Source: Sphingomonas sp. URHD0057
GTDB taxonomy: Bacteria; Pseudomonadota; Alphaproteobacteria; Sphingomonadales; Sphingomonadaceae
Length of the DNA: 64,000 nucleotides
Assembly (NCBI RefSeq): GCF_000620665.1
Contig: NZ_KK211162.1
Location: forward strand, 248,001-312,000
Direction of reading: 5' to 3'
This document shows positions 1 to 64,000 of the stretch, piece by piece; positions within the stretch are counted from its first letter, which is position 1; every line of letters starts with the position of its first letter. The notes beneath the pieces are model-generated. The model was not told the DNA's origin. It did not search any database and saw nothing but the letters and a program-made list of their open reading frames with translations. The translations under genes and the position numbers were made by a program.

Positions 1-69
1 CAGCCAGCGATCCGAGCCCTGGTCGAAATCGCAATGGATCTGGACGCCGATCTTCGCGGGCGCGTTCAT
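1..69 (-). CDS. Partial phage early gene, N-terminus only
   Basis: Only the first 23 codons of a leftward gene are in the window (product begins MNAPAKIGVQIHCDF). The ATG at 69 overlaps the stop of the upstream gene by one base (TGATG), as in the other genes of this leftward operon. The function cannot be judged from this piece. It shows that the leftward early operon, and so the prophage, continues beyond the window edge. Confidence 0.5.
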   Translation of the reverse strand, partial: MNAPAKIGVQIHCDFDQGSDRWL

Positions 70-308
70 CAGATCAGCGCCTCGGAATAGGCCGCGCGGA
101 AATCCTCGACGCTCAGCCCGGTCGACTCAGCCAGGCGCACGTCGAATTCGGACTGCAGATCGGTGAGCCGCGTCTCGGCTTCGGTCGCGCGGTCCTCATG
201 CTCATCGCCGAGCGCATCGTCATAATCGCGCTTCGCTTCCTTCAGGTCGAGCAGCACGTTCGACAGCGAGCGCGGGCGGATGGTGACGACGGCGTTATGC
301 GGTGGCAC
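69..308 (-). CDS. Small phage early protein, helical, unknown function
   Basis: About 79 residues, rich in charged residues and predicted mostly helical (the middle has a KEAKRDYDDALGDEHEDRA stretch). The GTG at 308 is chosen because AGGAG lies 7 nt upstream; a GTG at 314 is also in frame. It overlaps the end of the zinc-motif gene upstream and is coupled to the next gene by TGATG. It is a member of the leftward early operon. I do not recognise the family. Confidence 0.55.
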   Translation of the reverse strand: MPPHNAVVTIRPRSLSNVLLDLKEAKRDYDDALGDEHEDRATEAETRLTDLQSEFDVRLAESTGLSVEDFRAAYSEALI

Positions 309-510
309 GTTCACACTCCTCTTCGTCTTTCACGAGGCGATGGAGATCATTCGCGGTCAGCTTGCCGGCGCAGTCTCCGCAGACGTCGACCTCTTCCCAT
401 TCCGCGACGCGGCTGCCGTCACCGACCGACTGCATCACCTTGAACGAGAGATACGGCGGGCGGATGGGTTGGTCGCAGCCGACGCAATGGCCGAAGTGGA
501 CGCGGGGCAT
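295..510 (-). CDS. Small phage zinc-binding protein (two CxxC motifs)
   Basis: 71 residues with two CxxC pairs, CVGC at about residues 9-12 and CGDC at about 43-46. This arrangement suggests a single structural zinc site, as in zinc-ribbon proteins. A strong ribosome site (GAGGAGG) precedes the ATG at 510, and the start overlaps the upstream stop (TGATG). A DNA- or protein-binding early regulator is possible, but the family is not recognised. Confidence 0.6.
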   Translation of the reverse strand: MPRVHFGHCVGCDQPIRPPYLSFKVMQSVGDGSRVAEWEEVDVCGDCAGKLTANDLHRLVKDEEECERATA

Positions 511-698
511 CAGACGGCCTCCTCGCGCGCAACTTGTTTGCTCATCAGATAGGCCAGCGTCCCGACGGCATCGATCAGTCGATCAACGCGGTTGTCGATA
601 AGCTCCACGTCAAAGGCTCGGCTGGCGCGAGACTCTTGCGAAATCTGCTCCAATTGCGCGCAAAGGGCGTCGAGCCTGATGAGAAGGTCGGACCTCAC
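510..698 (-). CDS. Small phage early protein, unknown function
   Basis: 62 residues from the GTG at 698, which forms a GTGA overlap with the upstream stop. A longer reading from 734 would run far into the upstream gene and is less likely. The sequence is a helical segment (LLIRLDALCAQLEQISQES) followed by a hydrophobic end. There are no recognisable motifs. It is part of the translationally coupled leftward operon. Confidence 0.5.
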   Translation of the reverse strand: MRSDLLIRLDALCAQLEQISQESRASRAFDVELIDNRVDRLIDAVGTLAYLMSKQVAREEAV

Positions 699-988
699 GC
701 TGCCCTCGCGTTCAACAGAGGATCGCCTCGGCACTCGGTCAGCTGCGCCGCATACCGCCGCTCAAACTCATCGACCTTCGCGCGATATTCAGCCCGCAGC
801 GCATCGCGCGCCGTGATCTGATCCCACAGCTTGGGGATCGCCCAGGTCTGCTGGATCGCGTCCTGATGCTCGGCCAGTGCGGCGGCGAGATCGACTTCGC
901 GCTGCGGGTCCGGCTTTGGGCAGACCATCGCGAAGAACTTGGCGCCGGTCATGCTGGCGGCGGGGACGGTGATTAGGCGGTCGGTCAT
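695..988 (-). CDS. Phage early protein, unknown function
   Basis: 97 residues from the ATG at 988, which overlaps the upstream stop as ATGA. An in-frame GTG two codons earlier is possible. The C-terminal half is a charged helix (ALRAEYRAKVDEFERRYAAQL). No family is recognised. Tight overlaps on both sides support expression as part of the leftward early operon. Confidence 0.55.
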   Translation of the reverse strand: MTDRLITVPAASMTGAKFFAMVCPKPDPQREVDLAAALAEHQDAIQQTWAIPKLWDQITARDALRAEYRAKVDEFERRYAAQLTECRGDPLLNARAA

Positions 989-1230
989 TGCCACACCTTC
1001 GCGGCGATGATCGCTGAGCCGACCGTTGCCATGCAGCCCGCGTAAAAGCCGAGGTAGAATGGGATCATGCGAGGCGCGGACAAAGCGTCGCCGATGCGCT
1101 CCAATGTCGAGGGGCGGCGCGCACGGAGGGCTTCGATCAGGTCAGGCCGGCCCTCATTCTCGCGGGCAATGTCGTCCAGCGTTCGAACCGGCACATGCAC
1201 GACGCGGTGAAGGTGGTGGAGGTCGCCCAC
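985..1230 (-). CDS. Phage early protein with C-terminal membrane segment
   Basis: The frame is open from a TTG at 1299, but that start would lie inside an operator-like palindrome. The GTG at 1230 has GGGGA about 8 nt upstream and is preferred, giving about 81 residues. The C-terminus has one hydrophobic segment (MIPFYLGFYAGCMATVGSAI), so a small tail-anchored membrane protein is likely. It would be the first gene of the leftward operon, directly downstream of two operator-like sites. Function unknown; the start is uncertain. Confidence 0.45.
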   Translation of the reverse strand: MGDLHHLHRVVHVPVRTLDDIARENEGRPDLIEALRARRPSTLERIGDALSAPRMIPFYLGFYAGCMATVGSAIIAAKVWQ

Positions 1231-1274
1231 GGTGTAATTCCCCAAGCGGCGGGATGCCGCGTTGAGGAGGTTAT

Positions 1275-1290
1275 TTAGCACGATTGCTAA
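1275..1290. promoter_or_regulatory. Operator-like palindrome OL1
   Basis: Perfect inverted repeat TTAGCA-CGAT-TGCTAA. The same half-sites recur at 1307, 2320 and 2379. It lies just upstream of the leftward early operon, so it is a likely binding site for the repressor encoded at 1596-2309. Confidence 0.7.
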
Positions 1291-1306
1291 GCGATGCAAC
1301 CCTATA

Positions 1307-1322
1307 TTTGCAGCAATGCTAA
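1307..1322. promoter_or_regulatory. Operator-like palindrome OL2
   Basis: TTTGCA-GCAA-TGCTAA, one mismatch from the perfect repeat at 1275. The two centres are 32 bp apart. It sits between the stop of the gene at 1324 and the leftward operon. Confidence 0.6.
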
Positions 1323-1323
1323 A

Positions 1324-1596
1324 TTATTCGCACAGGCTCGGCTCGCTCACGTCGGGCGGCAGGATCGCGACCTTGCCGTCGCTGCTGAAGTAGAACACCG
1401 AGAAACCGATGTAGCCGCCATAGCTGTTCTTTGCGTTGACCCATCCGCAGACGCCGCCCTTGCCGTCCATCGGTCGCAGGTCGCGGAACTTGGCTGAGTC
1501 GGCATCCTTCAATTCGGCCTTCACCGCGGCGATAGCGGCCTTGCGCTGCTCGGCGCTAACCGTAGGCGTAGCGAGCAGCAGGAGCAGGGCGATCAT
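1324..1596 (-). CDS. Small exported protein co-transcribed with the prophage repressor
   Basis: 90 residues. The N-terminus (MIALLLLLATPTVSA) looks like a signal peptide cleaved after VSA, leaving a periplasmic domain of about 75 residues with two cysteines (in GVCGW and SLCE). The start overlaps the repressor stop (TGATG), so it should be translated in the lysogen from the repressor transcript. That placement is typical of lysogenic-conversion or superinfection-exclusion genes. This is inference from position only; the family is not recognised. Confidence 0.6.
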   Translation of the reverse strand: MIALLLLLATPTVSAEQRKAAIAAVKAELKDADSAKFRDLRPMDGKGGVCGWVNAKNSYGGYIGFSVFYFSSDGKVAILPPDVSEPSLCE

Positions 1597-2309
1597 CAGT
1601 AAACTTCCCCGATGACCTTGTGGATCGCAGCGACCCGCTCCTGCTCGACGCGGAACGTGACTTCCGGGTTGAACTGCCGCAGCTCGATGAAGGTGGCGCT
1701 GCGCCGGACCATCTCCTTGATGAGCACGGTCGACACGCGATCCCGATGATCGCCCTCGCCTGGTCCGCCCTTGAGCTGAACCACGACGTCATCGCCGATC
1801 GACACTGGCGCGCGCGGGCTGACGATAACCCGGCGCCCTGGTCGGAAGCGCGGGTACATGGAGTCGCCCACGACGGTCAGCGCATAAGCCTCCTTGTCGC
1901 GCGCGAGGCTCACCGGGCGGGCAACGTGCTCAAGCACTTCCGCCATGTCTAATTCAGTTAATTCTATATCCCGCTCAGGATCAAAGGAATCTGCGCCCAT
2001 AGCCGTCCCTACAAGTGGGATGGCCGGCAAATCGCCCGAGCCGTACTTTTCATCGAACGGCCGGTCTCCGAACGACGCAACCTCAGCCCTGACGGTTTGG
2101 TTCCGAATGCCCCAACCTGGGAAATCGGGGTAGCGCTGGCGCAGCTTCTGGACGGTATCCCGACCTAAGCGCGTGGTAGCCTTGCCGTTGTAATGGCGGG
2201 TGATGGTGGTCGCCGCTGCGCCGATTTCCTTGGCGACGCGACTCGGGATGCCACCGGCCCAATCGACCAGATCCCTGACGAGCTGATGATCGTCGTCGGT
2301 TTCCCCCAT
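1596..2309 (-). CDS. Prophage repressor, HTH plus S24 peptidase-like domain (CI/LexA type)
   Basis: 237 residues from the ATG at 2309; an in-frame ATG at 2375 would overlap two operators. The N-terminal 65 residues form a helix-turn-helix (VAKEIGAAATTITRHY). A linker leads to an S24/LexA-like domain with the GDSM serine at about residue 150 and the partner lysine at about 198 (LIKEM). In this family, RecA-stimulated self-cleavage lifts repression; whether this protein cleaves itself is not shown by the sequence. It lies between two groups of operator palindromes and diverges from a Cro-like gene, so it is the expected master repressor of lysogeny. No Shine-Dalgarno precedes 2309, so the mRNA may be leaderless. 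Confidence 0.85.
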   Translation of the reverse strand: MGETDDDHQLVRDLVDWAGGIPSRVAKEIGAAATTITRHYNGKATTRLGRDTVQKLRQRYPDFPGWGIRNQTVRAEVASFGDRPFDEKYGSGDLPAIPLVGTAMGADSFDPERDIELTELDMAEVLEHVARPVSLARDKEAYALTVVGDSMYPRFRPGRRVIVSPRAPVSIGDDVVVQLKGGPGEGDHRDRVSTVLIKEMVRRSATFIELRQFNPEVTFRVEQERVAAIHKVIGEVY

Positions 2310-2319
2310 GTGGAGCAGA

Positions 2320-2335
2320 TTAGCCGAAATGCTAA
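2320..2335. promoter_or_regulatory. Operator-like palindrome OR3
   Basis: TTAGCC-GAAA-TGCTAA, one mismatch from the consensus TTAGCA-N4-TGCTAA. It is the site nearest the repressor start, so occupancy could autoregulate the repressor. Confidence 0.65.
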
Positions 2336-2345
2336 GCGGCGGCTC

Positions 2346-2361
2346 TTTGCAAGAGTGCAAA
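2346..2361. promoter_or_regulatory. Operator-like palindrome OR2
   Basis: Perfect inverted repeat TTTGCA-AGAG-TGCAAA, a variant of the TTAGCA half-site (compare the left half of the site at 1307). Its centre is 26 bp from the site at 2320 and 33 bp from that at 2379. Confidence 0.55.
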
Positions 2362-2378
2362 TTGAGTTGTTGCATTGC

Positions 2379-2394
2379 GTAGCAATCCTGCTAA
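2379..2394. promoter_or_regulatory. Operator-like palindrome OR1
   Basis: GTAGCA-ATCC-TGCTAA, one mismatch from the consensus. It ends 9 bp before the Cro-like start codon, so it should overlap the rightward early promoter. Confidence 0.65.
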
Positions 2395-2403
2395 GTGATC
2401 CAA

Positions 2404-2622
2404 ATGGACCAGCAGGACATCATTCGCGACATCGAAGAGCGGGCCGCCAAGCTTCAGCTCTCGATCAATGAGATTTGCGTGAAAGCCGGGGTCCACCCCA
2501 CAACCTTCTCTCGCTGGAAATTAAGCGAGAAGAACCCTCAGCCGATAGGCGCCACCCTCAAAAGCCTATCGGCGATCACCCAAGAGCTGGAGCGCGTCGA
2601 GGCCCTGAAGGCCGCGGCGTGA
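2404..2622 (+). CDS. Cro-like small HTH protein
   Basis: 72 residues with one helix-turn-helix (SINEICVKAGVHPTTFSRWK at about 21-40). It is divergent from the repressor and is the first gene to the right of the operators, the position of Cro in lambda-like switches. The ATG at 2404 has no ribosome site, and an in-frame GTG at 2395 is possible. A leaderless message starting inside the operator region would fit. Confidence 0.7.
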   Translation: MDQQDIIRDIEERAAKLQLSINEICVKAGVHPTTFSRWKLSEKNPQPIGATLKSLSAITQELERVEALKAAA

Positions 2623-2738
2623 CCCCCACCATTTCCAACACGGGCGGCGCTTTCACAGATTCCCTGGGCGCCACGCTCGTCAGGGTTTGGAGAGGTCGCC
2701 CCCGCTCCAAACCCGCACTTTCTGATCGAGCGCCTTAA
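2619..2738 (+). CDS. Possible 39-residue coupled ORF
   Basis: The GTG at 2619 overlaps the stop of the Cro-like gene (GTGA) and opens 39 codons, ending one base pair before the next possible start. It is basic at the C-terminus (RVWRGRPRSKP). The only support is that it tiles the gap with the same overlaps used by proven neighbours. No family is recognised. Confidence 0.3.
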   Translation: MTPTISNTGGAFTDSLGATLVRVWRGRPRSKPALSDRAP

Positions 2739-2861
2739 ATGCCGCCGCGGGGGAAATTCGAGACGACCAGCGCAAAGGCTGGTGGCGGGGGGCGCCGGCG
2801 CATCGCTGGCCGTCTCGCTACAGGCAATGTTCGCACTCATTGCAATGCGGGTGGTCAATAA
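2739..2861 (+). CDS. Possible 40-residue coupled ORF
   Basis: The ATG at 2739 directly follows the stop of the preceding small ORF. Its own stop overlaps the ATG of the next gene (TAATG at 2859-2863). The product is Gly/Arg-rich. It may serve only as a leader that couples translation to the HTH gene at 2861. The evidence is positional. Confidence 0.3.
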   Translation: MPPRGKFETTSAKAGGGGRRRIAGRLATGNVRTHCNAGGQ

Positions 2862-3244
2862 TGGCGACCGCGGCCGACGTCCTATATCGCGCACCCGAAA
2901 CATTTAGCCGGTCGCTGTTCGGGCGTCCGTCCAGCGGCTCTTATCGGGCCGCGGTGGCGCAAGTGATCCGCGAGGTCAAAGCGCGCCACAAGCTGTCGAA
3001 CGAGCGCGTGGCCGAGCTGGTCGGCTGTTCCGAGCAGACCATCGCCAACGCCGAGACCGATCGGGCCGAAAACAACCTCAACCCGGTGACGCTCCTCAAC
3101 ATCGCCTACGCTTTCGGCGAGGAAGCGATCGAGCCGGTGCGGGCCCTCTATCTCTGCGCGCCGACTGAAGAGGTCACAGCCGAGACGCGGCTCAACCGCA
3201 TCGAGCGCGAGGTCAATGCGCTGCGGAAGGAGATCGACGCATGA
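2861..3244 (+). CDS. HTH early regulator with C-terminal coiled coil
   Basis: 127 residues. A helix-turn-helix of XRE type is centred on RVAELVGCSEQTIANAETD at about residues 53-71. A charged helix at the C-terminus (TRLNRIEREVNALRKEI) probably oligomerises. The ATG at 2861 is preferred over an upstream in-frame one at 2840 because it forms TAATG with the preceding ORF. By position it could act like CII, but that is inference. It overlaps the HNH gene by ATGA. Confidence 0.65.
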   Translation: MATAADVLYRAPETFSRSLFGRPSSGSYRAAVAQVIREVKARHKLSNERVAELVGCSEQTIANAETDRAENNLNPVTLLNIAYAFGEEAIEPVRALYLCAPTEEVTAETRLNRIEREVNALRKEIDA

Positions 3245-3762
3245 GCGAGTGGCGAGCAGTCGCGAGTGCACCGTCCTATGAAATATGTCGGGAAGGGCAA
3301 CTCAGGCGAGCGGCACCAGGGCGCGGAGCTAAGGTTGGTCGCCCTGTGAGCGTTTGGGTCGACCGATATGGTTACGCGTTCGTGCGCCTCGGATTGGGGC
3401 GCGGGGTGCCTCGCAACTTCAAGCTGAGTCGTCTCGTTTGTGAGGCGTTCCATGGTCCCGCCCCATCTCCAACCCACCATGCGGCTCACAATGACGGGAA
3501 TCCCGCCAATAACGCCGTCGACAACCTCCGTTGGGCGACTCCCGCCGAAAACAATGCTGATAAGCGATTGCACGGCACACATTTGCTCGGCGAGCGGCAC
3601 GCCGGCGTTAAGGTTACAGATGCAGAACTCAGATCGGCACGACAACAGTTTACTGGTGCACGAGGCCAAGTAGCTCAATTCGCGCGCGACTTCGGCATCA
3701 GCCGTAGCACCGCATACAACCTTCTCCATCAGCGCGTTCGTTCGGGGCAGATGCCATGCTGA
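3241..3762 (+). CDS. Free-standing HNH endonuclease with NUMOD4-like N-terminus
   Basis: 173 residues. The N-terminus (EWRAVASAPSYEICREGQLR) resembles the NUMOD4 DNA-binding motif of phage homing endonucleases. The centre carries the HNH_3 pattern (HHAAHNDGNPANNAVDNLRW at about residues 79-98), and the C-terminus a further HTH-like segment (FARDFGISRSTAYNLL). The gene is visibly less GC-rich than its neighbours, which fits a mobile homing-type gene inserted in the early region. A second HNH gene lies at 6333. Confidence 0.8.
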   Translation: MSEWRAVASAPSYEICREGQLRRAAPGRGAKVGRPVSVWVDRYGYAFVRLGLGRGVPRNFKLSRLVCEAFHGPAPSPTHHAAHNDGNPANNAVDNLRWATPAENNADKRLHGTHLLGERHAGVKVTDAELRSARQQFTGARGQVAQFARDFGISRSTAYNLLHQRVRSGQMPC

Positions 3763-3896
3763 CGCGCGCCCGCTCTTTGCTCAACGCCTACTTCGCCGCG
3801 CAGCTGTTGCTCACGATCATCGCGATCTCGTTCATCGCTGGCTTTTGGGCCGCGACCGCAATGGCGATCGGCATGGTCAAGGCGGCGGCGGCATGA
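3756..3896 (+). CDS. Small phage membrane protein
   Basis: 46 residues with one long hydrophobic segment (LLLTIIAISFIAGFWAATAM). The ATG at 3756 overlaps the end of the HNH gene, and its stop overlaps the next start (ATGA). It is a single-span inner-membrane protein of unknown role. Confidence 0.5.
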   Translation: MLTRARSLLNAYFAAQLLLTIIAISFIAGFWAATAMAIGMVKAAAA

Positions 3897-4012
3897 TCCA
3901 AGAGCTATTCCGCTGCGTCGTCTGCAACGCCGATTTCGACACGCCCGGCGAGCTGCGCCGTCACACATGCCCGGCCAAGGCCAAGCGCCAGCACGAACCG
4001 ACGGGGCCCTGA
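3893..4012 (+). CDS. 39-residue single zinc-finger protein
   Basis: The ORF begins with ATGA overlap at 3893 and encodes one compact C2HC-like finger, CVVCNADFDTPGELRRHTC at about residues 8-26, then a basic tail. The finger spacing resembles C2H2 domains, which are rare in bacteria except in phage and Ros/MucR-type proteins. A small DNA- or RNA-binding early protein is likely. Confidence 0.55.
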   Translation: MIQELFRCVVCNADFDTPGELRRHTCPAKAKRQHEPTGP

Positions 4013-4034
4013 TGGCGCGGGCGGGGGGAATCCA

Positions 4035-4271
4035 ATGAACGCGCCCTTCAGGCCGTGCCTTCGCGTGTCTGTGCGCCCTGACGCCTTGCTGGCGCGCATG
4101 GAGCCGGACGAGCTCGACCGGATCATGCGCTGGCTCGGTTGCCGGTCGAACGGCCAGATGGGCGAGCGGATCGGCGTCAATCGCGGGACTGTGCAAACGT
4201 GGCGCAGCGGGCGGGTCGGTGTGCCGCGCCACATCGCGATGCTGCTGCGGCTTCTGGCGGCTGAAATCTGA
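4035..4271 (+). CDS. Small HTH DNA-binding protein
   Basis: 78 residues. The second half is an XRE/Cro-like helix-turn-helix (GQMGERIGVNRGTVQTWRSG at about 40-59). GGGGGA lies a few bases before the ATG at 4035. It is probably an early transcription regulator; its target is unknown. Confidence 0.65.
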   Translation: MNAPFRPCLRVSVRPDALLARMEPDELDRIMRWLGCRSNGQMGERIGVNRGTVQTWRSGRVGVPRHIAMLLRLLAAEI

Positions 4272-4278
4272 CGTGCGG

Positions 4279-4416
4279 ATGATCGACCATTTCGCGGAGA
4301 TTCTTTCGCAGCACGGCGACGGCGACAGGGCTGCGGCTCAACTCGGCAAGTCCCGCGGATGGGGACAGGGCGCGCTGCGCCAGCTCCGCAAAGAACTTGG
4401 ACCACAGGCAAACTGA
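4279..4416 (+). CDS. Small phage protein, possible HTH
   Basis: 45 residues from the ATG at 4279 (a GTG at 4273 is equally possible), starting just after the stop of the HTH gene. The segment GDRAAAQLGKSRGWGQGALR could form a short helix-turn-helix. No family is recognised. It is followed by an AAGGAG site for the next gene. Confidence 0.45.
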   Translation: MIDHFAEILSQHGDGDRAAAQLGKSRGWGQGALRQLRKELGPQAN

Positions 4417-4428
4417 AGGAGAAACATC

Positions 4429-4818
4429 ATGGCACGATCCGACCCTAAAACCGCGCAAGTCACCGAAGTGATCGCTCCCGATTTCGCGAAGATGAAGCGC
4501 ATCTTCCTCAACGACCTGAAGCCGGCCGACGAAAAGAGCGCCAAGATTCGCGGCGATCTCAGCGCGGCCTGGGCGATGATCGAGAAAGACTGCCACCTGA
4601 ACAAGCGGGCCGCGAAGCTGCTGTTCAAGCTCAACGGCGAGAGCGAAGAGACGCGCGACGACTTCCTGCGCACGCTCTACGGCGGCATGAAGGCGCTCGG
4701 GATCGGCATTTCGCAGGATCTCGTCGACAAAATGAGCGGCGACGATGCGCCGGCCATGCCGACGGTCGACAAGCATGGTCTCGGTCAGGAAAATCTCGCG
4801 ACGCTCGACGCGGCGTGA
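4429..4818 (+). CDS. Phage early protein, unknown function
   Basis: 129 residues, mostly charged helices, with a good AAGGAG site before the ATG at 4429. The core (KRAAKLLFKLNGESEETRDD) has no catalytic signature that I can recognise. It overlaps the next gene by GTGA. It is probably an abundant early protein, judging from the ribosome site and the position ahead of the modification genes. Confidence 0.6.
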   Translation: MARSDPKTAQVTEVIAPDFAKMKRIFLNDLKPADEKSAKIRGDLSAAWAMIEKDCHLNKRAAKLLFKLNGESEETRDDFLRTLYGGMKALGIGISQDLVDKMSGDDAPAMPTVDKHGLGQENLATLDAA

Positions 4819-5528
4819 CCCTTCACTACCACATGGGTCCGGTCACGCCGGAAGGAGCGCTTAGGCAGCTCGCCGGAGAGATGCTTGGCGTGTCCTTCGC
4901 CTACCCCTCGCAGGTGGAGACAATCCATGAAATTGCGCAGTCTGTTATGCTGGATAACGGCGCATTTACGGCGTTCAAGCAAGGCCGTCCGATTACTGAT
5001 TGGACTGCTTACTACGAATGGTGCGCCCGTTGGTTGGACTATCCCTCCACTTGGGCGGTGATTCCCGACGTTATTGCTGAAGGATCGCAGGCCCAAGACC
5101 CCTTGGTCGATCAATGGCCGCATGGAGACCGCGGCGCTCCTGTTTGGCACACTGGCGAGCCGATCGCGCGGCTGTTGCGCCTGTGCGAAAAGTGGCCGCT
5201 CGTCTGCATCGGATCGACTGACGATCATTGGCAGGTCGGCGGGCCATTGTGGACCGTGCGGATGCACGAAACCTTCGAAGAGATAGAGCGAGCGTTCAAG
5301 CGGACGCCTCGGCTGCACATGCTGCGCGGCATGGCACAATGCGGAGGGCCTTGGCCATTCTACAGCGTCGACAGCTCATCGGTCGCCCAGAACCATTGGC
5401 GCCGTCGAGCGCCGCTATTTGCGGGTGAGGGCGATGCCGAGTTTTGCTCTGGCCCTTATGCGCGGCGATTCAATGTCGTTCAGTGTCCGCCGCGTTGGCA
5501 ACCTCCAAGGGTCGAGGTCGCGGCATGA
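4815..5528 (+). CDS. DpdA/TGT-like protein (possible 7-deazaguanine DNA modification)
   Basis: 237 residues from a GTG that overlaps the preceding stop. Several spaced motifs resemble the tRNA-guanine transglycosylase/DpdA TIM barrel. These are VMLDNGAFTAF at about 44-54 (compare the SDSGGF aspartate of TGT), AVIPDVI at about 81-87, VCIGSTDD at about 130-137, and SVDSSS at about 184-189, near where the second aspartate would sit. Phage DpdA relatives exchange guanine in DNA for a deazaguanine as restriction protection. No queuosine-precursor genes are visible here, so host preQ0 would be needed. The assignment is by motif memory only. Confidence 0.45.
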   Translation: MTLHYHMGPVTPEGALRQLAGEMLGVSFAYPSQVETIHEIAQSVMLDNGAFTAFKQGRPITDWTAYYEWCARWLDYPSTWAVIPDVIAEGSQAQDPLVDQWPHGDRGAPVWHTGEPIARLLRLCEKWPLVCIGSTDDHWQVGGPLWTVRMHETFEEIERAFKRTPRLHMLRGMAQCGGPWPFYSVDSSSVAQNHWRRRAPLFAGEGDAEFCSGPYARRFNVVQCPPRWQPPRVEVAA

Positions 5529-5776
5529 ACATCTATCGCCAGCGCTTCACTGCGCCATGCTGCAACAATGGCTTGGTCGTAATCTACAAACTCAAGATCG
5601 AGACGGCCGACACGATCATGGTGGAGGATATTCAGGCCGCTTGCGTCGAAGCGGCCGGCTTGCCGAAGCCATATCACGAAAACATCGCCGACTTTCTGAG
5701 TGATCGCTTTGGCGGGCGACAGCGCATTCGCGCCCACCACCACGGGACTGACATTGAAACGAGGCGCGGCGAATGA
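5525..5776 (+). CDS. Small phage protein, unknown function
   Basis: 83 residues, ATGA overlap on both sides. The N-terminus has adjacent cysteines (APCCNNG) and the C-terminus several histidines (RAHHHGTD), so metal binding is possible. It lies between the DpdA-like and RuvC-like genes and is presumably co-expressed with them. No family is recognised. Confidence 0.5.
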   Translation: MNIYRQRFTAPCCNNGLVVIYKLKIETADTIMVEDIQAACVEAAGLPKPYHENIADFLSDRFGGRQRIRAHHHGTDIETRRGE

Positions 5777-6333
5777 ACTTCCTCGCTCTCGACTTAAGTG
5801 TCCGCTCGACGGGATTCGCGCTGTGGTCTCAGGGCCAAGCGCTTCCCGTCAGCGGCACATGGGCGCTCGGCTCGCTTGAATGGCGCGGCCGGGCGTTCGT
5901 TCGTCTGCATAAGCAACTGCTCGACCTTCACCGTGTCGCATCCCTCGACGAGATCGTGTTCGAGGAGCCGCTGTCGCCCGGCTCGCTGCACGGGCACACG
6001 AACGTGGCGACGCTCTACCTTGCCGCCGGCCTAGCCGCACACGTCGAATCCTTCGCGGAAGCGGTCGGCGCTCGGCACCGGGCGGTGCATCAGGCGACAT
6101 GGCGCCGTCACTTCATCGGCAAGATGCCGCGCGGGACCAAGACGCCGGACCTGAAGCATATGGCGATGACGCGGTGCCGTGATCTCGGCTTCGACGTCCA
6201 GAAGCATGACGCGGCGGAAGCGTGCGGGCTGCTCGATTATCAGCTGATCGTCGCGGGGATCATCGCACCTTGGCGGGCTGGCGTCCTTGAGCGCGAGATG
6301 ATGCCAAGCATCGACGGAAGGGCGGCGGTCTGA
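5773..6333 (+). CDS. RuvC-like Holliday-junction resolvase
   Basis: 186 residues with an RNase H/RuvC fold pattern: first aspartate in LALDLSVRSTGFA (D7), a glutamate pair in IVFEEPLS (about 64-65), and a late aspartate in KHDAAEACGLLDY. Phage RuvC relatives resolve branched DNA before packaging or during recombination. The length is close to the usual for the family. It is coupled to its neighbours by ATGA and TGATG overlaps. Confidence 0.75.
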   Translation: MNFLALDLSVRSTGFALWSQGQALPVSGTWALGSLEWRGRAFVRLHKQLLDLHRVASLDEIVFEEPLSPGSLHGHTNVATLYLAAGLAAHVESFAEAVGARHRAVHQATWRRHFIGKMPRGTKTPDLKHMAMTRCRDLGFDVQKHDAAEACGLLDYQLIVAGIIAPWRAGVLEREMMPSIDGRAAV

Positions 6334-6797
6334 TGCCGACCGTCACGCCTTCGACCATCATTCCGATGGATCAACGCGATGCTTTTTGGGCCAAAGTCGA
6401 GCGGGGCGGCGAGGACGAATGCTGGCCGTTCATCGGATCGCGCACGGTCGGCTATGGCTATTTCTATTGGGGAAGCAGCTTCGGTGTTCGGGCACATCGC
6501 GTCGCTTATTCCCTCACCCACAACATCGAGCTGCGTCGCGACGATGTAATTCTTCATCGCTGCGACAACCCACCGTGCTGCAACCCCGCGCATCTCACTT
6601 TGGGGACACACGCCGATAACGTCGCCGACAAGGTGGCTAAGGGGCGGGCCCGGGGCGGCAATTCGGGAAAGACACATTGCCAGCGAGGCCATGCGCTTTC
6701 GCCCCCCAACACCTACGCCACGCCAGATGGCCGTCGGCAATGCCGCACCTGTGCCGCTGGCCGTCAGCGTGCTTACAAAGCCAGGGCAGCCGCGTGA
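6333..6797 (+). CDS. HNH endonuclease
   Basis: 154 residues. HNH_3 core with HRCDNPPCCNPAHLTLG at about 70-86. A second zinc-type cluster follows at the C-terminus (CQRGH ... CRTCAAGR), common in phage HNH proteins. It probably nicks or cuts DNA as a free-standing homing enzyme. It resembles the HNH gene at 3241 only in the fold, so the two are probably separate acquisitions. Confidence 0.8.
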   Translation: MPTVTPSTIIPMDQRDAFWAKVERGGEDECWPFIGSRTVGYGYFYWGSSFGVRAHRVAYSLTHNIELRRDDVILHRCDNPPCCNPAHLTLGTHADNVADKVAKGRARGGNSGKTHCQRGHALSPPNTYATPDGRRQCRTCAAGRQRAYKARAAA

Positions 6798-7063
6798 GCC
6801 GCTTCCCGATCATCGACCGGCTCGACGCTGCGCTTGAGAAGGTCCGCGCGCGTCAGATGGAAGTGCGCGCGATCTATCTCACCGCCGAGGATCACGACAA
6901 GCTTGACCGCGCCGAATCCGCTCGATGGAAGCGCAAGGTCAGCGTCCTCGAATATCTCGGCCATCAGATCAGGCGCGGCGAGCAGTCGCGCATCTATTCG
7001 ACACACGGCGTCGGCGTGGCGGTCGCGGCTAAGGTCAGCCCGCGCGTCAGGCTTGCGGCATGA
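6794..7063 (+). CDS. Phage early protein, unknown function
   Basis: 89 residues from the GTG at 6794 (GTGA overlap with the HNH stop). A longer in-frame reading from 6677 lies inside the HNH gene and is not credible. The N-terminal half is helical with a KVRARQMEVRAIYLTAEDHD segment. No family is recognised. Confidence 0.5.
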   Translation: MSRFPIIDRLDAALEKVRARQMEVRAIYLTAEDHDKLDRAESARWKRKVSVLEYLGHQIRRGEQSRIYSTHGVGVAVAAKVSPRVRLAA

Positions 7064-7575
7064 CGTTCCTCGGCACCAACCTTTTCGGCGAGGCGCAGCA
7101 AGCGCATCAGTCGCAGCTCCCGCCAGAGGCCAACAAGTTCCACGTCGGCAACGGCGACGACGGCAAGCATTACTGGCTGACCCCGCTCGCGCTTTATGCC
7201 GATCTGGACGCCGAGTTTCACTTCGACTTCGACCCTTGCCCGTTCCCGCTACCGGAGGGCTTCGACGGCCTGACGTGCGAGTGGGGACAGAGCAACTACG
7301 TCAACCCACCATTCGGCTCGATCACCCACCAGGGCAAGAAGAAGGGACCGACCGCTTGGGTGCGGAAGGCGATCGAGGAATGCCGCAAGGGCAAGCGCGT
7401 CGTGCTGGTCTATCCGGTCGATAAGTGGGTGCTGATGCTGATGCGCGAAATCCTCGGGGATCACGCGCACGTCCGCAATCTCGGCGATGTCAGATGGCTC
7501 GCTACTGAGGACGGATCGGCCGGCAAGGGAACGGGGCGCCACATCGCCTGCTTCATCTTGGAGCCGAGCGCATGA
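7060..7575 (+). CDS. Phage DNA N6-adenine methyltransferase (Dam family)
   Basis: 171 residues. It matches the phage Dam family: WLTP near residue 40, FDPCP at about 57-61, and the catalytic NPPF at about 82-85 (YVNPPFGS). It transfers a methyl group from S-adenosylmethionine to adenine in DNA, which commonly protects phage DNA from host restriction. It sits in the early operon between small genes, with ATGA overlaps on each side. Confidence 0.85.
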   Translation: MTFLGTNLFGEAQQAHQSQLPPEANKFHVGNGDDGKHYWLTPLALYADLDAEFHFDFDPCPFPLPEGFDGLTCEWGQSNYVNPPFGSITHQGKKKGPTAWVRKAIEECRKGKRVVLVYPVDKWVLMLMREILGDHAHVRNLGDVRWLATEDGSAGKGTGRHIACFILEPSA

Positions 7576-7769
7576 CCGCCGCCGTCCTCCGCCTCACCCC
7601 GCGCACTGTCACGAAGGACGACGTTCTCCGCGCCTACGCCGTGCATCGCGCGATGATCCTGGCCGAGGTCGACGATCCGCGCTTGCTCGACGATCCGGCG
7701 CATCAGGCCGCGAAGGAAGAGGCGCGGGAGAAGTATCTGACCGCGTACAACGATTGGGTGCGGCAATGA
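7572..7769 (+). CDS. Small phage protein, unknown function
   Basis: 65 residues, helical, with an acidic middle (ILAEVDDPRLLDDPAH). ATGA overlaps place it between Dam and the XF1762-like gene. No recognisable motif. Confidence 0.5.
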   Translation: MTAAVLRLTPRTVTKDDVLRAYAVHRAMILAEVDDPRLLDDPAHQAAKEEAREKYLTAYNDWVRQ

Positions 7770-8209
7770 GGCTGTCGGTCGCTCCCATCGACTTCGATCA
7801 AGCGGCTGCGTTCGTGCGCCTGCATCATCGCCACCACACGCCGCCCGTTGGTCACAAATTCAGCCTCGCAGCGCTGCTCGACGGCAAGCTCGTCGGCGTG
7901 GCGATCATCGGGCGCCCGGTTGCTCGCGGTCGTGACGACGGCCTGACCCTAGAAGTCACGCGCCTTTGCACCGACGGCACGAAGAACGCTTGCTCGTTCC
8001 TCTACGGCGCAGCTGCTCGGGCGGCATTCGCGCTCGGCTATCAGCGCGTCGGCACATACATTTTGAAGCGCGAGCCGGGCACGAGCCTCGCTGCGGCTGG
8101 CTGGAAACTCATCGGCGAAGTGAAGGGCCGCTCATGGTCGTGCCAATCGAGGCCGCGCACCGACAAGCATCCAACCGAGCCTAAGCTGCTTTTCGAGATC
8201 GCAGCATGA
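7766..8209 (+). CDS. XF1762-family protein, GNAT-like fold
   Basis: 147 residues from the ATG at 7766; a longer open frame upstream belongs to a shadow of Dam. Hallmarks of the XF1762 phage family are visible: FVRLHHRHHTPPVGHKFSLA at about 13-32, EVTRLCTDGTKNACSFLYGA, and RPRTDKHPTEPKL near the end. The family resembles acyltransferases, but its substrate is not known to me. The nearby Dam and DpdA-like genes raise the idea of a DNA-base acyl transfer like that of phage Mu Mom. That link is speculation. Confidence 0.7.
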   Translation: MRLSVAPIDFDQAAAFVRLHHRHHTPPVGHKFSLAALLDGKLVGVAIIGRPVARGRDDGLTLEVTRLCTDGTKNACSFLYGAAARAAFALGYQRVGTYILKREPGTSLAAAGWKLIGEVKGRSWSCQSRPRTDKHPTEPKLLFEIAA

Positions 8210-9645
8210 GTGCCGAGCTCGCCATCGTGGAAAGCGAACCTCAGCCGCTCGCGGTCATCGAGGAAGAGGCGGCGCTGCTCGGCGCGCTGATGTACGAGCC
8301 GATGCTGATCGATCCGATTGCCGATCGTGTCGCGCCCGCCGATTTCTTCGAGCCGCTTCACGCCCGCATCTTCACCGCGATCCTGTCGCTGCATGGCGAA
8401 GGCAGGACCGCCAACGCGATCACGCTCAAGCCATATTTCGACAGCGACGCGGCCATGAAGGACGTCGGCGGGGTCGGTTATCTCGCACAGCTCGGCGGCA
8501 CTTATGGCGTCATGGGCGTGGTCGGTGCGCGCGACTTCGCCAATCAGATCGCCGACCACGCCAAGCGCCGCCGACTGATCGACGGGATGCTGGAGGTCAT
8601 CGCCGACGCGCGCTCCGTCGAGGTGCCGGTCGCCAAGCTGGTCGATGCCGCCGACTCCGCGCTTACCCAGGCGCTCAGCCGCGCCAATGCCGTCGCCACC
8701 GTCAGCCTGGCGCAATCGTTCGACACGACCCTGAAGGCGATCGAGGACGAAGCTGCAGGGCTTGGACCGCAGGGTATCCACATCGACGGGCTCAAGGACT
8801 TCAACGAGCTGACCGGCGATCTGAGGCGCGGCGAGCTGATGTACCTCGGCGGACGCCCGAGCATGGGCAAGACGGCATTGGCTGTCGAGCTCGCGCTTGG
8901 CGCTGCGAAGGCTGGCAACGGCGTGTCGGTCATCAGCCTCGAAATGCGCGCCGCCGAGCTGACCACCCGGGCGATGACGACGCTGGTTTACGATCACGGC
9001 TCGTCCTGTCCGACCTTCGAGAATGTGCGCCGCGGCCGACTTGCTGAACGCGACAAGGACTTGCTCAAGCTGGCGCGTCGGCAAATCGCCGAGTGGCCGC
9101 TGCTCATCACGGATCCGCCCTCGCTCAGCATCGGCCGGCTCGCGATGGAGATTCGCCGTCACCGCCGCCGTCTCATCGCCGCGGGGCAAACGCTCGACCT
9201 GGTGATCGTCGACTATCTCGGCCTCATCAAAGGCTCCGACCCGCGCGCCAAGCGATACGAGGAGGTCGGCGAGATCAGCCGCACGCTCAAGGCGGTCGCC
9301 AAGGAATGCGACGTCGCGATGATCGTGCTCGCTCAGCTCAACCGCGAATGCGAGCGCCGCGACGACAAGCGGCCCATGCTGTCGGACCTGCGCGACGCCG
9401 GCGACATCGAGCAGGACGCCGACCATGTGATGTTCGTCTATCGCGACGAATATTATCTCGAGCGCTCAGAGCCCGACGTTCACGACAAGAAGCGCGCCGA
9501 GTGGGACATCGCGATAGGCCATGCGCGCGACAAGATCGAGCTGATCGCGGCCAAGGTGCGCAACGGGCGCGTCGGCAAGCGGACCTGCCATTTCTACGGC
9601 AAGCATCAGGCGGTGCGGGCCTCTGATTATTTGAGCGGCCGGTGA
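8206..9645 (+). CDS. Replicative DNA helicase, DnaB family
   Basis: 479 residues, the usual DnaB length. The N-terminal domain (about 1-150) begins with EEEAALLGALM. The RecA-like domain has Walker A GGRPSMGKT at about 215-223 and Walker B-type LDLVIVDYLGL. The motif DLRDAGDIEQDADHVMFVYR is typical of DnaB. It unwinds the fork during phage replication. A DnaA-domain-IV protein (11470) and a DUF1376 protein (10718) downstream could recruit it to the origin. Confidence 0.92.
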   Translation: MSAELAIVESEPQPLAVIEEEAALLGALMYEPMLIDPIADRVAPADFFEPLHARIFTAILSLHGEGRTANAITLKPYFDSDAAMKDVGGVGYLAQLGGTYGVMGVVGARDFANQIADHAKRRRLIDGMLEVIADARSVEVPVAKLVDAADSALTQALSRANAVATVSLAQSFDTTLKAIEDEAAGLGPQGIHIDGLKDFNELTGDLRRGELMYLGGRPSMGKTALAVELALGAAKAGNGVSVISLEMRAAELTTRAMTTLVYDHGSSCPTFENVRRGRLAERDKDLLKLARRQIAEWPLLITDPPSLSIGRLAMEIRRHRRRLIAAGQTLDLVIVDYLGLIKGSDPRAKRYEEVGEISRTLKAVAKECDVAMIVLAQLNRECERRDDKRPMLSDLRDAGDIEQDADHVMFVYRDEYYLERSEPDVHDKKRAEWDIAIGHARDKIELIAAKVRNGRVGKRTCHFYGKHQAVRASDYLSGR

Positions 9646-10718
9646 ATGACCTGGCTCCATATCCCCTCCGAATGCTTGAGCTCTGCGCTGGCACTGGAAT
9701 GCTCGGCCTCGGCGTTGAAGTGGCGCTACCGGGCGCTCGCACGGTCTGCCACGTCGAGAGGGAAGCATATGCCGCCGCGATCCTGGCATCGCGCATGGAA
9801 GCGGCTGAGCTGGCTCAAGCGCCTATCTGGACTGACGTTGCCACATTCGACGCTCGCCGTTGGCGCGGAGCGGTGGATTGCGTCCTGTCGGGGGATCCCT
9901 GCCAGCCCAACAGCGTCGCGGGAAAGCGCGGCGGAGCAGACGATGATCGGTTCCTCATCGATCAGGTCGTTCGCATCTTCGACGAGAGCGGGGCTGGTCG
10001 TCTCTTCCGAGAGAACGTCACGGGGAACGCCGACGGGCAGCTCGCCGCATTGGTCCCGGCACTGGAGCGATTGGGTTGCCGCGTTGCGGTCGGAATATGG
10101 CGCGCGTCCGACGTCGGCGCTGCTCACGGACGCGAGCGATTGTTCGTCATGGCCGACCGCGAAGGCGATCAGCGGTGGAGCGAACAGCAGGCGCGAGGAG
10201 CGCGGAGCCGGCGGTCCGGACCTGCAGGAAGTGGTCAAGGAATGGCGGACGCCCGCGGCGCACGACCCGGGGATCACCACGGAGCGACTGAAGGATGCGG
10301 AGGGTCGGACGTGGACACCGGGCCAACGAGCCTACGACCGCGAGACGGGCCGCATGGCGCAGACGGGCCTGACGCAGCAAGCCGAGACTTGGCCGACGCC
10401 AATGGCGGGTTCGCCGGGAACGGAAAGCTACAACGAAGCGGGCAACAGCGACTTCTCGCGGAGGGCAATGGAACTTGCGGAATCGCCTTCGCTCCAGGCC
10501 CAAACGACGGACGCTGGCCAACCATCCTTGAGCGAGCGCCGCACCTTGAACCCGCTGTTCGTCGAATGGCTGATGGGCTGGCCAATCGGGTGGACCGCCT
10601 CCGAGCCTGTGGAAACGGGGTTGTCCCATTGGCTGCAGCTTATGCGTGGCGTTCTCTCGACGCTCTGCTCGCCGAGGGAAGAGACGCAGGGGAAATTGCT
10701 ATGACGGAGGCCGCATAA
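9642..10718 (+). CDS. DNA C5-cytosine methyltransferase
   Basis: 358 residues. Motif I MLELCAGTGMLGLG (about 11-24), motif IV DPCQPNS with catalytic Cys87, and motif VI FRENV (about 123-126). Motif IX-X-like end RVDRLRACGNGVVPLAAA (about 314-331). The middle, roughly 170-280, has an odd Gly/Ala/Arg/Asp-rich composition. That stretch overlaps a second reading frame that also carries methyltransferase-type sequence (see the separate entry). It should protect phage DNA from cytosine-sensitive restriction. ATGA and TAATG overlaps tie it into the early operon. Confidence 0.8.
   Translation: MNDLAPYPLRMLELCAGTGMLGLGVEVALPGARTVCHVEREAYAAAILASRMEAAELAQAPIWTDVATFDARRWRGAVDCVLSGDPCQPNSVAGKRGGADDDRFLIDQVVRIFDESGAGRLFRENVTGNADGQLAALVPALERLGCRVAVGIWRASDVGAAHGRERLFVMADREGDQRWSEQQARGARSRRSGPAGSGQGMADARGARPGDHHGATEGCGGSDVDTGPTSLRPRDGPHGADGPDAASRDLADANGGFAGNGKLQRSGQQRLLAEGNGTCGIAFAPGPNDGRWPTILERAPHLEPAVRRMADGLANRVDRLRACGNGVVPLAAAYAWRSLDALLAEGRDAGEIAMTEAA
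10150..10704 (+). other. Second open frame inside the cytosine methyltransferase gene with methyltransferase-type sequence
   Basis: The +1 frame is open from 9646 to 10704 without a stop. From about 10150 on it reads like the C-terminal part of another phage cytosine-methyltransferase lineage: SGGANSRREERGAGGPDLQE, EWRTPAAHDPGI, GLTQQAETWPTP and LNPLFVEWLMGWPIGWT. The 9642 frame reads RMADGLANRVDRLRACGNGV over the same bases as the last motif. Either frame could end the protein if a frameshift occurred. Nothing marks a programmed slip site. Confidence 0.45.
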
Positions 10719-11470
10719 TGGCCGAGTTTCCCGCGCTCCCGCTGTGGACCGACGCCTACCTGGGCGACACGACGCACCTGACCACGATTGAGCACGGCGC
10801 CTATTTGCTACTGCTGATAACGGCTTGGCGGACCAGCGAATGCTGTCTGCCCGACGACGACCGACTGCTCGCCCGATATGCCAGAATGAACGGCCAACAA
10901 TGGAAGCGGATCAGGCCGATCATTGAAGCCTTTTTCGTGGTCGATGGCGGCCAGTGGAGGCAGCGCAGGCTAACCGACGAACGCGAGTCTGTTCAACAGC
11001 ACCGTGCTCGACAATCAGAGAAGGGAAAAGCGGGCGCCGTAGCTAAAGCATTGAAAAAGCAGGGACGGCATAAAGCCCCGGCTAAATCCGGCTTAGCCTC
11101 TGCTGAAGCAGGGGTTCAACCGGACGCAAGCTCCCTACTCCATACCCAAGAAGAGAAGAAAGAAAGAACCCCCAAACCCCCGCAGCTTCCGGCCGACGCG
11201 CGATCGGTCATGGAAGAGGGCGGGTTCGTCTCACCGCCGCCTGACCTCGCCTTGCTGAAGGATTGGTACGCACTCGGCGCTACCCTCGACCAGGACATTC
11301 TGCCCGTCGTGCGAACGGTCAGCCGAAACCTCAACAAGCCGCCGTTCAAGCTCAAGGTGTTCGACGTCGCAATCCGTGAAAAGCTGGCCGCCGATCAGAG
11401 CGAGATCGAACGGTTGCGCCGCATCGCCGAACGCAACGACCTCAGTCGTCAACCGGCATCGAGCGACTGA
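10718..11470 (+). CDS. DUF1376 (YdaU-type) replication-region protein
   Basis: 250 residues from the ATG at 10718 (TAATG overlap, GGAGG upstream). The N-terminal 90 residues match DUF1376: LPLWTDAYLGDTTHLTTIEH, GAYLLLL and the LARYARM stretch. A charged linker and a C-terminal helix-rich domain follow. DUF1376 proteins stand next to phage helicases and are thought to take part in replication initiation. It is probably a DNA-binding helicase partner. Confidence 0.75.
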   Translation: MAEFPALPLWTDAYLGDTTHLTTIEHGAYLLLLITAWRTSECCLPDDDRLLARYARMNGQQWKRIRPIIEAFFVVDGGQWRQRRLTDERESVQQHRARQSEKGKAGAVAKALKKQGRHKAPAKSGLASAEAGVQPDASSLLHTQEEKKERTPKPPQLPADARSVMEEGGFVSPPPDLALLKDWYALGATLDQDILPVVRTVSRNLNKPPFKLKVFDVAIREKLAADQSEIERLRRIAERNDLSRQPASSD

Positions 11471-11871
11471 TGTTGATGGGGCCAGCCGTCGACCGCTACG
11501 AAAGCGCTCAATCTCTTGCTCGAGTTGCGTCGGCGCCCTTGGTCGTTTGCGAGCTCATCTTCACTGTGACGGAGGGAGACCGGCAGCATATCGCCATGAT
11601 CCGTGATGGTCGCGGGGATGCTGAAACCTGGGCCGAGCGGTACGCGATCATTTGGGTCGCCCGTCAGTTCACGCACCACAGCTTTCCCGAAATTGGCCGG
11701 GCGCTCGCCTCCGACCATTCCAGCGTACTCCGCGGCTATAATCGGGCAAAGCTGTTGTATCGCACGGATCGCGAATTTCGAGCTCTTGCGGCGAACCTGG
11801 TCAAGCATCTGCCGCGACGACGCCGTGTGCAGAAGGGCGCTCGCGAAATCATGGAAGGCGTAAGGCGCTAA
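11470..11871 (+). CDS. DnaA domain IV-like origin-binding protein
   Basis: 133 residues. The segment AIIWVARQFTHHSFPEIGRA (about 59-78), followed by SDHSSVLRGY (about 81-90), closely follows the DNA-binding domain IV of DnaA, with the DHS signature. DnaA domains I-III are absent: no Walker motifs and too short. It could recognise DnaA-box-like sequences at the phage origin, helping load DnaB, or compete with host DnaA. The start overlaps the preceding stop (TGATG). Confidence 0.7.
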   Translation: MLMGPAVDRYESAQSLARVASAPLVVCELIFTVTEGDRQHIAMIRDGRGDAETWAERYAIIWVARQFTHHSFPEIGRALASDHSSVLRGYNRAKLLYRTDREFRALAANLVKHLPRRRRVQKGAREIMEGVRR

Positions 11872-11878
11872 ACCGAAG

Positions 11879-12235
11879 ATGAATACCATCCGGACAAATC
11901 GCGCGCGCGCCAAGTTCCTCGCGACACTCGCAAAACACTGCAACGTCGCCGAGGCGTGCCGCTCTGCAAACATTAGCCGCTCGGCAGTTTATGACTGGCG
12001 AAGCGATGATAAGGCCTTCGCCAAGGACTGGGATGACGCCGAGCAAGAGGCTGCCGACAAGCTCGAAAAGGTCGCCTGGGATCGAGCGACCGGTACCGAC
12101 AAATCGGACCGCATGCTGGAGATCCTGCTCAAGGCTCATCGGCCGGAGAAATTCACCGACAAGGTCAAAGTCGAAGTAACGGACTCGGCGCGCGAGTTGG
12201 AGGAAGCCCGCAAACGGGCACGCAATGGGCGCTAA
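11879..12235 (+). CDS. Terminase small subunit
   Basis: 118 residues. N-terminal HTH (HCNVAEACRSANISRSAVYD at about 20-39), then a helical region and a short C-terminal tail (RELEEARKRARNGR). The order small-then-large terminase with an 11-bp overlap is standard. It recognises the packaging site on phage DNA. Confidence 0.8.
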   Translation: MNTIRTNRARAKFLATLAKHCNVAEACRSANISRSAVYDWRSDDKAFAKDWDDAEQEAADKLEKVAWDRATGTDKSDRMLEILLKAHRPEKFTDKVKVEVTDSARELEEARKRARNGR

Positions 12236-13757
12236 TCTGCAGCGCGAGATCATTGCTGACCTTGGCTCGTTCACCCACGACCCGCTTGGTTTCGTGCTGT
12301 GGGCGTATCCTTGGGGCGTCAAGGGAACGCCGCTCGAGAACGAGGATGGGCCAGACACATGGCAACGAGAGCAGCTCGCCGCCATCGGGGACAGGCTGAC
12401 GGCCGATCCGTTCGCTCACGTTTTCGACCTGACGGCGAGCGGCCACGGCATCGGCAAGTCGGCCGAGGTGTGCTGGGTCAACCACTGGGCACTGATGACG
12501 CATGAAGACACGCGCGGCGTGATCACCGCCAACACCGAGACGCAACTGAGGACCAAGACATGGGCGGAGATGGCGAAGTGGCACTCTCTGCTCAACTTCG
12601 AGCTTCTGCGCCAGCTGTTCATCCTCGAGGGCACCAGCATCCATTCCAGCCAGCCAGGGCACGAGCGCACATGGCGGATCGATGCTATCCCGTGGAGCGA
12701 GAGAAATCCGGAGGCCTTCGCCGGACTGCATAACGCGGGCAAGCGCATCATCCTCACGTTCGATGAGGCGTCAGCGATCGCGGACACCATTTGGGAGGTC
12801 GCTGAAGGCGCGCTGACTGATGCCGACACCGAGATCCTGTGGCTCGGCTACGGCAACCCAACGCGTAACACCGGGCGGTTCAAGGAGGGCATCGCGGGCC
12901 GCCATCGCCACCGCTTCACGCACCGTCAGATCGACAGCCGCGAGGTCAAGCGTACCAACAAGACGCTGCTCAAGTCGTGGATTGATACCTATGGCGATGA
13001 CAGCGATTTCGTGCGGGTCCGCGTCAAGGGCCAGTTTCCGCGGGCGAGCTCGATGCAATTCATCGCCTCCGATCTGGCGCAGCAGGCGCGTACTCGTGAG
13101 GTCCCGTCCGGCCTCGTCACAGACCCCATCATCTTCGGGGTCGACTGTGCCCGCTTTGGCGATGATCACTCGACCTTGGCCATCCGCAAGGGGCGGGACG
13201 GGCGCTCGGTGCCGTGGAAGCGGTGGCACAAACAGGACGCGATGCTCCTCGCCGGCGATATCGCGCTGGAAGCCGAGCGGTGGAAGCCCGACGCGATCTT
13301 CGTCGATGCCGGCAACATCGGGGCGGCGGTCGTCGATCGGTTGCGCCAGTTGTTCAGCAGCGGCGGTGGGCGACCAAAGTTTCCCGTTTATGAGGTGTGG
13401 TTCGGCGGTGCTGGACGGGAGGCGACCTGGTCTGCCGATATGCGTGTCAAGACGATGAACAAGCGATCGGAGATGTGGACGAACATGCGCGCCTGGCTGG
13501 CAACGGGCGCGATACCCGACGACGATGACATTGAGACTGACCTGACGGGCGTCGAATATGGTTACGGACCTGACCAGACCAGCATCCAGCTCGAGAAGAA
13601 GGAGCACATGAAGGCGCGCGGCCTGGCCTCTCCGGACGATGCAGATGCGCTCGCATGCACTTTTGCCGAGCCGGTCATGCCGCGCGTGCCGAAGCATCGC
13701 GATCCTGCCGCCTATATCGAAGGCACAAACTACGACCGATTTGCGGAGCTGGGGTGA
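12225..13757 (+). CDS. Terminase large subunit
   Basis: 510 residues. ATPase domain with Walker A TASGHGIGKS at about 70-79 and Walker B-like IILTFDEASAI. Nuclease domain with IIFGVDCARFGDD, FVDAGNIGAAVVDRL and DDADALACTFA, the acidic residues of the RNase H-type nuclease. It cuts and pumps DNA into the prohead. The gene is complete. Confidence 0.92.
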   Translation: MGANLQREIIADLGSFTHDPLGFVLWAYPWGVKGTPLENEDGPDTWQREQLAAIGDRLTADPFAHVFDLTASGHGIGKSAEVCWVNHWALMTHEDTRGVITANTETQLRTKTWAEMAKWHSLLNFELLRQLFILEGTSIHSSQPGHERTWRIDAIPWSERNPEAFAGLHNAGKRIILTFDEASAIADTIWEVAEGALTDADTEILWLGYGNPTRNTGRFKEGIAGRHRHRFTHRQIDSREVKRTNKTLLKSWIDTYGDDSDFVRVRVKGQFPRASSMQFIASDLAQQARTREVPSGLVTDPIIFGVDCARFGDDHSTLAIRKGRDGRSVPWKRWHKQDAMLLAGDIALEAERWKPDAIFVDAGNIGAAVVDRLRQLFSSGGGRPKFPVYEVWFGGAGREATWSADMRVKTMNKRSEMWTNMRAWLATGAIPDDDDIETDLTGVEYGYGPDQTSIQLEKKEHMKARGLASPDDADALACTFAEPVMPRVPKHRDPAAYIEGTNYDRFAELG

Positions 13758-13801
13758 GGCTTACCAACCTCCGTTGCCTCACTGACAGCCAGGGGGAGGG
13801 C

Positions 13802-13981
13802 ATGCACGCCGATTTCACCGCACCTGATGGGCGCAAGGGTAGTGTTAGCGTGTCGCTCGCTGAGTACGAAGCCCATGGTGAGGCGGCGTTGATGGAGGCC
13901 GCGCGGTTCGTCGTCTTCGAGCAGCGCCGCCACGATGCCTACGCCCCGCCAGAACGTGACAGATTCAACGAGCTAAACTAA
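13802..13981 (+). CDS. Small phage protein, unknown function
   Basis: 59 residues from the ATG at 13802, which is preceded by GGGGAGGG. A GTG at 13754 overlapping the terminase stop is an alternative. The product is acidic with a charged C-terminus (RRHDAYAPPERDRFNEL). No family is recognised. Confidence 0.5.
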   Translation: MHADFTAPDGRKGSVSVSLAEYEAHGEAALMEAARFVVFEQRRHDAYAPPERDRFNELN

Positions 13982-13989
13982 CCGGCCTC

Positions 13990-14061
13990 ATGGCCGAGAT
14001 TCTCAGCGGCGTTGTGAGCCTGCTCATTGTGCTCGCGCTGATCGCCTACCTGCGCCGCTAG
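13990..14061 (+). CDS. Possible 23-residue membrane microprotein
   Basis: ORF of 23 codons made almost entirely of one hydrophobic span (ILSGVVSLLIVLALIAYL) with a basic end. It ends just before the first late-promoter-like element. The support is its hydrophobic character and its place in a run of small genes. Confidence 0.35.
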   Translation: MAEILSGVVSLLIVLALIAYLRR

Positions 14062-14062
14062 G

Positions 14063-14106
14063 CGCTGTGCATAAAGCCGCCCGCTAGACCCGCCACAGCG
14101 TAAGCC
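14063..14106 (+). promoter_or_regulatory. Late-promoter-like element, copy 1
   Basis: Core CGCTGTGCATAAAGCC at 14063-14078, then a GC-rich spacer and a tail ending GCGTAAGCC at 14106. The same core occurs at 22575 and 35246, always in a gap before a block of structural genes. Here it precedes the portal block. This copy also has a CGCTGTG...CACAGCG inverted repeat. Confidence 0.55.
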
Positions 14107-14127
14107 TCCGCCAACCACGGAGGCACC

Positions 14128-14277
14128 ATGACGGTCTCAACCATCCTGCTCATCGTTGCGCTGATCCTGTTCATCCTCGCGGCTCTTCCGAAGGTGAGCA
14201 TCGGCAGCGTCAATCTGGTCCCTGCTGGCCTCGCTTGCGTCGTGCTGGCGGTGCTGCTCGGCTCGGGCGCGCTCTAG
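14128..14277 (+). CDS. Small membrane protein with two spans
   Basis: 49 residues with a CGGAGG ribosome site before the ATG at 14128. Two hydrophobic segments (ILLIVALILFILAAL and LACVVLAVLLGSGAL) are joined by a short loop. It is the first gene after the promoter-like element. Tiny two-span proteins at this place could be holin-like, but the lysis genes lie elsewhere (38044-39289). Function unknown. Confidence 0.5.
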   Translation: MTVSTILLIVALILFILAALPKVSIGSVNLVPAGLACVVLAVLLGSGAL

Positions 14278-14280
14278 CCC

Positions 14281-14472
14281 ATGTGCTTCGGTGCTCCGAA
14301 CATGCCCAAGCCGCCGAGCGTTCCTGAGCGGCAGACGCCCAAAACGCCTGTGCAAGCCGGGACCAGCCTCACTGATGAAGCCGACCGCCGCCGCCGCGGA
14401 TACGCCGCGATGATGTTCTCGCAGAATACGGGAGCGCCAACGACCAGCGGCCCGACTATCACGGGGGTCTAG
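14281..14472 (+). CDS. Small virion-block protein preceding portal
   Basis: 63 residues, Pro-rich N-terminus (MCFGAPNMPKPPSVPERQTP) and a Thr/Gly-rich end. Similar small proteins stand before the portal gene of other BPP-1-like podoviruses. The start has no clear ribosome site. The role is unknown; a virion assembly factor is a guess. Confidence 0.5.
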   Translation: MCFGAPNMPKPPSVPERQTPKTPVQAGTSLTDEADRRRRGYAAMMFSQNTGAPTTSGPTITGV

Positions 14473-14473
14473 C

Positions 14474-16228
14474 TTGGCCGAGCGCGAAGTCCTCACGGTC
14501 CGCGAGGCGCCCGACGACAAGCTCAGGAAGCATGCCGAGAACCGCTTCAGGGCGATGGCCGAGACTCGCAAGGATGTCGACGCCGACGTGTACGACATCG
14601 CCGGGCTGTGCATGCCGTCTCGGTCCAAGCAGATCGTCGAGAATTACAAGGCGATCCCCACGTCTCGCGGCGGGCAACGGAAGAACGCCAGCAGCCGCAA
14701 CACCCTCTACGACGGCCACGCCATTCGCTCGTTCGAGATTTGCGCCAACGGCATGCTGTCGGGCCTCTCGTCGCGCTCGCAGGCCTGGTTTCGCCCGACC
14801 CTGATCGACGAAGACCTGATGGCCTACCATCCGGTGCGGCTGTGGCTCGATGACGTCGCGACCCGCATGTACGCGGCCTTCGCGATGTCCAACTTCTACG
14901 AGGCGGCGCTCGCCGTTTACCTCGAGATGTCGGCCTTCGGCACCGCTGCGGATACGATGGTCGCCAATGATCAGTCGATCAGCGTCAATCATCCGCTGAC
15001 CTTTGGCGAGTACGGGCTCAGCACGGGCGAGGACGGCCGGCCCAGTGCGCTGAGCAGAACCTTCACGCTGACGACCCAGCAAATGGTCGAGAAGTTCGTC
15101 GCCGACCGATTCGACAGCCAGAGCCTCGATTGGAGCCGCGTCACCCAAGGCGTCAAGGAAGCATGGAACGGCGGGTTCTATGGCCGGGCCTTCGTCGTCA
15201 ACCAGCTGATCGAAGAGAATCCCGCCTACGTCCCCGGCAAGCTCGGCGCGATCGGGATGCGCTGGCGGTCGATCAAATGGCAACCCGACGAGACGACCAA
15301 GAAGAAATTCCTGTGCATTGAGGGTTTCCGCGAGCAGCCGTTCATGGCGCCGCGCTGGGAGACGCTGAGCGGCGAGGATTGGGGCACTGGCCGCGGCAAG
15401 AAGGCGCTCCCCGACATGCGCGCGTTGCAACTGGCGGCGAAGCGCTCTGGCGAAGCCGAGGACATGGCGGTCAAGCCGCCGACATTCGGTCCGCCGTCGA
15501 TCGATCGGGTATCGATGCTGCCTGGCTCGCACACTGCGGTCGCGGCCGTGGACATGAGCGTTGGCATCAAACCGGTTTACGAGATCGATCCGAAGATCCT
15601 GAGTCTGCTCGACAACAAAATTGAGCGTCTCCACCGCGCCGTCGACGCGATGACCTACGCCGACCTGTTCATGGCGATCACCAACATGGACGGGGTCCAA
15701 CCGCGCAATGTGGAAGAGCTGCTCCGCCGGCATGAAGAGCAGATGACGCAGCTGGGTCCGGTGATCGACCGCGCCAACAGCGAATTCCTGCAGGTGGCGT
15801 TCGACCGCATGTTCGGGATCATGGCGCGCGCCGGGATGTTGCCGCCGGCCCCTCCCGAAATCCAGGGCATGGAGATCAAGGTCGATTTCGTCTCCGTGCT
15901 GGCCCAGGCGCAGAAACTGCTCGGCATTTCGCAGACGGAGCGCTCGGTTGCTTTCGTCGGCAATCTCGCGGCGGCATTCCCCGAGGCGCCGGACAATATC
16001 GATATCGACGCTATCATCCACGATTATTGGGACCGCACGGGCGCACCAGCAGCGGGTCTCCGCGACACCAAGGTTCGCGACGCGATCCGCCAAGGCCGCG
16101 CCCAGCAGCAGCAGGCCGAACGCATGGCAGCCATGATGCCCGCTACGAAGGATGGAGCGGACGCGGCTCGTCTGCTGAGCGAGGCGGACACGGGCGACGG
16201 ATCGATGCTCCAGCGGCTGGTCGGATGA
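14474..16228 (+). CDS. Portal / head-to-tail connector protein
   Basis: 584 residues from a TTG at 14474 with GGGGG about 8 nt upstream. The pattern belongs to the podovirus head-to-tail connecting protein family (T7 gp8/BPP-1 portal): an N-terminal charged helix, PSRSKQIV, RSFEICANGMLSGLSSRSQA (about 78-97), and a long C-terminal helical region. A dodecamer at one capsid vertex forms the DNA channel. The length is usual for the family. Confidence 0.88.
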   Translation: MAEREVLTVREAPDDKLRKHAENRFRAMAETRKDVDADVYDIAGLCMPSRSKQIVENYKAIPTSRGGQRKNASSRNTLYDGHAIRSFEICANGMLSGLSSRSQAWFRPTLIDEDLMAYHPVRLWLDDVATRMYAAFAMSNFYEAALAVYLEMSAFGTAADTMVANDQSISVNHPLTFGEYGLSTGEDGRPSALSRTFTLTTQQMVEKFVADRFDSQSLDWSRVTQGVKEAWNGGFYGRAFVVNQLIEENPAYVPGKLGAIGMRWRSIKWQPDETTKKKFLCIEGFREQPFMAPRWETLSGEDWGTGRGKKALPDMRALQLAAKRSGEAEDMAVKPPTFGPPSIDRVSMLPGSHTAVAAVDMSVGIKPVYEIDPKILSLLDNKIERLHRAVDAMTYADLFMAITNMDGVQPRNVEELLRRHEEQMTQLGPVIDRANSEFLQVAFDRMFGIMARAGMLPPAPPEIQGMEIKVDFVSVLAQAQKLLGISQTERSVAFVGNLAAAFPEAPDNIDIDAIIHDYWDRTGAPAAGLRDTKVRDAIRQGRAQQQQAERMAAMMPATKDGADAARLLSEADTGDGSMLQRLVG

Positions 16229-16437
16229 CCTACGGCGCCCGCAACTCGGGCGAGACGCGCGGCTTTAGGCGGCCGGGACAACAGAGCGGGCTCCAGGCAT
16301 TGCCGACGACGCGAGTGCGCGATCTTTCGGCGGTAGCCCTCACCAACGCCGCCAATGACGCTGCCGCTGCGGCGGCTGGCGTGGGGATCGGCGAAACCTA
16401 CCGGAACGGCTCGGTGCTGATGGTGCGGGTCTCGTGA
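16225..16437 (+). CDS. Small head-region protein
   Basis: 70 residues, ATGA overlap with the portal gene and GTGA overlap with the next. The second half is Ala-rich (TNAANDAAAAAAGVGIGE). No family is recognised. The longer open frame to 16027 is a portal shadow. Confidence 0.5.
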   Translation: MTYGARNSGETRGFRRPGQQSGLQALPTTRVRDLSAVALTNAANDAAAAAAGVGIGETYRNGSVLMVRVS

Positions 16438-16724
16438 GCACGCCCGTCGAGCTCGACCTCAAGGCGCTTTGTGCACAGCCCTCCTTCCGCCGTTGGCTAT
16501 TGCATGTTGCGCGAATGAGCGGCATTTTCACGCCAACCGCTGGAGCCAGCGAGACCCTTCAAGCACGCGAAGGGCGAAGGTCTCTAGGGTTGGAAATCAT
16601 CCTCGAAGCATCGCGCGGATTGCCGCGCGGAGCAGGCACCGAACAGATGTTCGCTCTCCTGCTGGCAAGCGAGGCCAACCCCAAGGAGACCCCAGATGAA
16701 GAACCTGATCCCGAACGCGAATAG
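16434..16724 (+). CDS. Bbp19-like phage protein
   Basis: 96 residues from a GTG. The pattern SFRRWLLHVARMSGIF (about 17-32), with a later GLEIILEASR helix, resembles the small Bbp19-type protein found between portal and scaffold genes in BPP-1-like phages. The exact role is unknown. Confidence 0.6.
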   Translation: MSTPVELDLKALCAQPSFRRWLLHVARMSGIFTPTAGASETLQAREGRRSLGLEIILEASRGLPRGAGTEQMFALLLASEANPKETPDEEPDPERE

Positions 16725-17445
16725 TCCCCTCCTCAATGGAGTCCGGATGACGGCTGCCGAGCGCGCTCTGGGTCGATTCCTGCGTGCGCCGGACGGGCAT
16801 GATCCAGCTCCGGCCGATCCGCCCGCAGACCCGTCCGCTGCTCCTGATCCGACGATCCTCAACAACGATCCAACCCCAGCGGACCCGCCAGCAGACCCGA
16901 AAGCCGCTGATCTCAAAGCGGCCGATCCGGCTCCTGCCGAGCCCGCGACCGTTCCCGAAAAATACGAGCTGACCGTCCCCGACGGATTCGAGGGCATCGA
17001 CAGCGATGTTCTCGCTGAAGCCACCCCGGTGCTCAAGGAGCTGAACCTCACGAACGAGCAGGCCGACAAGCTCACCCCAATCGCCGCCCAGCTGGTCAAA
17101 AAGACAATGGACCGTGCCGAGCAGGCCGTCACCGACCGCGCGATCCAGAACCGCAAGGATTGGGCCGAAGCGTTCGACAAGGACGAGAAGATCGGCGGCG
17201 CCAACAAGGAACAGACGATCAAGGACGCCGCCAAGGCGTTCGATCACTATGGCTTGAAGAAGGGCGAAGGCCTGCGGCTCCTGCTCGATGAGAGCGGGCT
17301 CGGCAACCACCCGGACCTGATCCGCTTCGTCTCAGCCGTCGGTCGCGACCTCGCCGAGGGAACGCACGACCGCGGCTCACACGTCACCACCCCGAAGACG
17401 CCCGAAGGAGCGCTCTACGGGCCTGAATTCCAACCGAAGGGATAA
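16696..17445 (+). CDS. Capsid scaffolding protein
   Basis: 249 residues; AAGGAG before the ATG at 16696. The first third is a disordered Pro/Asp/Ala-rich stretch, then a helical body (VLKELNLTNEQADKLTPIAA), ending in a short conserved-type tail. Composition and position directly before the major capsid gene fit a scaffold that guides prohead assembly. Confidence 0.75.
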   Translation: MKNLIPNANSPLLNGVRMTAAERALGRFLRAPDGHDPAPADPPADPSAAPDPTILNNDPTPADPPADPKAADLKAADPAPAEPATVPEKYELTVPDGFEGIDSDVLAEATPVLKELNLTNEQADKLTPIAAQLVKKTMDRAEQAVTDRAIQNRKDWAEAFDKDEKIGGANKEQTIKDAAKAFDHYGLKKGEGLRLLLDESGLGNHPDLIRFVSAVGRDLAEGTHDRGSHVTTPKTPEGALYGPEFQPKG

Positions 17446-17450
17446 CGATC

Positions 17451-18485
17451 ATGGCTGCACGCAACGGAGCACTTGCCACCCTCATCGACGTGACCGCCGG
17501 CTACGGCGAAGCGGGCGAGGCGCAGGGCGCGATCGCGGAAATCCTCACCAAGGAAAACCCGATCCTCGAGGACATGACCTGGAAGGAGGGCAACCTCCTC
17601 ACCGGTGAGCGCACCTGGGTCCGCACCGGCAAGCCCGGCGTTGCGTGGCGCCGTTATAACCAGGGCGTGCCGGTTTCGAAGGGCACTGCCGGCTCGATCG
17701 ACGAAGGCGCGGCTCAGCTCGCGGCGACGTCGCAGATGGACCGCAGCCTCGCCATTCTCGGCGGCAATCCGGCGCGCGCTCGCATGAGCTTCGCCAAGCC
17801 GTTCTTCGAGGCGATGAACGACGAAGCCTCGCTGAAGCTGTTCTACGGCAACGCGACCTTCGAATCGAAAGAGTTCACCGGCCTCACGCCGCGCTTCAAC
17901 TCGCTCAGCGGTCCGACGGCTTCGCAAATCCTCGATTGCCTCGGCACCGGCACCGACAACCGCTCCATGTGGCTTATCGATTGGGACGAAGAAGCCATCA
18001 CCGGCATCTACCCCAAGGGTACCAAGGCGGGGCTGCTGCACATGGATTCGACCGCCAACCGCGTGTCGGGCCCCGACGGCTATCCGATCGGCGACCTGAC
18101 GCCGGACGCGAGCGGCAACCAGTACCTCGCCTACACGGACTTCTTCCAGTGGGACCTCGGCCTCGCGGTCAAGGATCCCCGCCACGTGGTCCGCGCGGCG
18201 AATATCGACTTCTCGCTGATGGCCAAGGACCGCAGCACCGGCGCCGACCTCGAGGACATCCTGGTGCAGATGTTCCATCGCGCCAACCGCATCGGCCCGA
18301 ACGCGGCGTTCTACGTGCCCAAGCCCGTCGGCGCGATGCTTCACCGCCAGGCGCTGTCGGATTCGCGCAACGCTCGCGGGATCATCGGCTTCGACGAGAT
18401 CGGCGGCCGCAAGGTCCCGTCCGCGCTCGGCGTTCCCATCCGCAGCGTCGACGCCTTGAACGTCGACGAAGCCCGCGTGGTCTGA
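17451..18485 (+). CDS. Major capsid protein
   Basis: 344 residues. The opening (LIDVTAGYGEAGEAQGAIAE) and the body (WKEGNLLTGERTWVRTGKPG) match the HK97-fold capsid proteins of BPP-1-like podoviruses (Bbp17 type). It is preceded by the scaffold and followed by a cement-type gene, as in that phage. Full length, no damage seen. Confidence 0.85.
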   Translation: MAARNGALATLIDVTAGYGEAGEAQGAIAEILTKENPILEDMTWKEGNLLTGERTWVRTGKPGVAWRRYNQGVPVSKGTAGSIDEGAAQLAATSQMDRSLAILGGNPARARMSFAKPFFEAMNDEASLKLFYGNATFESKEFTGLTPRFNSLSGPTASQILDCLGTGTDNRSMWLIDWDEEAITGIYPKGTKAGLLHMDSTANRVSGPDGYPIGDLTPDASGNQYLAYTDFFQWDLGLAVKDPRHVVRAANIDFSLMAKDRSTGADLEDILVQMFHRANRIGPNAAFYVPKPVGAMLHRQALSDSRNARGIIGFDEIGGRKVPSALGVPIRSVDALNVDEARVV

Positions 18486-18510
18486 TTGAGCTTTTGAGGA
18501 GACAGACGAG

Positions 18511-18954
18511 ATGAACACCGACAGGGAACTGCTCTGCTCCGAGAAGCAGGCAATCACTTCGACGCCGCTGGTTTCGACCGACAGTGTGCTGCTGACCGGC
18601 AGCACCCTTGGCCTCACGCGAGGTCGCCATCTGCGCGCCTTTGCCCAGATCGAGACTGCACTGGCCGGCGGCGCTGGCACCGGCATTACCGCGGAGATCA
18701 TCGGCGCCGATGACGCCGCGCTGACTTCCAACGTGGTCAGCCTCTATTCGAGCGGCAACATCGTGAACGCGAGCGCGCCGGTCGGAACGCGGCTGATCGA
18801 TCAGCCCATGCCGGCCACGACCAAAGCCTATGTCGGCTTTCGCTTCACGTCGGCGGGCGGTGCTTATGCGAGTGGCGCCATCACGGCGGGCTTTCTGCTC
18901 GGCACCGAGACGCCGCAGGCGAACCGTCCGGCGTACCAGGCCCACGGCTTCTAG
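18511..18954 (+). CDS. Capsid cement protein, Bbp16-like
   Basis: 147 residues with GAGGAGAC upstream. A beta-rich sequence with STDSVLLTGSTLGL and a run of small residues resembles the trimeric capsid-stabilising protein of BPP-1 (Bbp16). Its position right after the capsid gene supports this. Confidence 0.7.
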   Translation: MNTDRELLCSEKQAITSTPLVSTDSVLLTGSTLGLTRGRHLRAFAQIETALAGGAGTGITAEIIGADDAALTSNVVSLYSSGNIVNASAPVGTRLIDQPMPATTKAYVGFRFTSAGGAYASGAITAGFLLGTETPQANRPAYQAHGF

Positions 18955-18967
18955 GGAGTATTGAACG

Positions 18968-19534
18968 ATGGTTGAGAAAGTCATCACCAAGGTCAGCTTC
19001 GTCGGCGAAGGCTATGCCGGCCGGCTGGCCTACCCGGGCGAAGTCGTGGACGTCGATGCCAAGACGGGCGCGCTCGCTCCCGCCGGTTCGACGCCGATTG
19101 GTAACCTGACCAACGAGCAGCTGCAGGCTGAGATCGATCGCCGCGAGGCCAACGACGGCGAGACCAAGCCAGTGTTCGGCAGCAACGTCGCCGATGCGAA
19201 CGACACCAACACGGGCGCTCAGCCGCTCGTGATGGCGCCGATCCGTCCCGGCAGCGGTCCGGAGCCGCAGGGCTTGCCCCCGGGCACGGTCCCGCATGGC
19301 GACAGCTTCATCCGCCCGGCACCGTCTGAGGCGAATGCGGCGGTCGAGGTCGTGCTGGGCACTGGAGCCGACGTGGCTGCGCTCACGGGCGCTCCCGCTG
19401 CCTCGGACAAGCCGCTCGGCTCGCAGAACAAGGCAGAGCTGCTGGAGACCGCCAAGGCGCGCGGCATCGAGGTCGACGAGGGCGCGACCAAGGCGGATAT
19501 CCTCGACAAGCTCGACGGCGCCTCGAACGCCTGA
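18968..19534 (+). CDS. Head-region protein with C-terminal SAP/HeH-like motif
   Basis: 188 residues. The N-terminal 35 residues are beta-like (ITKVSFVGEGYAGRLAYPGE), the middle is disordered, and the last 40 residues (NKAELLETAKARGIEVDEGA) resemble a SAP/HeH/LEM-type helix-extended-helix fold that often binds nucleic acid. A minor head or neck protein is likely. Confidence 0.55.
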   Translation: MVEKVITKVSFVGEGYAGRLAYPGEVVDVDAKTGALAPAGSTPIGNLTNEQLQAEIDRREANDGETKPVFGSNVADANDTNTGAQPLVMAPIRPGSGPEPQGLPPGTVPHGDSFIRPAPSEANAAVEVVLGTGADVAALTGAPAASDKPLGSQNKAELLETAKARGIEVDEGATKADILDKLDGASNA

Positions 19535-19549
19535 CCGGGGGGGCAACGG

Positions 19550-19581
19550 AGGAGCGGTGCGACAGTTTCAACACCGCTCCT
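19550..19581 (+). terminator. Stem-loop after the head genes
   Basis: Inverted repeat AGGAGCGGTG / CACCGCTCCT, 10 bp with a 12-nt loop, in the only sizeable gap between head and tail-side genes. A C/T-rich but not pure T stretch follows, so it may be a weak terminator or an RNA-stabilising hairpin. Confidence 0.45.
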
Positions 19582-19616
19582 CTCCTCCCACCACCGCTTA
19601 ACCGGGAGGAACGGGC

Positions 19617-20123
19617 ATGCCTGACGTCCAAGAAAGTCCAATCGGCCCTGTCGTTCTCATTCCGGATCAAGACGGCGTAGAGCGGCGCATTCCAGCCCAG
19701 GTGCTGGTCGACGAAAACGGCAATATTGCTTCCCCGCAGACCGACGCGACCGGGCAGGCCATTCTTGACGTGCTGTCCACGCCGGCGGACACGCTGCCTC
19801 CCGCCGCCCTTTCAACAACGAAGCGCTTGGCACGGGCCGTTGCTTCGTCTTCGACCGCGACCACCACGAGCCTTGTCGCGGCCACGGCCTCGCAAACGAC
19901 CCGCCTTCATCGCGCGGTTATTTCCGTTGCTGGCGCGTGCCTTGTCGAGCTGCTGGACGGCGCTACCAACGTGAAAACCATCCGTTTCGCGGGCGCCGGA
20001 ATCGTCATTCTCGACTTCTCGAGCGAGCCTTGGGTGATCACCACCGTCAACACGGCCCTCCAGTTCAAGACCAGCGCCGCCGTCCAGGTGGACGTTGATG
20101 TTGAATATGTGAAGTCGGCATGA
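19617..20123 (+). CDS. Phage structural protein, unknown
   Basis: 168 residues; GGGAGGAA precedes the ATG. The first 45 residues are a linker-like segment (GVERRIPAQVLVDENGN). The C-terminal 80 residues look like a beta-sandwich (LVELLDGATNVKTIRFAGAG). It is probably a decoration protein or accessory fibre subunit, inferred from position and beta-strand content. Confidence 0.5.
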   Translation: MPDVQESPIGPVVLIPDQDGVERRIPAQVLVDENGNIASPQTDATGQAILDVLSTPADTLPPAALSTTKRLARAVASSSTATTTSLVAATASQTTRLHRAVISVAGACLVELLDGATNVKTIRFAGAGIVILDFSSEPWVITTVNTALQFKTSAAVQVDVDVEYVKSA

Positions 20124-20929
20124 GTTCTTATACTTCGTTCGGCGCTGGCGGAGCAACGCAGCCGCTAAATCCGCCGATAACCTATGAGCCCTTGGGCTAT
20201 GGCGCGACCGGCACCCTAATTTCCGTTCCCGGCGCCGGCGCGAACGTGAAGGGCGCTTATACTGCGATTGGCGCGACCAGCTCGGCATGGTGCGGCTTTG
20301 AGCTGGATATTAACTCACCCAACTCTGCCTCGAATCGCTACCTGCTCGATATTCGGATCGGCGGTGCGACCGTCATTCTCCCGAACCTTTTTGTTCAGGG
20401 CGGAAGCCAACGCATCTACCTCCCGCTGCAGGTTCCATCAGGAACTCTCATAGAAGCCCGGGTCCAGTGCCCGACGACCAGCGCAAGCCTCAAGATCGCA
20501 ATAAGCGGCCATGTGGCCTCCGCCTCCCTGCCGCCCGGTTTTGCGGCGGCGGTTGATATTGGCGGAGCGGACACGACCAATACCCTGGCCTCGACGGTCG
20601 ACGTAGCCGCAGCGTCGTCACAGGTTTGGACGCAGTTACTTGCCGCCACGTCGGAGGCGTACGGAGCGCTGCTGATGAGCGGCAGCTACAACGGCACTGT
20701 TCCGGCAACCGCGCAAACCGCGACAATGGCGGTAGCGACAGGCGCGGCAGCAGCCGAGGTGCAGATCGGCAAAATGGGCGTCATCACGGCGGTGAGCAAT
20801 CCGACGCTCTCCCGCGCTGCTCGGCTCCTCGAACTGGCCATACCCTCGGGAACAAGGCTCTCAGGCGCATTTCAAGCGGCCGCGCCGGGAACGGACAACT
20901 TCCGCTTCGGGCTGCATGGGTTCAAATAA
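20120..20929 (+). CDS. Beta-rich virion accessory protein
   Basis: 269 residues with repeated short beta-strand patterns (RIYLPLQVPSGTLIEARVQ) and many Ser/Thr/Ala. It seems to hold two similar halves, each ending in a LEARV/LSGAF-like strand. ATGA and TAATG overlaps join it to its neighbours. It may be a fibre or decoration protein; no known family. Confidence 0.5.
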   Translation: MSSYTSFGAGGATQPLNPPITYEPLGYGATGTLISVPGAGANVKGAYTAIGATSSAWCGFELDINSPNSASNRYLLDIRIGGATVILPNLFVQGGSQRIYLPLQVPSGTLIEARVQCPTTSASLKIAISGHVASASLPPGFAAAVDIGGADTTNTLASTVDVAAASSQVWTQLLAATSEAYGALLMSGSYNGTVPATAQTATMAVATGAAAAEVQIGKMGVITAVSNPTLSRAARLLELAIPSGTRLSGAFQAAAPGTDNFRFGLHGFK

Positions 20930-22572
20930 TGAACCTTGGCCAGCTCTTTCGTTTGATCCGCGGCGGCGATGGTGCCGCGGTCGCACCTCCAACGGGGGGC
21001 GGCGGTGGTGGCGGGGGAGTGCCCCCTCCTATCGCATTGAGCATCACCCAGGTTAAGTGCCACGAGCCGAAGGCGCTCCCAATTGTCGGGAACCTTGCGA
21101 CGGTTACGAGCACCGATTTAGCGACGATCGATTCCACCATGAGTGGCCTGCCCAACGGGTTCGGCCTTTCCCCATCGCGCAACGTGATCCAGTGGGACGC
21201 GGGGATGAACGACGACGCCGGGATCGTCACCTATCATCTGAGCGACGGCGTTAACAACAACGTGGCCGTCAGCATCGAAAAGCTGATGAACCTCTATCTG
21301 CCGGGGGTCGAAAAAACAGCCCCAGTTGGAACGCCGGTCGCATGGCTTTACGGCTATCACGGATCCACTCGGCCGACTCTCGGTGGTGCAGCGACCACCT
21401 ACTTCGAGTTCAAGGGCTGGAACATCAACACCCGCTGGTATTGGTGGATCGCGGTCAAGGCTTCGCTGTCCGGCCTGAGTGCGCCGTCAACGGTCGCCTA
21501 CACGGTGGCCGCGAGCGGGCTGACGGGCATCAGCGGCACGATAGACATTCTCGCCGGAACGGGTGCTGTTATGAGCGGCTGGGACGATCCCATTGCTCCT
21601 ACTGCCCCGCTGTCGCCAACCTCGGTTCGTTCCTCCGGTGCGATCCTGGCGTCCAACCGCGCATACGACCGCGAGGACGTTACGGGCGTAGCCCTGCCCT
21701 ACAAGCAGAACGTCACCGGGCTTTCTAATATCTCAATAACGAATGTGACCGGCGACAGCGTTGCGATCATTATGCGTAATTCGGGCGGGTCTGGGCTTAC
21801 CAATTTCACTCTGTCCAAGGCGCTGATCACCAACGGGCGCTATTTGCAGGGCATCGGTCACGGCGGGGCCAAATTTGGCAACAACCCTTGCTACAACTGC
21901 CTTGTCGAGGACATTAGCTGGACCTCCATTCCCGGTGGCGCATTCGCAACCAGCGAAAGCGATATCGACGGCGGTGCCTGTATTCAGGGCAAGGACGCCA
22001 CGAAGAGCTACGCTGGCAACATAACCTTCCAGCGCATCCACGTCGACGGCCTCTACATGAACTCCGTCTCTGCCGGCGGAGGTTCGATCTTCCCCAACGG
22101 CGATGGCTGCGCGACCGAACGTTATCATAGCTGGCTTGGCCCGATCACGATTCAAGACATCTGGTTCAAAGGCTCCGATGCCTGCGTGGACTGCAAGGCG
22201 ATCACAGGAACCGTCATTCAGCGCCTTCACCATGAAGATGGGCATTATTGCATCAAGGATTGGGGCGGGAACACCTGGGATTGCTGCAAGGGCATCGGGG
22301 TCAACTCGTACCATATTCAGTGCGTCAGCTTAGGGACCGGCGACACGCCGCTGCGCGTGGTTCGTCGCTACGGCACTGCTCAGGCGGACGTTCCGCTGAT
22401 CAATTTCGAGACCATCCCGAGCTGCGTTCTTATTCAGAAATACGATGTCCCCGCTGGCATCACCAAGTGCCATGGCGAAACCGCCTCCATCGGCTCGATT
22501 GCAGTGTTCCCCGACGGGACCGGCCTCTACCAGACCGGCAGCAACGCATTCACGCCCTTCACTCCCGTCTGA
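20929..22572 (+). CDS. Beta-helix spike-like protein
   Basis: 547 residues from the ATG at 20929 (TAATG overlap). The N-terminal 20 residues (MNLGQLFRLIRGGDGAAVAP) look like a docking peptide, followed by a run of 8 glycines. From about 240 on, repeated short strands (NITFQRIHVDG, GPITIQDIWF, GTVIQRLHHEDG) suggest a right-handed parallel beta-helix. It has about 13 cysteines, unusual for a cytosolically assembled phage spike. Its position between head genes and tail tube, far from the tail fibre at 35298, suggests a head fibre or second receptor-binding protein. Confidence 0.6.
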   Translation: MNLGQLFRLIRGGDGAAVAPPTGGGGGGGGVPPPIALSITQVKCHEPKALPIVGNLATVTSTDLATIDSTMSGLPNGFGLSPSRNVIQWDAGMNDDAGIVTYHLSDGVNNNVAVSIEKLMNLYLPGVEKTAPVGTPVAWLYGYHGSTRPTLGGAATTYFEFKGWNINTRWYWWIAVKASLSGLSAPSTVAYTVAASGLTGISGTIDILAGTGAVMSGWDDPIAPTAPLSPTSVRSSGAILASNRAYDREDVTGVALPYKQNVTGLSNISITNVTGDSVAIIMRNSGGSGLTNFTLSKALITNGRYLQGIGHGGAKFGNNPCYNCLVEDISWTSIPGGAFATSESDIDGGACIQGKDATKSYAGNITFQRIHVDGLYMNSVSAGGGSIFPNGDGCATERYHSWLGPITIQDIWFKGSDACVDCKAITGTVIQRLHHEDGHYCIKDWGGNTWDCCKGIGVNSYHIQCVSLGTGDTPLRVVRRYGTAQADVPLINFETIPSCVLIQKYDVPAGITKCHGETASIGSIAVFPDGTGLYQTGSNAFTPFTPV

Positions 22573-22574
22573 CC

Positions 22575-22618
22575 CGCTGTGCATAAGACCGCTTGAGCCG
22601 CGGCCGGCGCGGTAATCC
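22575..22618 (+). promoter_or_regulatory. Late-promoter-like element, copy 2
   Basis: Core CGCTGTGCATAAGACC at 22575-22590; tail GCGCGGTAATCC ending at 22618, just before the tail-tube gene at 22626. Fourteen of 16 core positions are identical in all three copies. Confidence 0.55.
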
Positions 22619-22625
22619 AGCGCGC

Positions 22626-23279
22626 ATGGGCCGCTCGCCTCTCGACATCAAAAACATGGCGCTGGCCGAGGTCCCGTCGACGCGCATCGAGACGGAGGGT
22701 GAGGCGTCGATCGAGGGGCAAGAGACGCTTGCCGCATATCAGCCTGCGCTCGAATATCTGCTCGAGGACTTCGATTGGGGCTTTGCGATCCGTCGCCAGA
22801 CGTTGGCCACCCTCCTCACCAACGACCGTACCGCCGAGTGGCAATACGCCTACGCGCTCCCAGAGGACATGGCGCGGCCGCGGTTCGTCCTTCCGTTCGG
22901 TGCCGACCTCGCGAACAGCGGCGTTCCCTCCTATCCCGCATGGGGGCCGTGGCGCGGTTTTGAGGGCATGGTTCCGTTCAGGATCAGCGGCTCCACCATC
23001 TATACGACACAGCAATTCGCCATCCTCGAATACATCAGCAACGCGCCTGAGCCTTCGACCTTCAGCGCTCGCTTCGCCCGCGCGCTCGCCCTGGAAATCG
23101 CCTCTCGCATCGTCACGCCGATCAAGAAGGACCGGGCCAGGCAAGGGGACCTGATCAAGATGGCCGAGGCGGCCCGCGAGCGCGCCAAGGCTGACGAGAT
23201 GAACCGCGATCCCGAGAGCCCACGCGACTTCGTCTCCGAAAGTCAGCTCGTCCGCGCAGGAATCCTTCCATGGGCATAA
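22626..23279 (+). CDS. Tail tubular protein A-like / head-tail adaptor
   Basis: 217 residues from the ATG at 22626; an upstream TTG would include the promoter-like element. The pattern PLDIKNMALAEVPSTRIETE at the N-terminus, then LEYLLEDFDWGFAIRRQTLA, is that of T7 gp11-like tail tube proteins, which join portal to nozzle. Confidence 0.8.
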   Translation: MGRSPLDIKNMALAEVPSTRIETEGEASIEGQETLAAYQPALEYLLEDFDWGFAIRRQTLATLLTNDRTAEWQYAYALPEDMARPRFVLPFGADLANSGVPSYPAWGPWRGFEGMVPFRISGSTIYTTQQFAILEYISNAPEPSTFSARFARALALEIASRIVTPIKKDRARQGDLIKMAEAARERAKADEMNRDPESPRDFVSESQLVRAGILPWA

Positions 23280-23578
23280 CCCGCATCGGCGTTCAGCCCG
23301 TAATCGGCTCGACCGGTCCAGCTCCCGGTCAGCAGACCTATGTCGTCGGAGAAGTAAACGGCGAGACGGAGACGCTGAGCGTGGCGGTCGGCTGCGTCAA
23401 TGATCTCAGCGCGGGCGGCAATCTCAACGTCGTGCACTGGCAGGGAGCGGGCGACAATTATCGGATTTACAAGGCTCAAGAGGGTGTGCTTGGCCTCATC
23501 GGGGAAAGTGACGGCGCCGTGTTTCTCGACACGAACCTGCAGCCGGATCTGACGCAACCGCCGCCGAACGCTGGATAG
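23270..23578 (+). CDS. Small beta-sandwich (FN3-like) tail protein
   Basis: 102 residues with the feel of a fibronectin type III or similar domain (NLNVVHWQGAGDNYRIYKAQ at about 52-71). A similar pattern (NTITWSAVTGAERYRVYAAD) occurs inside the nozzle protein at 24236, so the two share this module. Probably a tail-surface protein. Confidence 0.55.
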   Translation: MGITRIGVQPVIGSTGPAPGQQTYVVGEVNGETETLSVAVGCVNDLSAGGNLNVVHWQGAGDNYRIYKAQEGVLGLIGESDGAVFLDTNLQPDLTQPPPNAG

Positions 23579-23582
23579 AGCC

Positions 23583-24239
23583 GTGGCCTACCGCGCCGGG
23601 TCTCACAACTTTAGCAAGGGCGTCCTCACCGAAGAGTTGTGGGGTCGCTCCGACATCGTCCCCTATAATGCCGCGGTGCGGCAGGGCACCAATGTCGTCG
23701 TCCTCAAATATGGCGGCCTCAGGAAACGCCCGGGCACCCGCTACATCTACGAAATCCGCGACGGCCCGGGGAAGCTGTTTCCCTTCGAGGGCGCGTTCAA
23801 CGCCAGCTACGCGATGCTCTTCACGCAAGCCGGAATGCGCCTGGGCGCGCTGGGCGGGATGGTTGTTGAAAACCCCCTTACCGTTGAGCTGGTGACGCTC
23901 GGCAATCCGACCACGATCAAGGCCTCGTACCATGGCTACTCGACCGGTCAGGAGGTCTATTTCCAGAACGTGCAGGGAGCGACCTGGCTCAACGGCCGCA
24001 TCCTGCCCATCACCAAGCTCGACCAGCATCGCTTCACCGTGCCCGTCAACAGCAACGGCCTCGCGGCGAGGACCGGTGACCTGGGCGGCGTGATCAACTC
24101 GGCGCCGCCGGCGCCTCCACCGGCGCCTCCCGTCGTGCCGCCGCCATCTGCGCCGCCAACTCCGCCATCGATTGGCGGCGATGTTGGTTCAGGCGGCGGC
24201 GGACTCGGCGGCATCTACGATGGGACGATCCCGCCATGA
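23583..24239 (+). CDS. Tail nozzle protein, N-terminal part encoded separately
   Basis: 218 residues from a GTG. Its start (SHNFSKGVLTEELWGRSDIV) and KYGGLRKRPGTRYIYEI are the usual N-terminus of podovirus nozzle/stabilisation proteins, which normally run on as one chain of 600-900 residues. Here the reading frame ends after a Pro-rich then Gly-rich segment at about 175-218. The rest of the nozzle follows in the next gene, joined by ATGA. The split looks stable rather than a recent frameshift because both ORFs have clean ends. Confidence 0.65.
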   Translation: MAYRAGSHNFSKGVLTEELWGRSDIVPYNAAVRQGTNVVVLKYGGLRKRPGTRYIYEIRDGPGKLFPFEGAFNASYAMLFTQAGMRLGALGGMVVENPLTVELVTLGNPTTIKASYHGYSTGQEVYFQNVQGATWLNGRILPITKLDQHRFTVPVNSNGLAARTGDLGGVINSAPPAPPPAPPVVPPPSAPPTPPSIGGDVGSGGGGLGGIYDGTIPP

Positions 24240-26050
24240 GCGTGGCCCGCGTCTATAAGGCGGCAAGCCCGTTCAACTCCTCCGAGCTGGCCGATATCGA
24301 CTACGTTCAGGCGTTCGACGTCGTCTATTTCGCGCATCTCAACCATGAGCCGACGAAACTCATCCGGACGGATCACACGGCGTGGACCTTTTCGCTTGTG
24401 CCGTTCGGGCCGCAGGTCGCGGTGCCCACCGGTGTCGGCGGAGCTGCGACCGTCCCCAATACCGACAACGACAATGCCGATACGGGCTCATGGGCCTATT
24501 TCCCCCAGGTCCGTTCCTATGTCGTCACCGCCGTCGACATCGACACGGGGCAAGAGAGCCGGGCGTCGGCCGCCGTCACGCTGATCAATGACCTCACCCT
24601 CAAGCGCAATTACAATACGATCACCTGGAGCGCGGTCACTGGCGCCGAGCGCTACCGGGTCTATGCCGCCGACAACCAGCAGGATTGGGGCTGGATCGGA
24701 GACACCGACGAGCTCACCTTTACCGACGACTATATCCTGCCCGATTACACCGATGGGCCGCCGAACGAATATAGCCCCTTCCAGTTCGGCAACCATCCAT
24801 CCACCGTCACCTTCTTCGAGCAACGCCTGCTTTGGGCGCGAACGCCCTACGTTCCGAACGGCATCTACGCCTCGCGCTCCGCCGACTTCGAGAACATGGA
24901 CGTGGCGCGGCCGACGCGAGCAGACGACAGCATCGTCTTTCGGATTGCGGCGCAGAAGGTCAATTCCGTCAATTCGCTGGTGCCGTTGGAGAAGCTCCTC
25001 GCGCTGACCGGCGACGGCGTGTTCCTGATCACGGGCTCCAATCAGGAATATCTGTCTGCGAATCCTCCGCCTCGCGCCGTGCGGCAGTCTGGTCGGGGCG
25101 CGTCGCGTCTGAAGCCATTGGTCGTGGATGAGGTAGTTTTCTACCAGCCCTCGATCGGCACCGACATCAGGACGCTCGGCTACACGTTCGAGATCGACGG
25201 CTACCGCTCGAACGACGTTTCGATCTTCTCGCCCGGGCTCTTCAAGGAATTCTCGATCGGCGCATGGTCCTATTCGCAGGAGCCGCTGTCGATCATCTGG
25301 GCGCCGCGCAACGACGGAAAGCTGCTCGCTTTCACCTGGCAGCAGGAGCAGCAAGTGTGGGGCTGGACGCTGTGCGAGACCCAAGGGAAGGTCCTCGATT
25401 GCGTCACCGTGCAGGAGCAGGGCGAAAGCCGGACCTATCTGATCGTGCAGCGGGTCATCAACGGCGTCACCCGCACCTTCTTTGAGCGCATGGCGTCGGC
25501 CAAGGTGAAGGACCAGCTCCAGGACTGCTACCTGGATTGCGCGATCAGCTTCTACATCGACCGGGCGACGCGGGTGTTCAACGTGCCGCATCTGGCTGGC
25601 GAGACGGTGCACGCACTTGCCGACGGTTTCGTGATCAAGGATCTCGTCGTGGCGGCGAATGGCAACGTCGACATCGGCTACGACGCGATGAAGGTCGTGA
25701 CCATCGGCCTCCCGTTCCCCGATGTGCTGGTCGAGACGCTGCCGCTGATGATGCAGAGCCCGAGCGGAGAGATCGCGAACAAGAAGCAGCAGACCGGCGA
25801 TATCGTCGTGCAGGTGGCAGACACGAGACTTGGCGGGCTGGAGATCGGCCGGCGGCTGACGAACATGTACAAGACCAAGGCGCGTGGCGCCGAGCCCATC
25901 GGCGAACCGTCAGCGGTGTTCACCGGCATGCGGACCGTCGCAAGCGAGCCTGTGGTGTCGGGCGAGACGACGGTGTTCTTGCGCCATAATGACCCGACGC
26001 GCTTTACCTTGACCGCAATCTACATCGACCCAATCGTCACGGAGCAATGA
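24236..26050 (+). CDS. Tail nozzle protein, main part
   Basis: 604 residues. It begins VARVYKAASPFNSSELADID and continues VQAFDVVYFAHLNHEPTKLI, the segment that in related phages follows directly on the domain found in the preceding gene. An FN3-like module sits at about 115-165. Later motifs include FFEQRLLWARTPYVPNGIYA and LALTGDGVFLITG. It forms the distal tail tube (T7 gp12-like role). Confidence 0.8.
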   Translation: MSVARVYKAASPFNSSELADIDYVQAFDVVYFAHLNHEPTKLIRTDHTAWTFSLVPFGPQVAVPTGVGGAATVPNTDNDNADTGSWAYFPQVRSYVVTAVDIDTGQESRASAAVTLINDLTLKRNYNTITWSAVTGAERYRVYAADNQQDWGWIGDTDELTFTDDYILPDYTDGPPNEYSPFQFGNHPSTVTFFEQRLLWARTPYVPNGIYASRSADFENMDVARPTRADDSIVFRIAAQKVNSVNSLVPLEKLLALTGDGVFLITGSNQEYLSANPPPRAVRQSGRGASRLKPLVVDEVVFYQPSIGTDIRTLGYTFEIDGYRSNDVSIFSPGLFKEFSIGAWSYSQEPLSIIWAPRNDGKLLAFTWQQEQQVWGWTLCETQGKVLDCVTVQEQGESRTYLIVQRVINGVTRTFFERMASAKVKDQLQDCYLDCAISFYIDRATRVFNVPHLAGETVHALADGFVIKDLVVAANGNVDIGYDAMKVVTIGLPFPDVLVETLPLMMQSPSGEIANKKQQTGDIVVQVADTRLGGLEIGRRLTNMYKTKARGAEPIGEPSAVFTGMRTVASEPVVSGETTVFLRHNDPTRFTLTAIYIDPIVTEQ

Positions 26051-26505
26051 TCACCATCGTCCCGGCGTCGCCCGCCCATGTCGGGAGGATCGCCATGCGC
26101 ATGCGGGGCATCGACCGCCGTGAGTGCGAAGCCTTCGGGCGCGACCCCAAGACGGCGCTCAGGATCGGCCTCAAGGCCAGTGCGCTGTGCTGGACCGGGA
26201 AGAAGGATGATCGGCCCGGCGCGATGTTCGGAGCCGTGGCACGCAACGAGATCGAGAGCATCGGCACCGCGTGGTTCCTCGGCACCGACGAGGTTTTCGG
26301 CTGTGCAAGAGAGCTTCTGAGCATGGGTCCGGCTGTTATCGAAGCGATGCACCGCCGCTTTCGCAGGCTCGAAAACATGGTTTCGACCGAGAACAAGGCG
26401 GCGATCCGGTTGCTGGAAGCCTGGGGCTTCGAGCTGGGGAGTGACACAGTGGACGTGAACGGCGTCGAATTCCGCTGCTTTTGGAGGGAGGCGCCGAGTG
26501 TGTGA
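26047..26505 (+). CDS. Gp13-family protein (GNAT-like fold)
   Basis: 152 residues resembling T7 gp13/DUF2833: start ITIVPASPAHVGRIAMRMR, then TAWFLGTDEVFG and STENKAAIRLLEAWGFELGS, which is typical of N-acetyltransferase-like folds. T7 gp13 is needed for assembly of internal virion proteins. It lies immediately before the ejection proteins, as in T7. Confidence 0.75.
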   Translation: MITIVPASPAHVGRIAMRMRGIDRRECEAFGRDPKTALRIGLKASALCWTGKKDDRPGAMFGAVARNEIESIGTAWFLGTDEVFGCARELLSMGPAVIEAMHRRFRRLENMVSTENKAAIRLLEAWGFELGSDTVDVNGVEFRCFWREAPSV

Positions 26506-27007
26506 CCCGGTCAGTCTCACCGTCGCCGCGACCGCCGTTGCAGCACTCGGCCAAGGCTATTCCGCCCTCTCCGCTAACGTTCAGGGGCGCTATGAGGCCA
26601 AGGTCGCCAGCCAGAACGCGCATCTCGAAGAGGGCCGGGCGAAGGACGCCCTTCAGCGCGGCACGACGGAAGCAATCCGCTACGGCAAACAGCTGAGCCA
26701 GGCCGAGGGCGAGCAGAACGCGGCGTTGGCGGCGAACGGCATCGACATCGGGTTCGGCTCGGCGGCCGCGGTCAGGAGCGACATGGCGCGCGCCGGCCAG
26801 GAGGATTCGCTCACCATCTACAAGAACGCTGCTCGCGAGGCGCAGGGCTACGAGATCAACGCCGCCAATTATCGCAGTGAGGCATTGGCCGACAAGGCGA
26901 AGGCCAAGGGCGCGATCGTCTCGGGCTTGTTCAACATCGGCTCGACGGTGCTTGGCGGCGCGACGCAGACCAGCAAACTTCGCGCCGCTCAGAATTTCGG
27001 GGTGTAG
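26498..27007 (+). CDS. Internal virion protein, gp14-like
   Basis: 169 residues from a GTG at 26498. A hydrophobic Ala/Gly-rich N-terminus (SLTVAATAVAALGQGYSALS) and a helical body with GEQNAALAANGIDIGFGSA are typical of T7 gp14-type ejection proteins, which enter the outer membrane during DNA injection. Confidence 0.75.
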   Translation: MCDPVSLTVAATAVAALGQGYSALSANVQGRYEAKVASQNAHLEEGRAKDALQRGTTEAIRYGKQLSQAEGEQNAALAANGIDIGFGSAAAVRSDMARAGQEDSLTIYKNAAREAQGYEINAANYRSEALADKAKAKGAIVSGLFNIGSTVLGGATQTSKLRAAQNFGV

Positions 27008-29413
27008 GTGGCGCAGGTTCCCGTCAGCCAAGGTCCGCAGATCGCACTTAGGCCATCGCCCGGCGCCAACTTCCGCCCGGCCGACTTCGGCAGCAGCGGG
27101 GAGGCGGTCGGTCGCGCTGCGGCTCAGTTCGGCGGAGCAGTTGGGGATCAGGCTGACGTCCGCGAGCAAATCCAGAGCCTTGAAGATCAGGCCGTCGTCA
27201 AGGAAGCGAACAACGCAATCGCGGCCCACTATGCCGATACCGGCTATTCCGGCGCTGACCCTTACTTCGGCAAGCGAGGGAAAGACGCGCTCATGGCGCG
27301 GCCCGACGTCGAGAAAGGCCTGAACGATTTCATCGGTACGACGCGCGAGGGCCTGCAGAACGAGCACCAGCGGGCGCTGTTCGATCGAGCCGTAAGGCCG
27401 CAACAGACCGAATGGTTGACGCAGATCGCCACTCACTCGCTCAAGGAAACCCGGACCTACGAAGACGATCAGAGCGTCGCGCGCATCGGCCAGACAACGG
27501 AGCTCGCCAAGCTCTCCTATCTGGACGACCCCAAGCATGGTGAAGAGCAGATCGCGAGCGCTCTCCTCGAGGTCGAGCAGCGGGGCGCGAGGCTCGGGTG
27601 GTCGCCCGAGGCCATCAGCGCTGAGAAGCTCAAAGTCGCATCAAGCACCTATCGCGATATCGGCAACCGCTTGGCGCTGACCGGACCCCAGGGGCCCGAT
27701 GCCGCGCAGGCCTTCGTGGAAGCGCACGAGAGTTCGATGACGAGCGACGACCGCGACGCCGTTCTCAGCCGCGCAACCATCCAGCGCAACCAGATGGAAG
27801 CGGAGGCTCGCCGGCAGAAAGCCGAGGCGCGGCGCACGGCCAACGAGGCGAAGCACGACGCCCGCGACCGGGTTGAGAGCGCGCTCGGGCGCATCAGTGA
27901 CGGCCTGCCATTGGGAGCCGACGAATATGCCTCTACGGTGGCCGATGCCAAGCTGACTGAAGATCCGAACCTTCTGAAGCGCGTCGAGGAGGGCCAGCTC
28001 AAGAATGGCCTGACAATCGAGCACGCGCACGACACGCCGACCCAGCTGCAGGATCGCATCAACGAGCTGTCGGCCTCGATCACCAAGGCGGGTGAAAAAG
28101 CCGATCCGAAGCAGATCATCGAACGCGACCATCTGCAGCAGATGTTCAACCGCGGCAGTTCCCAGCTCAACACCGACCCCCTGAGCTGGGGCGCAGCGCA
28201 TCTCGGAATCACGGTCGCGCCGCTAAATCTTGACGACCCGACCAGCATCAAGAACCGGGTCGTCGCGGCGACTACCATCGCCAACCGCACTGGCCACTCT
28301 CCTGCGGTGCTCACGCCAACGGAGGTCGCGACGCTCGCTCCCCAGTGGCGCAATGGCGACGTGAACCAGCGTGTCGGTCTCGTAACCAAACTCGCCCGCT
28401 TTGGCCCATTGGCTTCGACGGTCGCGCAGCAAGTTGTGCCGGGCAACGACGGCTTCCAGGTGCTGATGGGGCTGGCGACGCATTCGAACAAGGGTGTGGC
28501 CTTCTCGCGCATCAACCAGGTGCTGAGCGGATCGGAGGCGATCAAGACGCTGCCCAAGTTGGTCGATAAGAGCGCCAGCAGCCAGCAGTTCAACCAGTTC
28601 GTTGGGGGCTCCCTGCAATTCCTCCCCGGCGTCAAGGCCGGCGTCTATGACGTTGCCACCAAGCTCCTCGCTGATGAGGCACGCGAGAACGGCTGGACCG
28701 ACTTCAGCCAAGTCGGCCGGGGATGGTATCGGGCGGTCAACTCGGCGCTCGGGGCCTATGAGAAGAACGGCCAGCAATATGGCGGCCTCGCCTCACTCAA
28801 CGGGGCTGTCACCGTGCTTCCAGAAAATATGGCGCAGTCGGACTTCGAAAGCCGCATCGCGCGCGCCGGTGGGACGCAGTTCAGGGCGGCGCAAAACGGC
28901 GTTCCCCAATATGGCGACGGCTCGCACCCGACCGCGACCGAGATCAAGCGCATGCAGTGGGTTCCTTCGGCAGAAGGCATCTATCGGCTTTCCGACGGCC
29001 ACTCGTTCCTGCACACCGCAAGCGGCGGCTTCTACGAGGTCGATGTGGCGAAGCTGCCAAGCGCCGCAGGAGGGGGCACGCCGCGCCCTTTCGGCATGAT
29101 TGAGACCGGCAACATCGACATCCATCACCGGACCGCTGTCCGCAACCCCGACGGCTCCATTTCAACGGTTCGCTCGATCTCGATCGGCACGGAGAAGGGC
29201 GAGGTTCTGATCCCCACGGTGGTCGGCGGAAAAGTCGTGAGCAATAAGGCCGCGATTGAGCATTTCCACAAAACCGGCGAGCACCTCGGGGTCTTCGCGA
29301 ATGCGGCTGCCGCGACAGCCTATGCGAAGAAACTCCATGACCAACAGGCCCAGGAGTACGGGAACCCCGCGTTCAATGCACAGCTCGCAGCCCACGGCTA
29401 CGTCCGCAGATGA
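27008..29413 (+). CDS. Internal virion protein, gp15-like
   Basis: 801 residues, GTG start directly after the gp14-like stop. Long helical regions (about 50-340) fit an ejection-tunnel protein. The C-terminal 110 residues form a separate module ([20 protein letters not shown], then [14 protein letters not shown] and [15 protein letters not shown]) that recurs at the ends of various phage structural proteins. It acts in the periplasm during genome delivery, inferred from the family. Confidence 0.7.
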
Positions 29414-32400
29414 GCGTTCTCGGCCAAAGTCGCGACACGGGGGCAGGAGCCGTTGCTCCTGTAATGCAGCGTACTCCGGACCGCACCGGCTTTTTTCAGA
29501 ATGTCGGGGCCGGGTTCCAGCAAGCCGTCGCGGGGCCGCACTCGACCCGCAACGCCGAGGCCATCTATCAGACGCGATCCTATGATCAGATCGTCAAGGC
29601 GCTCAGTGCCGAAGGTGAGCAGGGCGTCGACTATATCGAAAGCCCCGTGCGCGCGAACAGCCCGCTTTATCGTCGGGTAGAGGGCGAGCGCGTCAACCCC
29701 AACGGCGTCGTCTATGTGCCCGTGCGGCGCTCGTTTCGAAATCCGTTCGTGTCGGGTCCATCACTCACCGTGAACGTGAATCCGATCCAAGGTCTCTATC
29801 TTGGTGGGGACCAAGGCGAGCGCGAGCAGATTTGGGCAGCGGTTCAGCGGGTCCGCCAGCGCAACCCCGGCTTTCTCAAGGGGCTGGACGAGGCGACCGT
29901 TGCAAAGCAGGCGCTCGATCAGCGGCAGAAAGACTTGGAAGCGGCGGGGCAGGTAACGGGCCGAGCCTCCACGCTGGGGCAAGTCGGCGCGTTCATCGGC
30001 GGTGCGGCCGGGAGCGTCGCATCACTGGATCCTGAGAACATTGTCGGCGGCGGCGCGGGAACTGCCGCCGGCAAAACAGTCGCACGCACCGTGCTCAAGC
30101 GGGCGGCGGAAGGGGCGGCAGTAAACGCGGCGGCCGGTACGCTCGCCCTTCCCGGGCAAGTCGTGGACGCTCAGCACCTGGGCCAAGAGATGACGCCAGA
30201 GGACATGCTCAGGAGCGTTGGTGAGAACGCGCTTGCTGGCGCCGTGCTCGGCGGCGCGCACGCTGCCGCTCCGGCAGGAGCGAAGGCGGCAGGCCGAGCC
30301 GCTCTGGTAGTGGCCGGCAAGGTCGCTGAGCATCTTCCAGCCTCCATCCGCGATCCGGTTGTCGCGGCTTCTATCAGAGCAGGGACGGTCAAGGATCGTG
30401 ACCTGCTTCATGAATTCCAGCGACTGCATAATCCCTATGGCGTAGTCGACACCTCGCACCCAGATGAGCGTGCCGCCGCGCATGTCGTGATCCGCGACGC
30501 CGAGGTTCAGGAATCGTCGCCGCTCCAACCATCGGCAGTGGCTCATAACCAGAACCGGCTGCAGGCCGTGGCAGATTCGCTCGGCATGGACCTGAAAGCG
30601 CCGGACCTTCCCACGGCAGCACCGATCGCTACGCCGACGGTGCGTGATCATAGCGCTGCCGCCACGGCCCCCAAGCGCCCCGCGAGCTTTGCCGAAGGCA
30701 TCAATGCCGCGGAGGGCCACACCCGCAATCCTCGCTCGACTGCGGACGGTTACGGCAACTTCATCGACGACACATGGCTCAGCGTCGCGCCCAAGGTGAC
30801 GGATACGACGGGGCTTAGCCGTCAACAAATCCTGCAGCTTCGCCACGACAAGACGATCGCCATGAGGGCGACCGATTATTACGCGGCGCAGAACGGCCGC
30901 TACCTGCGCATTCGTGGCTTAGAGGACAGCCCGGGCAACCTGTCGCTCGCGCACTTCCTTGGGCCGGAAGGCGCAGCCAAGGTGCTGAAGGCCGATCCCG
31001 CAACGCCGGTCGAAAATCTGCTTCCTGGGAAGGTCATTCGCGCCAACCATGAAGTGCTGCAAGGCAAGAGCGCGGACGAGGTCATCGCGTGGGCGCACAG
31101 GCGCATCGGCTCTTCGGTCGATCATCCGCCAGCGCGCGCGGAAGCCGACGAGGGCTACGACTACACGTCGCCCGTTCCGTACACGATAGAGACGCTGCGG
31201 CCGGATGAGGTCACGACCAACGCCGCACTGATGCAATACAAGTCGGGCGGCGACGAGCATGGCGTGACCGATGCGCTCCAGGGCGTGGAGCAGTGGAATC
31301 CGCTTCTCTCGCAGCAGATTCTCGCATGGGAGCCGAACGAAGGCGGCAGGATCGTCGTTGACGGCCATCAGCGTGTCGCGCTGGCTAAGCGCCTGAGCGG
31401 CCAGGATGACAGTATCAGCCTGCCGACCATTATCGTTCGCGAGGCCGACGGCGTCACCGCTGAGCAGGCGCGAGTGCTCGGCGCGCTTCGCAATATCGCC
31501 AATGGCACGGGGACCCTGCTCGACAATGCCAAGGTGCTTCGCGACGCGCCTGAAGGCGCGGCCATGCTGCCGTCGAACGCCGCTCTCGCACGCGAAAGCA
31601 TCGGTCTGTCACGGCTTTCCTACGAGGCCTTTGGGGCGGTCGTGAATGAGCTGGTCGACCCCCGTGTCGCAGCTCACGTCGGATTGAACGCTGGCCATGC
31701 GCCGGAAAGCCACATGACGTTGATCGATCTCTTGCGGCGCGAGCGCATCACCAATTCCAGCGAAGCTCGCGGCGTCATCCAGCAGGCCTTGGCGGATGGC
31801 TTCGGGACCGTCGACGAGCAACAGCTTTCGCTTCTGGGCGAGGCTCCGCAGCAGGCGCTGTACGTGCCCGCCGCTCGCATCATGGGATCTGCCGCCAAGC
31901 GGCTTCGGGAAGAAAAGCGCACCTTCAAGGTATTGGGCCAGAAGGCGGGCCAGATCGAGGCGGCCGGCAATGTCTTGGACCGCACCGCAAACGAGAGTAA
32001 GGTGATCAGCAATGACGAAGCGCTCGCCATACTCGAAAGGACCGCGCATCGGGCCGGACCCGTCCGCGATGCACTCATCCGCGCAGCCCGAGCCGAGCTT
32101 TCCGGTTCTCGACGAGGCGATGCCGTCGGCCAATTCCTCGACGAGCTCGGTTCCATCGACTTACGAGCTGCCGCCGCAGGAGTGGGAGAGGATGGCTCAG
32201 CTCGCGGCGCATCTGTCTCAGAGGGACTTGCTCTCGCCGATCAAGCGCCGGATGGCGACCTTTTTGAACGAAGCGAACCGCGCGCAGCTACGGTAGCGTT
32301 TTCCGATCCGGCGGGCGCAGGACCAAAAGCCCAGACCGACTCGCTCCTCCACGACCTCGGCATGGACGAAGAGCCGGTGCAGTTGTTCGACGTTCCGGAC

Positions 32401-32532
32401 ACCGGCTTCCGCCTCTCTGAGGAGGGCGACAAACCGCAGACCCTGCGTGAGATACTTGATGAAGCCGACAGCGACGAACAAGCCGCCCAAGCGCTCGCTG
32501 AATGCCTCAAGCCGCCCGTAGGTGAGCCATGA
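29410..32532 (+). CDS. Large ejection protein with transglycosylase and ParB-like domains
   Basis: 1040 residues. About 425-575 resembles a lytic transglycosylase: [20 protein letters not shown] with a candidate catalytic Glu, [13 protein letters not shown], and [17 protein letters not shown]. About 595-690 resembles a ParB/DdrB-like domain ([16 protein letters not shown]). A Gly/Ala-rich hydrophobic segment lies at about 195-235. The mixture is typical of phage polyvalent proteins that open the cell wall and act on incoming or host DNA. The stop overlaps the next start. Confidence 0.7.
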
Positions 32533-34994
32533 GCCTCCGTCGCTGCATTCCTGAGCTCCAGGGCCAGAACAAGCTCAGCCGCGATCAGGCGGATCGCGCC
32601 CGCGATCTCTTTGAAGGGCTCGAGCGCGATTACGCGGGGTTCGGTCCGTCTGCCGCGGAGGCGATGGCGAGCGAGGAAGCGGTCAAGCGATTGGGAGCCG
32701 AGGCCGCGCTCAAGAAACGTCAGGCGGCGCTCCAGATCAAGGTCCAGCAGGGCATTGCTGCCGATGTGCGGCGGTTCCGCGTCGACAGACCTGGAGCGGC
32801 AGCCGAGGCGTTGCTCGCTTCCGATGACCGTGCACCGTACTTCAACGTAGAGTTCCGCGAACAGGCGATCGCCAAAGAGCATTTCGCGATGATGAATTCG
32901 ATCCTTGAGAAGCACAGCCGCAGCGCGCTTGGCAATGTGCGCGATGTCGCAAGCCTCCACGACGTGCTCAGGGAGGCGTTCGGCGAAAACAGCGGCAATG
33001 CTGCGGCGAGAGAATTGGCCGGCGCATGGCTCGATACGGCGGAGAGTCTGCGGCTTCATTTCAACGCGGCTGGCGGCGGCATCGGCAAGCTCGACAAATG
33101 GGGCATGCCGCAGGTCCACAACATGCTCGCCGTCCGTTCCGTACCCTTCGAGCAATGGCGTGACTTCATCGCCCCGCTGCTCGATCGCGAGCGGATGCAG
33201 GATGCGACAGGCAATCCCATGTCGGCTCAGCAGCTGGAGCTGTCCCTGCGCGCGGTTTACGAGACCATCAGCAGCGACGGCTGGTCCGACCGCAGGGCGG
33301 GCGCCTTCGCCGGTTCGAAGCTGGCCAACCGTCATGCCGACAGTCGCTTCCTGATCTTCAAGGACGCCGACTCATGGCTAGCCTATAGCCAGCGTTTCGG
33401 GCGGCCGCTTTCGGCTATTTCCGAGAAAATCGACCCCGGCGCGCCCATTCTCGACGCGATGATCGGTCATGTGCACGGGATGAGCCGGGACATCGCCTTG
33501 ATGCAGCGGCTGGGTCCTAACCCCGCAGCCACGATCCGCTGGGTCAAGGACGGACTGATGATCGAAGCCACGCGAGCGGGGCGGCCGGCCAAGCGGATCA
33601 AGCAGGCCAAGGCCTCGGGGATTCGCCTGTCCAATATGTACCAGGAGCTGAGCGGCGGCTTCGAGATCGAGAACGAAGGCCTGGCACGATTCGCTGGCGG
33701 CGTCCGCGCGTGGGAATCGGCGGCAAAGCTTGGCGGGGCGGTGCTGTCGTCAACCGGCGACGTCGCCACCCAATATGTGACGCGGCGCTTCAACGGCCTG
33801 CCGGCGCTCAAAGCCGTCTCGGATTACGTGGGGAGCCTTCGGCCGCTGAGCCCATCCGAACGCGCCCACGCCGCCCGCCAGCTGCACATCGCGGAGAGCG
33901 CAACCCGGACGATGGGGTCGTATTCGCGCTGGACCGGCGAGACGATCACCGGCGAGATTCCCGCGCGGCTGGCCAACGCGGAGATGAACCTCTCGTATCT
34001 CACCAAGTGGACCGACGATGGCCACCGGCTATTCAACAAGCAAGTGTGGGCCGCGATCACCGACCACGCCGACACGCAATGGTCTGGCCTCAACAGCCGC
34101 TTCCGCGGCATGTTCGAACGCTACGGCTTAACCGAGCGGGATTGGGACACGATCAGAGGCACCCCCTTGCAGGAGGACGGCGGGGCCGAGTGGATATTAC
34201 CAGGCGACATCTCCGACCCAGCACTGAAGACGCGGCTCGCCGAGATGATCCTGCAGGAGGCCGAGTTCGCGGTTCCAACGTCGTCTCTTCGCGTCCGCTC
34301 GGCGATCAATGCCCGTTTCCACCGCGGCAGCATCCCTGGTGAAATAGGCCGCACCGTGCTTCAGTTTCGCGGCTTCCCGATCCAGCTGTTCTGGATGCAT
34401 GGCCGGCGGATGCTCGAGGCGGGCGCGGGGCGAGCGATCGACTATGCCGCGAGCCTGTTCATCGCTTCCACGGTGATGGGTGCCCTGGCGACGCAGCTCA
34501 AGCAGGTGACGGCGGGCAAAGACCCGCTTGACATGACGACGCCGGATTTCTGGATCAAGGCCGCGTTCCAAGGCGGCGGGCTCGGCATCATGGGCGACTT
34601 CATCAACTCGGCGACGGCGCGCACGGGGACCGACTTCTGGACAACCCAGGCGGGTCCGGTCGCGGGGACGTTCGACGACTTGCGCCGCTTCCTCAAGCTG
34701 AAGAAAGATCCGGCAACCGGCGAATTCCAGGTGTTCTCCGACCACCCGGGCCGCGCCTTCCGTCAGCTGATCCAAAACAATCTGCCGGGCTCGACACTAT
34801 GGTACACGCGGCTGGCGTTTACGCGCGAGGTTCTCGATCGCCTGCAAGCCGAGCTCGACCCCGATTATTACCAGAGCTTCGACCGGATGGAGAAATACGC
34901 CCAGCAGCAGGGGACGCAATATTATTGGCGGCCGGGCGAAGCGAAGCCTGAGCGCTCACCCGACTTCAAGCGAGCCGTCGGCGCCCAACAGTAG
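32529..34994 (+). CDS. Large internal virion (ejection) protein, gp16-like
   Basis: 821 residues, almost wholly helical (LSRDQADRARDLFEGLERDY near the start), with a hydrophobic helix at about 640-660 (IDYAASLFIASTVMGALATQ). It is the third large inner-core protein in a row, matching the T7-type set of gp14, gp15 and gp16. The peptidoglycan-cutting domain is in the preceding protein instead. Complete. Confidence 0.7.
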   Translation: MSLRRCIPELQGQNKLSRDQADRARDLFEGLERDYAGFGPSAAEAMASEEAVKRLGAEAALKKRQAALQIKVQQGIAADVRRFRVDRPGAAAEALLASDDRAPYFNVEFREQAIAKEHFAMMNSILEKHSRSALGNVRDVASLHDVLREAFGENSGNAAARELAGAWLDTAESLRLHFNAAGGGIGKLDKWGMPQVHNMLAVRSVPFEQWRDFIAPLLDRERMQDATGNPMSAQQLELSLRAVYETISSDGWSDRRAGAFAGSKLANRHADSRFLIFKDADSWLAYSQRFGRPLSAISEKIDPGAPILDAMIGHVHGMSRDIALMQRLGPNPAATIRWVKDGLMIEATRAGRPAKRIKQAKASGIRLSNMYQELSGGFEIENEGLARFAGGVRAWESAAKLGGAVLSSTGDVATQYVTRRFNGLPALKAVSDYVGSLRPLSPSERAHAARQLHIAESATRTMGSYSRWTGETITGEIPARLANAEMNLSYLTKWTDDGHRLFNKQVWAAITDHADTQWSGLNSRFRGMFERYGLTERDWDTIRGTPLQEDGGAEWILPGDISDPALKTRLAEMILQEAEFAVPTSSLRVRSAINARFHRGSIPGEIGRTVLQFRGFPIQLFWMHGRRMLEAGAGRAIDYAASLFIASTVMGALATQLKQVTAGKDPLDMTTPDFWIKAAFQGGGLGIMGDFINSATARTGTDFWTTQAGPVAGTFDDLRRFLKLKKDPATGEFQVFSDHPGRAFRQLIQNNLPGSTLWYTRLAFTREVLDRLQAELDPDYYQSFDRMEKYAQQQGTQYYWRPGEAKPERSPDFKRAVGAQQ

Positions 34995-34995
34995 G

Positions 34996-35220
34996 CTACG
35001 GCTTCACGCAATCGAAGACGACGGAATATCCCTCGGTGTGTTTCATCTGAGCCACCCGGCCATATTGGGCGCAGTGCTTGGTGGCATAGGGCAAAGCGTC
35101 GGCGGAGTTCCAGACGTTCGTGACCGTGACGAAGGTCTCGTTGCCGGACACGCCAGCGGGGAACAGGCGTGCCGCGCAGCCTGCGGTGAGCAACAGGCTG
35201 GCGATGATCAGCATTCGCAT
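34996..35220 (-). CDS. Small lipoprotein in reverse orientation (moron candidate)
   Basis: 74 residues. Lipoprotein signal MRMLIIASLLLTAGC with lipobox LTAGC (Cys15), then a short domain with ATKHCAQYGRVAQM and SVVFDCVKP, whose two cysteines may pair. It is the only leftward gene inside the rightward late block, so it must have its own promoter. That pattern defines phage morons expressed in the lysogen. A surface or exclusion role is plausible but unproven. Confidence 0.65.
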   Translation of the reverse strand: MRMLIIASLLLTAGCAARLFPAGVSGNETFVTVTNVWNSADALPYATKHCAQYGRVAQMKHTEGYSVVFDCVKP

Positions 35221-35245
35221 GGCGCACGCTCATAGCACCGCTTTT

Positions 35246-35288
35246 CGCTGTGCATAAAGCCCCTTAGAGGACAGGGGCGCGGTTATCC
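35246..35288 (+). promoter_or_regulatory. Late-promoter-like element, copy 3
   Basis: Core CGCTGTGCATAAAGCC at 35246-35261; tail GCGCGGTTATCC ending at 35288, ten bases before the tail-fibre start. This copy can also form a GCCCC/GGGGC hairpin. Confidence 0.55.
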
Positions 35289-35297
35289 CTCTCGGCG

Positions 35298-37829
35298 ATG
35301 TCCGTCACCGTCACGTCTCCGATTTCGGCTGGCTACGTCCCGAACGGCGTCACGATCGCCTTTGGCTTCGATTTCAAGATCAGCTCGGCCAACGAGGTCG
35401 CGGTCTACCAAGTCCTGAACGGCGTCGCGACGCTGTTGGGCAAGTCCGGCTACACGGTCACTCTCGCCTTCGGCGGCGAAGGCGGCACCGTGACAATGCA
35501 CTCGGCGCCCGCTGTCGGCACGGGCACAATCTACATCGTCTCCGATCCGCTGTTCACGCAAACGGCCAATCTCTCGAGCGAGGGTCCGTTCGACGCGAAG
35601 ACCTTGGTCGACGTATTCGACCGGGCCGCAATCCGCGACTTGGTACTCAAGAGCCGGGTCGATCGCGCGCCGAAGGTTCCGGTCAACGAGACCGCGCCGG
35701 CTTACCCATCGTCGGCAAGCCGGGCGAACCGCTACCTTGCCCATGATGCAAACGGCAATCTCGTTCCTGGTGCGACCAGCGGCACGATAGACGGCTACGC
35801 TGGTCAGATCGCGGCCCTGGGCGCTCAGCTGGCTGCGCTGGTTGCTCCATCTCTGAACGTCACTGGCGGGATCACGGTCGCCAGCAAGGCGGCCCTCGCT
35901 CTTCTCGCAAGCGCCAGTGCCGCTGCGACCCTGACGAGCGACGGCAGCCAGTGGGTCTGGTCGGCGATCGATTACGCGACGCGATACGGTATGTCGCTTG
36001 CGTCCGCCGATCCCTTGCAGGCTATGCACGTCGCCCCCTCGGGTGATCTCACCGGCGCTTCGGGTGCGTGGATTCGGGCCACTGGGCCTAGCGTGTGGTT
36101 CAACGCGGAGTGGTGCGGTCTCTCGGTCACCGGCAGCGCAGCCGCCAACGAGACCGCGTTCAAGAACGCCTGGCAGACTGCGCAGCGCATCGGCATGCGG
36201 ACCGTCTTCGTGCCGCCGCGCGATTATCCCATGACCACAATGACGGCGATCACCGGCACGGTCATCGTCTCGGCCTGGGGCGCCCGCTTCTACGGCTCTC
36301 AGGTTCGGCTCCAGACGGCGGCCGGCTCCAATGTCAAATGGCTCGGCGGGTGGTTCGACGACACCAGCGGTGATGTGGCGACCTGGCTGTTCGATCACAG
36401 CGGCACATGCCTGATGGACAGCATCCGCTTCACGAAGGCCTTGGCGGCGAGCAGCACTTACCTCGGCTTCTTCCGTGCGACCTCTTCCGAATGCCTCATG
36501 GATCGCTGCACCTCGCTCTATGCCAGCGGCATTTTCATCGAGGGCACTCGCAACCGCATTCAAAATGTAGTGATGCTCGGCATTCCCAATGCGTCCGACG
36601 ACTGCTTCGTGTTCAAGGGCGCGAACACGGTCACGGAGGGCTGCTCCGTCGAGGACTGCTTCGTCGCCGATTATGCCACCGCTGTCGCGTTTGGCTCCGA
36701 GGCTGGCACCGGCGGCGCCGACGATCCGACTTTCGCTTTTGGCATTCGGGGATGCACGGCCAAGAACATCACGGCCTTCCGTTGCCTGATCGGCGTCTAT
36801 TGGAAACCGGGCGCAGTTTCGACCGTCGACTATCGCGACGGGTTCGTCGAGGATTGCTCAGCTGAAGTGAACCTGTTTGACCCGAACGGGTCGGCAGTTC
36901 AGACGCCGGTTCGTTATAGTGCGGACCGCGGGACGATCGTTCGCCGCTGCCATTCCAAGGTACGCTTCGCCGGACGCTTTGTTCAGGATTCGGCGTTCGT
37001 CACGGCCCACGTCTATTACTATTGGCCGAACGTCGGAACCAACGGTGGCACGATCCAGGATTGCCACGTCGACTATGAGGGCAACGACCGCTTCGATGGC
37101 GTCGCCCATGATGGTTCGCACGCGGGCTATCCTGCGCGCTACCTGATGGACGCAGAGCTGGCGGCGCCGGGCCACGGCACCGGCTCCCGCAACAGCGTGT
37201 GCATCAAGGGCAACGGTTGCCGGGACATCGGCATCAACATCGCGCCCGGCCTCGACGACATCTTCACGATCAAAAGCGGGACCCGAATCCGGAATAGCTG
37301 CCAAAGCACGATCGGGGCGCTCGCGGGCGGCATTATCGCTCAGTCGAGAGTGAAGATCGAAGACGGGATCATCGTCGAAGGCACGGGCGGCAGCAAGAAG
37401 CCGATCAACTACCCGACCATCACGACCCCGAACCTTTACAATTCGCTTCGCCGAACCGGCTACTTCGGCACCTATCCCGCGGCCACCAACTCGGGCGACG
37501 TCGCCGTCTTCATCGCGCCGTGCGACCTCTACGTCACAGACATCGACCTGATCGCCGCGGCCGCGATCACGCAGAACGACACCGACTATACGACCTTCGT
37601 CGCGCGGGTGGGCGGCGCCAACTTCCTCACCGTCGACACCAAGACGACCGGCTTGGCAGTCGCTGCCAACACACCGCTTCGCCTCAATGCGTCCGGGCTG
37701 CTCGTCGCGGACGCCTGCTACATGGCGAAGGGCGCGGTGCTGACGCTTAGCAAGACGGACACCGGCGCCGGCAAGGCGCTGAACAACGCCCAGGTTGTCG
37801 TCTCGTATGTGCCCTACGGTGAACTGTGA
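35298..37829 (+). CDS. Tail fibre / tailspike with T7-fibre-like N-terminus
   Basis: 843 residues. The first 150 residues (SPISAGYVPNGVTIAFGFDF, then FDAKTLVDVFDRAAIRDLVL) resemble the virion-attachment domain of T7-type tail fibres. About 210-620 has beta-helix-like strands (NVKWLGGWFDD, NRIQNVVMLG). The end has a small beta-sandwich. It is the likely main host-recognition protein. No variable-repeat or reverse-transcriptase system like that of BPP-1 is seen next to it. Confidence 0.8.
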   Translation: MSVTVTSPISAGYVPNGVTIAFGFDFKISSANEVAVYQVLNGVATLLGKSGYTVTLAFGGEGGTVTMHSAPAVGTGTIYIVSDPLFTQTANLSSEGPFDAKTLVDVFDRAAIRDLVLKSRVDRAPKVPVNETAPAYPSSASRANRYLAHDANGNLVPGATSGTIDGYAGQIAALGAQLAALVAPSLNVTGGITVASKAALALLASASAAATLTSDGSQWVWSAIDYATRYGMSLASADPLQAMHVAPSGDLTGASGAWIRATGPSVWFNAEWCGLSVTGSAAANETAFKNAWQTAQRIGMRTVFVPPRDYPMTTMTAITGTVIVSAWGARFYGSQVRLQTAAGSNVKWLGGWFDDTSGDVATWLFDHSGTCLMDSIRFTKALAASSTYLGFFRATSSECLMDRCTSLYASGIFIEGTRNRIQNVVMLGIPNASDDCFVFKGANTVTEGCSVEDCFVADYATAVAFGSEAGTGGADDPTFAFGIRGCTAKNITAFRCLIGVYWKPGAVSTVDYRDGFVEDCSAEVNLFDPNGSAVQTPVRYSADRGTIVRRCHSKVRFAGRFVQDSAFVTAHVYYYWPNVGTNGGTIQDCHVDYEGNDRFDGVAHDGSHAGYPARYLMDAELAAPGHGTGSRNSVCIKGNGCRDIGINIAPGLDDIFTIKSGTRIRNSCQSTIGALAGGIIAQSRVKIEDGIIVEGTGGSKKPINYPTITTPNLYNSLRRTGYFGTYPAATNSGDVAVFIAPCDLYVTDIDLIAAAAITQNDTDYTTFVARVGGANFLTVDTKTTGLAVAANTPLRLNASGLLVADACYMAKGAVLTLSKTDTGAGKALNNAQVVVSYVPYGEL

Positions 37830-38047
37830 AGACGGGCACCTTCACGGCCAACCATCGCTCGCGCCGGAGCGGGATCCGCTGGAAGTATCCGGCCGCGCTA
37901 ACCGGTAAGCCCGACAAACAAGGGCTGGTCACGCTGATGGTCGATCTGCCCGTCGGCCACCCTGACAAGCCTCAAGGCGGGCCGCTGCTCATTACCGTCG
38001 CGAAAGGCGCGTTTCGGCCCCATCCCTCGCAACCGAGGAGCCGATGA
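37826..38047 (+). CDS. Small phage protein after tail fibre
   Basis: 73 residues from a GTG overlapping the fibre stop. It is basic, with Arg/Ser at both ends (NHRSRRSGIRWKYP, RPHPSQPRSR). It could be a fibre chaperone by position; no family is recognised. Confidence 0.5.
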   Translation: MKTGTFTANHRSRRSGIRWKYPAALTGKPDKQGLVTLMVDLPVGHPDKPQGGPLLITVAKGAFRPHPSQPRSR

Positions 38048-38427
38048 ATGAGATCGCGCTCTTCAGGGAATGGGCTCCCCAGGCTTACGGCATCTGGACG
38101 CTTGTCCTGTTCGCGTTCGTCTATCTCGTCCGCGAATGGCGCGAGACGCGCAAGCTGTCGTCGGCGGATCGCTTGGCCCGCCGCGAAGGCTATGCGCTCC
38201 AGGTCGAGAACCTCCAGCGTGAGAACCGCCTGCTCCAGACCGATCTCAACGCGCTCCGCCACGAATATGACGACTACCGGCGCCTTTGCCATGACGAGAC
38301 GGACGCACTCCGCAGCCAGGTCGTCCGGCTGGAGGACGAAGTGACCGGGCTCAAACGCCGGATCGACAGCCAGGCGGTGTCGCTGGCGCGTCAGGTCGAC
38401 GACATGCGCAAGGACAGCGGCAAGTGA
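38044..38427 (+). CDS. Membrane-anchored coiled-coil protein (i-spanin or lysis candidate)
   Basis: 127 residues. One membrane span near residues 14-30 (AYGIWTLVLFAFVYLV), then a long charged coiled coil (VENLQRENRLLQTDLNALRH). Inner-membrane spanins (Rz type) have this layout, and the gene lies directly before the endolysin. A lipoprotein partner could be the gene at 39292. The role is inferred from topology and place. Confidence 0.55.
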   Translation: MNEIALFREWAPQAYGIWTLVLFAFVYLVREWRETRKLSSADRLARREGYALQVENLQRENRLLQTDLNALRHEYDDYRRLCHDETDALRSQVVRLEDEVTGLKRRIDSQAVSLARQVDDMRKDSGK

Positions 38428-39038
38428 GCCTCGCCGATCCCAAGGCGTTCTTCGACCTGTTGAGAACGGGCCTTCTCGGGCCCGTCCTGACCGCCGAGGA
38501 GGTGAAAGGCTGCAATGCCGTCCTTGAGGCGATGGAAGGCTTGCCGATCTCCTACGTCGCCTACGCGCTCGCAACGGCCTATCACGAGACGGCTTCAACG
38601 ATGCAGCCGATCAGGGAATACGGCGGCACGATCTATTTCACGCGCATGTACGATGTAACCGGAGCGCGACCGCAGCTCGCGCTCGCCAACGGCAACACTT
38701 GCGCCGGAGACGGCCCGAAATACTGTGGCCGCGGCTACGTCCAGCTGACCTGGAAGAACAACTACGATCGCGCCAGCAAGGAGTGCGGCGTCGACCTCGT
38801 GGCCTATCCAGACAAGGCGATGAACCCCGACATCGCCGCCAAGATCATGCGCAGCGGCATGGAGCACGGCTGGTTCACCGGGAAATCGTTCAAAGACTAT
38901 CTGCCGATCCAGGGCAAGGCAACGCGCCAGCAGTTCCTGTTTGCCCGCTACATCATCAATGGCCGCGACAAGGCGGACAAGATCGCTGACCATGCGATCG
39001 AGTTCCAGCGGGCGCTCGACGCGGGGGGCTGGGAATGA
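38424..39038 (+). CDS. Endolysin, GH19/chitinase-like lysozyme
   Basis: 204 residues from a GTG. The motif ATAYHETASTMQPI holds the probable catalytic Glu (about 55), and YCGRGYVQLTWKNNY is a hallmark of GH19-type endolysins. No signal peptide, so release needs a holin. It cuts peptidoglycan glycan strands at lysis. Confidence 0.85.
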   Translation: MSLADPKAFFDLLRTGLLGPVLTAEEVKGCNAVLEAMEGLPISYVAYALATAYHETASTMQPIREYGGTIYFTRMYDVTGARPQLALANGNTCAGDGPKYCGRGYVQLTWKNNYDRASKECGVDLVAYPDKAMNPDIAAKIMRSGMEHGWFTGKSFKDYLPIQGKATRQQFLFARYIINGRDKADKIADHAIEFQRALDAGGWE

Positions 39039-39289
39039 AGCTCTTTTGCTCCGTCCACCTGTTTAACCTGGTCGCGTTCCTCGCCGTGCTGTCCTCGATT
39101 GTCGTCCTGTCGCTGGCCGGCAAGTCCACCGATCTCGCGATCATGACCGGCCTCGTGGGAATTTTGGGCAGCTTCAAGCCGTGGGGCCTCGCGCCGCCGC
39201 CTGACGGCCCGTCCGGAACGCCGGGCGACCCCATCGCCGTGGCCGGCGCGAACGCCGACGCCAAACCTGTTGAAACGAAGGAGAAGTAA
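39035..39289 (+). CDS. Holin candidate
   Basis: 84 residues. Two hydrophobic segments, LFNLVAFLAVLSSIVVLSLA and about 35-46 (IMTGLVGILGSF), then a hydrophilic tail rich in Pro, Ala and Lys. The small size, charged end and overlap with the endolysin gene fit a holin. Not confirmed by family. Confidence 0.6.
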   Translation: MKLFCSVHLFNLVAFLAVLSSIVVLSLAGKSTDLAIMTGLVGILGSFKPWGLAPPPDGPSGTPGDPIAVAGANADAKPVETKEK

Positions 39290-39291
39290 CC

Positions 39292-39666
39292 ATGAAACGC
39301 GTGATTTTATGCGCAGCAGCGCTGGCGATCAGCGCCTGCGCTGCCGTGCCGAGCGCCAGCCCAACGCCAGTCGCCTCTTTACCCGGTGCGGCTCCCGTCT
39401 GCGCTACCCTGCGGTCAGACAAGTTCGACCTGGCGTTGCAGGCCTATGGCGCGGCCACCGACGCGGTGAACCTGCTGATCGATGCCCGCGTCCTGACGCC
39501 CGGCTCGAGCAAGGCTGTCGCCATCGCCAACGCCAACGACAAGGTGCTGGTCGCTTTCGCCACCGCTGAGCACGCGCGCCAGGCGTGTAACTCGGACAGC
39601 TATCTCGCCGCTCTCGGCCAAGCCCAGGCTGCAATTGCGGAAATCCGCGCTGCACTTCATTCATAG
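39292..39666 (+). CDS. Phage lipoprotein (o-spanin candidate)
   Basis: 124 residues; AAGGAG precedes the ATG. Lipoprotein signal with lipobox AISAC (Cys16). The mature part has a Pro/Ser/Ala-rich start and then helices (LALQAYGAATDAVNLLID). Its place in the lysis block and lipid anchor make an outer-membrane spanin subunit possible, though it is longer than most. Confidence 0.55.
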   Translation: MKRVILCAAALAISACAAVPSASPTPVASLPGAAPVCATLRSDKFDLALQAYGAATDAVNLLIDARVLTPGSSKAVAIANANDKVLVAFATAEHARQACNSDSYLAALGQAQAAIAEIRAALHS

Positions 39667-39677
39667 GAGCAACTAAC

Positions 39678-39914
39678 ATGGATCTGAAGAACCTCGCCGA
39701 AGAGGCGATTTCGCTGGCCAAGCTCGCTGGCAACGTGCTTCCTGGCGTAGGGGCCGGAGCCTCGGTTGCGGAAGGCATCCTCAATATCGTCGAGGGTCTC
39801 AAACCGCATGTGGACACCGGCACCGCCGAAGACCTGGAAGCGGCGCACAAGACCCTTTACGACGCGATGACCACCAACGGTCATGCGCTGTCTGACCGGC
39901 TGCGCGGCGGCTAG
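39678..39914 (+). CDS. Small phage protein, amphipathic
   Basis: 78 residues with AGGAG before the ATG. N-terminal helices with a Gly-rich turn (LAGNVLPGVGAGASVAEGIL) might bind membranes. It lies at the end of the lysis block. No family is recognised. Confidence 0.5.
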   Translation: MDLKNLAEEAISLAKLAGNVLPGVGAGASVAEGILNIVEGLKPHVDTGTAEDLEAAHKTLYDAMTTNGHALSDRLRGG

Positions 39915-39918
39915 GGCG

Positions 39919-40122
39919 ATGCCCGACAGGGTGCAATTCTACCAAGCGCGCCGCGGCTTGGTGGGCCGCAAGCAATACCGGGCCCGCGTCGTCGCGCCGA
40001 ACGGTCGCGTCCTGTTCGTCAGCGCCGAAGGGTACAACAATCTCGACGACCTGTTGGCGATCAGTGACCGGCTGTTCCCGAACCTCCAGCGTGGCGGCGT
40101 CGGGCCGGGATGGGACAATTAG
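39919..40122 (+). CDS. DUF1508/YegP-like small protein
   Basis: 67 residues from the ATG at 39919. The pattern VQFYQARRGLVGRKQYRARV, then NGRVLFVSAEGYNNLDDLLA, resembles the YegP/DUF1508 repeat found in bacterial and phage proteins of unknown role. It is the last rightward phage gene and meets the leftward cluster tail to tail, with stops overlapping at 40119-40122. Confidence 0.6.
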   Translation: MPDRVQFYQARRGLVGRKQYRARVVAPNGRVLFVSAEGYNNLDDLLAISDRLFPNLQRGGVGPGWDN

Positions 40123-40280
40123 TGAGCGCTCGGCGATTCGCGCAGCGGGATCGAATGAGCTCGGCCCTTCGCTCGGCTCAGATTCACGTCGCACATGCAG
40201 CCGGGCCCGTACCAACCGCGCGCGTTCGTAGGCTTCCGACAGGCGATGCAGTAGATGATGGTCGACGGATCGGGAGCCAT
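40119..40280 (-). CDS. Small zinc-ribbon-like phage protein
   Basis: 53 residues from the ATG at 40280; a longer frame to 40376 lacks support. The CIAC...CMC spacing (CIACRKPTNARGWYGPGCMC) suggests one zinc site. It is last in the leftward right-end cluster. Confidence 0.5.
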   Translation of the reverse strand: MAPDPSTIIYCIACRKPTNARGWYGPGCMCDVNLSRAKGRAHSIPLRESPSAH

Positions 40281-40288
40281 GCTTCCGC

Positions 40289-40474
40289 CTAGCCTTTTCG
40301 CTTCACCGCCGCCAACTCGGCCTCCAACTCGCGCACCCTGACCACCAGCCCGTCGCGTTGCTCGATCAATGCCCACCGCTGCTGCACTTCAAAGGCAGGA
40401 TCGGCGCGCGTTTCGATCTCGTGGATATAGTCGCGGACGCGCTTGGGGAGGGCGTTGATCTCGTCGGGCGTCAT
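40289..40474 (-). CDS. Small coiled-coil phage protein
   Basis: 61 residues: ALPKRVRDYIHEIETRADP near the start, then a coiled coil (VVRVRELEAELAAVKRK). I recognise the pattern from other alphaproteobacterial phages but know no function. Confidence 0.55.
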   Translation of the reverse strand: MTPDEINALPKRVRDYIHEIETRADPAFEVQQRWALIEQRDGLVVRVRELEAELAAVKRKG

Positions 40475-40483
40475 GCGGCCGGC

Positions 40484-40984
40484 TTAGCGTGTGGCCGGCG
40501 GCTGCTCCAGCGGTTGTCCCCCTACTTCATCCGGTAAGACATTGGAGAGGGATGGTGGTTCGGGCAAAGATCGCCAGTGGGTGAACGGCCCGCTGCCTTC
40601 GTTGACCCCGCAAATATGGTCGCGGTGCAGCATGGCGACATCGTAAATCCATTCGCCGCCATCCTCGTAGAAATAGGCCGCAAGGAACGACGTTGCGACA
40701 GGCGCAGTTTCGATCAATTGCCACTCCAGCGCCTCAACCAGCCCTGTCTCGGGTGTTGAACCAGGGTTGGGCGTCTCGGCGCCTGTTGCGCCGACCGCGT
40801 GCTCATCGTTCCGACCAAGCCCTGCTTCGCGGTCTTGGCCCTCCGGGTTTCGCCCGACTGACGCAAGAAGCTGACGAAGATCGGTGAACGACACAGCCAC
40901 GGTGCCATCGGGAGCCGCCAAACGTGGGAACTCATATTCTGCGCGGGAGCAGGCGCGTTCCAACCGATCTACGAAATCAGTCAT
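40484..40984 (-). CDS. DUF551-like phage protein
   Basis: 166 residues from the ATG at 40984. The C-terminal half has the DUF551 layout, from EWQLIETAPV to the THWRSLPEPP signature. The N-terminal half is a helical segment (DFVDRLERACSRAEYEFPRL). Such genes are frequent cargo in temperate phages; the role is unknown. Confidence 0.55.
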   Translation of the reverse strand: MTDFVDRLERACSRAEYEFPRLAAPDGTVAVSFTDLRQLLASVGRNPEGQDREAGLGRNDEHAVGATGAETPNPGSTPETGLVEALEWQLIETAPVATSFLAAYFYEDGGEWIYDVAMLHRDHICGVNEGSGPFTHWRSLPEPPSLSNVLPDEVGGQPLEQPPATR

Positions 40985-41348
40985 GCTTCTTGTCCAGAAG
41001 CTCGTTCGCAGCCGCGACGGCATCTTCCACCGGCATCAATGTATAGCCGTGATGCGGTCGGGCATGGAGCGCGAACAGTAGCTGTTTCAGTGCCCGTTCT
41101 GTCTGCCCCGCCTTGAATGACGCTCGGTTGGCGTCGGCCAGCATTTCTTCCAGCATCCAACGTAGGTTTTCAGCCGACCGAATGCCCGCCCAAAGCGCCA
41201 TCTGACGCGCGACCGCCCCTGCCGATACCTGTCCGTCCTTACGCTCAACCGCTACGTCAGCGTCCACGGCAGCATATTGCTCGGCGGGATAGACGAAGCA
41301 CTCCACGCCCGCGAGGGTCACAGCTTCTGGATCGTTGGCCTTGGTCAC
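40977..41348 (-). CDS. Phage accessory protein, unknown
   Basis: 123 residues, 8-bp overlap with the next gene and ATGA overlap with the one before. A beta-like start (VTLAGVECFVYPAEQYAAVD), then long helices (LRWMLEEMLADANRASFKAG). No family is recognised. Confidence 0.5.
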   Translation of the reverse strand: MTKANDPEAVTLAGVECFVYPAEQYAAVDADVAVERKDGQVSAGAVARQMALWAGIRSAENLRWMLEEMLADANRASFKAGQTERALKQLLFALHARPHHGYTLMPVEDAVAAANELLDKKHD

Positions 41349-42019
41349 TGTTTTTCTCCTGCGCTAGGGATGGTCGCGGGATCGCCAAGACGCGGAGCGG
41401 CTTGGTCCGGAGGACGACCAGCCCGGTCCCGTAGGGAAGCGCCCTGTTGTTGCTGGTCTGTCTCGGGTGTTGGGGAGAGGCGGGAGGCAATGCGTTCGAG
41501 GCGTTTAGCGGCTGCAATTCTCACGCCAGCTTGAAGCGCAAGCCCGTCGTAAAGCATGACGTGAATGTTCGCTCGCAGCCACTCCGCATCATCGTCCTGC
41601 ACTGGTGCTGTTGGGGCGGGGTCTGCCGCGCAATCCGGACAGCCGTCAGACCAAGAAACGGGACAACCGGCTCGGGTGTGGTCCGGTGCTGTTGGGGTGG
41701 TGGCTCGCATGGCGATGTAGTCGATCTGTGCGTGTTCTACTGCGGCCACAATTGCTCGGCTTTCAGGCGACCCCAAGCAATAGCTCTTTGCCATGTCCAG
41801 ACACGCGAGCTTAAACCTCTCGATCATCGCCTCACTCGGTAGCGCGGCAGAGCCTTGGCCAGCGACAAATGCGCGGGCGCGATCAGCCGAGAAATGCAGC
41901 GAGATTGAAACGCCTTCCTCAGCCGCCTCCGTGACGACCATCGCCGGACAGCCGGTGCGGTCAAATATCGCAGCGAGTGCCAACAGTAGTTGCTCGATCA
42001 GTGTCGGGTCAGGGGTCAT
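41345..42019 (-). CDS. Phage accessory protein, unknown
   Basis: 224 residues. An N-terminal alpha/beta domain (about 1-105), then a Pro/Ala-rich stretch with three cysteines (GCPVSWSDGCPDCAADP) and a disordered Gln/Pro-rich tail. Two PTAP-type repeats occur in the linker. No family is recognised. Confidence 0.5.
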   Translation of the reverse strand: MTPDPTLIEQLLLALAAIFDRTGCPAMVVTEAAEEGVSISLHFSADRARAFVAGQGSAALPSEAMIERFKLACLDMAKSYCLGSPESRAIVAAVEHAQIDYIAMRATTPTAPDHTRAGCPVSWSDGCPDCAADPAPTAPVQDDDAEWLRANIHVMLYDGLALQAGVRIAAAKRLERIASRLSPTPETDQQQQGASLRDRAGRPPDQAAPRLGDPATIPSAGEKQ

Positions 42020-42225
42020 GACGGTTGATCCTTGAACCAGCAGAAGCGCTCGCGCGGCCAGTGAATGTAATGATGCCCGTCACCTTCCTCGGCGTCGTAG
42101 CGGCTGATGGTCAGCACCGTGTTGTTGGCCGTGAAGAAGTAGCTTTTCACGCGCTCGTAGCGGACCTGTGCGGTGCTATCGTCCCGATAGAGCGTCAACG
42201 TGCGTCCGCGCTTATCGTCAGCCAT
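42016..42225 (-). CDS. Phage accessory protein, unknown
   Basis: 69 residues, beta-rich with several aromatic residues (YERVKSYFFTANNTVLTISR; HYIHWPRERFCWFKD). ATGA coupling to the next gene. No family is recognised. Confidence 0.5.
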   Translation of the reverse strand: MADDKRGRTLTLYRDDSTAQVRYERVKSYFFTANNTVLTISRYDAEEGDGHHYIHWPRERFCWFKDQPS

Positions 42226-42517
42226 GTGCCTGAGCTTTCCTATGATCTTTGAGGGCGGCGGCCGCTTTAACGCCTTTGGGGGTCAGCTTTGTGAGCAGCC
42301 CCATGCTGCCAGCGGGGATCAGCGTCTGGATCAAACCGGCGTTCTTCAGCGCCATGCTCGCCGCGTCAGAAATCACTCGAAAGGACAGCCCGCCGTAGAT
42401 CGTGTTCGACCGCGCTTCGTCCAACGCGAGAATGTCGGAACGATACCTCTCGACAATATCCGCTGTGTTTGGGCTATCGGAGTTCATGGGAATATCCGAA
42501 GGCGTCGGGCGGTTCAT
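42218..42517 (-). CDS. Phage accessory protein at the right end
   Basis: 99 residues from 42517, or 89 from the in-frame ATG at 42487; neither start has a clear ribosome site. A helical body (ISDAASMALKNAGLIQTLIP), then SMGLLTKLTPKGVKAAAALK, which could be a winged-helix type fold. It is the first gene of the leftward cluster, so its promoter must lie between it and attR. Confidence 0.5.
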   Translation of the reverse strand: MNRPTPSDIPMNSDSPNTADIVERYRSDILALDEARSNTIYGGLSFRVISDAASMALKNAGLIQTLIPAGSMGLLTKLTPKGVKAAAALKDHRKAQAHG

Positions 42518-42612
42518 CGCGTACCACCCGCGGAATGCGCCAAGAGGGACGCGCTGGCGAAACGCAGTCGTGAATTGCTCAGAAAATGACAGATTTGCGC
42601 GGGGCGCTCGCT

Positions 42613-42657
42613 TTTACACCGAGAGGGTCGGCGGTTCGAGCCCGTCAGCGCCCACCA
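42613..42657 (+). other. attR: displaced 3' half of tRNA-Val(UAC)
   Basis: From TTTACAC (anticodon loop with UAC at 42615-42617) on, the sequence matches a tRNA 3' half. It has anticodon stem CGAGA, variable loop GGGTC, T-arm GGCGG-TTCGAGC-CCGTC, acceptor AGCGCCC and A-CCA ending at 42657. A complete tRNA would need a D-arm and a normal 5' anticodon stem, which are missing. Phages often integrate at the anticodon loop of tRNA genes, and phage-type genes stop here while host genes start. The rebuilt full tRNA-Val should lie at the other end, outside the window. Confidence 0.75.
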
Positions 42658-42670
42658 CCTTCGCTGGGAT

Positions 42671-43234
42671 TCACAAGCCGCGGACGAGCTTTACCGCCAT
42701 GCCGAGCCAAGGGGGATTGGCGACGACCTGCTGGCGTCCGCCGGCTTCCAGCGGCAGGATCTGGAGCTTCTCTTCGTCGCGGTTGATGAGGCGGCCGAAC
42801 AGGAAGCGCCCGGCGGGGCGGGGGATCAGAACATCGCGATTGAGCGCCTGCGCGTAGCCGTCAGGTTGCAGCGTGTCGCACCAAATCTCGTCGCCCGCGC
42901 GATAATCGCCGATGCTGGCGGCGACGGTCAGCGCGACCTGGCCCGGATCGACGCGCGGCGGGACGACGATTGCCGAACGTCGCGGGGCGACCGCACCGCC
43001 TGGCCCAAGGATCGCCGCGACCTTGAGGTCGCCAGCCTCACCGCGTTCCACGAGATCCTGAGCGTCGACGCCGAGCGCCTTGGCGATCCGATTGAGCCAG
43101 CCGATCGATACCGTCCGCGTTCCGGTCTCGAGCCGACCGACTGTCTGCGGGGTGGTCGGCGGGTCGCAAGCCCGCGCCACATCGTCGAGGGTCATGCCGC
43201 GCGCGCGGCGCACTTCTCTTATGCGAGTGATCAT
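42671..43234 (-). CDS. XRE-family regulator with degenerate S24-like C-terminus
   Basis: 187 residues. Helix-turn-helix at about 10-60 (MTLDDVARACDPPTTPQTVG, then RLETGTRTVS). The C-terminal half has the spacing of an S24 domain (GDYRAGDEIWCDTL) but lacks the GDSM serine, so self-cleavage is not expected. It is a host gene next to the attachment site; an unlinked stress regulator is possible. The divergent gap to 43328 contains short palindromes. Confidence 0.65.
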   Translation of the reverse strand: MITRIREVRRARGMTLDDVARACDPPTTPQTVGRLETGTRTVSIGWLNRIAKALGVDAQDLVERGEAGDLKVAAILGPGGAVAPRRSAIVVPPRVDPGQVALTVAASIGDYRAGDEIWCDTLQPDGYAQALNRDVLIPRPAGRFLFGRLINRDEEKLQILPLEAGGRQQVVANPPWLGMAVKLVRGL

Positions 43235-43281
43235 GCCGGTGCCTCAAACTAACCAATAAGGTTTTTCTACTGTCCTACAGA

Positions 43282-43298
43282 CTTGCCGATATGGCAAG
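43282..43298. promoter_or_regulatory. Palindrome between divergent genes
   Basis: CTTGCC-GATAT-GGCAAG, 6-bp arms, in the gap between the XRE regulator and the DUF6456 gene. It could be the operator of that regulator. Further small palindromes (AACC-AATAA-GGTT, CTGT-CCT-ACAG) lie just left of it. Confidence 0.35.
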
Positions 43299-43327
43299 CC
43301 ATCGCGAATCGAGCGAGAGGAGCAGAA

Positions 43328-43831
43328 ATGGATCGTGGAGGTCGGGCGAGACTGCTGAGCGAGCGTCCAATCGTTGGCAGCGAGGCTATTCCAGCGCAGG
43401 AACCAAACACCGGACGAAGCATCCGCTCCGTCACCGTGAATATCGCCGAATCTCCGCTGGGCTGGCTGTTTGCGCGCGGCTTTGTAAGTCCCCGCCAGTT
43501 CGACGCCGGGGAGCGGCTGCGCAGTGACTGGGAGCGTGCTCAACTAGCACCGCGCGTGACCATGGCATGGGATTCGGCGCCGATCGCGCGGGGGCGCAGC
43601 GGATCTGCGCCGCAACCCGATCTGTCGGGCGCGCAGATCGACGCCAAGCGCCGGTTCAACGACGCCGTCGCCAGCGCGGGGCCTGGCCTGGCGGACATTC
43701 TCTGGCGCATCGTCTGCGCCGGGGAAGGGATGCGCGAGGCGGAAAGCGCGCTCGGCTGGCCTGCCCGCGCGGGGAAGCTCGTCCTCACCTTCGCCCTCGA
43801 CCGCGTCGCGGACTATTACCGGATCCACTAG
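43328..43831 (+). CDS. DUF6456 protein
   Basis: 167 residues from the ATG at 43328 (GAGAGGAG upstream); an earlier in-frame ATG at 43283 sits in the palindrome. The middle (SPLGWLFARGFVSPRQFDAG) and the end (AGEGMREAESALGWPARAGK, then LTFALDRVADYY) match DUF6456 as I know it from sphingomonads. Probably DNA-associated; the role is unknown. Confidence 0.65.
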   Translation: MDRGGRARLLSERPIVGSEAIPAQEPNTGRSIRSVTVNIAESPLGWLFARGFVSPRQFDAGERLRSDWERAQLAPRVTMAWDSAPIARGRSGSAPQPDLSGAQIDAKRRFNDAVASAGPGLADILWRIVCAGEGMREAESALGWPARAGKLVLTFALDRVADYYRIH

Positions 43832-43974
43832 TCTTTGCGGCCTTCGCGGTGGTCCGCGGGCACCTTCAGATCGCGTTCCTTGATCGCCGTCTCGCTCTTT
43901 TCCCGGTCGCGATCACGCAATGTCGGATCGTGCAGGTTGTTGCGGGATTCGTCCTTGCCGCTGTTGCTGCGCAT
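43828..43974 (-). CDS. Small hydrophilic host protein
   Basis: 48 residues from the ATG at 43974 with AGGAG upstream. Very rich in Arg, Lys, Asp and Glu (TLRDRDREKSETAIKERDLK), so probably disordered. It converges with the DUF6456 gene, with a 4-bp overlap. Unknown function. Confidence 0.5.
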   Translation of the reverse strand: MRSNSGKDESRNNLHDPTLRDRDREKSETAIKERDLKVPADHREGRKD

Positions 43975-44055
43975 AGTCTTCACTCCTAACGGTCGCACCA
44001 ACGGGCAGGCAGGGGGAATTCTCCGCCTTACGTCCCGCATACGGGGAGGGCAGTC

Positions 44056-44706
44056 GTGATTCTCTATGGTTCGTCACTGTCGCCGTACGTGCGCAAGGTC
44101 CTCGCCTTTGCGCACGAAAAAGGCGTCGAGCTGGAGGTGCAGCCGGTCGCGCCCGGCGATCCCGATCCCGGCTTCCGGGCGGCAAGCCCGTTCGGGAAGA
44201 TGCCCGGCTTTCGCGACGGCGATTACGCGCTCTCCGATTCCAGCGCGATCATCCATTATCTCGAGGCGAAATTCCCGCAGCCGGCACTGATCCCGGCGGA
44301 GGCCAAGGCCAAAGGGAGGACGATCTGGTTCGAGGAGTTCGCGGACACGATCCTCGTCTCGTGCGGTGCCAAGATATTCTTCAACCTGATTGTCGCGCCC
44401 CGCTTCCTTGGCCGCCCGGGCGACCCGGAAGCCGCGCGCCAGGCCGAGCTCAACGACCTTCCGCCGATCCTCGACTATCTCGAGCGCGCCGTCCCCGACG
44501 GTGACGGTTATTTGGTCGGGGATTCGCTGACGCTCGCGGACCTTGCGGTCGCCGGTCCCTTCGCAAATTTCCGGCACACCAATACGCGCGTCGATCCACG
44601 GCGCTACCCGCGGACCGTTGCGTACGTTGACCGCATCCTGTCGCGGTCGAGCTTCGCGCCCTGGATTGAGCGCGAGACCGCATTCCTGGCGCGCGAGCCG
44701 GCATAG
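44056..44706 (+). CDS. Glutathione S-transferase family protein
   Basis: 216 residues from a GTG. Thioredoxin-like N-terminal domain (1-80) with GKMPGF, the cis-proline, and SDSSAIIHYLE, which binds the gamma-glutamyl part of glutathione (about 60-70). A helical C-terminal domain follows. It conjugates glutathione to electrophiles or reduces peroxides in the cytoplasm; the substrate is unknown. Single gene, followed by a bidirectional terminator. Confidence 0.85.
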   Translation: MILYGSSLSPYVRKVLAFAHEKGVELEVQPVAPGDPDPGFRAASPFGKMPGFRDGDYALSDSSAIIHYLEAKFPQPALIPAEAKAKGRTIWFEEFADTILVSCGAKIFFNLIVAPRFLGRPGDPEAARQAELNDLPPILDYLERAVPDGDGYLVGDSLTLADLAVAGPFANFRHTNTRVDPRRYPRTVAYVDRILSRSSFAPWIERETAFLAREPA

Positions 44707-44708
44707 AA

Positions 44709-44739
44709 AAAGCCGCGCCCCGAACCGGAGCGCGGCTTA
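44709..44739. terminator. Bidirectional terminator
   Basis: Stem AAGCCGCGC / GCGCGGCTT with a short loop, flanked by an A run on the left (AAAAAGCC). It lies between the convergent GST and disordered-protein genes and can serve both. Confidence 0.75.
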
Positions 44740-44761
44740 GCTTGAACAGGCTGGCGATAGG

Positions 44762-45310
44762 CTAGAAGGAGCTGCCCTGGCCGCCGCCCGTGTCGTCGCT
44801 GTCCGACTCGTTGGTTTCCTCGTCGGTGGCGCCGCGGCCCTGGTTGGCGAAGTCGGTACCGCCGGTCGCACCGGCGCCGGAGGAGCCGGTCGTGCCGTCC
44901 TGGATCAGATCGTCCGACCCACCGGTTCCCTGCGAGCCGATGAAGCCTTCACCAGTCGAGCCGGAGGCGCCGCCGCCGCTGGCCGTGGTTCCAGCGCCGG
45001 AACCCTGGTTGCTGGTCAGCGTGTCCGAGCCGCCGCTCGACTGGGTCTGACCGCTGGAGCTCTGTCCGCCGCTGCCCAGATCACTCTGGCCGGACGACTG
45101 ATTGTCCTGCGACCCTAAGCCGGAGCTCGAGCCTTCACCGCTCATCGTCTGCTGCGAGCCGAGCCCGTCAGCTTGCTGGCCCTGCTGTGCCTGGCCGAAC
45201 TCACTTTGCTGGCCCCGTTGCCCGGTCGGCTGCTGATTCTGCCGATCGGTTGGTTGCTGGCCGCTGCTGCCTTCTTCGTCGAATTGCTCTTCGTCGCGTT
45301 CGTTAGCCAT
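44762..45310 (-). CDS. Disordered Gly/Ser/Gln-rich acidic protein
   Basis: 182 residues from the ATG at 45310 (GAGGAG upstream). It is made almost only of Gly, Ser, Gln, Thr, Asp and Glu, with short repeats such as GSQ, SSG and GGS, and no hydrophobic core or signal. It is surely disordered. Similar proteins in sphingomonads are uncharacterised; a role in desiccation or stress protection is a guess. Confidence 0.65.
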   Translation of the reverse strand: MANERDEEQFDEEGSSGQQPTDRQNQQPTGQRGQQSEFGQAQQGQQADGLGSQQTMSGEGSSSGLGSQDNQSSGQSDLGSGGQSSSGQTQSSGGSDTLTSNQGSGAGTTASGGGASGSTGEGFIGSQGTGGSDDLIQDGTTGSSGAGATGGTDFANQGRGATDEETNESDSDDTGGGQGSSF

Positions 45311-45416
45311 GCTGTTACTCCTCACATAGCCCCCGCTGAGCTCTGACCGCTAAACAAGGGTGGGCGAGGAACCGTTCCCAGCGTCGGACGAGCTTTGCGA
45401 CGAACCGCTCGGCGCA

Positions 45417-45455
45417 CGAAAAAACGGCCGCCGGTCGATGACCAGCGGCCGTTGT
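45417..45455 (-). terminator. Terminator of the rpsF-rpsR-rplI operon
   Basis: Stem AACGGCCGC / GCGGCCGTT followed, in the leftward direction, by a T run (TTTTTTCG). It lies directly after the rplI stop. Confidence 0.8.
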
Positions 45456-45476
45456 TTTCCTCGATGATCGAGAAGC

Positions 45477-46154
45477 TTAACCTTCCGGCTGTTCGGCTTG
45501 GTCGGACGCCGCCTCGGGCGCTTCAGCGGCGGCTTCGGTCGTGTCCTCGACAGCAGCTTCGGCGGCTTCCGAGGCAGCTTCGGTCGTGTCCTCGACAGGA
45601 GCTTCGGCTTCTTCCGCGACGGGCTCGAGTTCCTCGGTGACTGGCGCCGCCTCATCCTCGAACATCTGCTGCAGGACGTCGACGCCCTGCGCCTGCAGGT
45701 CGGCCTCCTCGGGTGAGCGCGCGACGTTTACTTTGACCGAGACCGAGACCTCGGGATGAAGCGCGATCCTCACATCGTGCACTCCGATCGCCTTGATCGG
45801 ACGGTCGAGCACGACCTGGCTCTTGGCGACATGGGCGCCGACGCCTTCAAGGGCTTCGGCGATGTCGCGGGCGGAGACCGACCCGTAGAGATGGCCGACG
45901 TTCGAGGCCTGACGGATCAGTTGGATGGTCTTGCCGTCGACGCCCTTCGAAGCCTGTTCGGCATCGCCGCGCTTCGTGGCATTCTCTTCCTCGATCCGGG
46001 CGCGGTTCGTCTCGAACAGCTTGCGGTTGGATTCGTTGGCGCGGAGCGCCTTCTTGTTCGGCAGCAAATAGTTGCGGGCGAAGCCGTTCTTCACCTTCAC
46101 CACGTCGCCGATTGCGCCGAGCTTCTCGACACGCTCCAGCAGGATAACTTCCAT
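45477..46154 (-). CDS. rplI: 50S ribosomal protein L9 with long acidic tail
   Basis: 225 residues; E. coli L9 has 149. Residues 1-150 are a normal L9 (MEVILLERVEKLGAIGDVVK, NGFARNYLLPN). The last 75 are Ala/Glu-rich, with two copies of VEDTTEAA and many acidic residues. The tail is likely disordered. It is the last gene of the S6-S18-L9 operon and is followed by a strong terminator. Confidence 0.95.
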   Translation of the reverse strand: MEVILLERVEKLGAIGDVVKVKNGFARNYLLPNKKALRANESNRKLFETNRARIEEENATKRGDAEQASKGVDGKTIQLIRQASNVGHLYGSVSARDIAEALEGVGAHVAKSQVVLDRPIKAIGVHDVRIALHPEVSVSVKVNVARSPEEADLQAQGVDVLQQMFEDEAAPVTEELEPVAEEAEAPVEDTTEAASEAAEAAVEDTTEAAAEAPEAASDQAEQPEG

Positions 46155-46166
46155 GGCGAGCGCTCC

Positions 46167-46391
46167 TTACTTCACGATGTAGGGAAGCAGGCCGATGTGG
46201 CGGGCGCGCTTGACGGCGCGGGCCAGCTCACGCTGCTTCTTGGAGGAGACGGCGGTGATCCGCGACGGGACGATCTTGCCCCGCTCGGACACAAAGCCCT
46301 GGAGCAGCCGCACGTCCTTGTAGTCGATGCGCGGCGCATCCTTGCCCGAGAACGGGCAGGACTTGCGGCGGCGGAAGAAAGCGCGGGCCAT
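46167..46391 (-). CDS. rpsR: 30S ribosomal protein S18
   Basis: 74 residues, full length. Conserved [20 protein letters not shown] and [20 protein letters not shown]. It pairs with S6 on the platform of the 30S subunit. The start overlaps the rpsF stop (TAATG). Confidence 0.97.
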
Positions 46392-46792
46392 TATTCGACC
46401 TCCTCTTCACGGGCGCGAAAGTTGGGGCGGTCGTCGCGGTCGCCGCGATCCGAGCGCGAACGCTCCTTGTCGCCGCGGCGCATCATCGCCGAGGGGCCCT
46501 TTTCATGCTCGTCGACCCGGATGGTGAGGAAGCGGATCACGTCCTCGTTGATGTTCGACTGGCGTTCGAGCTCGGCGATCGCCGCCGGCGGGCCGTCGAT
46601 GTCGAGCATCACGTAATGCGCCTTGCGGTTCTTCGCGATGCGGTAGGCGATGCTGCGAAGGCCCCAGGTCTCGGTCTTGGCGATCTTCCCGCCATTGTCC
46701 TGGATGATGTTGGTGGCGTTTTCCGCGAGCGCGTCGACCTGGGCCTGAGCCAGATCCTGACGCGCGAGGAAAACATGCTCGTAGAGCGGCAT
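46391..46792 (-). CDS. rpsF: 30S ribosomal protein S6
   Basis: 133 residues: [20 protein letters not shown], then [19 protein letters not shown]. The C-terminus has the acidic/basic tail common in alphaproteobacteria. It is first in the operon, with a long 5' gap of about 200 bp to the divergent OsmC gene that should hold its promoter. Confidence 0.97.
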
Positions 46793-46996
46793 GCTTCACG
46801 TCTTTCTTTTGGCCGATCGCTGACGCCGCCCAGTGCGACGTCCCTCCGGCTGTCTTCCAAAAAGTACAGGCGCGGGGCAGGGCCACGCGCCAGCGGCCTG
46901 CCTATGGCGAAATAGCCGCCGAAAAGCAAGGCGATGCAAAAGCCCTTGTCGCAGCCGGGCAAACGTGCGGGAGCTTCGCCACGAAGAGGTGAGATC

Positions 46997-47476
46997 ATGC
47001 TCGACGCTGAGGATGCGGTGGTTGCGACGGCCACCGGCGCAGGCAAATTCCAGGTTCGTATCGAGACAGGAGAGCACAGCTTCCTGATGGATGAACCGGT
47101 GGGCTACGGCGGCCTGTCGTCAGGGCCCAGCCCGTTCGACATGCTCGGCGCCGCGCTCGGCGCCTGCACCCTAATGACGATGAGGCTCTACGCGGAGCGC
47201 AAGGGCTGGGTCGTCGACGGACTCAGCGTCCGTGTCACCCATCGAAAGGCGTCGCCCGAGGCGCGCGACCAGTTCGAACGGCTGATCCATTTTCAGGGGG
47301 TCACGGATGAGCAACGCGAGAAGCTGCTGAGCATCGCCGAGCGGTGTCCCGTCCATTTGCTGCTCGAGCGCGGCGCCGATGTCACGACAAGCGATACCGA
47401 TGCCGAGCTGCCAGGAGCCGAAGGCGGCGGGCTGCACGAGCAGGTGATCGACGAGCTGTGCACCAAGGCCGCTTAA
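46997..47476 (+). CDS. OsmC-family protein
   Basis: 159 residues from the ATG at 46997; GAGGTGAG precedes it, better than the earlier ATG at 46934. It has the OsmC/Ohr-like pattern with SSGPSPFDMLGAALGACTLM (catalytic-type Cys) and ERCPVHLLLER with the second Cys. These proteins reduce organic hydroperoxides or act in osmotic stress. Confidence 0.8.
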   Translation: MLDAEDAVVATATGAGKFQVRIETGEHSFLMDEPVGYGGLSSGPSPFDMLGAALGACTLMTMRLYAERKGWVVDGLSVRVTHRKASPEARDQFERLIHFQGVTDEQREKLLSIAERCPVHLLLERGADVTTSDTDAELPGAEGGGLHEQVIDELCTKAA

Positions 47477-47531
47477 GACAAACGCGCATTTTGATTGCCC
47501 GAACCAGCCCCGGCGTGGCAAATCGCGAGTC

Positions 47532-48707
47532 ATGGCGACGCGACTGAAATCGATTGAGCCGGGCGCTGACCCGCTGGATGACCAGAGCCTGCCTGGCTGG
47601 CTTTACCACGATCCCGAATTCCTGGAGGCGGAGAAGGTGGCGTTCTTGCGCGCCGCACCGCAAATCGTTTGCCATGAGAGCGAAATTCGCGAGCCGGGCG
47701 AGTGGCGCACGCTGGAGTATCTCGGCGAAAGCGTGATCGTCATTCGCGGCGACGACGGCCAAATCCGCGCCTTCGCCAACGTCTGCCGGCATCGCGGCTC
47801 GCGCGTGGTCGACGGCGCCGCGGGCTGCGACAAAGTGCTGACCTGTCCCTACCACGCGTGGAGCTATGCCCGCGACGGGCGGCTGGTCGGCGTCCCGCAC
47901 CGCAGCGAATATCCGGGCCTGCGGACGGAAGATCTGGGGCTTACCCCGCTTCCGCTCGAAAATTGGCACGGATTCCTGTTCGTCGCGCTCGAACCCGGCA
48001 GTCCCTCGGTCGCGGAGATGATGGCTCCGTACGAGCACGAGGTCGAGCCTTACCGCTTCGAGGATCTGCGGGTACTCGGCCGCGTCACGGTCCGGTCTCG
48101 GCAGCTCAACTGGAAGACGCTGTGCGACAATTATTCCGACCATTTGCACATCCCGGTCGGGCATCCCGGGCTGACCCGCCTGTTCGGCAAGAGCTATCGG
48201 ATCGAAGCCCGGCCGCACGTCGACAAGATGGAAGGGGACCTGGTCGACAGGGTCTCGCTGAACCCCTCGGAGCGCGCGTACCAGAGGTGGCTTCCGAAGG
48301 TTGCAGCCCTGCCAGAGAGCCACCAGCGCAAGTGGCTCTATTATAAGCTGTTTCCGAACATCGCCTTTGACATCTACCCTGACCAGGTCGACTTCATGCA
48401 GTTTATCCCGCAGACCTCGACCACGACGATGATCCGCGAGATCAGCTATGCGCTTCCCGACGACCGGCGCGAGATGAAGGCGGTTCGATACCTCAATTGG
48501 CGCATCAACCGCCGGGTCAACGCCGAGGACACCGAGTTGATCACGCGAGTGCAGCTCGGAATGCAGTCGCCGAGCTATAAAGCGGGGCCGCTGGGGACGA
48601 GTGAAGTGTGCCTGCGAAGCTTTTCGAAGAAGCTCAGGCGGATGATCCCGGAGGCGCGGCTGGACTCGCCGCCGCCGGCCGGCTGGAGCCGGCTCGCGAA
48701 CGCATGA
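47532..48707 (+). CDS. Rieske non-haem iron oxygenase, alpha subunit
   Basis: 391 residues. Rieske 2Fe-2S ligands C85-x-H87 (CRHRGS) and C105-x2-H108 (CPYHAW). Mononuclear iron site in NYSDHLHIPVGH (H206, H211). It adds oxygen to an aromatic or amine substrate with electrons from a separate reductase, which is not encoded here. Neighbouring amino-acid permeases could supply a nitrogenous substrate. The 3' end overlaps the convergent permease gene by 74 bp. Confidence 0.85.
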   Translation: MATRLKSIEPGADPLDDQSLPGWLYHDPEFLEAEKVAFLRAAPQIVCHESEIREPGEWRTLEYLGESVIVIRGDDGQIRAFANVCRHRGSRVVDGAAGCDKVLTCPYHAWSYARDGRLVGVPHRSEYPGLRTEDLGLTPLPLENWHGFLFVALEPGSPSVAEMMAPYEHEVEPYRFEDLRVLGRVTVRSRQLNWKTLCDNYSDHLHIPVGHPGLTRLFGKSYRIEARPHVDKMEGDLVDRVSLNPSERAYQRWLPKVAALPESHQRKWLYYKLFPNIAFDIYPDQVDFMQFIPQTSTTTMIREISYALPDDRREMKAVRYLNWRINRRVNAEDTELITRVQLGMQSPSYKAGPLGTSEVCLRSFSKKLRRMIPEARLDSPPPAGWSRLANA

Positions 48708-49998
48708 CCAGATAGACCGGGATGCCGGTCGCCAGGAGCACCAAGCCCCACGCCGTGGCTTCCAGGCCCGCGCCGTAGAGGGTCCACAGCGCATAAACCG
48801 TCCCGACGACCGTCACCACGGTCATGAAACCGCGTGGCAATCGGCCGAGCGCAGTCAGCCGCAAGGCCGCGCCTGCCGCGGCGAGGTAAAGCACCAGTGT
48901 CGCGACCGTCGCGACGAGGATGATGAATCCATAAAGCTCGGTCAGGCCCCGCGTGTAGTTTGAGGCGATCAGGACAACCGACAAAACCGCGCTTAGGATC
49001 AATCCCTGCGCCGGCATGCCGCGGCCGTTCAGCTTGGCAAACCATTTCGGGAATACTCCGCGTTCGGCGAGCGCGAGCGGAACGTCGCCGGCGATCAGGA
49101 CCCAGCCGTTGAGGGCGCCGAGGCAGGAAATGGCCGCGAACACGACGACCAGCGTACCGGCGACCGGCCCCCAGTAGCGGCTTGCAAGGTCTGCGAACGG
49201 CGCGCTCGACTTCGCCGTGATGTCGCTGGGCAGCAGCAAATAAATCGACGCGAATGCCGTAAAATAGATGACACCGACCAGCAGCGTTCCGATGATCGTC
49301 GCGCGCGGAATGTTGCGCTCTGGGTCGCGCACTCGCTGCGCCGGGATCGCTGCGCATTCGAAGCCCAGCATCGCCCACAGGGTCAGGGCCGCCGCGCCGG
49401 AAATGCCGTTGAAGCTCACCGGCGTCGGGGCCGCCGGCGCCGCATGACCGCCGCCGCCGAACACCACCAGCGCAATCACTACGGCGGCGATCAACGGAAG
49501 GACCTTGAGCATGCTGGTGACGACCTGAACGCTGCCGGCCGTCCGCGCGCCGCTGAGCACAACGGCGGTGAACACGATAACCCAGCCTATCGCGGCGAGC
49601 GCCGCGACGCCAGTATGGGCGAACGCGGCTGGCGCTAGCGAGCTGAGATAGCTGACGGCGGCGATCGAGATGGCCGCGTTGGTCACCCAGGCCGCGATCC
49701 AATAGGCCCACATCACGAAGAAGGCGGGCGGTTCGCCGAGCGCCGTGCGCACATAATCATAGGGACCAGCGGCCTGCGGCATCGCCCGCGCCAGCATCGC
49801 GAATACCGCAGCAATGCAGATCGAGCCGCCGATCGTGAAGATCCAGCCGATGATCGCGTTGAGCCCGAACGGCGCAAGGTTGGCCGGCAACAGGAAGATG
49901 CCCGAGCCGATCATGTTGCCCACGACGAGCGCCAGCGCGATTGCAAAGCCGAGCTGGCGCGGCGGCGATGTCGGCTGCTGGACCAATGGCTCGTTCAC
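48634..49998 (-). CDS. APC-family amino acid permease
   Basis: 454 residues from a GTG at 49998; a TTG at 50091 would overlap the upstream permease gene. About 12 membrane spans. The motif FAIALALVVGNMIGSGIFLL is the APC signature for substrate binding in span 1. Imports or exchanges amino acids or amines across the inner membrane. It is closely related to the next gene and probably co-transcribed with it. Confidence 0.82.
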   Translation of the reverse strand: MNEPLVQQPTSPPRQLGFAIALALVVGNMIGSGIFLLPANLAPFGLNAIIGWIFTIGGSICIAAVFAMLARAMPQAAGPYDYVRTALGEPPAFFVMWAYWIAAWVTNAAISIAAVSYLSSLAPAAFAHTGVAALAAIGWVIVFTAVVLSGARTAGSVQVVTSMLKVLPLIAAVVIALVVFGGGGHAAPAAPTPVSFNGISGAAALTLWAMLGFECAAIPAQRVRDPERNIPRATIIGTLLVGVIYFTAFASIYLLLPSDITAKSSAPFADLASRYWGPVAGTLVVVFAAISCLGALNGWVLIAGDVPLALAERGVFPKWFAKLNGRGMPAQGLILSAVLSVVLIASNYTRGLTELYGFIILVATVATLVLYLAAAGAALRLTALGRLPRGFMTVVTVVGTVYALWTLYGAGLEATAWGLVLLATGIPVYLVMRSRAGSSRPAAASPAAPPGSSA

Positions 49999-50065
49999 TG
50001 GTCGGCGGGTGTTGCAGCTTATCGGGGCCCGTGCAATCCGCGCCTCGCAGGCCAGCTGCGCAAGC

Positions 50066-51367
50066 TCATTCCACCGGAGCGGCTGGCGCAAGCTCCGCCG
50101 GTGGGCTGGTCCAGGGCTTCCTGATCAGGAAGATCACGCCGCCAAGCACCACCAAGCCGAGCGAGAGCAGGAAAGCCTCCAGTCCCGATCCGTAGAAGGC
50201 GAACAGGACGAAGGCGAGGCCGATCACGCAAGCGACCGTCGTCAGCGGCTTTCTGTCCTTGATCATCGCAGCGATCGCCGCCGCCGAGTAAAGGTAGAGA
50301 ACCGCATCGGCCGCGAAGAGTGTCATGAAGGTAAATAGCTGCGCCGTTCCCTTGGCTGCATTGAGCCCGAGCAGAATGCATCCAAGACCGGCGCTCGCCA
50401 GCTGCGCCGCATAAGGCGCGTTGAAGCGATTGGTGCGCCCGAAATATCGCGGCATGTCGCCACGAAGGCCCATCGAAAAGAGCATTTCGCCGGTGCCCAA
50501 AAGGGCGACGTTCAACGCTCCGAAGGCGCTGACCGCCATCGCAACGGCCGCAAGCAAGGCCGCGCCCTCACCACCGTAGCGGCCGATTGCGTCGGGGAAC
50601 GGCGCGACCGACCCGGCGATGGTGGCATTGGGAATGATCAAGCTTAGTGCGAGTGTCGACAGCAGATAGCCGATGGCGATGATTGCCAGACCTATCACTA
50701 GCGCTCGGGCCAAATTGCGTTCCGGATCGCGGATCTTGCCAACCGGCGCCAGTGAGAATTCGAAGCCGGTGAGCGCCCACAGGCACAGCGCCGATGCCGT
50801 TGCGATATTGGCGAACGACGGGGCGGGAACGTCGATCTTCTGGAGCGGTTCGCCGCCGAAACCCAACGCCGCAGCGATCACGACCACCGCGACGAGTGGC
50901 AGGGTTTTGATCAACACAGTGACGAAATTCAGCTCTCCTGCTGCCTTGATCCCTCGCATGTTGACGAGCGTGACGATCAGCATGAACAAGAACGACACCG
51001 CGACCAGATGACCGGCAAGTCCCGGAAAGATGCGGCCGAGTGCAGCTGCCGTGGCGAGTGCCACCGCGGGGTTCCCGATCCATGACGAATTCCAGGTCAT
51101 CCAGGTGACGAGGAATCCGGCCGTCGGGCCGAGCTCATGCTCGACATACGCCTGGAGCCCTCCTCCCTCGGCGCTGACGATCCGCGACGCGCAATAGGCC
51201 AGCGCCATCACGCCGATGCCGCTGATCAACCAGCCGATCGGAACGCTCGCGCCGAGTGGGGCTAGTGCGACCGGAAGATAAAAGATGCCGGAGCCGACAA
51301 CCCCGCCAACGACGAGCGCGAGAGTCATCCACGGGCCGAGCAATCGAGCTTCGCGGTCCTTGCTCAT
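50066..51367 (-). CDS. APC-family amino acid permease
   Basis: 433 residues, about 12 spans; span 1 reads LALVVGGVVGSGIFYLPVAL. It differs from the gene at 48634 enough that this is an old duplication. Substrate unknown. It starts 73 bp from the divergent fabD gene. Confidence 0.82.
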   Translation of the reverse strand: MSKDREARLLGPWMTLALVVGGVVGSGIFYLPVALAPLGASVPIGWLISGIGVMALAYCASRIVSAEGGGLQAYVEHELGPTAGFLVTWMTWNSSWIGNPAVALATAAALGRIFPGLAGHLVAVSFLFMLIVTLVNMRGIKAAGELNFVTVLIKTLPLVAVVVIAAALGFGGEPLQKIDVPAPSFANIATASALCLWALTGFEFSLAPVGKIRDPERNLARALVIGLAIIAIGYLLSTLALSLIIPNATIAGSVAPFPDAIGRYGGEGAALLAAVAMAVSAFGALNVALLGTGEMLFSMGLRGDMPRYFGRTNRFNAPYAAQLASAGLGCILLGLNAAKGTAQLFTFMTLFAADAVLYLYSAAAIAAMIKDRKPLTTVACVIGLAFVLFAFYGSGLEAFLLSLGLVVLGGVIFLIRKPWTSPPAELAPAAPVE

Positions 51368-51440
51368 GTATCCCCTCCCGCCTTGGCAATGGCGGCGCGG
51401 CGGCCTAGTCGCCCCCGCGGTTCATAACTGAACAGGGGCA

Positions 51441-52382
51441 ATGATGCGCGCATTCCTTTTTCCGGGGCAGGGCAGTCAGGCGGTGGGCATGGGCGCCGCC
51501 CTCGCCGAGGCGAGCCGAACCGCGCACGACGTTTTCCACGAGGTCGACGAGGCACTCGGTCAAAATCTGTTCCGGCTGATGCGCGAAGGGCCGGAGGAGG
51601 AGCTCAAGCTCACCGAGAATGCGCAGCCGGCGATCATGGCGCATTCGCTCGCCGTCTTCCGCGCGCTGACCAAGGACGGCGGAGTCGATCTCACGAAAGC
51701 GGCAAACTTTGTCGCCGGTCACAGCCTGGGAGAATATTCGGCGCTGTGCGCGGCAGGGTCGTTCGACCTCGCGACGACCGCGAAGCTGCTCAAGTTGCGT
51801 GGCCAGGCGATGCAGCAGGCGGTGCCGGTCGGGGTCGGCGCAATGGCGGCGCTCCTTGGCGCCGATCTGGCCCTCGCCCGGAGAATCGCCGAGGCCGCGG
51901 CGCAAGGCGAAGTGTGCACGGTCGCCAACGACAACGACCCGACGCAGGTCGTCATCTCTGGCCACAAGGGCGCGATCGACCGCGCCATCGAGCTCGCCAA
52001 GGAGATGGGGGCGAAGCGCGCGATCCCGCTGCCCGTCTCGGCGCCGTTCCACTGCGCGCTGATGCAGCCCGCTGCCGAGGCGATGCGCGATGCTTTGGGG
52101 TACGTTGTTGTGAAGGCACCTGCCGTGCCCCTGTATGCCAACGTCACTGCCCAGCCCGAGACGGACCCGGACACGATCCGCAACCAACTCGTCGAGCAGG
52201 TGACGGCCATGGTCCGCTGGCGCGAGAGCATCGCCAACATGTCCGCGGCGGGGGTCGACGAATTCGTCGAGCTCGGCGGCAAGGTGCTTGGGGGCATGGT
52301 CAAGCGCATTGCCCCGGACTCGAAAGTCACGAGCGTGGTGACAATTGAAGACGTGGAAGCGCTGGCGAAGGAGATCGCGTGA
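51441..52382 (+). CDS. fabD: Malonyl-CoA:ACP transacylase
   Basis: 313 residues. MRAFLFPGQGSQAVGMGA start, catalytic Ser95 in GHSLGEYSAL, and the His-containing SAPFHCALM. It loads malonate on acyl carrier protein at the start of fatty-acid synthesis. It overlaps fabG by TGATG. The start could be either of two consecutive ATGs; GGGG lies upstream. Confidence 0.95.
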   Translation: MMRAFLFPGQGSQAVGMGAALAEASRTAHDVFHEVDEALGQNLFRLMREGPEEELKLTENAQPAIMAHSLAVFRALTKDGGVDLTKAANFVAGHSLGEYSALCAAGSFDLATTAKLLKLRGQAMQQAVPVGVGAMAALLGADLALARRIAEAAAQGEVCTVANDNDPTQVVISGHKGAIDRAIELAKEMGAKRAIPLPVSAPFHCALMQPAAEAMRDALGYVVVKAPAVPLYANVTAQPETDPDTIRNQLVEQVTAMVRWRESIANMSAAGVDEFVELGGKVLGGMVKRIAPDSKVTSVVTIEDVEALAKEIA

Positions 52383-53122
52383 TGTTCGACCTCTCTAGCA
52401 TGACCGCGCTCGTCACCGGTGCATCCGGCGGACTCGGAAGCTCGATCGCCAAGACATTGGCGGCGCAGGGCGCGCGGCTCGCAGTGTCGGGAAGCAATGT
52501 CGACAAGCTGGAGGCTTTCCGCGCCTCACTCGGCGGCGATCACGTGGCGTTGCCGTGCAACCTCTCCGACGGCGCCGCGGTCGATCGGCTCGTCCCGCAG
52601 GCGGTCGAAGCGCTCGGCGGCAAGCTCGACATCCTCGTCAACAATGCAGGAGTCACGCGCGACAACCTGTTGATGCGGATGAAGGACGAGGAGTTCGAGG
52701 AGGTCATCCGGATCAATCTGGAAGCCGCGTTCCGGCTGATGCGCGCGGCTGCGCGGCCGATGATGAAGGCGCGGTTCGGGCGCATTATCTCGATCACCTC
52801 GGTCGTGGGCGTGACCGGCAACCCGGGCCAGGCGAATTACGTCGCCTCCAAGGCGGGCCTGATAGGCATGACCAAAGCGGTCGCGCAGGAGCTCGCCAGC
52901 AGAGGCATTACGGTCAACGCGGTCGCCCCCGGTTTCATGGCGTCGGCCATGACCGATGCCCTCAACGATCAGCAGCGGACAAGCATCCTTTCGAGGATTC
53001 CGTTGGGGGCAATGGGCTCGGGCGACGACATCGGCGCGGCGGTCGTCTACCTCGCCAGCCGCGAGGCCGGGTACGTCACCGGGCAGACGCTGAACGTGAA
53101 CGGCGGGATGGTGATGCCCTAA
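52382..53122 (+). CDS. fabG: 3-oxoacyl-ACP reductase
   Basis: 246 residues from the ATG at 52382 (a GTG at 52379 also fits). SDR family: TGASGGLG nucleotide loop, NNAG, Ser138/140, then YVASK with Tyr153 and Lys157. It reduces 3-ketoacyl-ACP with NADPH in fatty-acid synthesis. Co-transcribed with fabD. Confidence 0.95.
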   Translation: MFDLSSMTALVTGASGGLGSSIAKTLAAQGARLAVSGSNVDKLEAFRASLGGDHVALPCNLSDGAAVDRLVPQAVEALGGKLDILVNNAGVTRDNLLMRMKDEEFEEVIRINLEAAFRLMRAAARPMMKARFGRIISITSVVGVTGNPGQANYVASKAGLIGMTKAVAQELASRGITVNAVAPGFMASAMTDALNDQQRTSILSRIPLGAMGSGDDIGAAVVYLASREAGYVTGQTLNVNGGMVMP

Positions 53123-53162
53123 AGGAGCTGCGCGCGGCGGTTAACCCTCTCTTACCACGCTC

Positions 53163-53190
53163 CTTGTCGCTCCATGCATCGCACCTATAT
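53163..53190 (+). promoter_or_regulatory. Probable RpoH heat-shock promoter of dnaK
   Basis: CTTGTC (53163-53168), 16 bp, CTATAT (53185-53190). This is close to the alphaproteobacterial sigma-32 pattern CTTGAC-N16/17-CCTATAT, and it lies 70 bp before the dnaK start. Confidence 0.6.
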
Positions 53191-53259
53191 CCGGCCATGA
53201 AATTCAACATTTCGGCCGCCTGACGGGGCCGATTGGGGCTGAAGAGAGAGGGATAAAAC

Positions 53260-55197
<1,938 letters not shown>

Positions 55198-55261
55198 TGA
55201 TCGGGTGGGCGCCGGGACCGTGGGGGAACCGGTGCCGAGTAAGGCGTAGCGGGGAGCCGTG

Positions 55262-56377
55262 ATGGTCGAGCAAGACTATTACGAATTGCTGGGTATTCAG
55301 CGTGGATCGGACGACGCAGCGATCAAGGCTGCCTATCGCCGCATGGCGAAGGAATGCCATCCTGATCGCCACAACGGCTGCCGCGACCAGGAAGCGCGCT
55401 TCAAGGCGATCAGTGAAGCCTATGACGTGCTCAAGGACCCGCAGAAGCGGGCGGCCTACGATCGCTTCGGCCATGCCGCCTTCCGCAACGGCGGCGGTCC
55501 CGACCCGTTCGCCGAGGGCGGGTTCAACGGCTTCTCGGACATTTTCTCGACCATCTTCGGCGAGTTCATGGACCCGCGCGGCGCGCGCCAGAACGCCGCC
55601 CGCGGGGCGGACTTGCGCTACGACCTTGAGCTTACATTCGAGGAAGCTTTCATCGGGGTCGAGAAGACCATCGCGGTCGAGGCGCTCGCCCGCTGCGAGG
55701 CGTGCAGCGGCCGCGGCTGCACCAACGCCGACCATTGCGCCGACGCCTGCCAGACCTGCGGCGGAATGGGGAAGGTGCGGGCGCAGCAGGGCTTCTTCGT
55801 CGTCGAACGCGGTTGCCCCACGTGCCGTGGATCGGGCGAGGTGATCAGCGATCCCTGCGCCAACTGCCACGGCGAGGGCCGGGCGATGACCCAGCGCAAG
55901 CTTTCGGTCAAAATCCCGGCCGGCGTGGATGAAGGCACCCGCATTCGGGTGGCCGGCGAAGGCGAGGCGGGGGTCCGCGGCGCGTCCAGCGGCGACCTTT
56001 ACCTGTTCATCCACATGAAGCGCCACGCCATCTACGCGCGCGAAGGAACGACGCTCATCGCCGATTGCCCGGTAAGCTTTACGACGGCAGCGCTGGGCGG
56101 TGCAATCAACCTTCCCGGCGTCGATGGGCAGAAGGTCGAGATCAAGATTCCGGCCGGGGTCCAGTCGGGCGAGCAGCTTCGCCATCGCGGTTCGGGAATG
56201 AGCGTGCTCAACAGCCGCGGCCGCGGCGACCTGGTCGCCCGCATCCTGGTCGAGACGCCGACGCGCATGAGCAAGGAGCAGAAGCGCCTGCTCGAGGAGT
56301 TTCGCGCAACCGAGACCGGTGACGAATGCCCGGCGGCCAAGGGCTTCTTCAGCCGCGTGCGGGAAATGTTCGGCTAG
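55262..56377 (+). CDS. dnaJ: Co-chaperone DnaJ
   Basis: 371 residues. J domain with HPD (33-35), Gly/Phe linker, four CxxCxGxG-type zinc motifs (CEACSGRG, CQTCGGMG, CPTCRGSG, CANCHGEG) and the C-terminal substrate-binding region. It stimulates DnaK ATPase. A GTG at 55259 is also possible; GGGGAG lies upstream. Confidence 0.97.
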   Translation: MVEQDYYELLGIQRGSDDAAIKAAYRRMAKECHPDRHNGCRDQEARFKAISEAYDVLKDPQKRAAYDRFGHAAFRNGGGPDPFAEGGFNGFSDIFSTIFGEFMDPRGARQNAARGADLRYDLELTFEEAFIGVEKTIAVEALARCEACSGRGCTNADHCADACQTCGGMGKVRAQQGFFVVERGCPTCRGSGEVISDPCANCHGEGRAMTQRKLSVKIPAGVDEGTRIRVAGEGEAGVRGASSGDLYLFIHMKRHAIYAREGTTLIADCPVSFTTAALGGAINLPGVDGQKVEIKIPAGVQSGEQLRHRGSGMSVLNSRGRGDLVARILVETPTRMSKEQKRLLEEFRATETGDECPAAKGFFSRVREMFG

Positions 56378-57228
56378 CCGGCCGCCCGAAGGCGGTCGAT
56401 TTCGAGCCGCATCGCGAACAATTGCGCGAACAATTCTGCCGCGGCATGCACTTCGAGATTCGGCTCGCGCGCCCGTCGGTGGTCGCAACGGAATTCACCG
56501 CCAGCGAAAGGAACCCGCATCACGGCGCGGACGCCCGCGTCGCGAAGCGAGTTCATGTTGCCTGAGCGCATTAGCGCCGCATCGATCGCTTTATCGTTGG
56601 GCTCGCGCGGGAACACCGCCACCGATTGCGCTTCAGTATCACCGATCAGCATCGGCAGGCTCGCTTGCGGTTCGGCCGGCGCGGGATAGTTGCCGCGGCT
56701 GCTTTCAGCGCGGCGGTCGCCGAGGAACAGGGTGACGCGGTCGTATCCGGTCAGCGCGCGCATGCGCCGCGCGCCGCCTTCGAGCAGCGCATCGCCGTGG
56801 ACGTCGGAAAGGCCTTCGATCAATCCGCCGATGGTGCCGAAAGCCTGGCCGAAGCCCTCGCTCGCGCAAGGCACGGCTTCAAGCAACACGCGGCCCCCGG
56901 ATAGCTGGAAGGCGACGTCGTACAGGTCGCGGTCGCGGTCGTCGGTCAGCCGAACCCCATAGGCACGAGCGATGCCAGTGGAACCGCTGAGCCGGGAGAA
57001 CAGGTTGCGAAGGTCGTGCAGCGCCTGCGCCTGGACGAAATTCCCCAGCGGCTCGTCAATCAAAGTGACGTGCGATTGACCGAGAAGATGGTGGATGTTT
57101 TCGGATGCGCGGCAAACGATCCAGTCCAGTGACAGCTCGAGGAGATAGGCGCCGGCGTGGATGCCCGCGCCCTCGCCCGGCCGCGAATCGGCGGTCGCTT
57201 GCTGGCGCAGTTCCTGAACGGTCTCCAT
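56374..57228 (-). CDS. Phytochrome-like PAS-GAF protein without signalling domain
   Basis: 284 residues. About 20-120 resembles the phytochrome PAS_2 domain (IHAGAYLLELSLDWIVCRAS). About 130-280 resembles its GAF domain (RRMRALTGYDRVTLFLGD; SLRDAGVRAVMRVPF; EVHAAAELFAQLFAMRLEID). The GAF lacks the PASDIP and PRxSF-type chromophore motifs, and no Cys lies near the N-terminus, so bilin binding is doubtful. No PHY, kinase or output domain follows. It may be a decayed or repurposed sensor. Confidence 0.65.
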   Translation of the reverse strand: METVQELRQQATADSRPGEGAGIHAGAYLLELSLDWIVCRASENIHHLLGQSHVTLIDEPLGNFVQAQALHDLRNLFSRLSGSTGIARAYGVRLTDDRDRDLYDVAFQLSGGRVLLEAVPCASEGFGQAFGTIGGLIEGLSDVHGDALLEGGARRMRALTGYDRVTLFLGDRRAESSRGNYPAPAEPQASLPMLIGDTEAQSVAVFPREPNDKAIDAALMRSGNMNSLRDAGVRAVMRVPFAGGEFRCDHRRAREPNLEVHAAAELFAQLFAMRLEIDRLRAAG

Positions 57229-57253
57229 CGCCCCCGACCTTTACGAACGATAA

Positions 57254-57278
57254 GGCAGCATAGCCGACTTTTGCTGCC
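57254..57278. promoter_or_regulatory. Inverted repeat upstream of the PAS-GAF gene
   Basis: GGCAGCA / TGCTGCC, 7-bp arms with an 11-nt centre, in the gap between purB and the PAS-GAF gene. It could be a terminator for purB or a regulator site; there is no T run. Confidence 0.3.
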
Positions 57279-57310
57279 CCGCATCCCGAAAATTGGTTTG
57301 CAGGAAGCGC

Positions 57311-58636
57311 TTAAGCGGCCGGCCCGAACACCCGGTCGAAAACCGCGTCGACGTGCTTTAGGTGATAATCGAGGTTGAACAGCTGCTCGAGCTGGTCGTG
57401 CGGCAAGCGTTGCGAAACGTCGAGGTCGTCCTTGAGCAGATCGAGCAGCGATAGTTTGCCGTCCGACTCCCACACCTTCATCGCATTGCGCTGGACGAGC
57501 GCATAGGATTCCTCGCGGCTGAGGCCGGCCTGGGTCAGCGCGAGCAGCACCCGTTGCGAGTGAATCAGCCCGCCCATGCGGTCGAGATTTTTCTGCATCC
57601 GCTCGGGATAAATCAGGAGCTTGTCGACCACGCCAGTCAAGCGCGCGAGCGCGAAATCGAGGGTGATCGTCGCGTCCGGGCCGATGAAGCGCTCGACCGA
57701 TGAGTGCGAAATGTCGCGCTCGTGCCAAAGCGCGACATTCTCCATCGCCGGCAGCGCGTAGCTGCGGATCATGCGGGCGAGACCCGTCAAATTTTCGGTC
57801 AGCACGGGATTGCGCTTGTGCGGCATCGCCGAGCTGCCCTTTTGCCCCGGCGAGAAATATTCTTCCGCCTCGAGCACTTCGGTGCGCTGGAGGTGGCGGA
57901 TCTCGGTCGCCAGCCGCTCGATCGACGAGGCGATGACGCCCAGCGTCGCGAAGAACATGGCGTGACGGTCGCGCGGGATGACCTGCGTGGACACCGGCTC
58001 CGCCGTCAGCCCGAGCGCGGCCGCGACATGCTCCTCGACGGAGGGCGGGACATTGGCGAAAGTCCCGACCGCTCCCGAGATCGCACAGGTCGCGACATCG
58101 TCGCGCGCCGCGATCAGCCGCTCGCGGTTGCGCGCGAACTCGGCATAGGCCTGGGCAAGCTTCAATCCGAACGTCGTCGGCTCGGCATGAATGCCGTGGC
58201 TGCGGCCGATCGTCGGCGTCAGTTTATGTTCCTGCGCGCGGCGCTTCAGGACCACGAGCAACGCGTCGATGTCGGTGATCAGCAGCTCCGCCGCTTGCTT
58301 GAGCTGTACGGCGAGCGCGGTGTCGAGGACGTCGGAGCTGGTCATGCCCTGGTGCAACCAGCGCTTCTCCGGGCCGAGCTTCTCGCCGGCCCAGGTCAGG
58401 AAGGCGATCACGTCATGCTTGGTGACCGCCTCGATCCGGTCGATCGCGTCGATGTCGATATGTCCAAGCACGTCCGAATCATAAGCGGCGCGGATCGTCG
58501 CGGCGTCGTCGGCCGGGATCATGCCGATCTTGCCCATCGCCTCGGCCGCGAACACCTCGATCTGCCACCAGATGCGGTAGCGGTTTTCGGCCGACCAAAT
58601 GGCCGACATCTCGGGGCGCGAATAGCGGGGGACCAT
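57311..58636 (-). CDS. purB: Adenylosuccinate lyase
   Basis: 441 residues. The fumarase/aspartase signature GSSAMPHKRNP is present, plus TSSDVLDTALA. It catalyses two beta-eliminations in purine synthesis (SAICAR to AICAR, adenylosuccinate to AMP). Normal length. Confidence 0.96.
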   Translation of the reverse strand: MVPRYSRPEMSAIWSAENRYRIWWQIEVFAAEAMGKIGMIPADDAATIRAAYDSDVLGHIDIDAIDRIEAVTKHDVIAFLTWAGEKLGPEKRWLHQGMTSSDVLDTALAVQLKQAAELLITDIDALLVVLKRRAQEHKLTPTIGRSHGIHAEPTTFGLKLAQAYAEFARNRERLIAARDDVATCAISGAVGTFANVPPSVEEHVAAALGLTAEPVSTQVIPRDRHAMFFATLGVIASSIERLATEIRHLQRTEVLEAEEYFSPGQKGSSAMPHKRNPVLTENLTGLARMIRSYALPAMENVALWHERDISHSSVERFIGPDATITLDFALARLTGVVDKLLIYPERMQKNLDRMGGLIHSQRVLLALTQAGLSREESYALVQRNAMKVWESDGKLSLLDLLKDDLDVSQRLPHDQLEQLFNLDYHLKHVDAVFDRVFGPAA

Positions 58637-58705
58637 AAGCCGAGCGGCTAGCAGAGCCGTTGCCGGGCTTCAAATCACGACGCGCGCGGGTAATGACTCG
58701 CGGCG

Positions 58706-59239
58706 ATGGGGGATATCGGCGACGATCCGGATGCTGGGCTTGTCGCTGCTGCGCGCGCCGGCAACCGCGATGCCTTCGAAAAACTGCTGCGCACCCATTA
58801 CGATCGCGTCCACGGGTTCGCCTGGCAGCTGACCGGGTCGCGCGCCGACGCCGACGATATCGCGCAGGACGTATGCTGCACTTTCGTCGAAAAGATTGGC
58901 GGCTTCCGCGGAGATGCCAAATTCTCGACCTGGCTCATCGGCATCACCTTCAACGCCTGCCGCGATTTCAAGCGCCGCCGCCGCTCGTTCCTCGGGCTCA
59001 CCGAGAAGCTCACCGTCTTGGCCGGGCTGACCGCGCCAAAGGACGGCCGCGATCTCTATGACGCCATTTGGGTCCGGAGCGCGATCGCGAAACTGAAGCC
59101 AGTTTACCGCGAAACGGTCGTCCTCGTCGCCGGCCAGCAGCTCACTCACGCCGAGGCGGCGGCAATCCTCGGTATCGCCGAAGCGACGGTGTCATGGCGC
59201 ATGAGCGAAGTACGGCGGATGCTCTCGGCGGGCGATTGA
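58706..59239 (+). CDS. ECF-type RNA polymerase sigma factor
   Basis: 177 residues. Region 2 at about 20-90 (FEKLLRTHYDRVHGFAWQLT; FSTWLIGITFNACRDFKRRR) and region 4 at about 118-170 (LTHAEAAAILGIAEATVSWR). No anti-sigma with a zinc motif is next to it, but the cluster downstream has a VWA lipoprotein (59921) and a membrane protein (61709) that may take that role. Confidence 0.88.
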   Translation: MGDIGDDPDAGLVAAARAGNRDAFEKLLRTHYDRVHGFAWQLTGSRADADDIAQDVCCTFVEKIGGFRGDAKFSTWLIGITFNACRDFKRRRRSFLGLTEKLTVLAGLTAPKDGRDLYDAIWVRSAIAKLKPVYRETVVLVAGQQLTHAEAAAILGIAEATVSWRMSEVRRMLSAGD

Positions 59240-59268
59240 GGCGAAAGCTCCGTCCATTGGGAGCGGCC

Positions 59269-59298
59269 AATGTCTGAAATGGGTGGAAAGCGGACATT
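59269..59298. repeat. REP-like palindrome
   Basis: Inverted arms AATGTC (59269-59274) and GACATT (59293-59298) around a TGAAATGGGTGGAAAGCG centre. I recall similar TGGGTGGAAAGCGGACATT-type repeats from sphingomonad intergenic regions. It flanks a less GC-rich gene. Confidence 0.5.
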
Positions 59299-59354
59299 AG
59301 CCATTCAACGCTAAGCGGGGCATGGCCAATCACTTGCTCGAAAGGGCTGATCAA

Positions 59355-59783
59355 ATGACGCCACGATTTGGAGTCACGCAGTGGCCGGCAATCACGTTTC
59401 TCGCGCTTGGGGGTTGCCAAGCCGAATGTGGTCGTGATGTCTCAGGATGCAACGAACTTTGGAACTACCACGAAAACTCGCTCCTTGGGGTATATTACTC
59501 TCGCCTCGAGAACCGAACTCACGGCCGAACTTTCTTGTACTTTCCCAATGTCGACGACGATGGGCTCGATATCATTGCTCTTCCCTTAGAAGGTAGAAAT
59601 CGCGGCTATGGGGTCGTGTTTGCCAACTCGAATGTGCCGCCGCGCGATAAAGGCATGGGAGAGCCGTTTGTCCTATCGCAAGAGACCCTTCGACAAATAC
59701 GGAGCGGCACTAAGCTCACGAAAGAAGTCGACGCATTTCTGAGCGATGTGGCTAGCCGGACCGACGCTAATGAGCCTCCTTAA
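59355..59783 (+). CDS. Small predicted lipoprotein, probably acquired
   Basis: 142 residues from the ATG at 59355. The N-terminus MTPRFGVTQWPAITFLALGG followed by Cys22 looks like a lipoprotein signal. The mature domain has no known motif (RTFLYFPNVDDDGLDIIALP). Base composition is visibly less GC-rich than in its neighbours. It separates the sigma gene from its usual VWA partner and is preceded by a REP-like repeat. Confidence 0.55.
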   Translation: MTPRFGVTQWPAITFLALGGCQAECGRDVSGCNELWNYHENSLLGVYYSRLENRTHGRTFLYFPNVDDDGLDIIALPLEGRNRGYGVVFANSNVPPRDKGMGEPFVLSQETLRQIRSGTKLTKEVDAFLSDVASRTDANEPP

Positions 59784-59920
59784 GAGTTAGCGGTCATTCG
59801 AAATTCGGCAGCGCGAAAGCGGCCATCAAAGAAATTCTCACAACCTCCCAAGGAAATCCTCCGTCCGCGCGTCGAAGGGACATGCGGGCGATCCTGCCCG
59901 CGGTTTGGAAGGGGGTCGTC

Positions 59921-61624
59921 ATGCTCCGCTTTAATCGCTCACTGGGCTCCGTCCTGGCGGCAGTGTTCGTCGTGTCCTGCTCGAATTCCGGCGTCGAGGA
60001 GGGGGCCGGGGCGCCGCCCGTCACGACCGCAAACGCGCCGAAGACAACCAACGAGATCGTCGTCACCGGCGGCTTGGCGGTCCGGATGGAGAAGCGTTCC
60101 GCGGATTCGCTGTCATACTCGCCATCGGCGCCTCCACCTCCGCCCGGACTCTACGCACAGAGAGACCCGAAGTGGGTACCAGCGTATCACGACCAGGGCA
60201 GAGACAAGTTTACCGCGACCGCCGAGAACCCGTTCAAGGTGGTGCGCGAAGACCCGGTATCGACCTTCTCGATCGACGTGGACACCGCCTCTTATTCCTG
60301 GATACGCGCCTCGTTGAACCAGAATGTGCTGCCACAGCCGGCGGCGGTGCGGACCGAGGAAATGGTCAACTACTTCCCCTACGACTACGCGACGCCGAAG
60401 AGCACCGCGCAGCCCTTCACCACCAACGTCGCGGTGATGCCGTCGCCGTGGTCCACGGGCCGCGAGCTCGTCCGCATCGGCATCAAGGGCTACGACATTC
60501 GCCGCGCCACGCGGCCGCACGCCAACCTCGTCTTCCTGATCGACACGTCGGGGTCGATGCAGGAGCCGAACAAGCTTCCGCTGGTCAAGCAATCGCTGGC
60601 GATGCTGCTGAACGAGCTCGACGGCAACGACCGCGTCGCCATCGTCACTTATGCCGGAACCGCCGGAACCGCCCTCGAGCCCACCCCGGCAAGCCAGAAG
60701 CAGAAGATCCTCTCGGTGATCGACCAGCTCGGAGCCGGCGGAAGCACCGCGGGCGCCGAGGGTATCCGCCAGGCCTACAACCTCGCCGAATCAAATCTCG
60801 ACCGCGAAGGCGTCAATCGCGTGATCCTGGCGACGGACGGCGACTTCAATGTCGGCATCACCAATCAGGACGAGCTCAAGGGCTATATCGAGCGCGAGCG
60901 GGGCAAGGGCGTGTTCCTGTCGGTGCTCGGCTATGGGATGGGCAATTACAATGACGCGTTGATGCAGACGCTGGCCCAGAACGGCAACGGCGCCGCGGCC
61001 TATGTCGACACTTTGTCGGAGGCGCGGAAGATTCTCGTCGACGAAGCGAGCTCGACGCTGTTCCCGATCGCCAAGGACGTGAAGATCCAGGTCGAGTTCA
61101 ACCCGGCCACCGTCTCCGAATATCGGCTGATCGGCTACGAGACGCGGATGCTCAACCGCGACGACTTCGACAACGACAAGGTCGATGCCGGTGACGTCGG
61201 GTCCGGCCAGACGGTTACCGCGTTGTACGAAGTGGTCCCGGTTGGCGGGCCGCGCGCGATCGGCGACCTGCGCTATTCCAAGCCCACGGCCGTTCCCTCG
61301 CGCGGCGGCGAACTGGGCTTCGTGAAGATCCGCTACAAATTGCCCAAGTCTGACGTCAGCCGGCTGATCTCGACCCCGATCAATCAGGGCAGCGCCTTCC
61401 GCCGCTTCGAAGATGCGCCGCAGGACGCGCGCTTCGCCGTCGGGGTCGCGGCCTTTGCCGAGCTGTTGCGGGGCGGCAAGTATAGCGGGACGATCAGCTA
61501 TGACGACGTGCTGAGGATCGCCGCCGCGGCGCGCGGACGCGACGAGTTCGGCTATCGCAATGAGTTCGTCCAGCTCGTCCGCGCGGCGAAGAGCGCCCGG
61601 ACGATAGCGTCCCTCGGGGAGTAG
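59921..61624 (+). CDS. VWA-domain lipoprotein (YfbK-like) with TonB-receptor-like motif
   Basis: 567 residues from the ATG at 59921 (GGGGG upstream); an ATG at 59882 lacks support. Lipoprotein signal to Cys20 (AVFVVSC). TNEIVVTGGLAVRM at about 43-56 copies the start of sphingomonad TonB-dependent receptor plugs. The conserved YfbK N-terminal block has VSTFSIDVDTASYSW (about 113-127). The VWA domain has the MIDAS residues DTSGSM (208-213) and ILATDGDFN. A C-terminal DUF3520-like region follows. Function unknown; an envelope sensor tied to the ECF factor is inferred. Confidence 0.8.
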   Translation: MLRFNRSLGSVLAAVFVVSCSNSGVEEGAGAPPVTTANAPKTTNEIVVTGGLAVRMEKRSADSLSYSPSAPPPPPGLYAQRDPKWVPAYHDQGRDKFTATAENPFKVVREDPVSTFSIDVDTASYSWIRASLNQNVLPQPAAVRTEEMVNYFPYDYATPKSTAQPFTTNVAVMPSPWSTGRELVRIGIKGYDIRRATRPHANLVFLIDTSGSMQEPNKLPLVKQSLAMLLNELDGNDRVAIVTYAGTAGTALEPTPASQKQKILSVIDQLGAGGSTAGAEGIRQAYNLAESNLDREGVNRVILATDGDFNVGITNQDELKGYIERERGKGVFLSVLGYGMGNYNDALMQTLAQNGNGAAAYVDTLSEARKILVDEASSTLFPIAKDVKIQVEFNPATVSEYRLIGYETRMLNRDDFDNDKVDAGDVGSGQTVTALYEVVPVGGPRAIGDLRYSKPTAVPSRGGELGFVKIRYKLPKSDVSRLISTPINQGSAFRRFEDAPQDARFAVGVAAFAELLRGGKYSGTISYDDVLRIAAAARGRDEFGYRNEFVQLVRAAKSARTIASLGE

Positions 61625-61708
61625 GGACGGGGTGGCCGTCGCTGCTGCCCCCACGGCGGCGGCCGCTCTCTTCGACGTTGCGGCGACATGCCGCTATGAG
61701 GTCTTGCG

Positions 61709-62698
61709 ATGCCTGCCGAACGTGATTCCGCGCTGTTGCCCAACCCACCGCCACCGCGGCCGGCGGCGCGCGACGCGGCAATCGCCGCAGCCATGCGCCG
61801 CTTCGATGGCGTGGAAGACAAGCCGGCGGCGTCCGCGCCGAGGTCTTTGCACTGGACCCGCAAGCCGCAGTTCGGAGTGCTGGTGACCGCCGCGCTGGTC
61901 GCGGTGTTGGGTATTCCCGCCGCCCTCATCGCGCTTCGCAGCGACGATCTCCGCCCGCGGCCCCAATCGTCAGTGCCCGCGCCATCCGTGACGGCGGTCC
62001 GCCGGACCAGCGTTGCGCCGACACTGCCGCCGGAAGCGCCCGTCACTCGCCTTACCGAAGAGCCGTCGGTTGCGCCTCCCGTTCATCACCGCGACGTCGC
62101 CGTCACCGAAAGCCGCGACAGACAAGAGATCGGTGCGGCCGCGAGCAATGAAGAAGCGTTGGAAGAGGCGCCAGAACCTCGGGCGATGATAGCCGCGCCC
62201 GTCGCGGCACCGCCGCCGCCTCCGCCTCCCGCCCCGGCTTTGGCGCAGAACCGCGCCGGCCAGGCGGTGGCGGACGAACTCGTGGTTACGGGCTCGCTGA
62301 TGCGCGCACCGCCCGTGGAAAAATCAAAGAGGGCGCGCGCGGAAGGGGGGTATGCGCCGATCGCGCCCGATTGGGTGCTTAAGGATCGCGCCTACGCTGC
62401 GTTCCTTACCGGCCTGCAGGCGGCCGTCCGGGCGAATGATCGAGACGCGGTGATTCGACTGGTCGCTTTTCCGCTGCGGGTGAATTCCAATGGCCGCAGC
62501 CAGCTCTATCGCGATGCGGATTCGGTCCGGCGCGATTACGGCAAGATTTTCACGCCGCGGGTCACGGGTGCGATCGTCAGCCAACGGTTCGATCGGCTGT
62601 TCGTCCGTGACCAGGGTCTCATGATCGGCGACGGCCAGGTGTGGTTCGACCATGTCTCGCCGTCCGGACCGGTGCGCATCCGCGCGATCAATCCCTAG
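61709..62698 (+). CDS. Single-span membrane protein with the same VVTG motif
   Basis: 329 residues: a cytoplasmic 1-50 start, one span at about 55-76 (VLVTAALVAVLGIPAALIAL), a long Pro/Ala linker, ADELVVTGSLMRAPP at about 188-202, then a C-terminal domain (about 220-329) that may be NTF2-like (AAFLTGLQAAVRANDRDAVI). Topology is that of a transmembrane anti-sigma factor with a periplasmic sensor, which would fit the ECF gene upstream. This is inference. Confidence 0.6.
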   Translation: MPAERDSALLPNPPPPRPAARDAAIAAAMRRFDGVEDKPAASAPRSLHWTRKPQFGVLVTAALVAVLGIPAALIALRSDDLRPRPQSSVPAPSVTAVRRTSVAPTLPPEAPVTRLTEEPSVAPPVHHRDVAVTESRDRQEIGAAASNEEALEEAPEPRAMIAAPVAAPPPPPPPAPALAQNRAGQAVADELVVTGSLMRAPPVEKSKRARAEGGYAPIAPDWVLKDRAYAAFLTGLQAAVRANDRDAVIRLVAFPLRVNSNGRSQLYRDADSVRRDYGKIFTPRVTGAIVSQRFDRLFVRDQGLMIGDGQVWFDHVSPSGPVRIRAINP

Positions 62699-63393
62699 AT
62701 CAGCCCCATCGCCCGCATGCTGGTGCGCCCTTGCGCGCCGACGATGACGTGGTCGTGAACCGAAATCTTCATGTGGCGGCCGGCGTCGACCAGGTCGCGG
62801 GTGAGGCGAATGTCCTGCTGGCTTGGGCTGGCATCGCCGCTCGGGTGATTGTGGACGATGATCAGCGCCGTCGCGCCGAGCGCAATCGCGCGGGCAATGA
62901 CCTCGCGGACGTGGACCGAGGCTTCGTCGACCGAGCCCTGCCACAAAGCCTCGTTCGCGATCAGCGTGTTCTTGGCATTGAGGAAGAGGATGCGGACTTC
63001 CTCGGTTCGGCGATGGGCCATGGCCGCGTGGAGGTAGTCGCCGAGCGCCTCCCAGCTAGACAGTACGGGCTGGCCCTCGATCCTCGCTTCCAGCATGCGA
63101 AGCGCGGTCGCTTCAGCGATTTTCAGTGCAGCGACGGTGGAATCGGTCAGGCCTTCGTTTCGAAGCGTTTCGGCGCGGGCGGAGAGCAGCGGACCAATCC
63201 CACCGAAATCCTGAAGCAGGCGCTTGGCCAGCGGCTTGGTGTCGACGCGCGGGATGGTGAGCGCGAGGAGGTATTCGATCAACTCATAATCGAGAAAGCC
63301 AGCGGGACCGCCGTCAAGGAGCCGCCGCCGCAGTCGCCCGCGATGCCCGCCGGTCGTATCGGTTTCTTCCTGGCTACTCGCGCGACCGTTCAT
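62695..63393 (-). CDS. radC: RadC/JAB-domain protein
   Basis: 232 residues from the ATG at 63393 (AGAAGGGG upstream); a start at 63432 is less likely. Helix-hairpin-helix-like N-terminus (RLLQDFGGIGPLLSARAETL), then the JAMM metal site HNHPSGDASPSQQD. Named RadC, but a DNA-repair role is doubtful; the domain is a zinc-dependent hydrolase fold. Confidence 0.88.
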   Translation of the reverse strand: MNGRASSQEETDTTGGHRGRLRRRLLDGGPAGFLDYELIEYLLALTIPRVDTKPLAKRLLQDFGGIGPLLSARAETLRNEGLTDSTVAALKIAEATALRMLEARIEGQPVLSSWEALGDYLHAAMAHRRTEEVRILFLNAKNTLIANEALWQGSVDEASVHVREVIARAIALGATALIIVHNHPSGDASPSQQDIRLTRDLVDAGRHMKISVHDHVIVGAQGRTSMRAMGLI

Positions 63394-63507
63394 GCCGCCC
63401 CTTCTGCGACTGGTCCGAGCAATGCTTACCAACCATAGATGTCGGCGCGATGGAAGGGGTCATGCCGCCGCTGGAACGGTCCCGGCACAAGCGGGTTAGT
63501 AAGGCCC

Positions 63508-64000
63508 ATGGCTGAACGGCCGGATGACGAGCAAACCGTGATTGTACGGCGCGGCCCACGGTGGGGGCGAATCGCGAGCTTCGCAACGCTCGCGGTGTTG
63601 CTGTTTCTCGCCCTCGTGATCGTGGGAGTATGGATCGAGCGCCGGCCAATCGCGACCCATTTCCTCAAAGGCGAGTTCGAGCGGCGCGGGGTCCAGGCGA
63701 CCTATCATCTCGACCGCGTCGGCCTGAGGACCCAGGAAGTCCACGATCTCGTCATCGGCGACCCCAAACATCCCGACCTGACCGCGCGGCACGCCATAAT
63801 CCAGATGCGCCTCAAGTGGGACGGCAGCTTCGAGGTCTACCGGGTCTTTGCGCGCGGGGTGCGTCTCCGTGGCAAGCTGGTTCGCGGTAAGGTCAGCTGG
63901 GGCCAGATCGACAAGCTGCTTCCGCCGCCGACCAACAAGCCCTTCGCGCTGCCCGCCTTTTCCCTCGATATCGCCGACAGCAGCATCGCCTTGGCGACGC
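63508..64000 (+). CDS. AsmA/YdbH-like envelope protein, N-terminal part
   Basis: The first 164 codons are visible; the gene runs off the window. One membrane anchor at about 20-45 (IASFATLAVLLFLALVIVGV), then a periplasmic beta-rich region (YHLDRVGLRTQEVHDLVIGD). The pattern suits the AsmA/TamB/YdbH family of lipid-transfer or assembly proteins. TAAGG precedes the ATG. Confidence 0.6.
   Translation, partial: MAERPDDEQTVIVRRGPRWGRIASFATLAVLLFLALVIVGVWIERRPIATHFLKGEFERRGVQATYHLDRVGLRTQEVHDLVIGDPKHPDLTARHAIIQMRLKWDGSFEVYRVFARGVRLRGKLVRGKVSWGQIDKLLPPPTNKPFALPAFSLDIADSSIALAT

Follow-up and report, generated by a model that had tools for sequence, protein, structure and literature searches.

The smaller chain of the methyltransferase M.EcoHK31I has 176 amino acids and is encoded inside the larger gene in a different reading frame. 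M.EcoHK31I (YGGCCR) is a two-polypeptide C5 methyltransferase with motifs I–VIII and X on the larger chain and motif IX on the smaller, and its predicted target-recognition domain (TRD) is placed in the larger subunit (PMC3404938). The same source presents M.AquI (CYCGRG) as a C5 enzyme in two chains, split around the variable region (PMC3404938). A third case is the ShiLan domain, an out-of-frame HNH endonuclease hidden in a phage methylase gene (PMC11855218).

The window, the whole stretch of 64,000 nucleotides that was analysed, contains a prophage locus in which two same-strand genes, alpha and beta, overlap fully. With a probability of roughly 0.8, these genes encode the two subunits of one split C5-cytosine DNA methyltransferase. 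As in M.EcoHK31I, alpha has motifs I–VIII and X and the second chain has motif IX; unlike in that enzyme, whose predicted recognition domain is placed in the larger subunit, the recognition region here is constrained only in beta. Beta also differs from the small, internally started chain of 176 residues in that it starts at 9646 beside alpha, has 352 residues and spans nearly all of alpha. The locus may be described as a split C5 methyltransferase that divides its motifs much as M.EcoHK31I does; it is not filed as a member of that system. The likeness to M.AquI is that a C5 enzyme is divided into two chains; there, however, motif X lies with motif IX on the small chain, whereas here it lies on alpha. 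In the ShiLan case, too, a phage methylase gene encodes a further protein out of frame, but that protein is an inserted homing endonuclease (PMC11855218), and here it is a putative methyltransferase part.

Layout of the locus and its two reading frames

The features of the locus are as follows.

9642..9648 (+): shared start site, with the alpha GTG at 9642-9644, the TGA of the upstream DnaB-like gene at 9643-9645 and the beta ATG at 9646-9648
9642..10718 (+): alpha gene (frame 0), GTG start, 358 amino acids, putative C5-cytosine methyltransferase subunit with motifs I–VIII and X (basis: Pfam, PHROG, AlphaFold model, M.HhaI match)
9646..10704 (+): beta gene (+1 frame), ATG start, 352 amino acids, fully overlapping alpha, putative target-recognition region and motif IX (basis: PHROG, stop depletion, start conservation)
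9646..9666 (+): conserved beta N-terminal peptide MTWLHIP, consensus M-x-W-L-Y/H-V/I-P
9669..10166 (+): alpha catalytic domain, motifs I to VIII, with PCQ at 9897-9905, ENV at 10011-10019 and RERLF at 10131-10145
9669..10166 (+): the same segment read in beta, nearly stop-free and weakly constrained
10072..10545 (+): beta target-recognition region with WPTP-type repeats
about 10230-10484 (+): the alpha reading of this stretch, a low-confidence linker whose own constraint is not detectable
10494..10691 (+): C-terminal part of alpha containing motif X (GNGVVP 10611-10628); it overlaps motif IX and the C terminus of beta, with constraint in both frames
10546..10596 (+): beta motif IX, LNPLFVEWLMGWPIGWT

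The third frame contains many stops, and the upstream gene ending at 9645 has a DnaB Pfam match. The preliminary description had recognized two open frames with methyltransferase-type endings, and the overlap proves larger than it stated. Its observation that the same bases give both endings also holds, RVDRLRACGNGVVP closing the alpha frame and FVEWLMGWPIGWT being read in +1. It had the +1 protein running from about 10150; the motifs are indeed there (WPT at 10150, then GGPDLQE, EWRTPAAHDPGI and, at 10558-10596, FVEWLMGWPIGWT), but the gene begins beside the alpha start.

Conservation of both frames among related loci

Hundreds of sequences from phages and bacteria show the same two-frame layout. 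Both frames are open across the gene in 209 of 226 related loci, alpha being interrupted in 13 and beta in 4; the 226 differ in N-domain sequence, with near-identical loci still among them. Set aside beforehand were 11 rows with a repeated N-domain sequence, 5 without a beta match, 2 without an N-domain match and three with another frame relation (L013, L152 and L207). For beta stops this count is preferred to one over 238 loci, because the latter takes in codons upstream of the beta start; the motif X pattern also missed 42 of the 238, which were left unscored (34 with and 8 without frame-0 stops). Twelve rows are listed with frame-0 stops: nine have 4–14 of them between motifs VIII and X, where beta has none, and L173, L210 and L217 have one each, that of L210 falling inside the N domain.

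Because the first loci were chosen mostly via the +1 protein and are biased toward it, a further set was picked by the alpha N domain alone. It comprises the best 80 of at least 538 relatives of a query built from the first set, and so represents nearest relatives rather than all C5 enzymes. The beta C terminus lies in +1 relative to alpha in 77 of these best 80 of at least 538, and in 78 of 80 bacterial-genome loci picked by the beta motif.

Over the alpha N domain the +1 frame is strongly depleted of stops: 76 related loci have 11 where synonymous shuffles predict 163.3, the loci picked by the N domain (best 80 of at least 538) have 12 against 190.7, and the 20 of those best 80 with less than 50% GC have 1 against 59.7. 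From about alpha residue 15 on, a single +1 stop occurs in about 11,600 codons, where about 135 are expected. Phage ctjLE16 has one +1 stop inside the N domain, and L162 and L166 have four each; in these last two an internal beta start may be used. Past the N domain, 75 loci of the first set together contain 51 +1 stops where 156.4 are expected, a count that includes beta's own stop in many. No deficit appears in the controls, either in 145 flanking ORFs (744 against 711.2) or in ordinary C5 genes (134 against 120.0 in the 27 of 30 loci that were parsed, three being dropped), none of which is stop-free. The +2 frame is also somewhat short of stops, with 353 against 427.9 in the first set, 768 against 901.5 in the flanking ORFs and 171 against 220.5 in the ordinary C5 genes; synonymous shuffles therefore do not give a perfect null. 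The shortage of stops in +1 greatly exceeds that in +2 and is absent from the controls.

Long alternative frames without stops are common in GC-rich genes, and the +1 frame could in principle be untranslated, its openness following from GC content and conservation of the frame-0 protein. The shuffles, the low-GC loci, the 145 flanking ORFs and the 27 ordinary C5 genes all counter this account, and they exclude chance openness of +1 in GC-rich DNA; moreover, it is frame 0 that is unconstrained in the middle region. From these sequence comparisons, an untranslated +1 frame appears very unlikely. Dual coding, which the preliminary description had raised, is strongly supported by conservation of both frames together with the +1 stop deficit.

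An NTG start of beta followed by the M-x-W..P pattern is found in 67 of 78 loci and is missing in 11, and in 65 of those 67 an alpha start codon follows 2 or 5 nt later. Mean entropy in the start region is 0.36 at alpha wobble sites and 1.48 at beta wobble sites. A similar start pattern failed in 55 of the 80 N-domain-picked loci (best 80 of at least 538), many of which, read by eye, show variants such as MWILPK or MSWLF. For most first-set loci, the conserved start at the 5′ end rejects an internal beta start of the EcoHK31I kind. It also speaks against a slippage product, the other option offered earlier, since beta has its own conserved start and is almost stop-free from there.

Proposed division of methyltransferase parts between the frames

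By frame-0 codon position, substitutions are.213/.128/.363 in the N domain and.200/.085/.229 in the end region, and mismatches in the middle region are 0.302/0.138/0.172. Fourfold sites in the middle change at 0.067 in frame 0 and at 0.419 in +1. A window-centred substitution count over the recognition region (0.306/0.167/0.220, 29 loci), with the phase taken from each alignment's first column and not from the N domain, agrees but is thinner. Constraint switches sharply from alpha to beta right after motif VIII; in the middle region frame 0 is unconstrained and +1 is constrained, and at the 3′ end of the gene both frames are constrained. Codon-level constraint, proposed earlier as a check, is not limited to the 9642 frame, and the odd Gly/Ala/Arg/Asp-rich composition remarked on in the frame-0 middle belongs to the stretch where +1 is the constrained frame. 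These comparisons show conservation of both frames, a change of constrained frame at the end of motif VIII and a conserved beta start next to that of alpha.

A change of constrained frame exactly after motif VIII would also be expected from a programmed ribosomal frameshift at that point, joining the first half of alpha to the recognition region and motif IX of beta in one chain. Six loci (L033, L042, L050, L184, L190 and L191) do stop in frame 0 just past motif VIII while +1 continues, but the codon before their TGA is AAC or GAC, neither of which is known as a slippery kind. In 209 of the 226 loci both frames run through the junction without interruption, which leaves no stop for a frameshift to bypass. 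In the window gene the junction is likewise without a stop, and heptamers resembling X_XXY_YYZ, the one site type searched for, lie at 9920, 10499 and 10690 and not at the junction. A frameshift would leave the beta start codon, and the near absence of +1 stops back to about alpha residue 15, unaccounted for, and the fused chain would be without motif X. Such a frameshift is considered unlikely.

Searching each frame against protein families, as had been suggested, gives matches for both. Alpha matches Pfam PF00145 (1.3e-18, residues 10-176) and PHROGs 29583 (4.1e-47) and 363 (4.1e-43). It contains the C5-cytosine DNA methyltransferase catalytic-domain motifs I, IV (PCQ), VI (ENV) and VIII, of which PCQ and ENV are invariant across a 16-row alignment, and motif X as a GNxV C-terminal helix, with G324, N325 and V327 invariant in a 38-row alignment. 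In the AlphaFold model of alpha, the motif X helix and most of the N domain are predicted with confidence; the model aligns to M.HhaI (Z 20.3, 198 residues, rmsd 3.0), reaching M.HhaI residue 327. Confidence falls under 50 at residues 197-281, which show no constraint of their own. The target-recognition domain and motif IX, which PF00145 enzymes have in the same chain, are both in the +1 frame. When compared with 13 ordinary C5 C-termini, the alpha profile aligns at motif X with an hhalign probability of 0.5%, and the beta profile aligns at motif IX, a weak match of 1.5%.

Beta matches PHROG families 27243 (4.8e-22), listed as of unknown function, and 1008 (8e-13, residues 82-328). No Pfam match was found for the window protein or the 20 beta members searched, and the beta profile matches no PDB sequence up to E 10. 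The single-chain model is poor (pLDDT 53); a fold search with it, comparing 2 chains, gave no match and no support for a new fold. Beta keeps an N-terminal stretch of 140 residues without evident reason, a point counted against the two-subunit reading.

The missing Pfam and fold matches would suit a beta that is a real overlapping gene in another role, such as a regulator or inhibitor. Alpha, however, is without a constrained recognition region and motif IX, exactly the parts that beta has, and a single-frame homologue carries both in one chain; another role is quite improbable. This homologue, gp71 of Mycobacterium phage IrishSherpFalk, resembles the present locus in its N domain, LPTP-type repeats, RLNPAFPEWMMGWPTGWV and IGNGVVP, but has all parts in one frame and one chain, and its +1 frame has stops. 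The alpha profile matches gp71 over the N domain (E 9.3e-32), and the beta profile matches the same protein at motif IX (E 9.8e-13, 26 columns).

The two frames appear to encode separate subunits of a single enzyme. In the proposed split methyltransferase, alpha would supply the SAM-binding and catalytic domain (motifs I–VIII) and the motif X helix, and beta the target-recognition region and motif IX. Both proteins would be made from the shared start site, part of the translation possibly by ribosomes that reinitiate after reading the upstream DnaB-like gene, the TGA of which lies immediately before the beta ATG, and would assemble into one active enzyme. The 'wrong' half of each gene would be a passenger: in alpha a floppy linker over the recognition region, in beta the nearly stop-free, weakly constrained stretch over motifs I–VIII.

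Origin, annotation and significance

Single-frame, split and overlapping versions all occur in phages; gp33/gp34 of Streptomyces phage Euratis looks AquI-like. The present layout most likely arose from a single-frame enzyme that was split when the frame changed ahead of the recognition region and again between motifs IX and X. In the part of the literature searched, which covered few subscription papers or preprints, this arrangement in phages was not found described, a weak absence.

Two separate enzyme lineages had been proposed for the two frames, which is not supported: what was taken for another lineage is the beta frame of a gene of this kind, sometimes annotated instead of alpha. Of 14 named records that have beta in +1, 8 annotate only alpha, 5 only beta and 1 both. 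The records of Synechococcus phages Ssp-JY39 and Yong-M2-251 do not differ in DNA across the beta gene, yet their annotated frames are opposite. Gene callers usually accept a single frame for a given stretch, and one of the two conserved proteins is missed for this reason. PHROGs 363 and 29583 (alpha frame) and 1008 and 27243 (beta frame), each strongly matched here, are filed apart.

The locus probably represents a class of DNA methyltransferases that is very widespread in phages, prophages and plasmids, and in which two genes overlap completely for about 1 kb or more, with adjacent or overlapping starts, each frame specifying a different essential part of one enzyme. To our knowledge, this overlap would be one of the largest known between conserved genes on the same strand in double-stranded DNA phages. 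If the two-subunit reading is true, one enzyme has been entered in databases as two families, depending on which frame was annotated, and efforts to clone and test these enzymes with just the annotated frame would probably be unsuccessful. The arrangement would also make a clean natural example of the origin and persistence of fully overlapping genes, with passenger and constrained halves separable within one gene.

Two overlapping frames in a probable prophage

Two long frames on the same strand overlap fully at the locus. Frame 0 encodes alpha, which carries motifs I–VIII and X of a C5-cytosine methyltransferase, and the +1 frame encodes beta, which carries the recognition region and motif IX; the motif numbers are assigned by the general scheme of the C5 family.

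7060–7572, just upstream: adenine methyltransferase of Dam type (PF05869, 1.3e-7)
7754–8206, just upstream: weak, below-cut-off match (0.00086) to PF25680, the Mom family of DNA modification
8206–9645: DnaB-like helicase gene, the upstream neighbour
9642–10718, + strand: alpha, GTG start, open frame 0, 358 aa
9646–10704, + strand: beta, ATG start, open +1 frame, 352 aa
12225–13754: weak terminase match (0.00074, below cut-off)

The third frame contains many stops. Alpha residues 10–176 matched PF00145, the C5-cytosine methyltransferase domain (1.3e-18). Beta matched no Pfam or NCBIfam family, and matched PHROG families 27243 (4.8e-22), which is listed with unknown function, and 1008 (8e-13), listed as a DNA methyltransferase; of 38 beta proteins, 37 matched 27243 and all 38 matched 1008. 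The locus is flanked by the helicase gene and a DUF1376 gene, and its setting is most likely a prophage, because an IMG/VR viral contig of 45,114 bases carries the same gene at 100% identity. Given the Dam-type and weak Mom matches upstream, this prophage may hold a DNA-modification gene cluster. A second C5 methyltransferase is present in the host genome at G000:C4:262444-263472, and PF00145 matches it along its full length (8.4e-54, positions 1–321).

Conservation and selection in the +1 frame

Beta lies in +1 of the alpha N domain in 85 of the 86 first-set loci having both hits, a set selected mostly by beta and containing repeats of the same contigs. Among loci picked by the alpha N domain alone (best 80 of 538 relatives), the relation holds in 77; two of the others lack a beta hit and one has another frame relation. 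It also holds in 78/80 bacterial-genome loci picked by the beta motif, among them records titled Alpha- and Gammaproteobacteria, Verrucomicrobia, Acidobacteria, Myxococcus, Chloroflexi and Patescibacteria. Once repeats and unscorable rows were removed, 226 loci were scored: both frames were open in 209, alpha was interrupted in 13 and beta in 4. Loci L162 and L166 have an open alpha and four N-domain stops in the beta frame; their beta may use an internal start, as in EcoHK31I. In L009, a close relative sharing a contig with L006, the N domain is 93% identical to that of the window and the beta C-terminal part only 43%; the recognition region has probably either been swapped or diverged fast.

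Expected +1 stops were obtained from shuffles of alpha synonymous codons. The N domains of 76 first-set loci contained 11 stops against 163.3 expected (65 loci stop-free), and those of the N-domain-picked set (best 80 of 538) 12 against 190.7 (74/80 stop-free), including 1 against 59.7 in its 20 loci below 50% GC. From about alpha residue 15 on, +1 stops are nearly absent (1 in ~11,600 codons). No +1 depletion was found in 145 neighbouring ORFs (744 versus 711.2) or in ordinary C5 genes with a single frame, 27 of them, taken from the host's bacterial family (134 versus 120.0; none stop-free). The +2 frame was at expectation in the same best 80 of 538 (532 versus 528.7) and mildly below it in the first set and both controls.

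By frame-0 codon position, the N domain shows mismatch rates of.213/.128/.363, as is ordinary for alpha. The middle shows.302/.138/.172, position 1 there being the beta wobble, and the final 170 nt, with both frames constrained, show.200/.085/.229. The constrained frame switches at the end of motif VIII. In the 95 mutually non-independent pairs with data for both parts, alpha 4-fold sites changed at 0.298 in the N domain versus 0.067 in the middle, where beta 4-fold sites changed at 0.419. Because 0.298 is below 0.419, the N domain also seems to be under mild beta constraint.

In 67 of 78 first-set loci a +1 start codon (ATG 48, GTG 14, TTG 5) opens an M-x-W-L-Y/H-V/I-P-type peptide, and in 65 of these 67 an alpha start codon lies 2 or 5 nt 3' of it, overlapping the beta Trp codon. 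Over the four codons past this Trp, mean entropy is 0.36 at alpha wobble positions versus 1.48 at beta wobble positions, so the peptide is selected in the beta frame. A similar start pattern was met in only 25 of the N-domain-picked loci (best 80 of 538), many others having variants, judged by eye, among them MWILPK and MSWLF. The window reads, 5' to 3', alpha GTG (9642), helicase-gene stop TGA (9643–9645) and beta ATG (9646); here and in L009 alpha starts at -4 instead of +2/+5. Reinitiation after the upstream gene is suggested, since a stop codon abuts the beta start in 29/67 loci and in 20/67 this point is exactly where an open frame of 80 or more codons, coming from upstream, ends.

Among 15 named records, 14 have the beta C-terminal part in +1. 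Thirteen of these have no +1 stop in the N-domain hit and ctjLE16 has one; the fifteenth, an NgoMIV-type plasmid enzyme, has five. The M-x-W start peptide is absent from several of the 14 (Xanthomonas, Cronobacter and Klebsiella phages). Annotation covers beta alone in five, alpha alone in eight and both in one (Xanthomonas phage PhiXhv-18); Synechococcus phages Ssp-JY39 and Yong-M2-251 (L001 and L281) have identical beta DNA and opposite annotated frames.

The alpha linker and alternative gene layouts

In the AlphaFold model of alpha, block means are 82–98 over residues 11–80 and 101–180, and 96 and 87 for the helix past motif X (331–350); they are 32–39 over 201–280, where frame 0 reads through the recognition region. 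Residues 305–316 are likewise <50. The model aligned with M.HhaI up to HhaI residue 327 (Z 20.3, rmsd 3.0, 198 residues). Nine rows (L033, L094, L042, L050, L060, L102, L184, L190 and L191; the first two are one contig, to which L042 and L050 are close) have 4–14 frame-0 stops between motifs VIII and X and yet keep a stop-free beta and motif X, so the linker seems dispensable as protein. A three-piece layout is seen in L033, L042, L050, L060, L184, L190 and L191: alpha stops shortly past motif VIII, an intact beta follows its own frame, and a separate frame-0 stretch further downstream holds motif X.

In Mycobacterium phage IrishSherpFalk gp71 (L292), motifs I–VIII, LPTP-type repeats, RLNPAFPEWMMGWPTGWV and IGNGVVP all stand in one frame; the alpha profile matched its N domain (E 9.3e-32) and the beta profile, over 26 columns, the region of its motif IX (E 9.8e-13), both single-comparison E-values. 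Upstream of the LPTP repeats its +1 frame still reads like beta, SETWPKTGYMSGG followed by SLLPTPETG, which may be the remnant of a frame change. In Streptomyces phage Euratis, gp33 stops past motif VIII; the recognition region, IX and X are on gp34, a +1 gene that overlaps gp33 for a short stretch (probability 73%, E 3.1e-5 for the profile match). Together with the overlapping loci, these genes make up three layouts, single-frame, split and overlapping; the direction of change among them we infer.

A proposed split C5 methyltransferase

The comparisons show, at the level of sequence, that both reading frames are conserved, that their conserved motifs complement each other and that their starts are adjacent. 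In C5 enzymes the small domain comprises the recognition region and motif IX, and motif X packs on the large domain; on this basis, alpha and beta would assemble into one active enzyme. In EcoHK31I, the smaller chain is encoded in another frame, nested within the gene for the larger one. According to PMC3404938, M.EcoHK31I divides its motifs between two chains, I–VIII and X being on the one and IX on its partner; fragments of C5 enzymes are able to complement. The enzyme proposed here would most likely serve to protect phage DNA against restriction.
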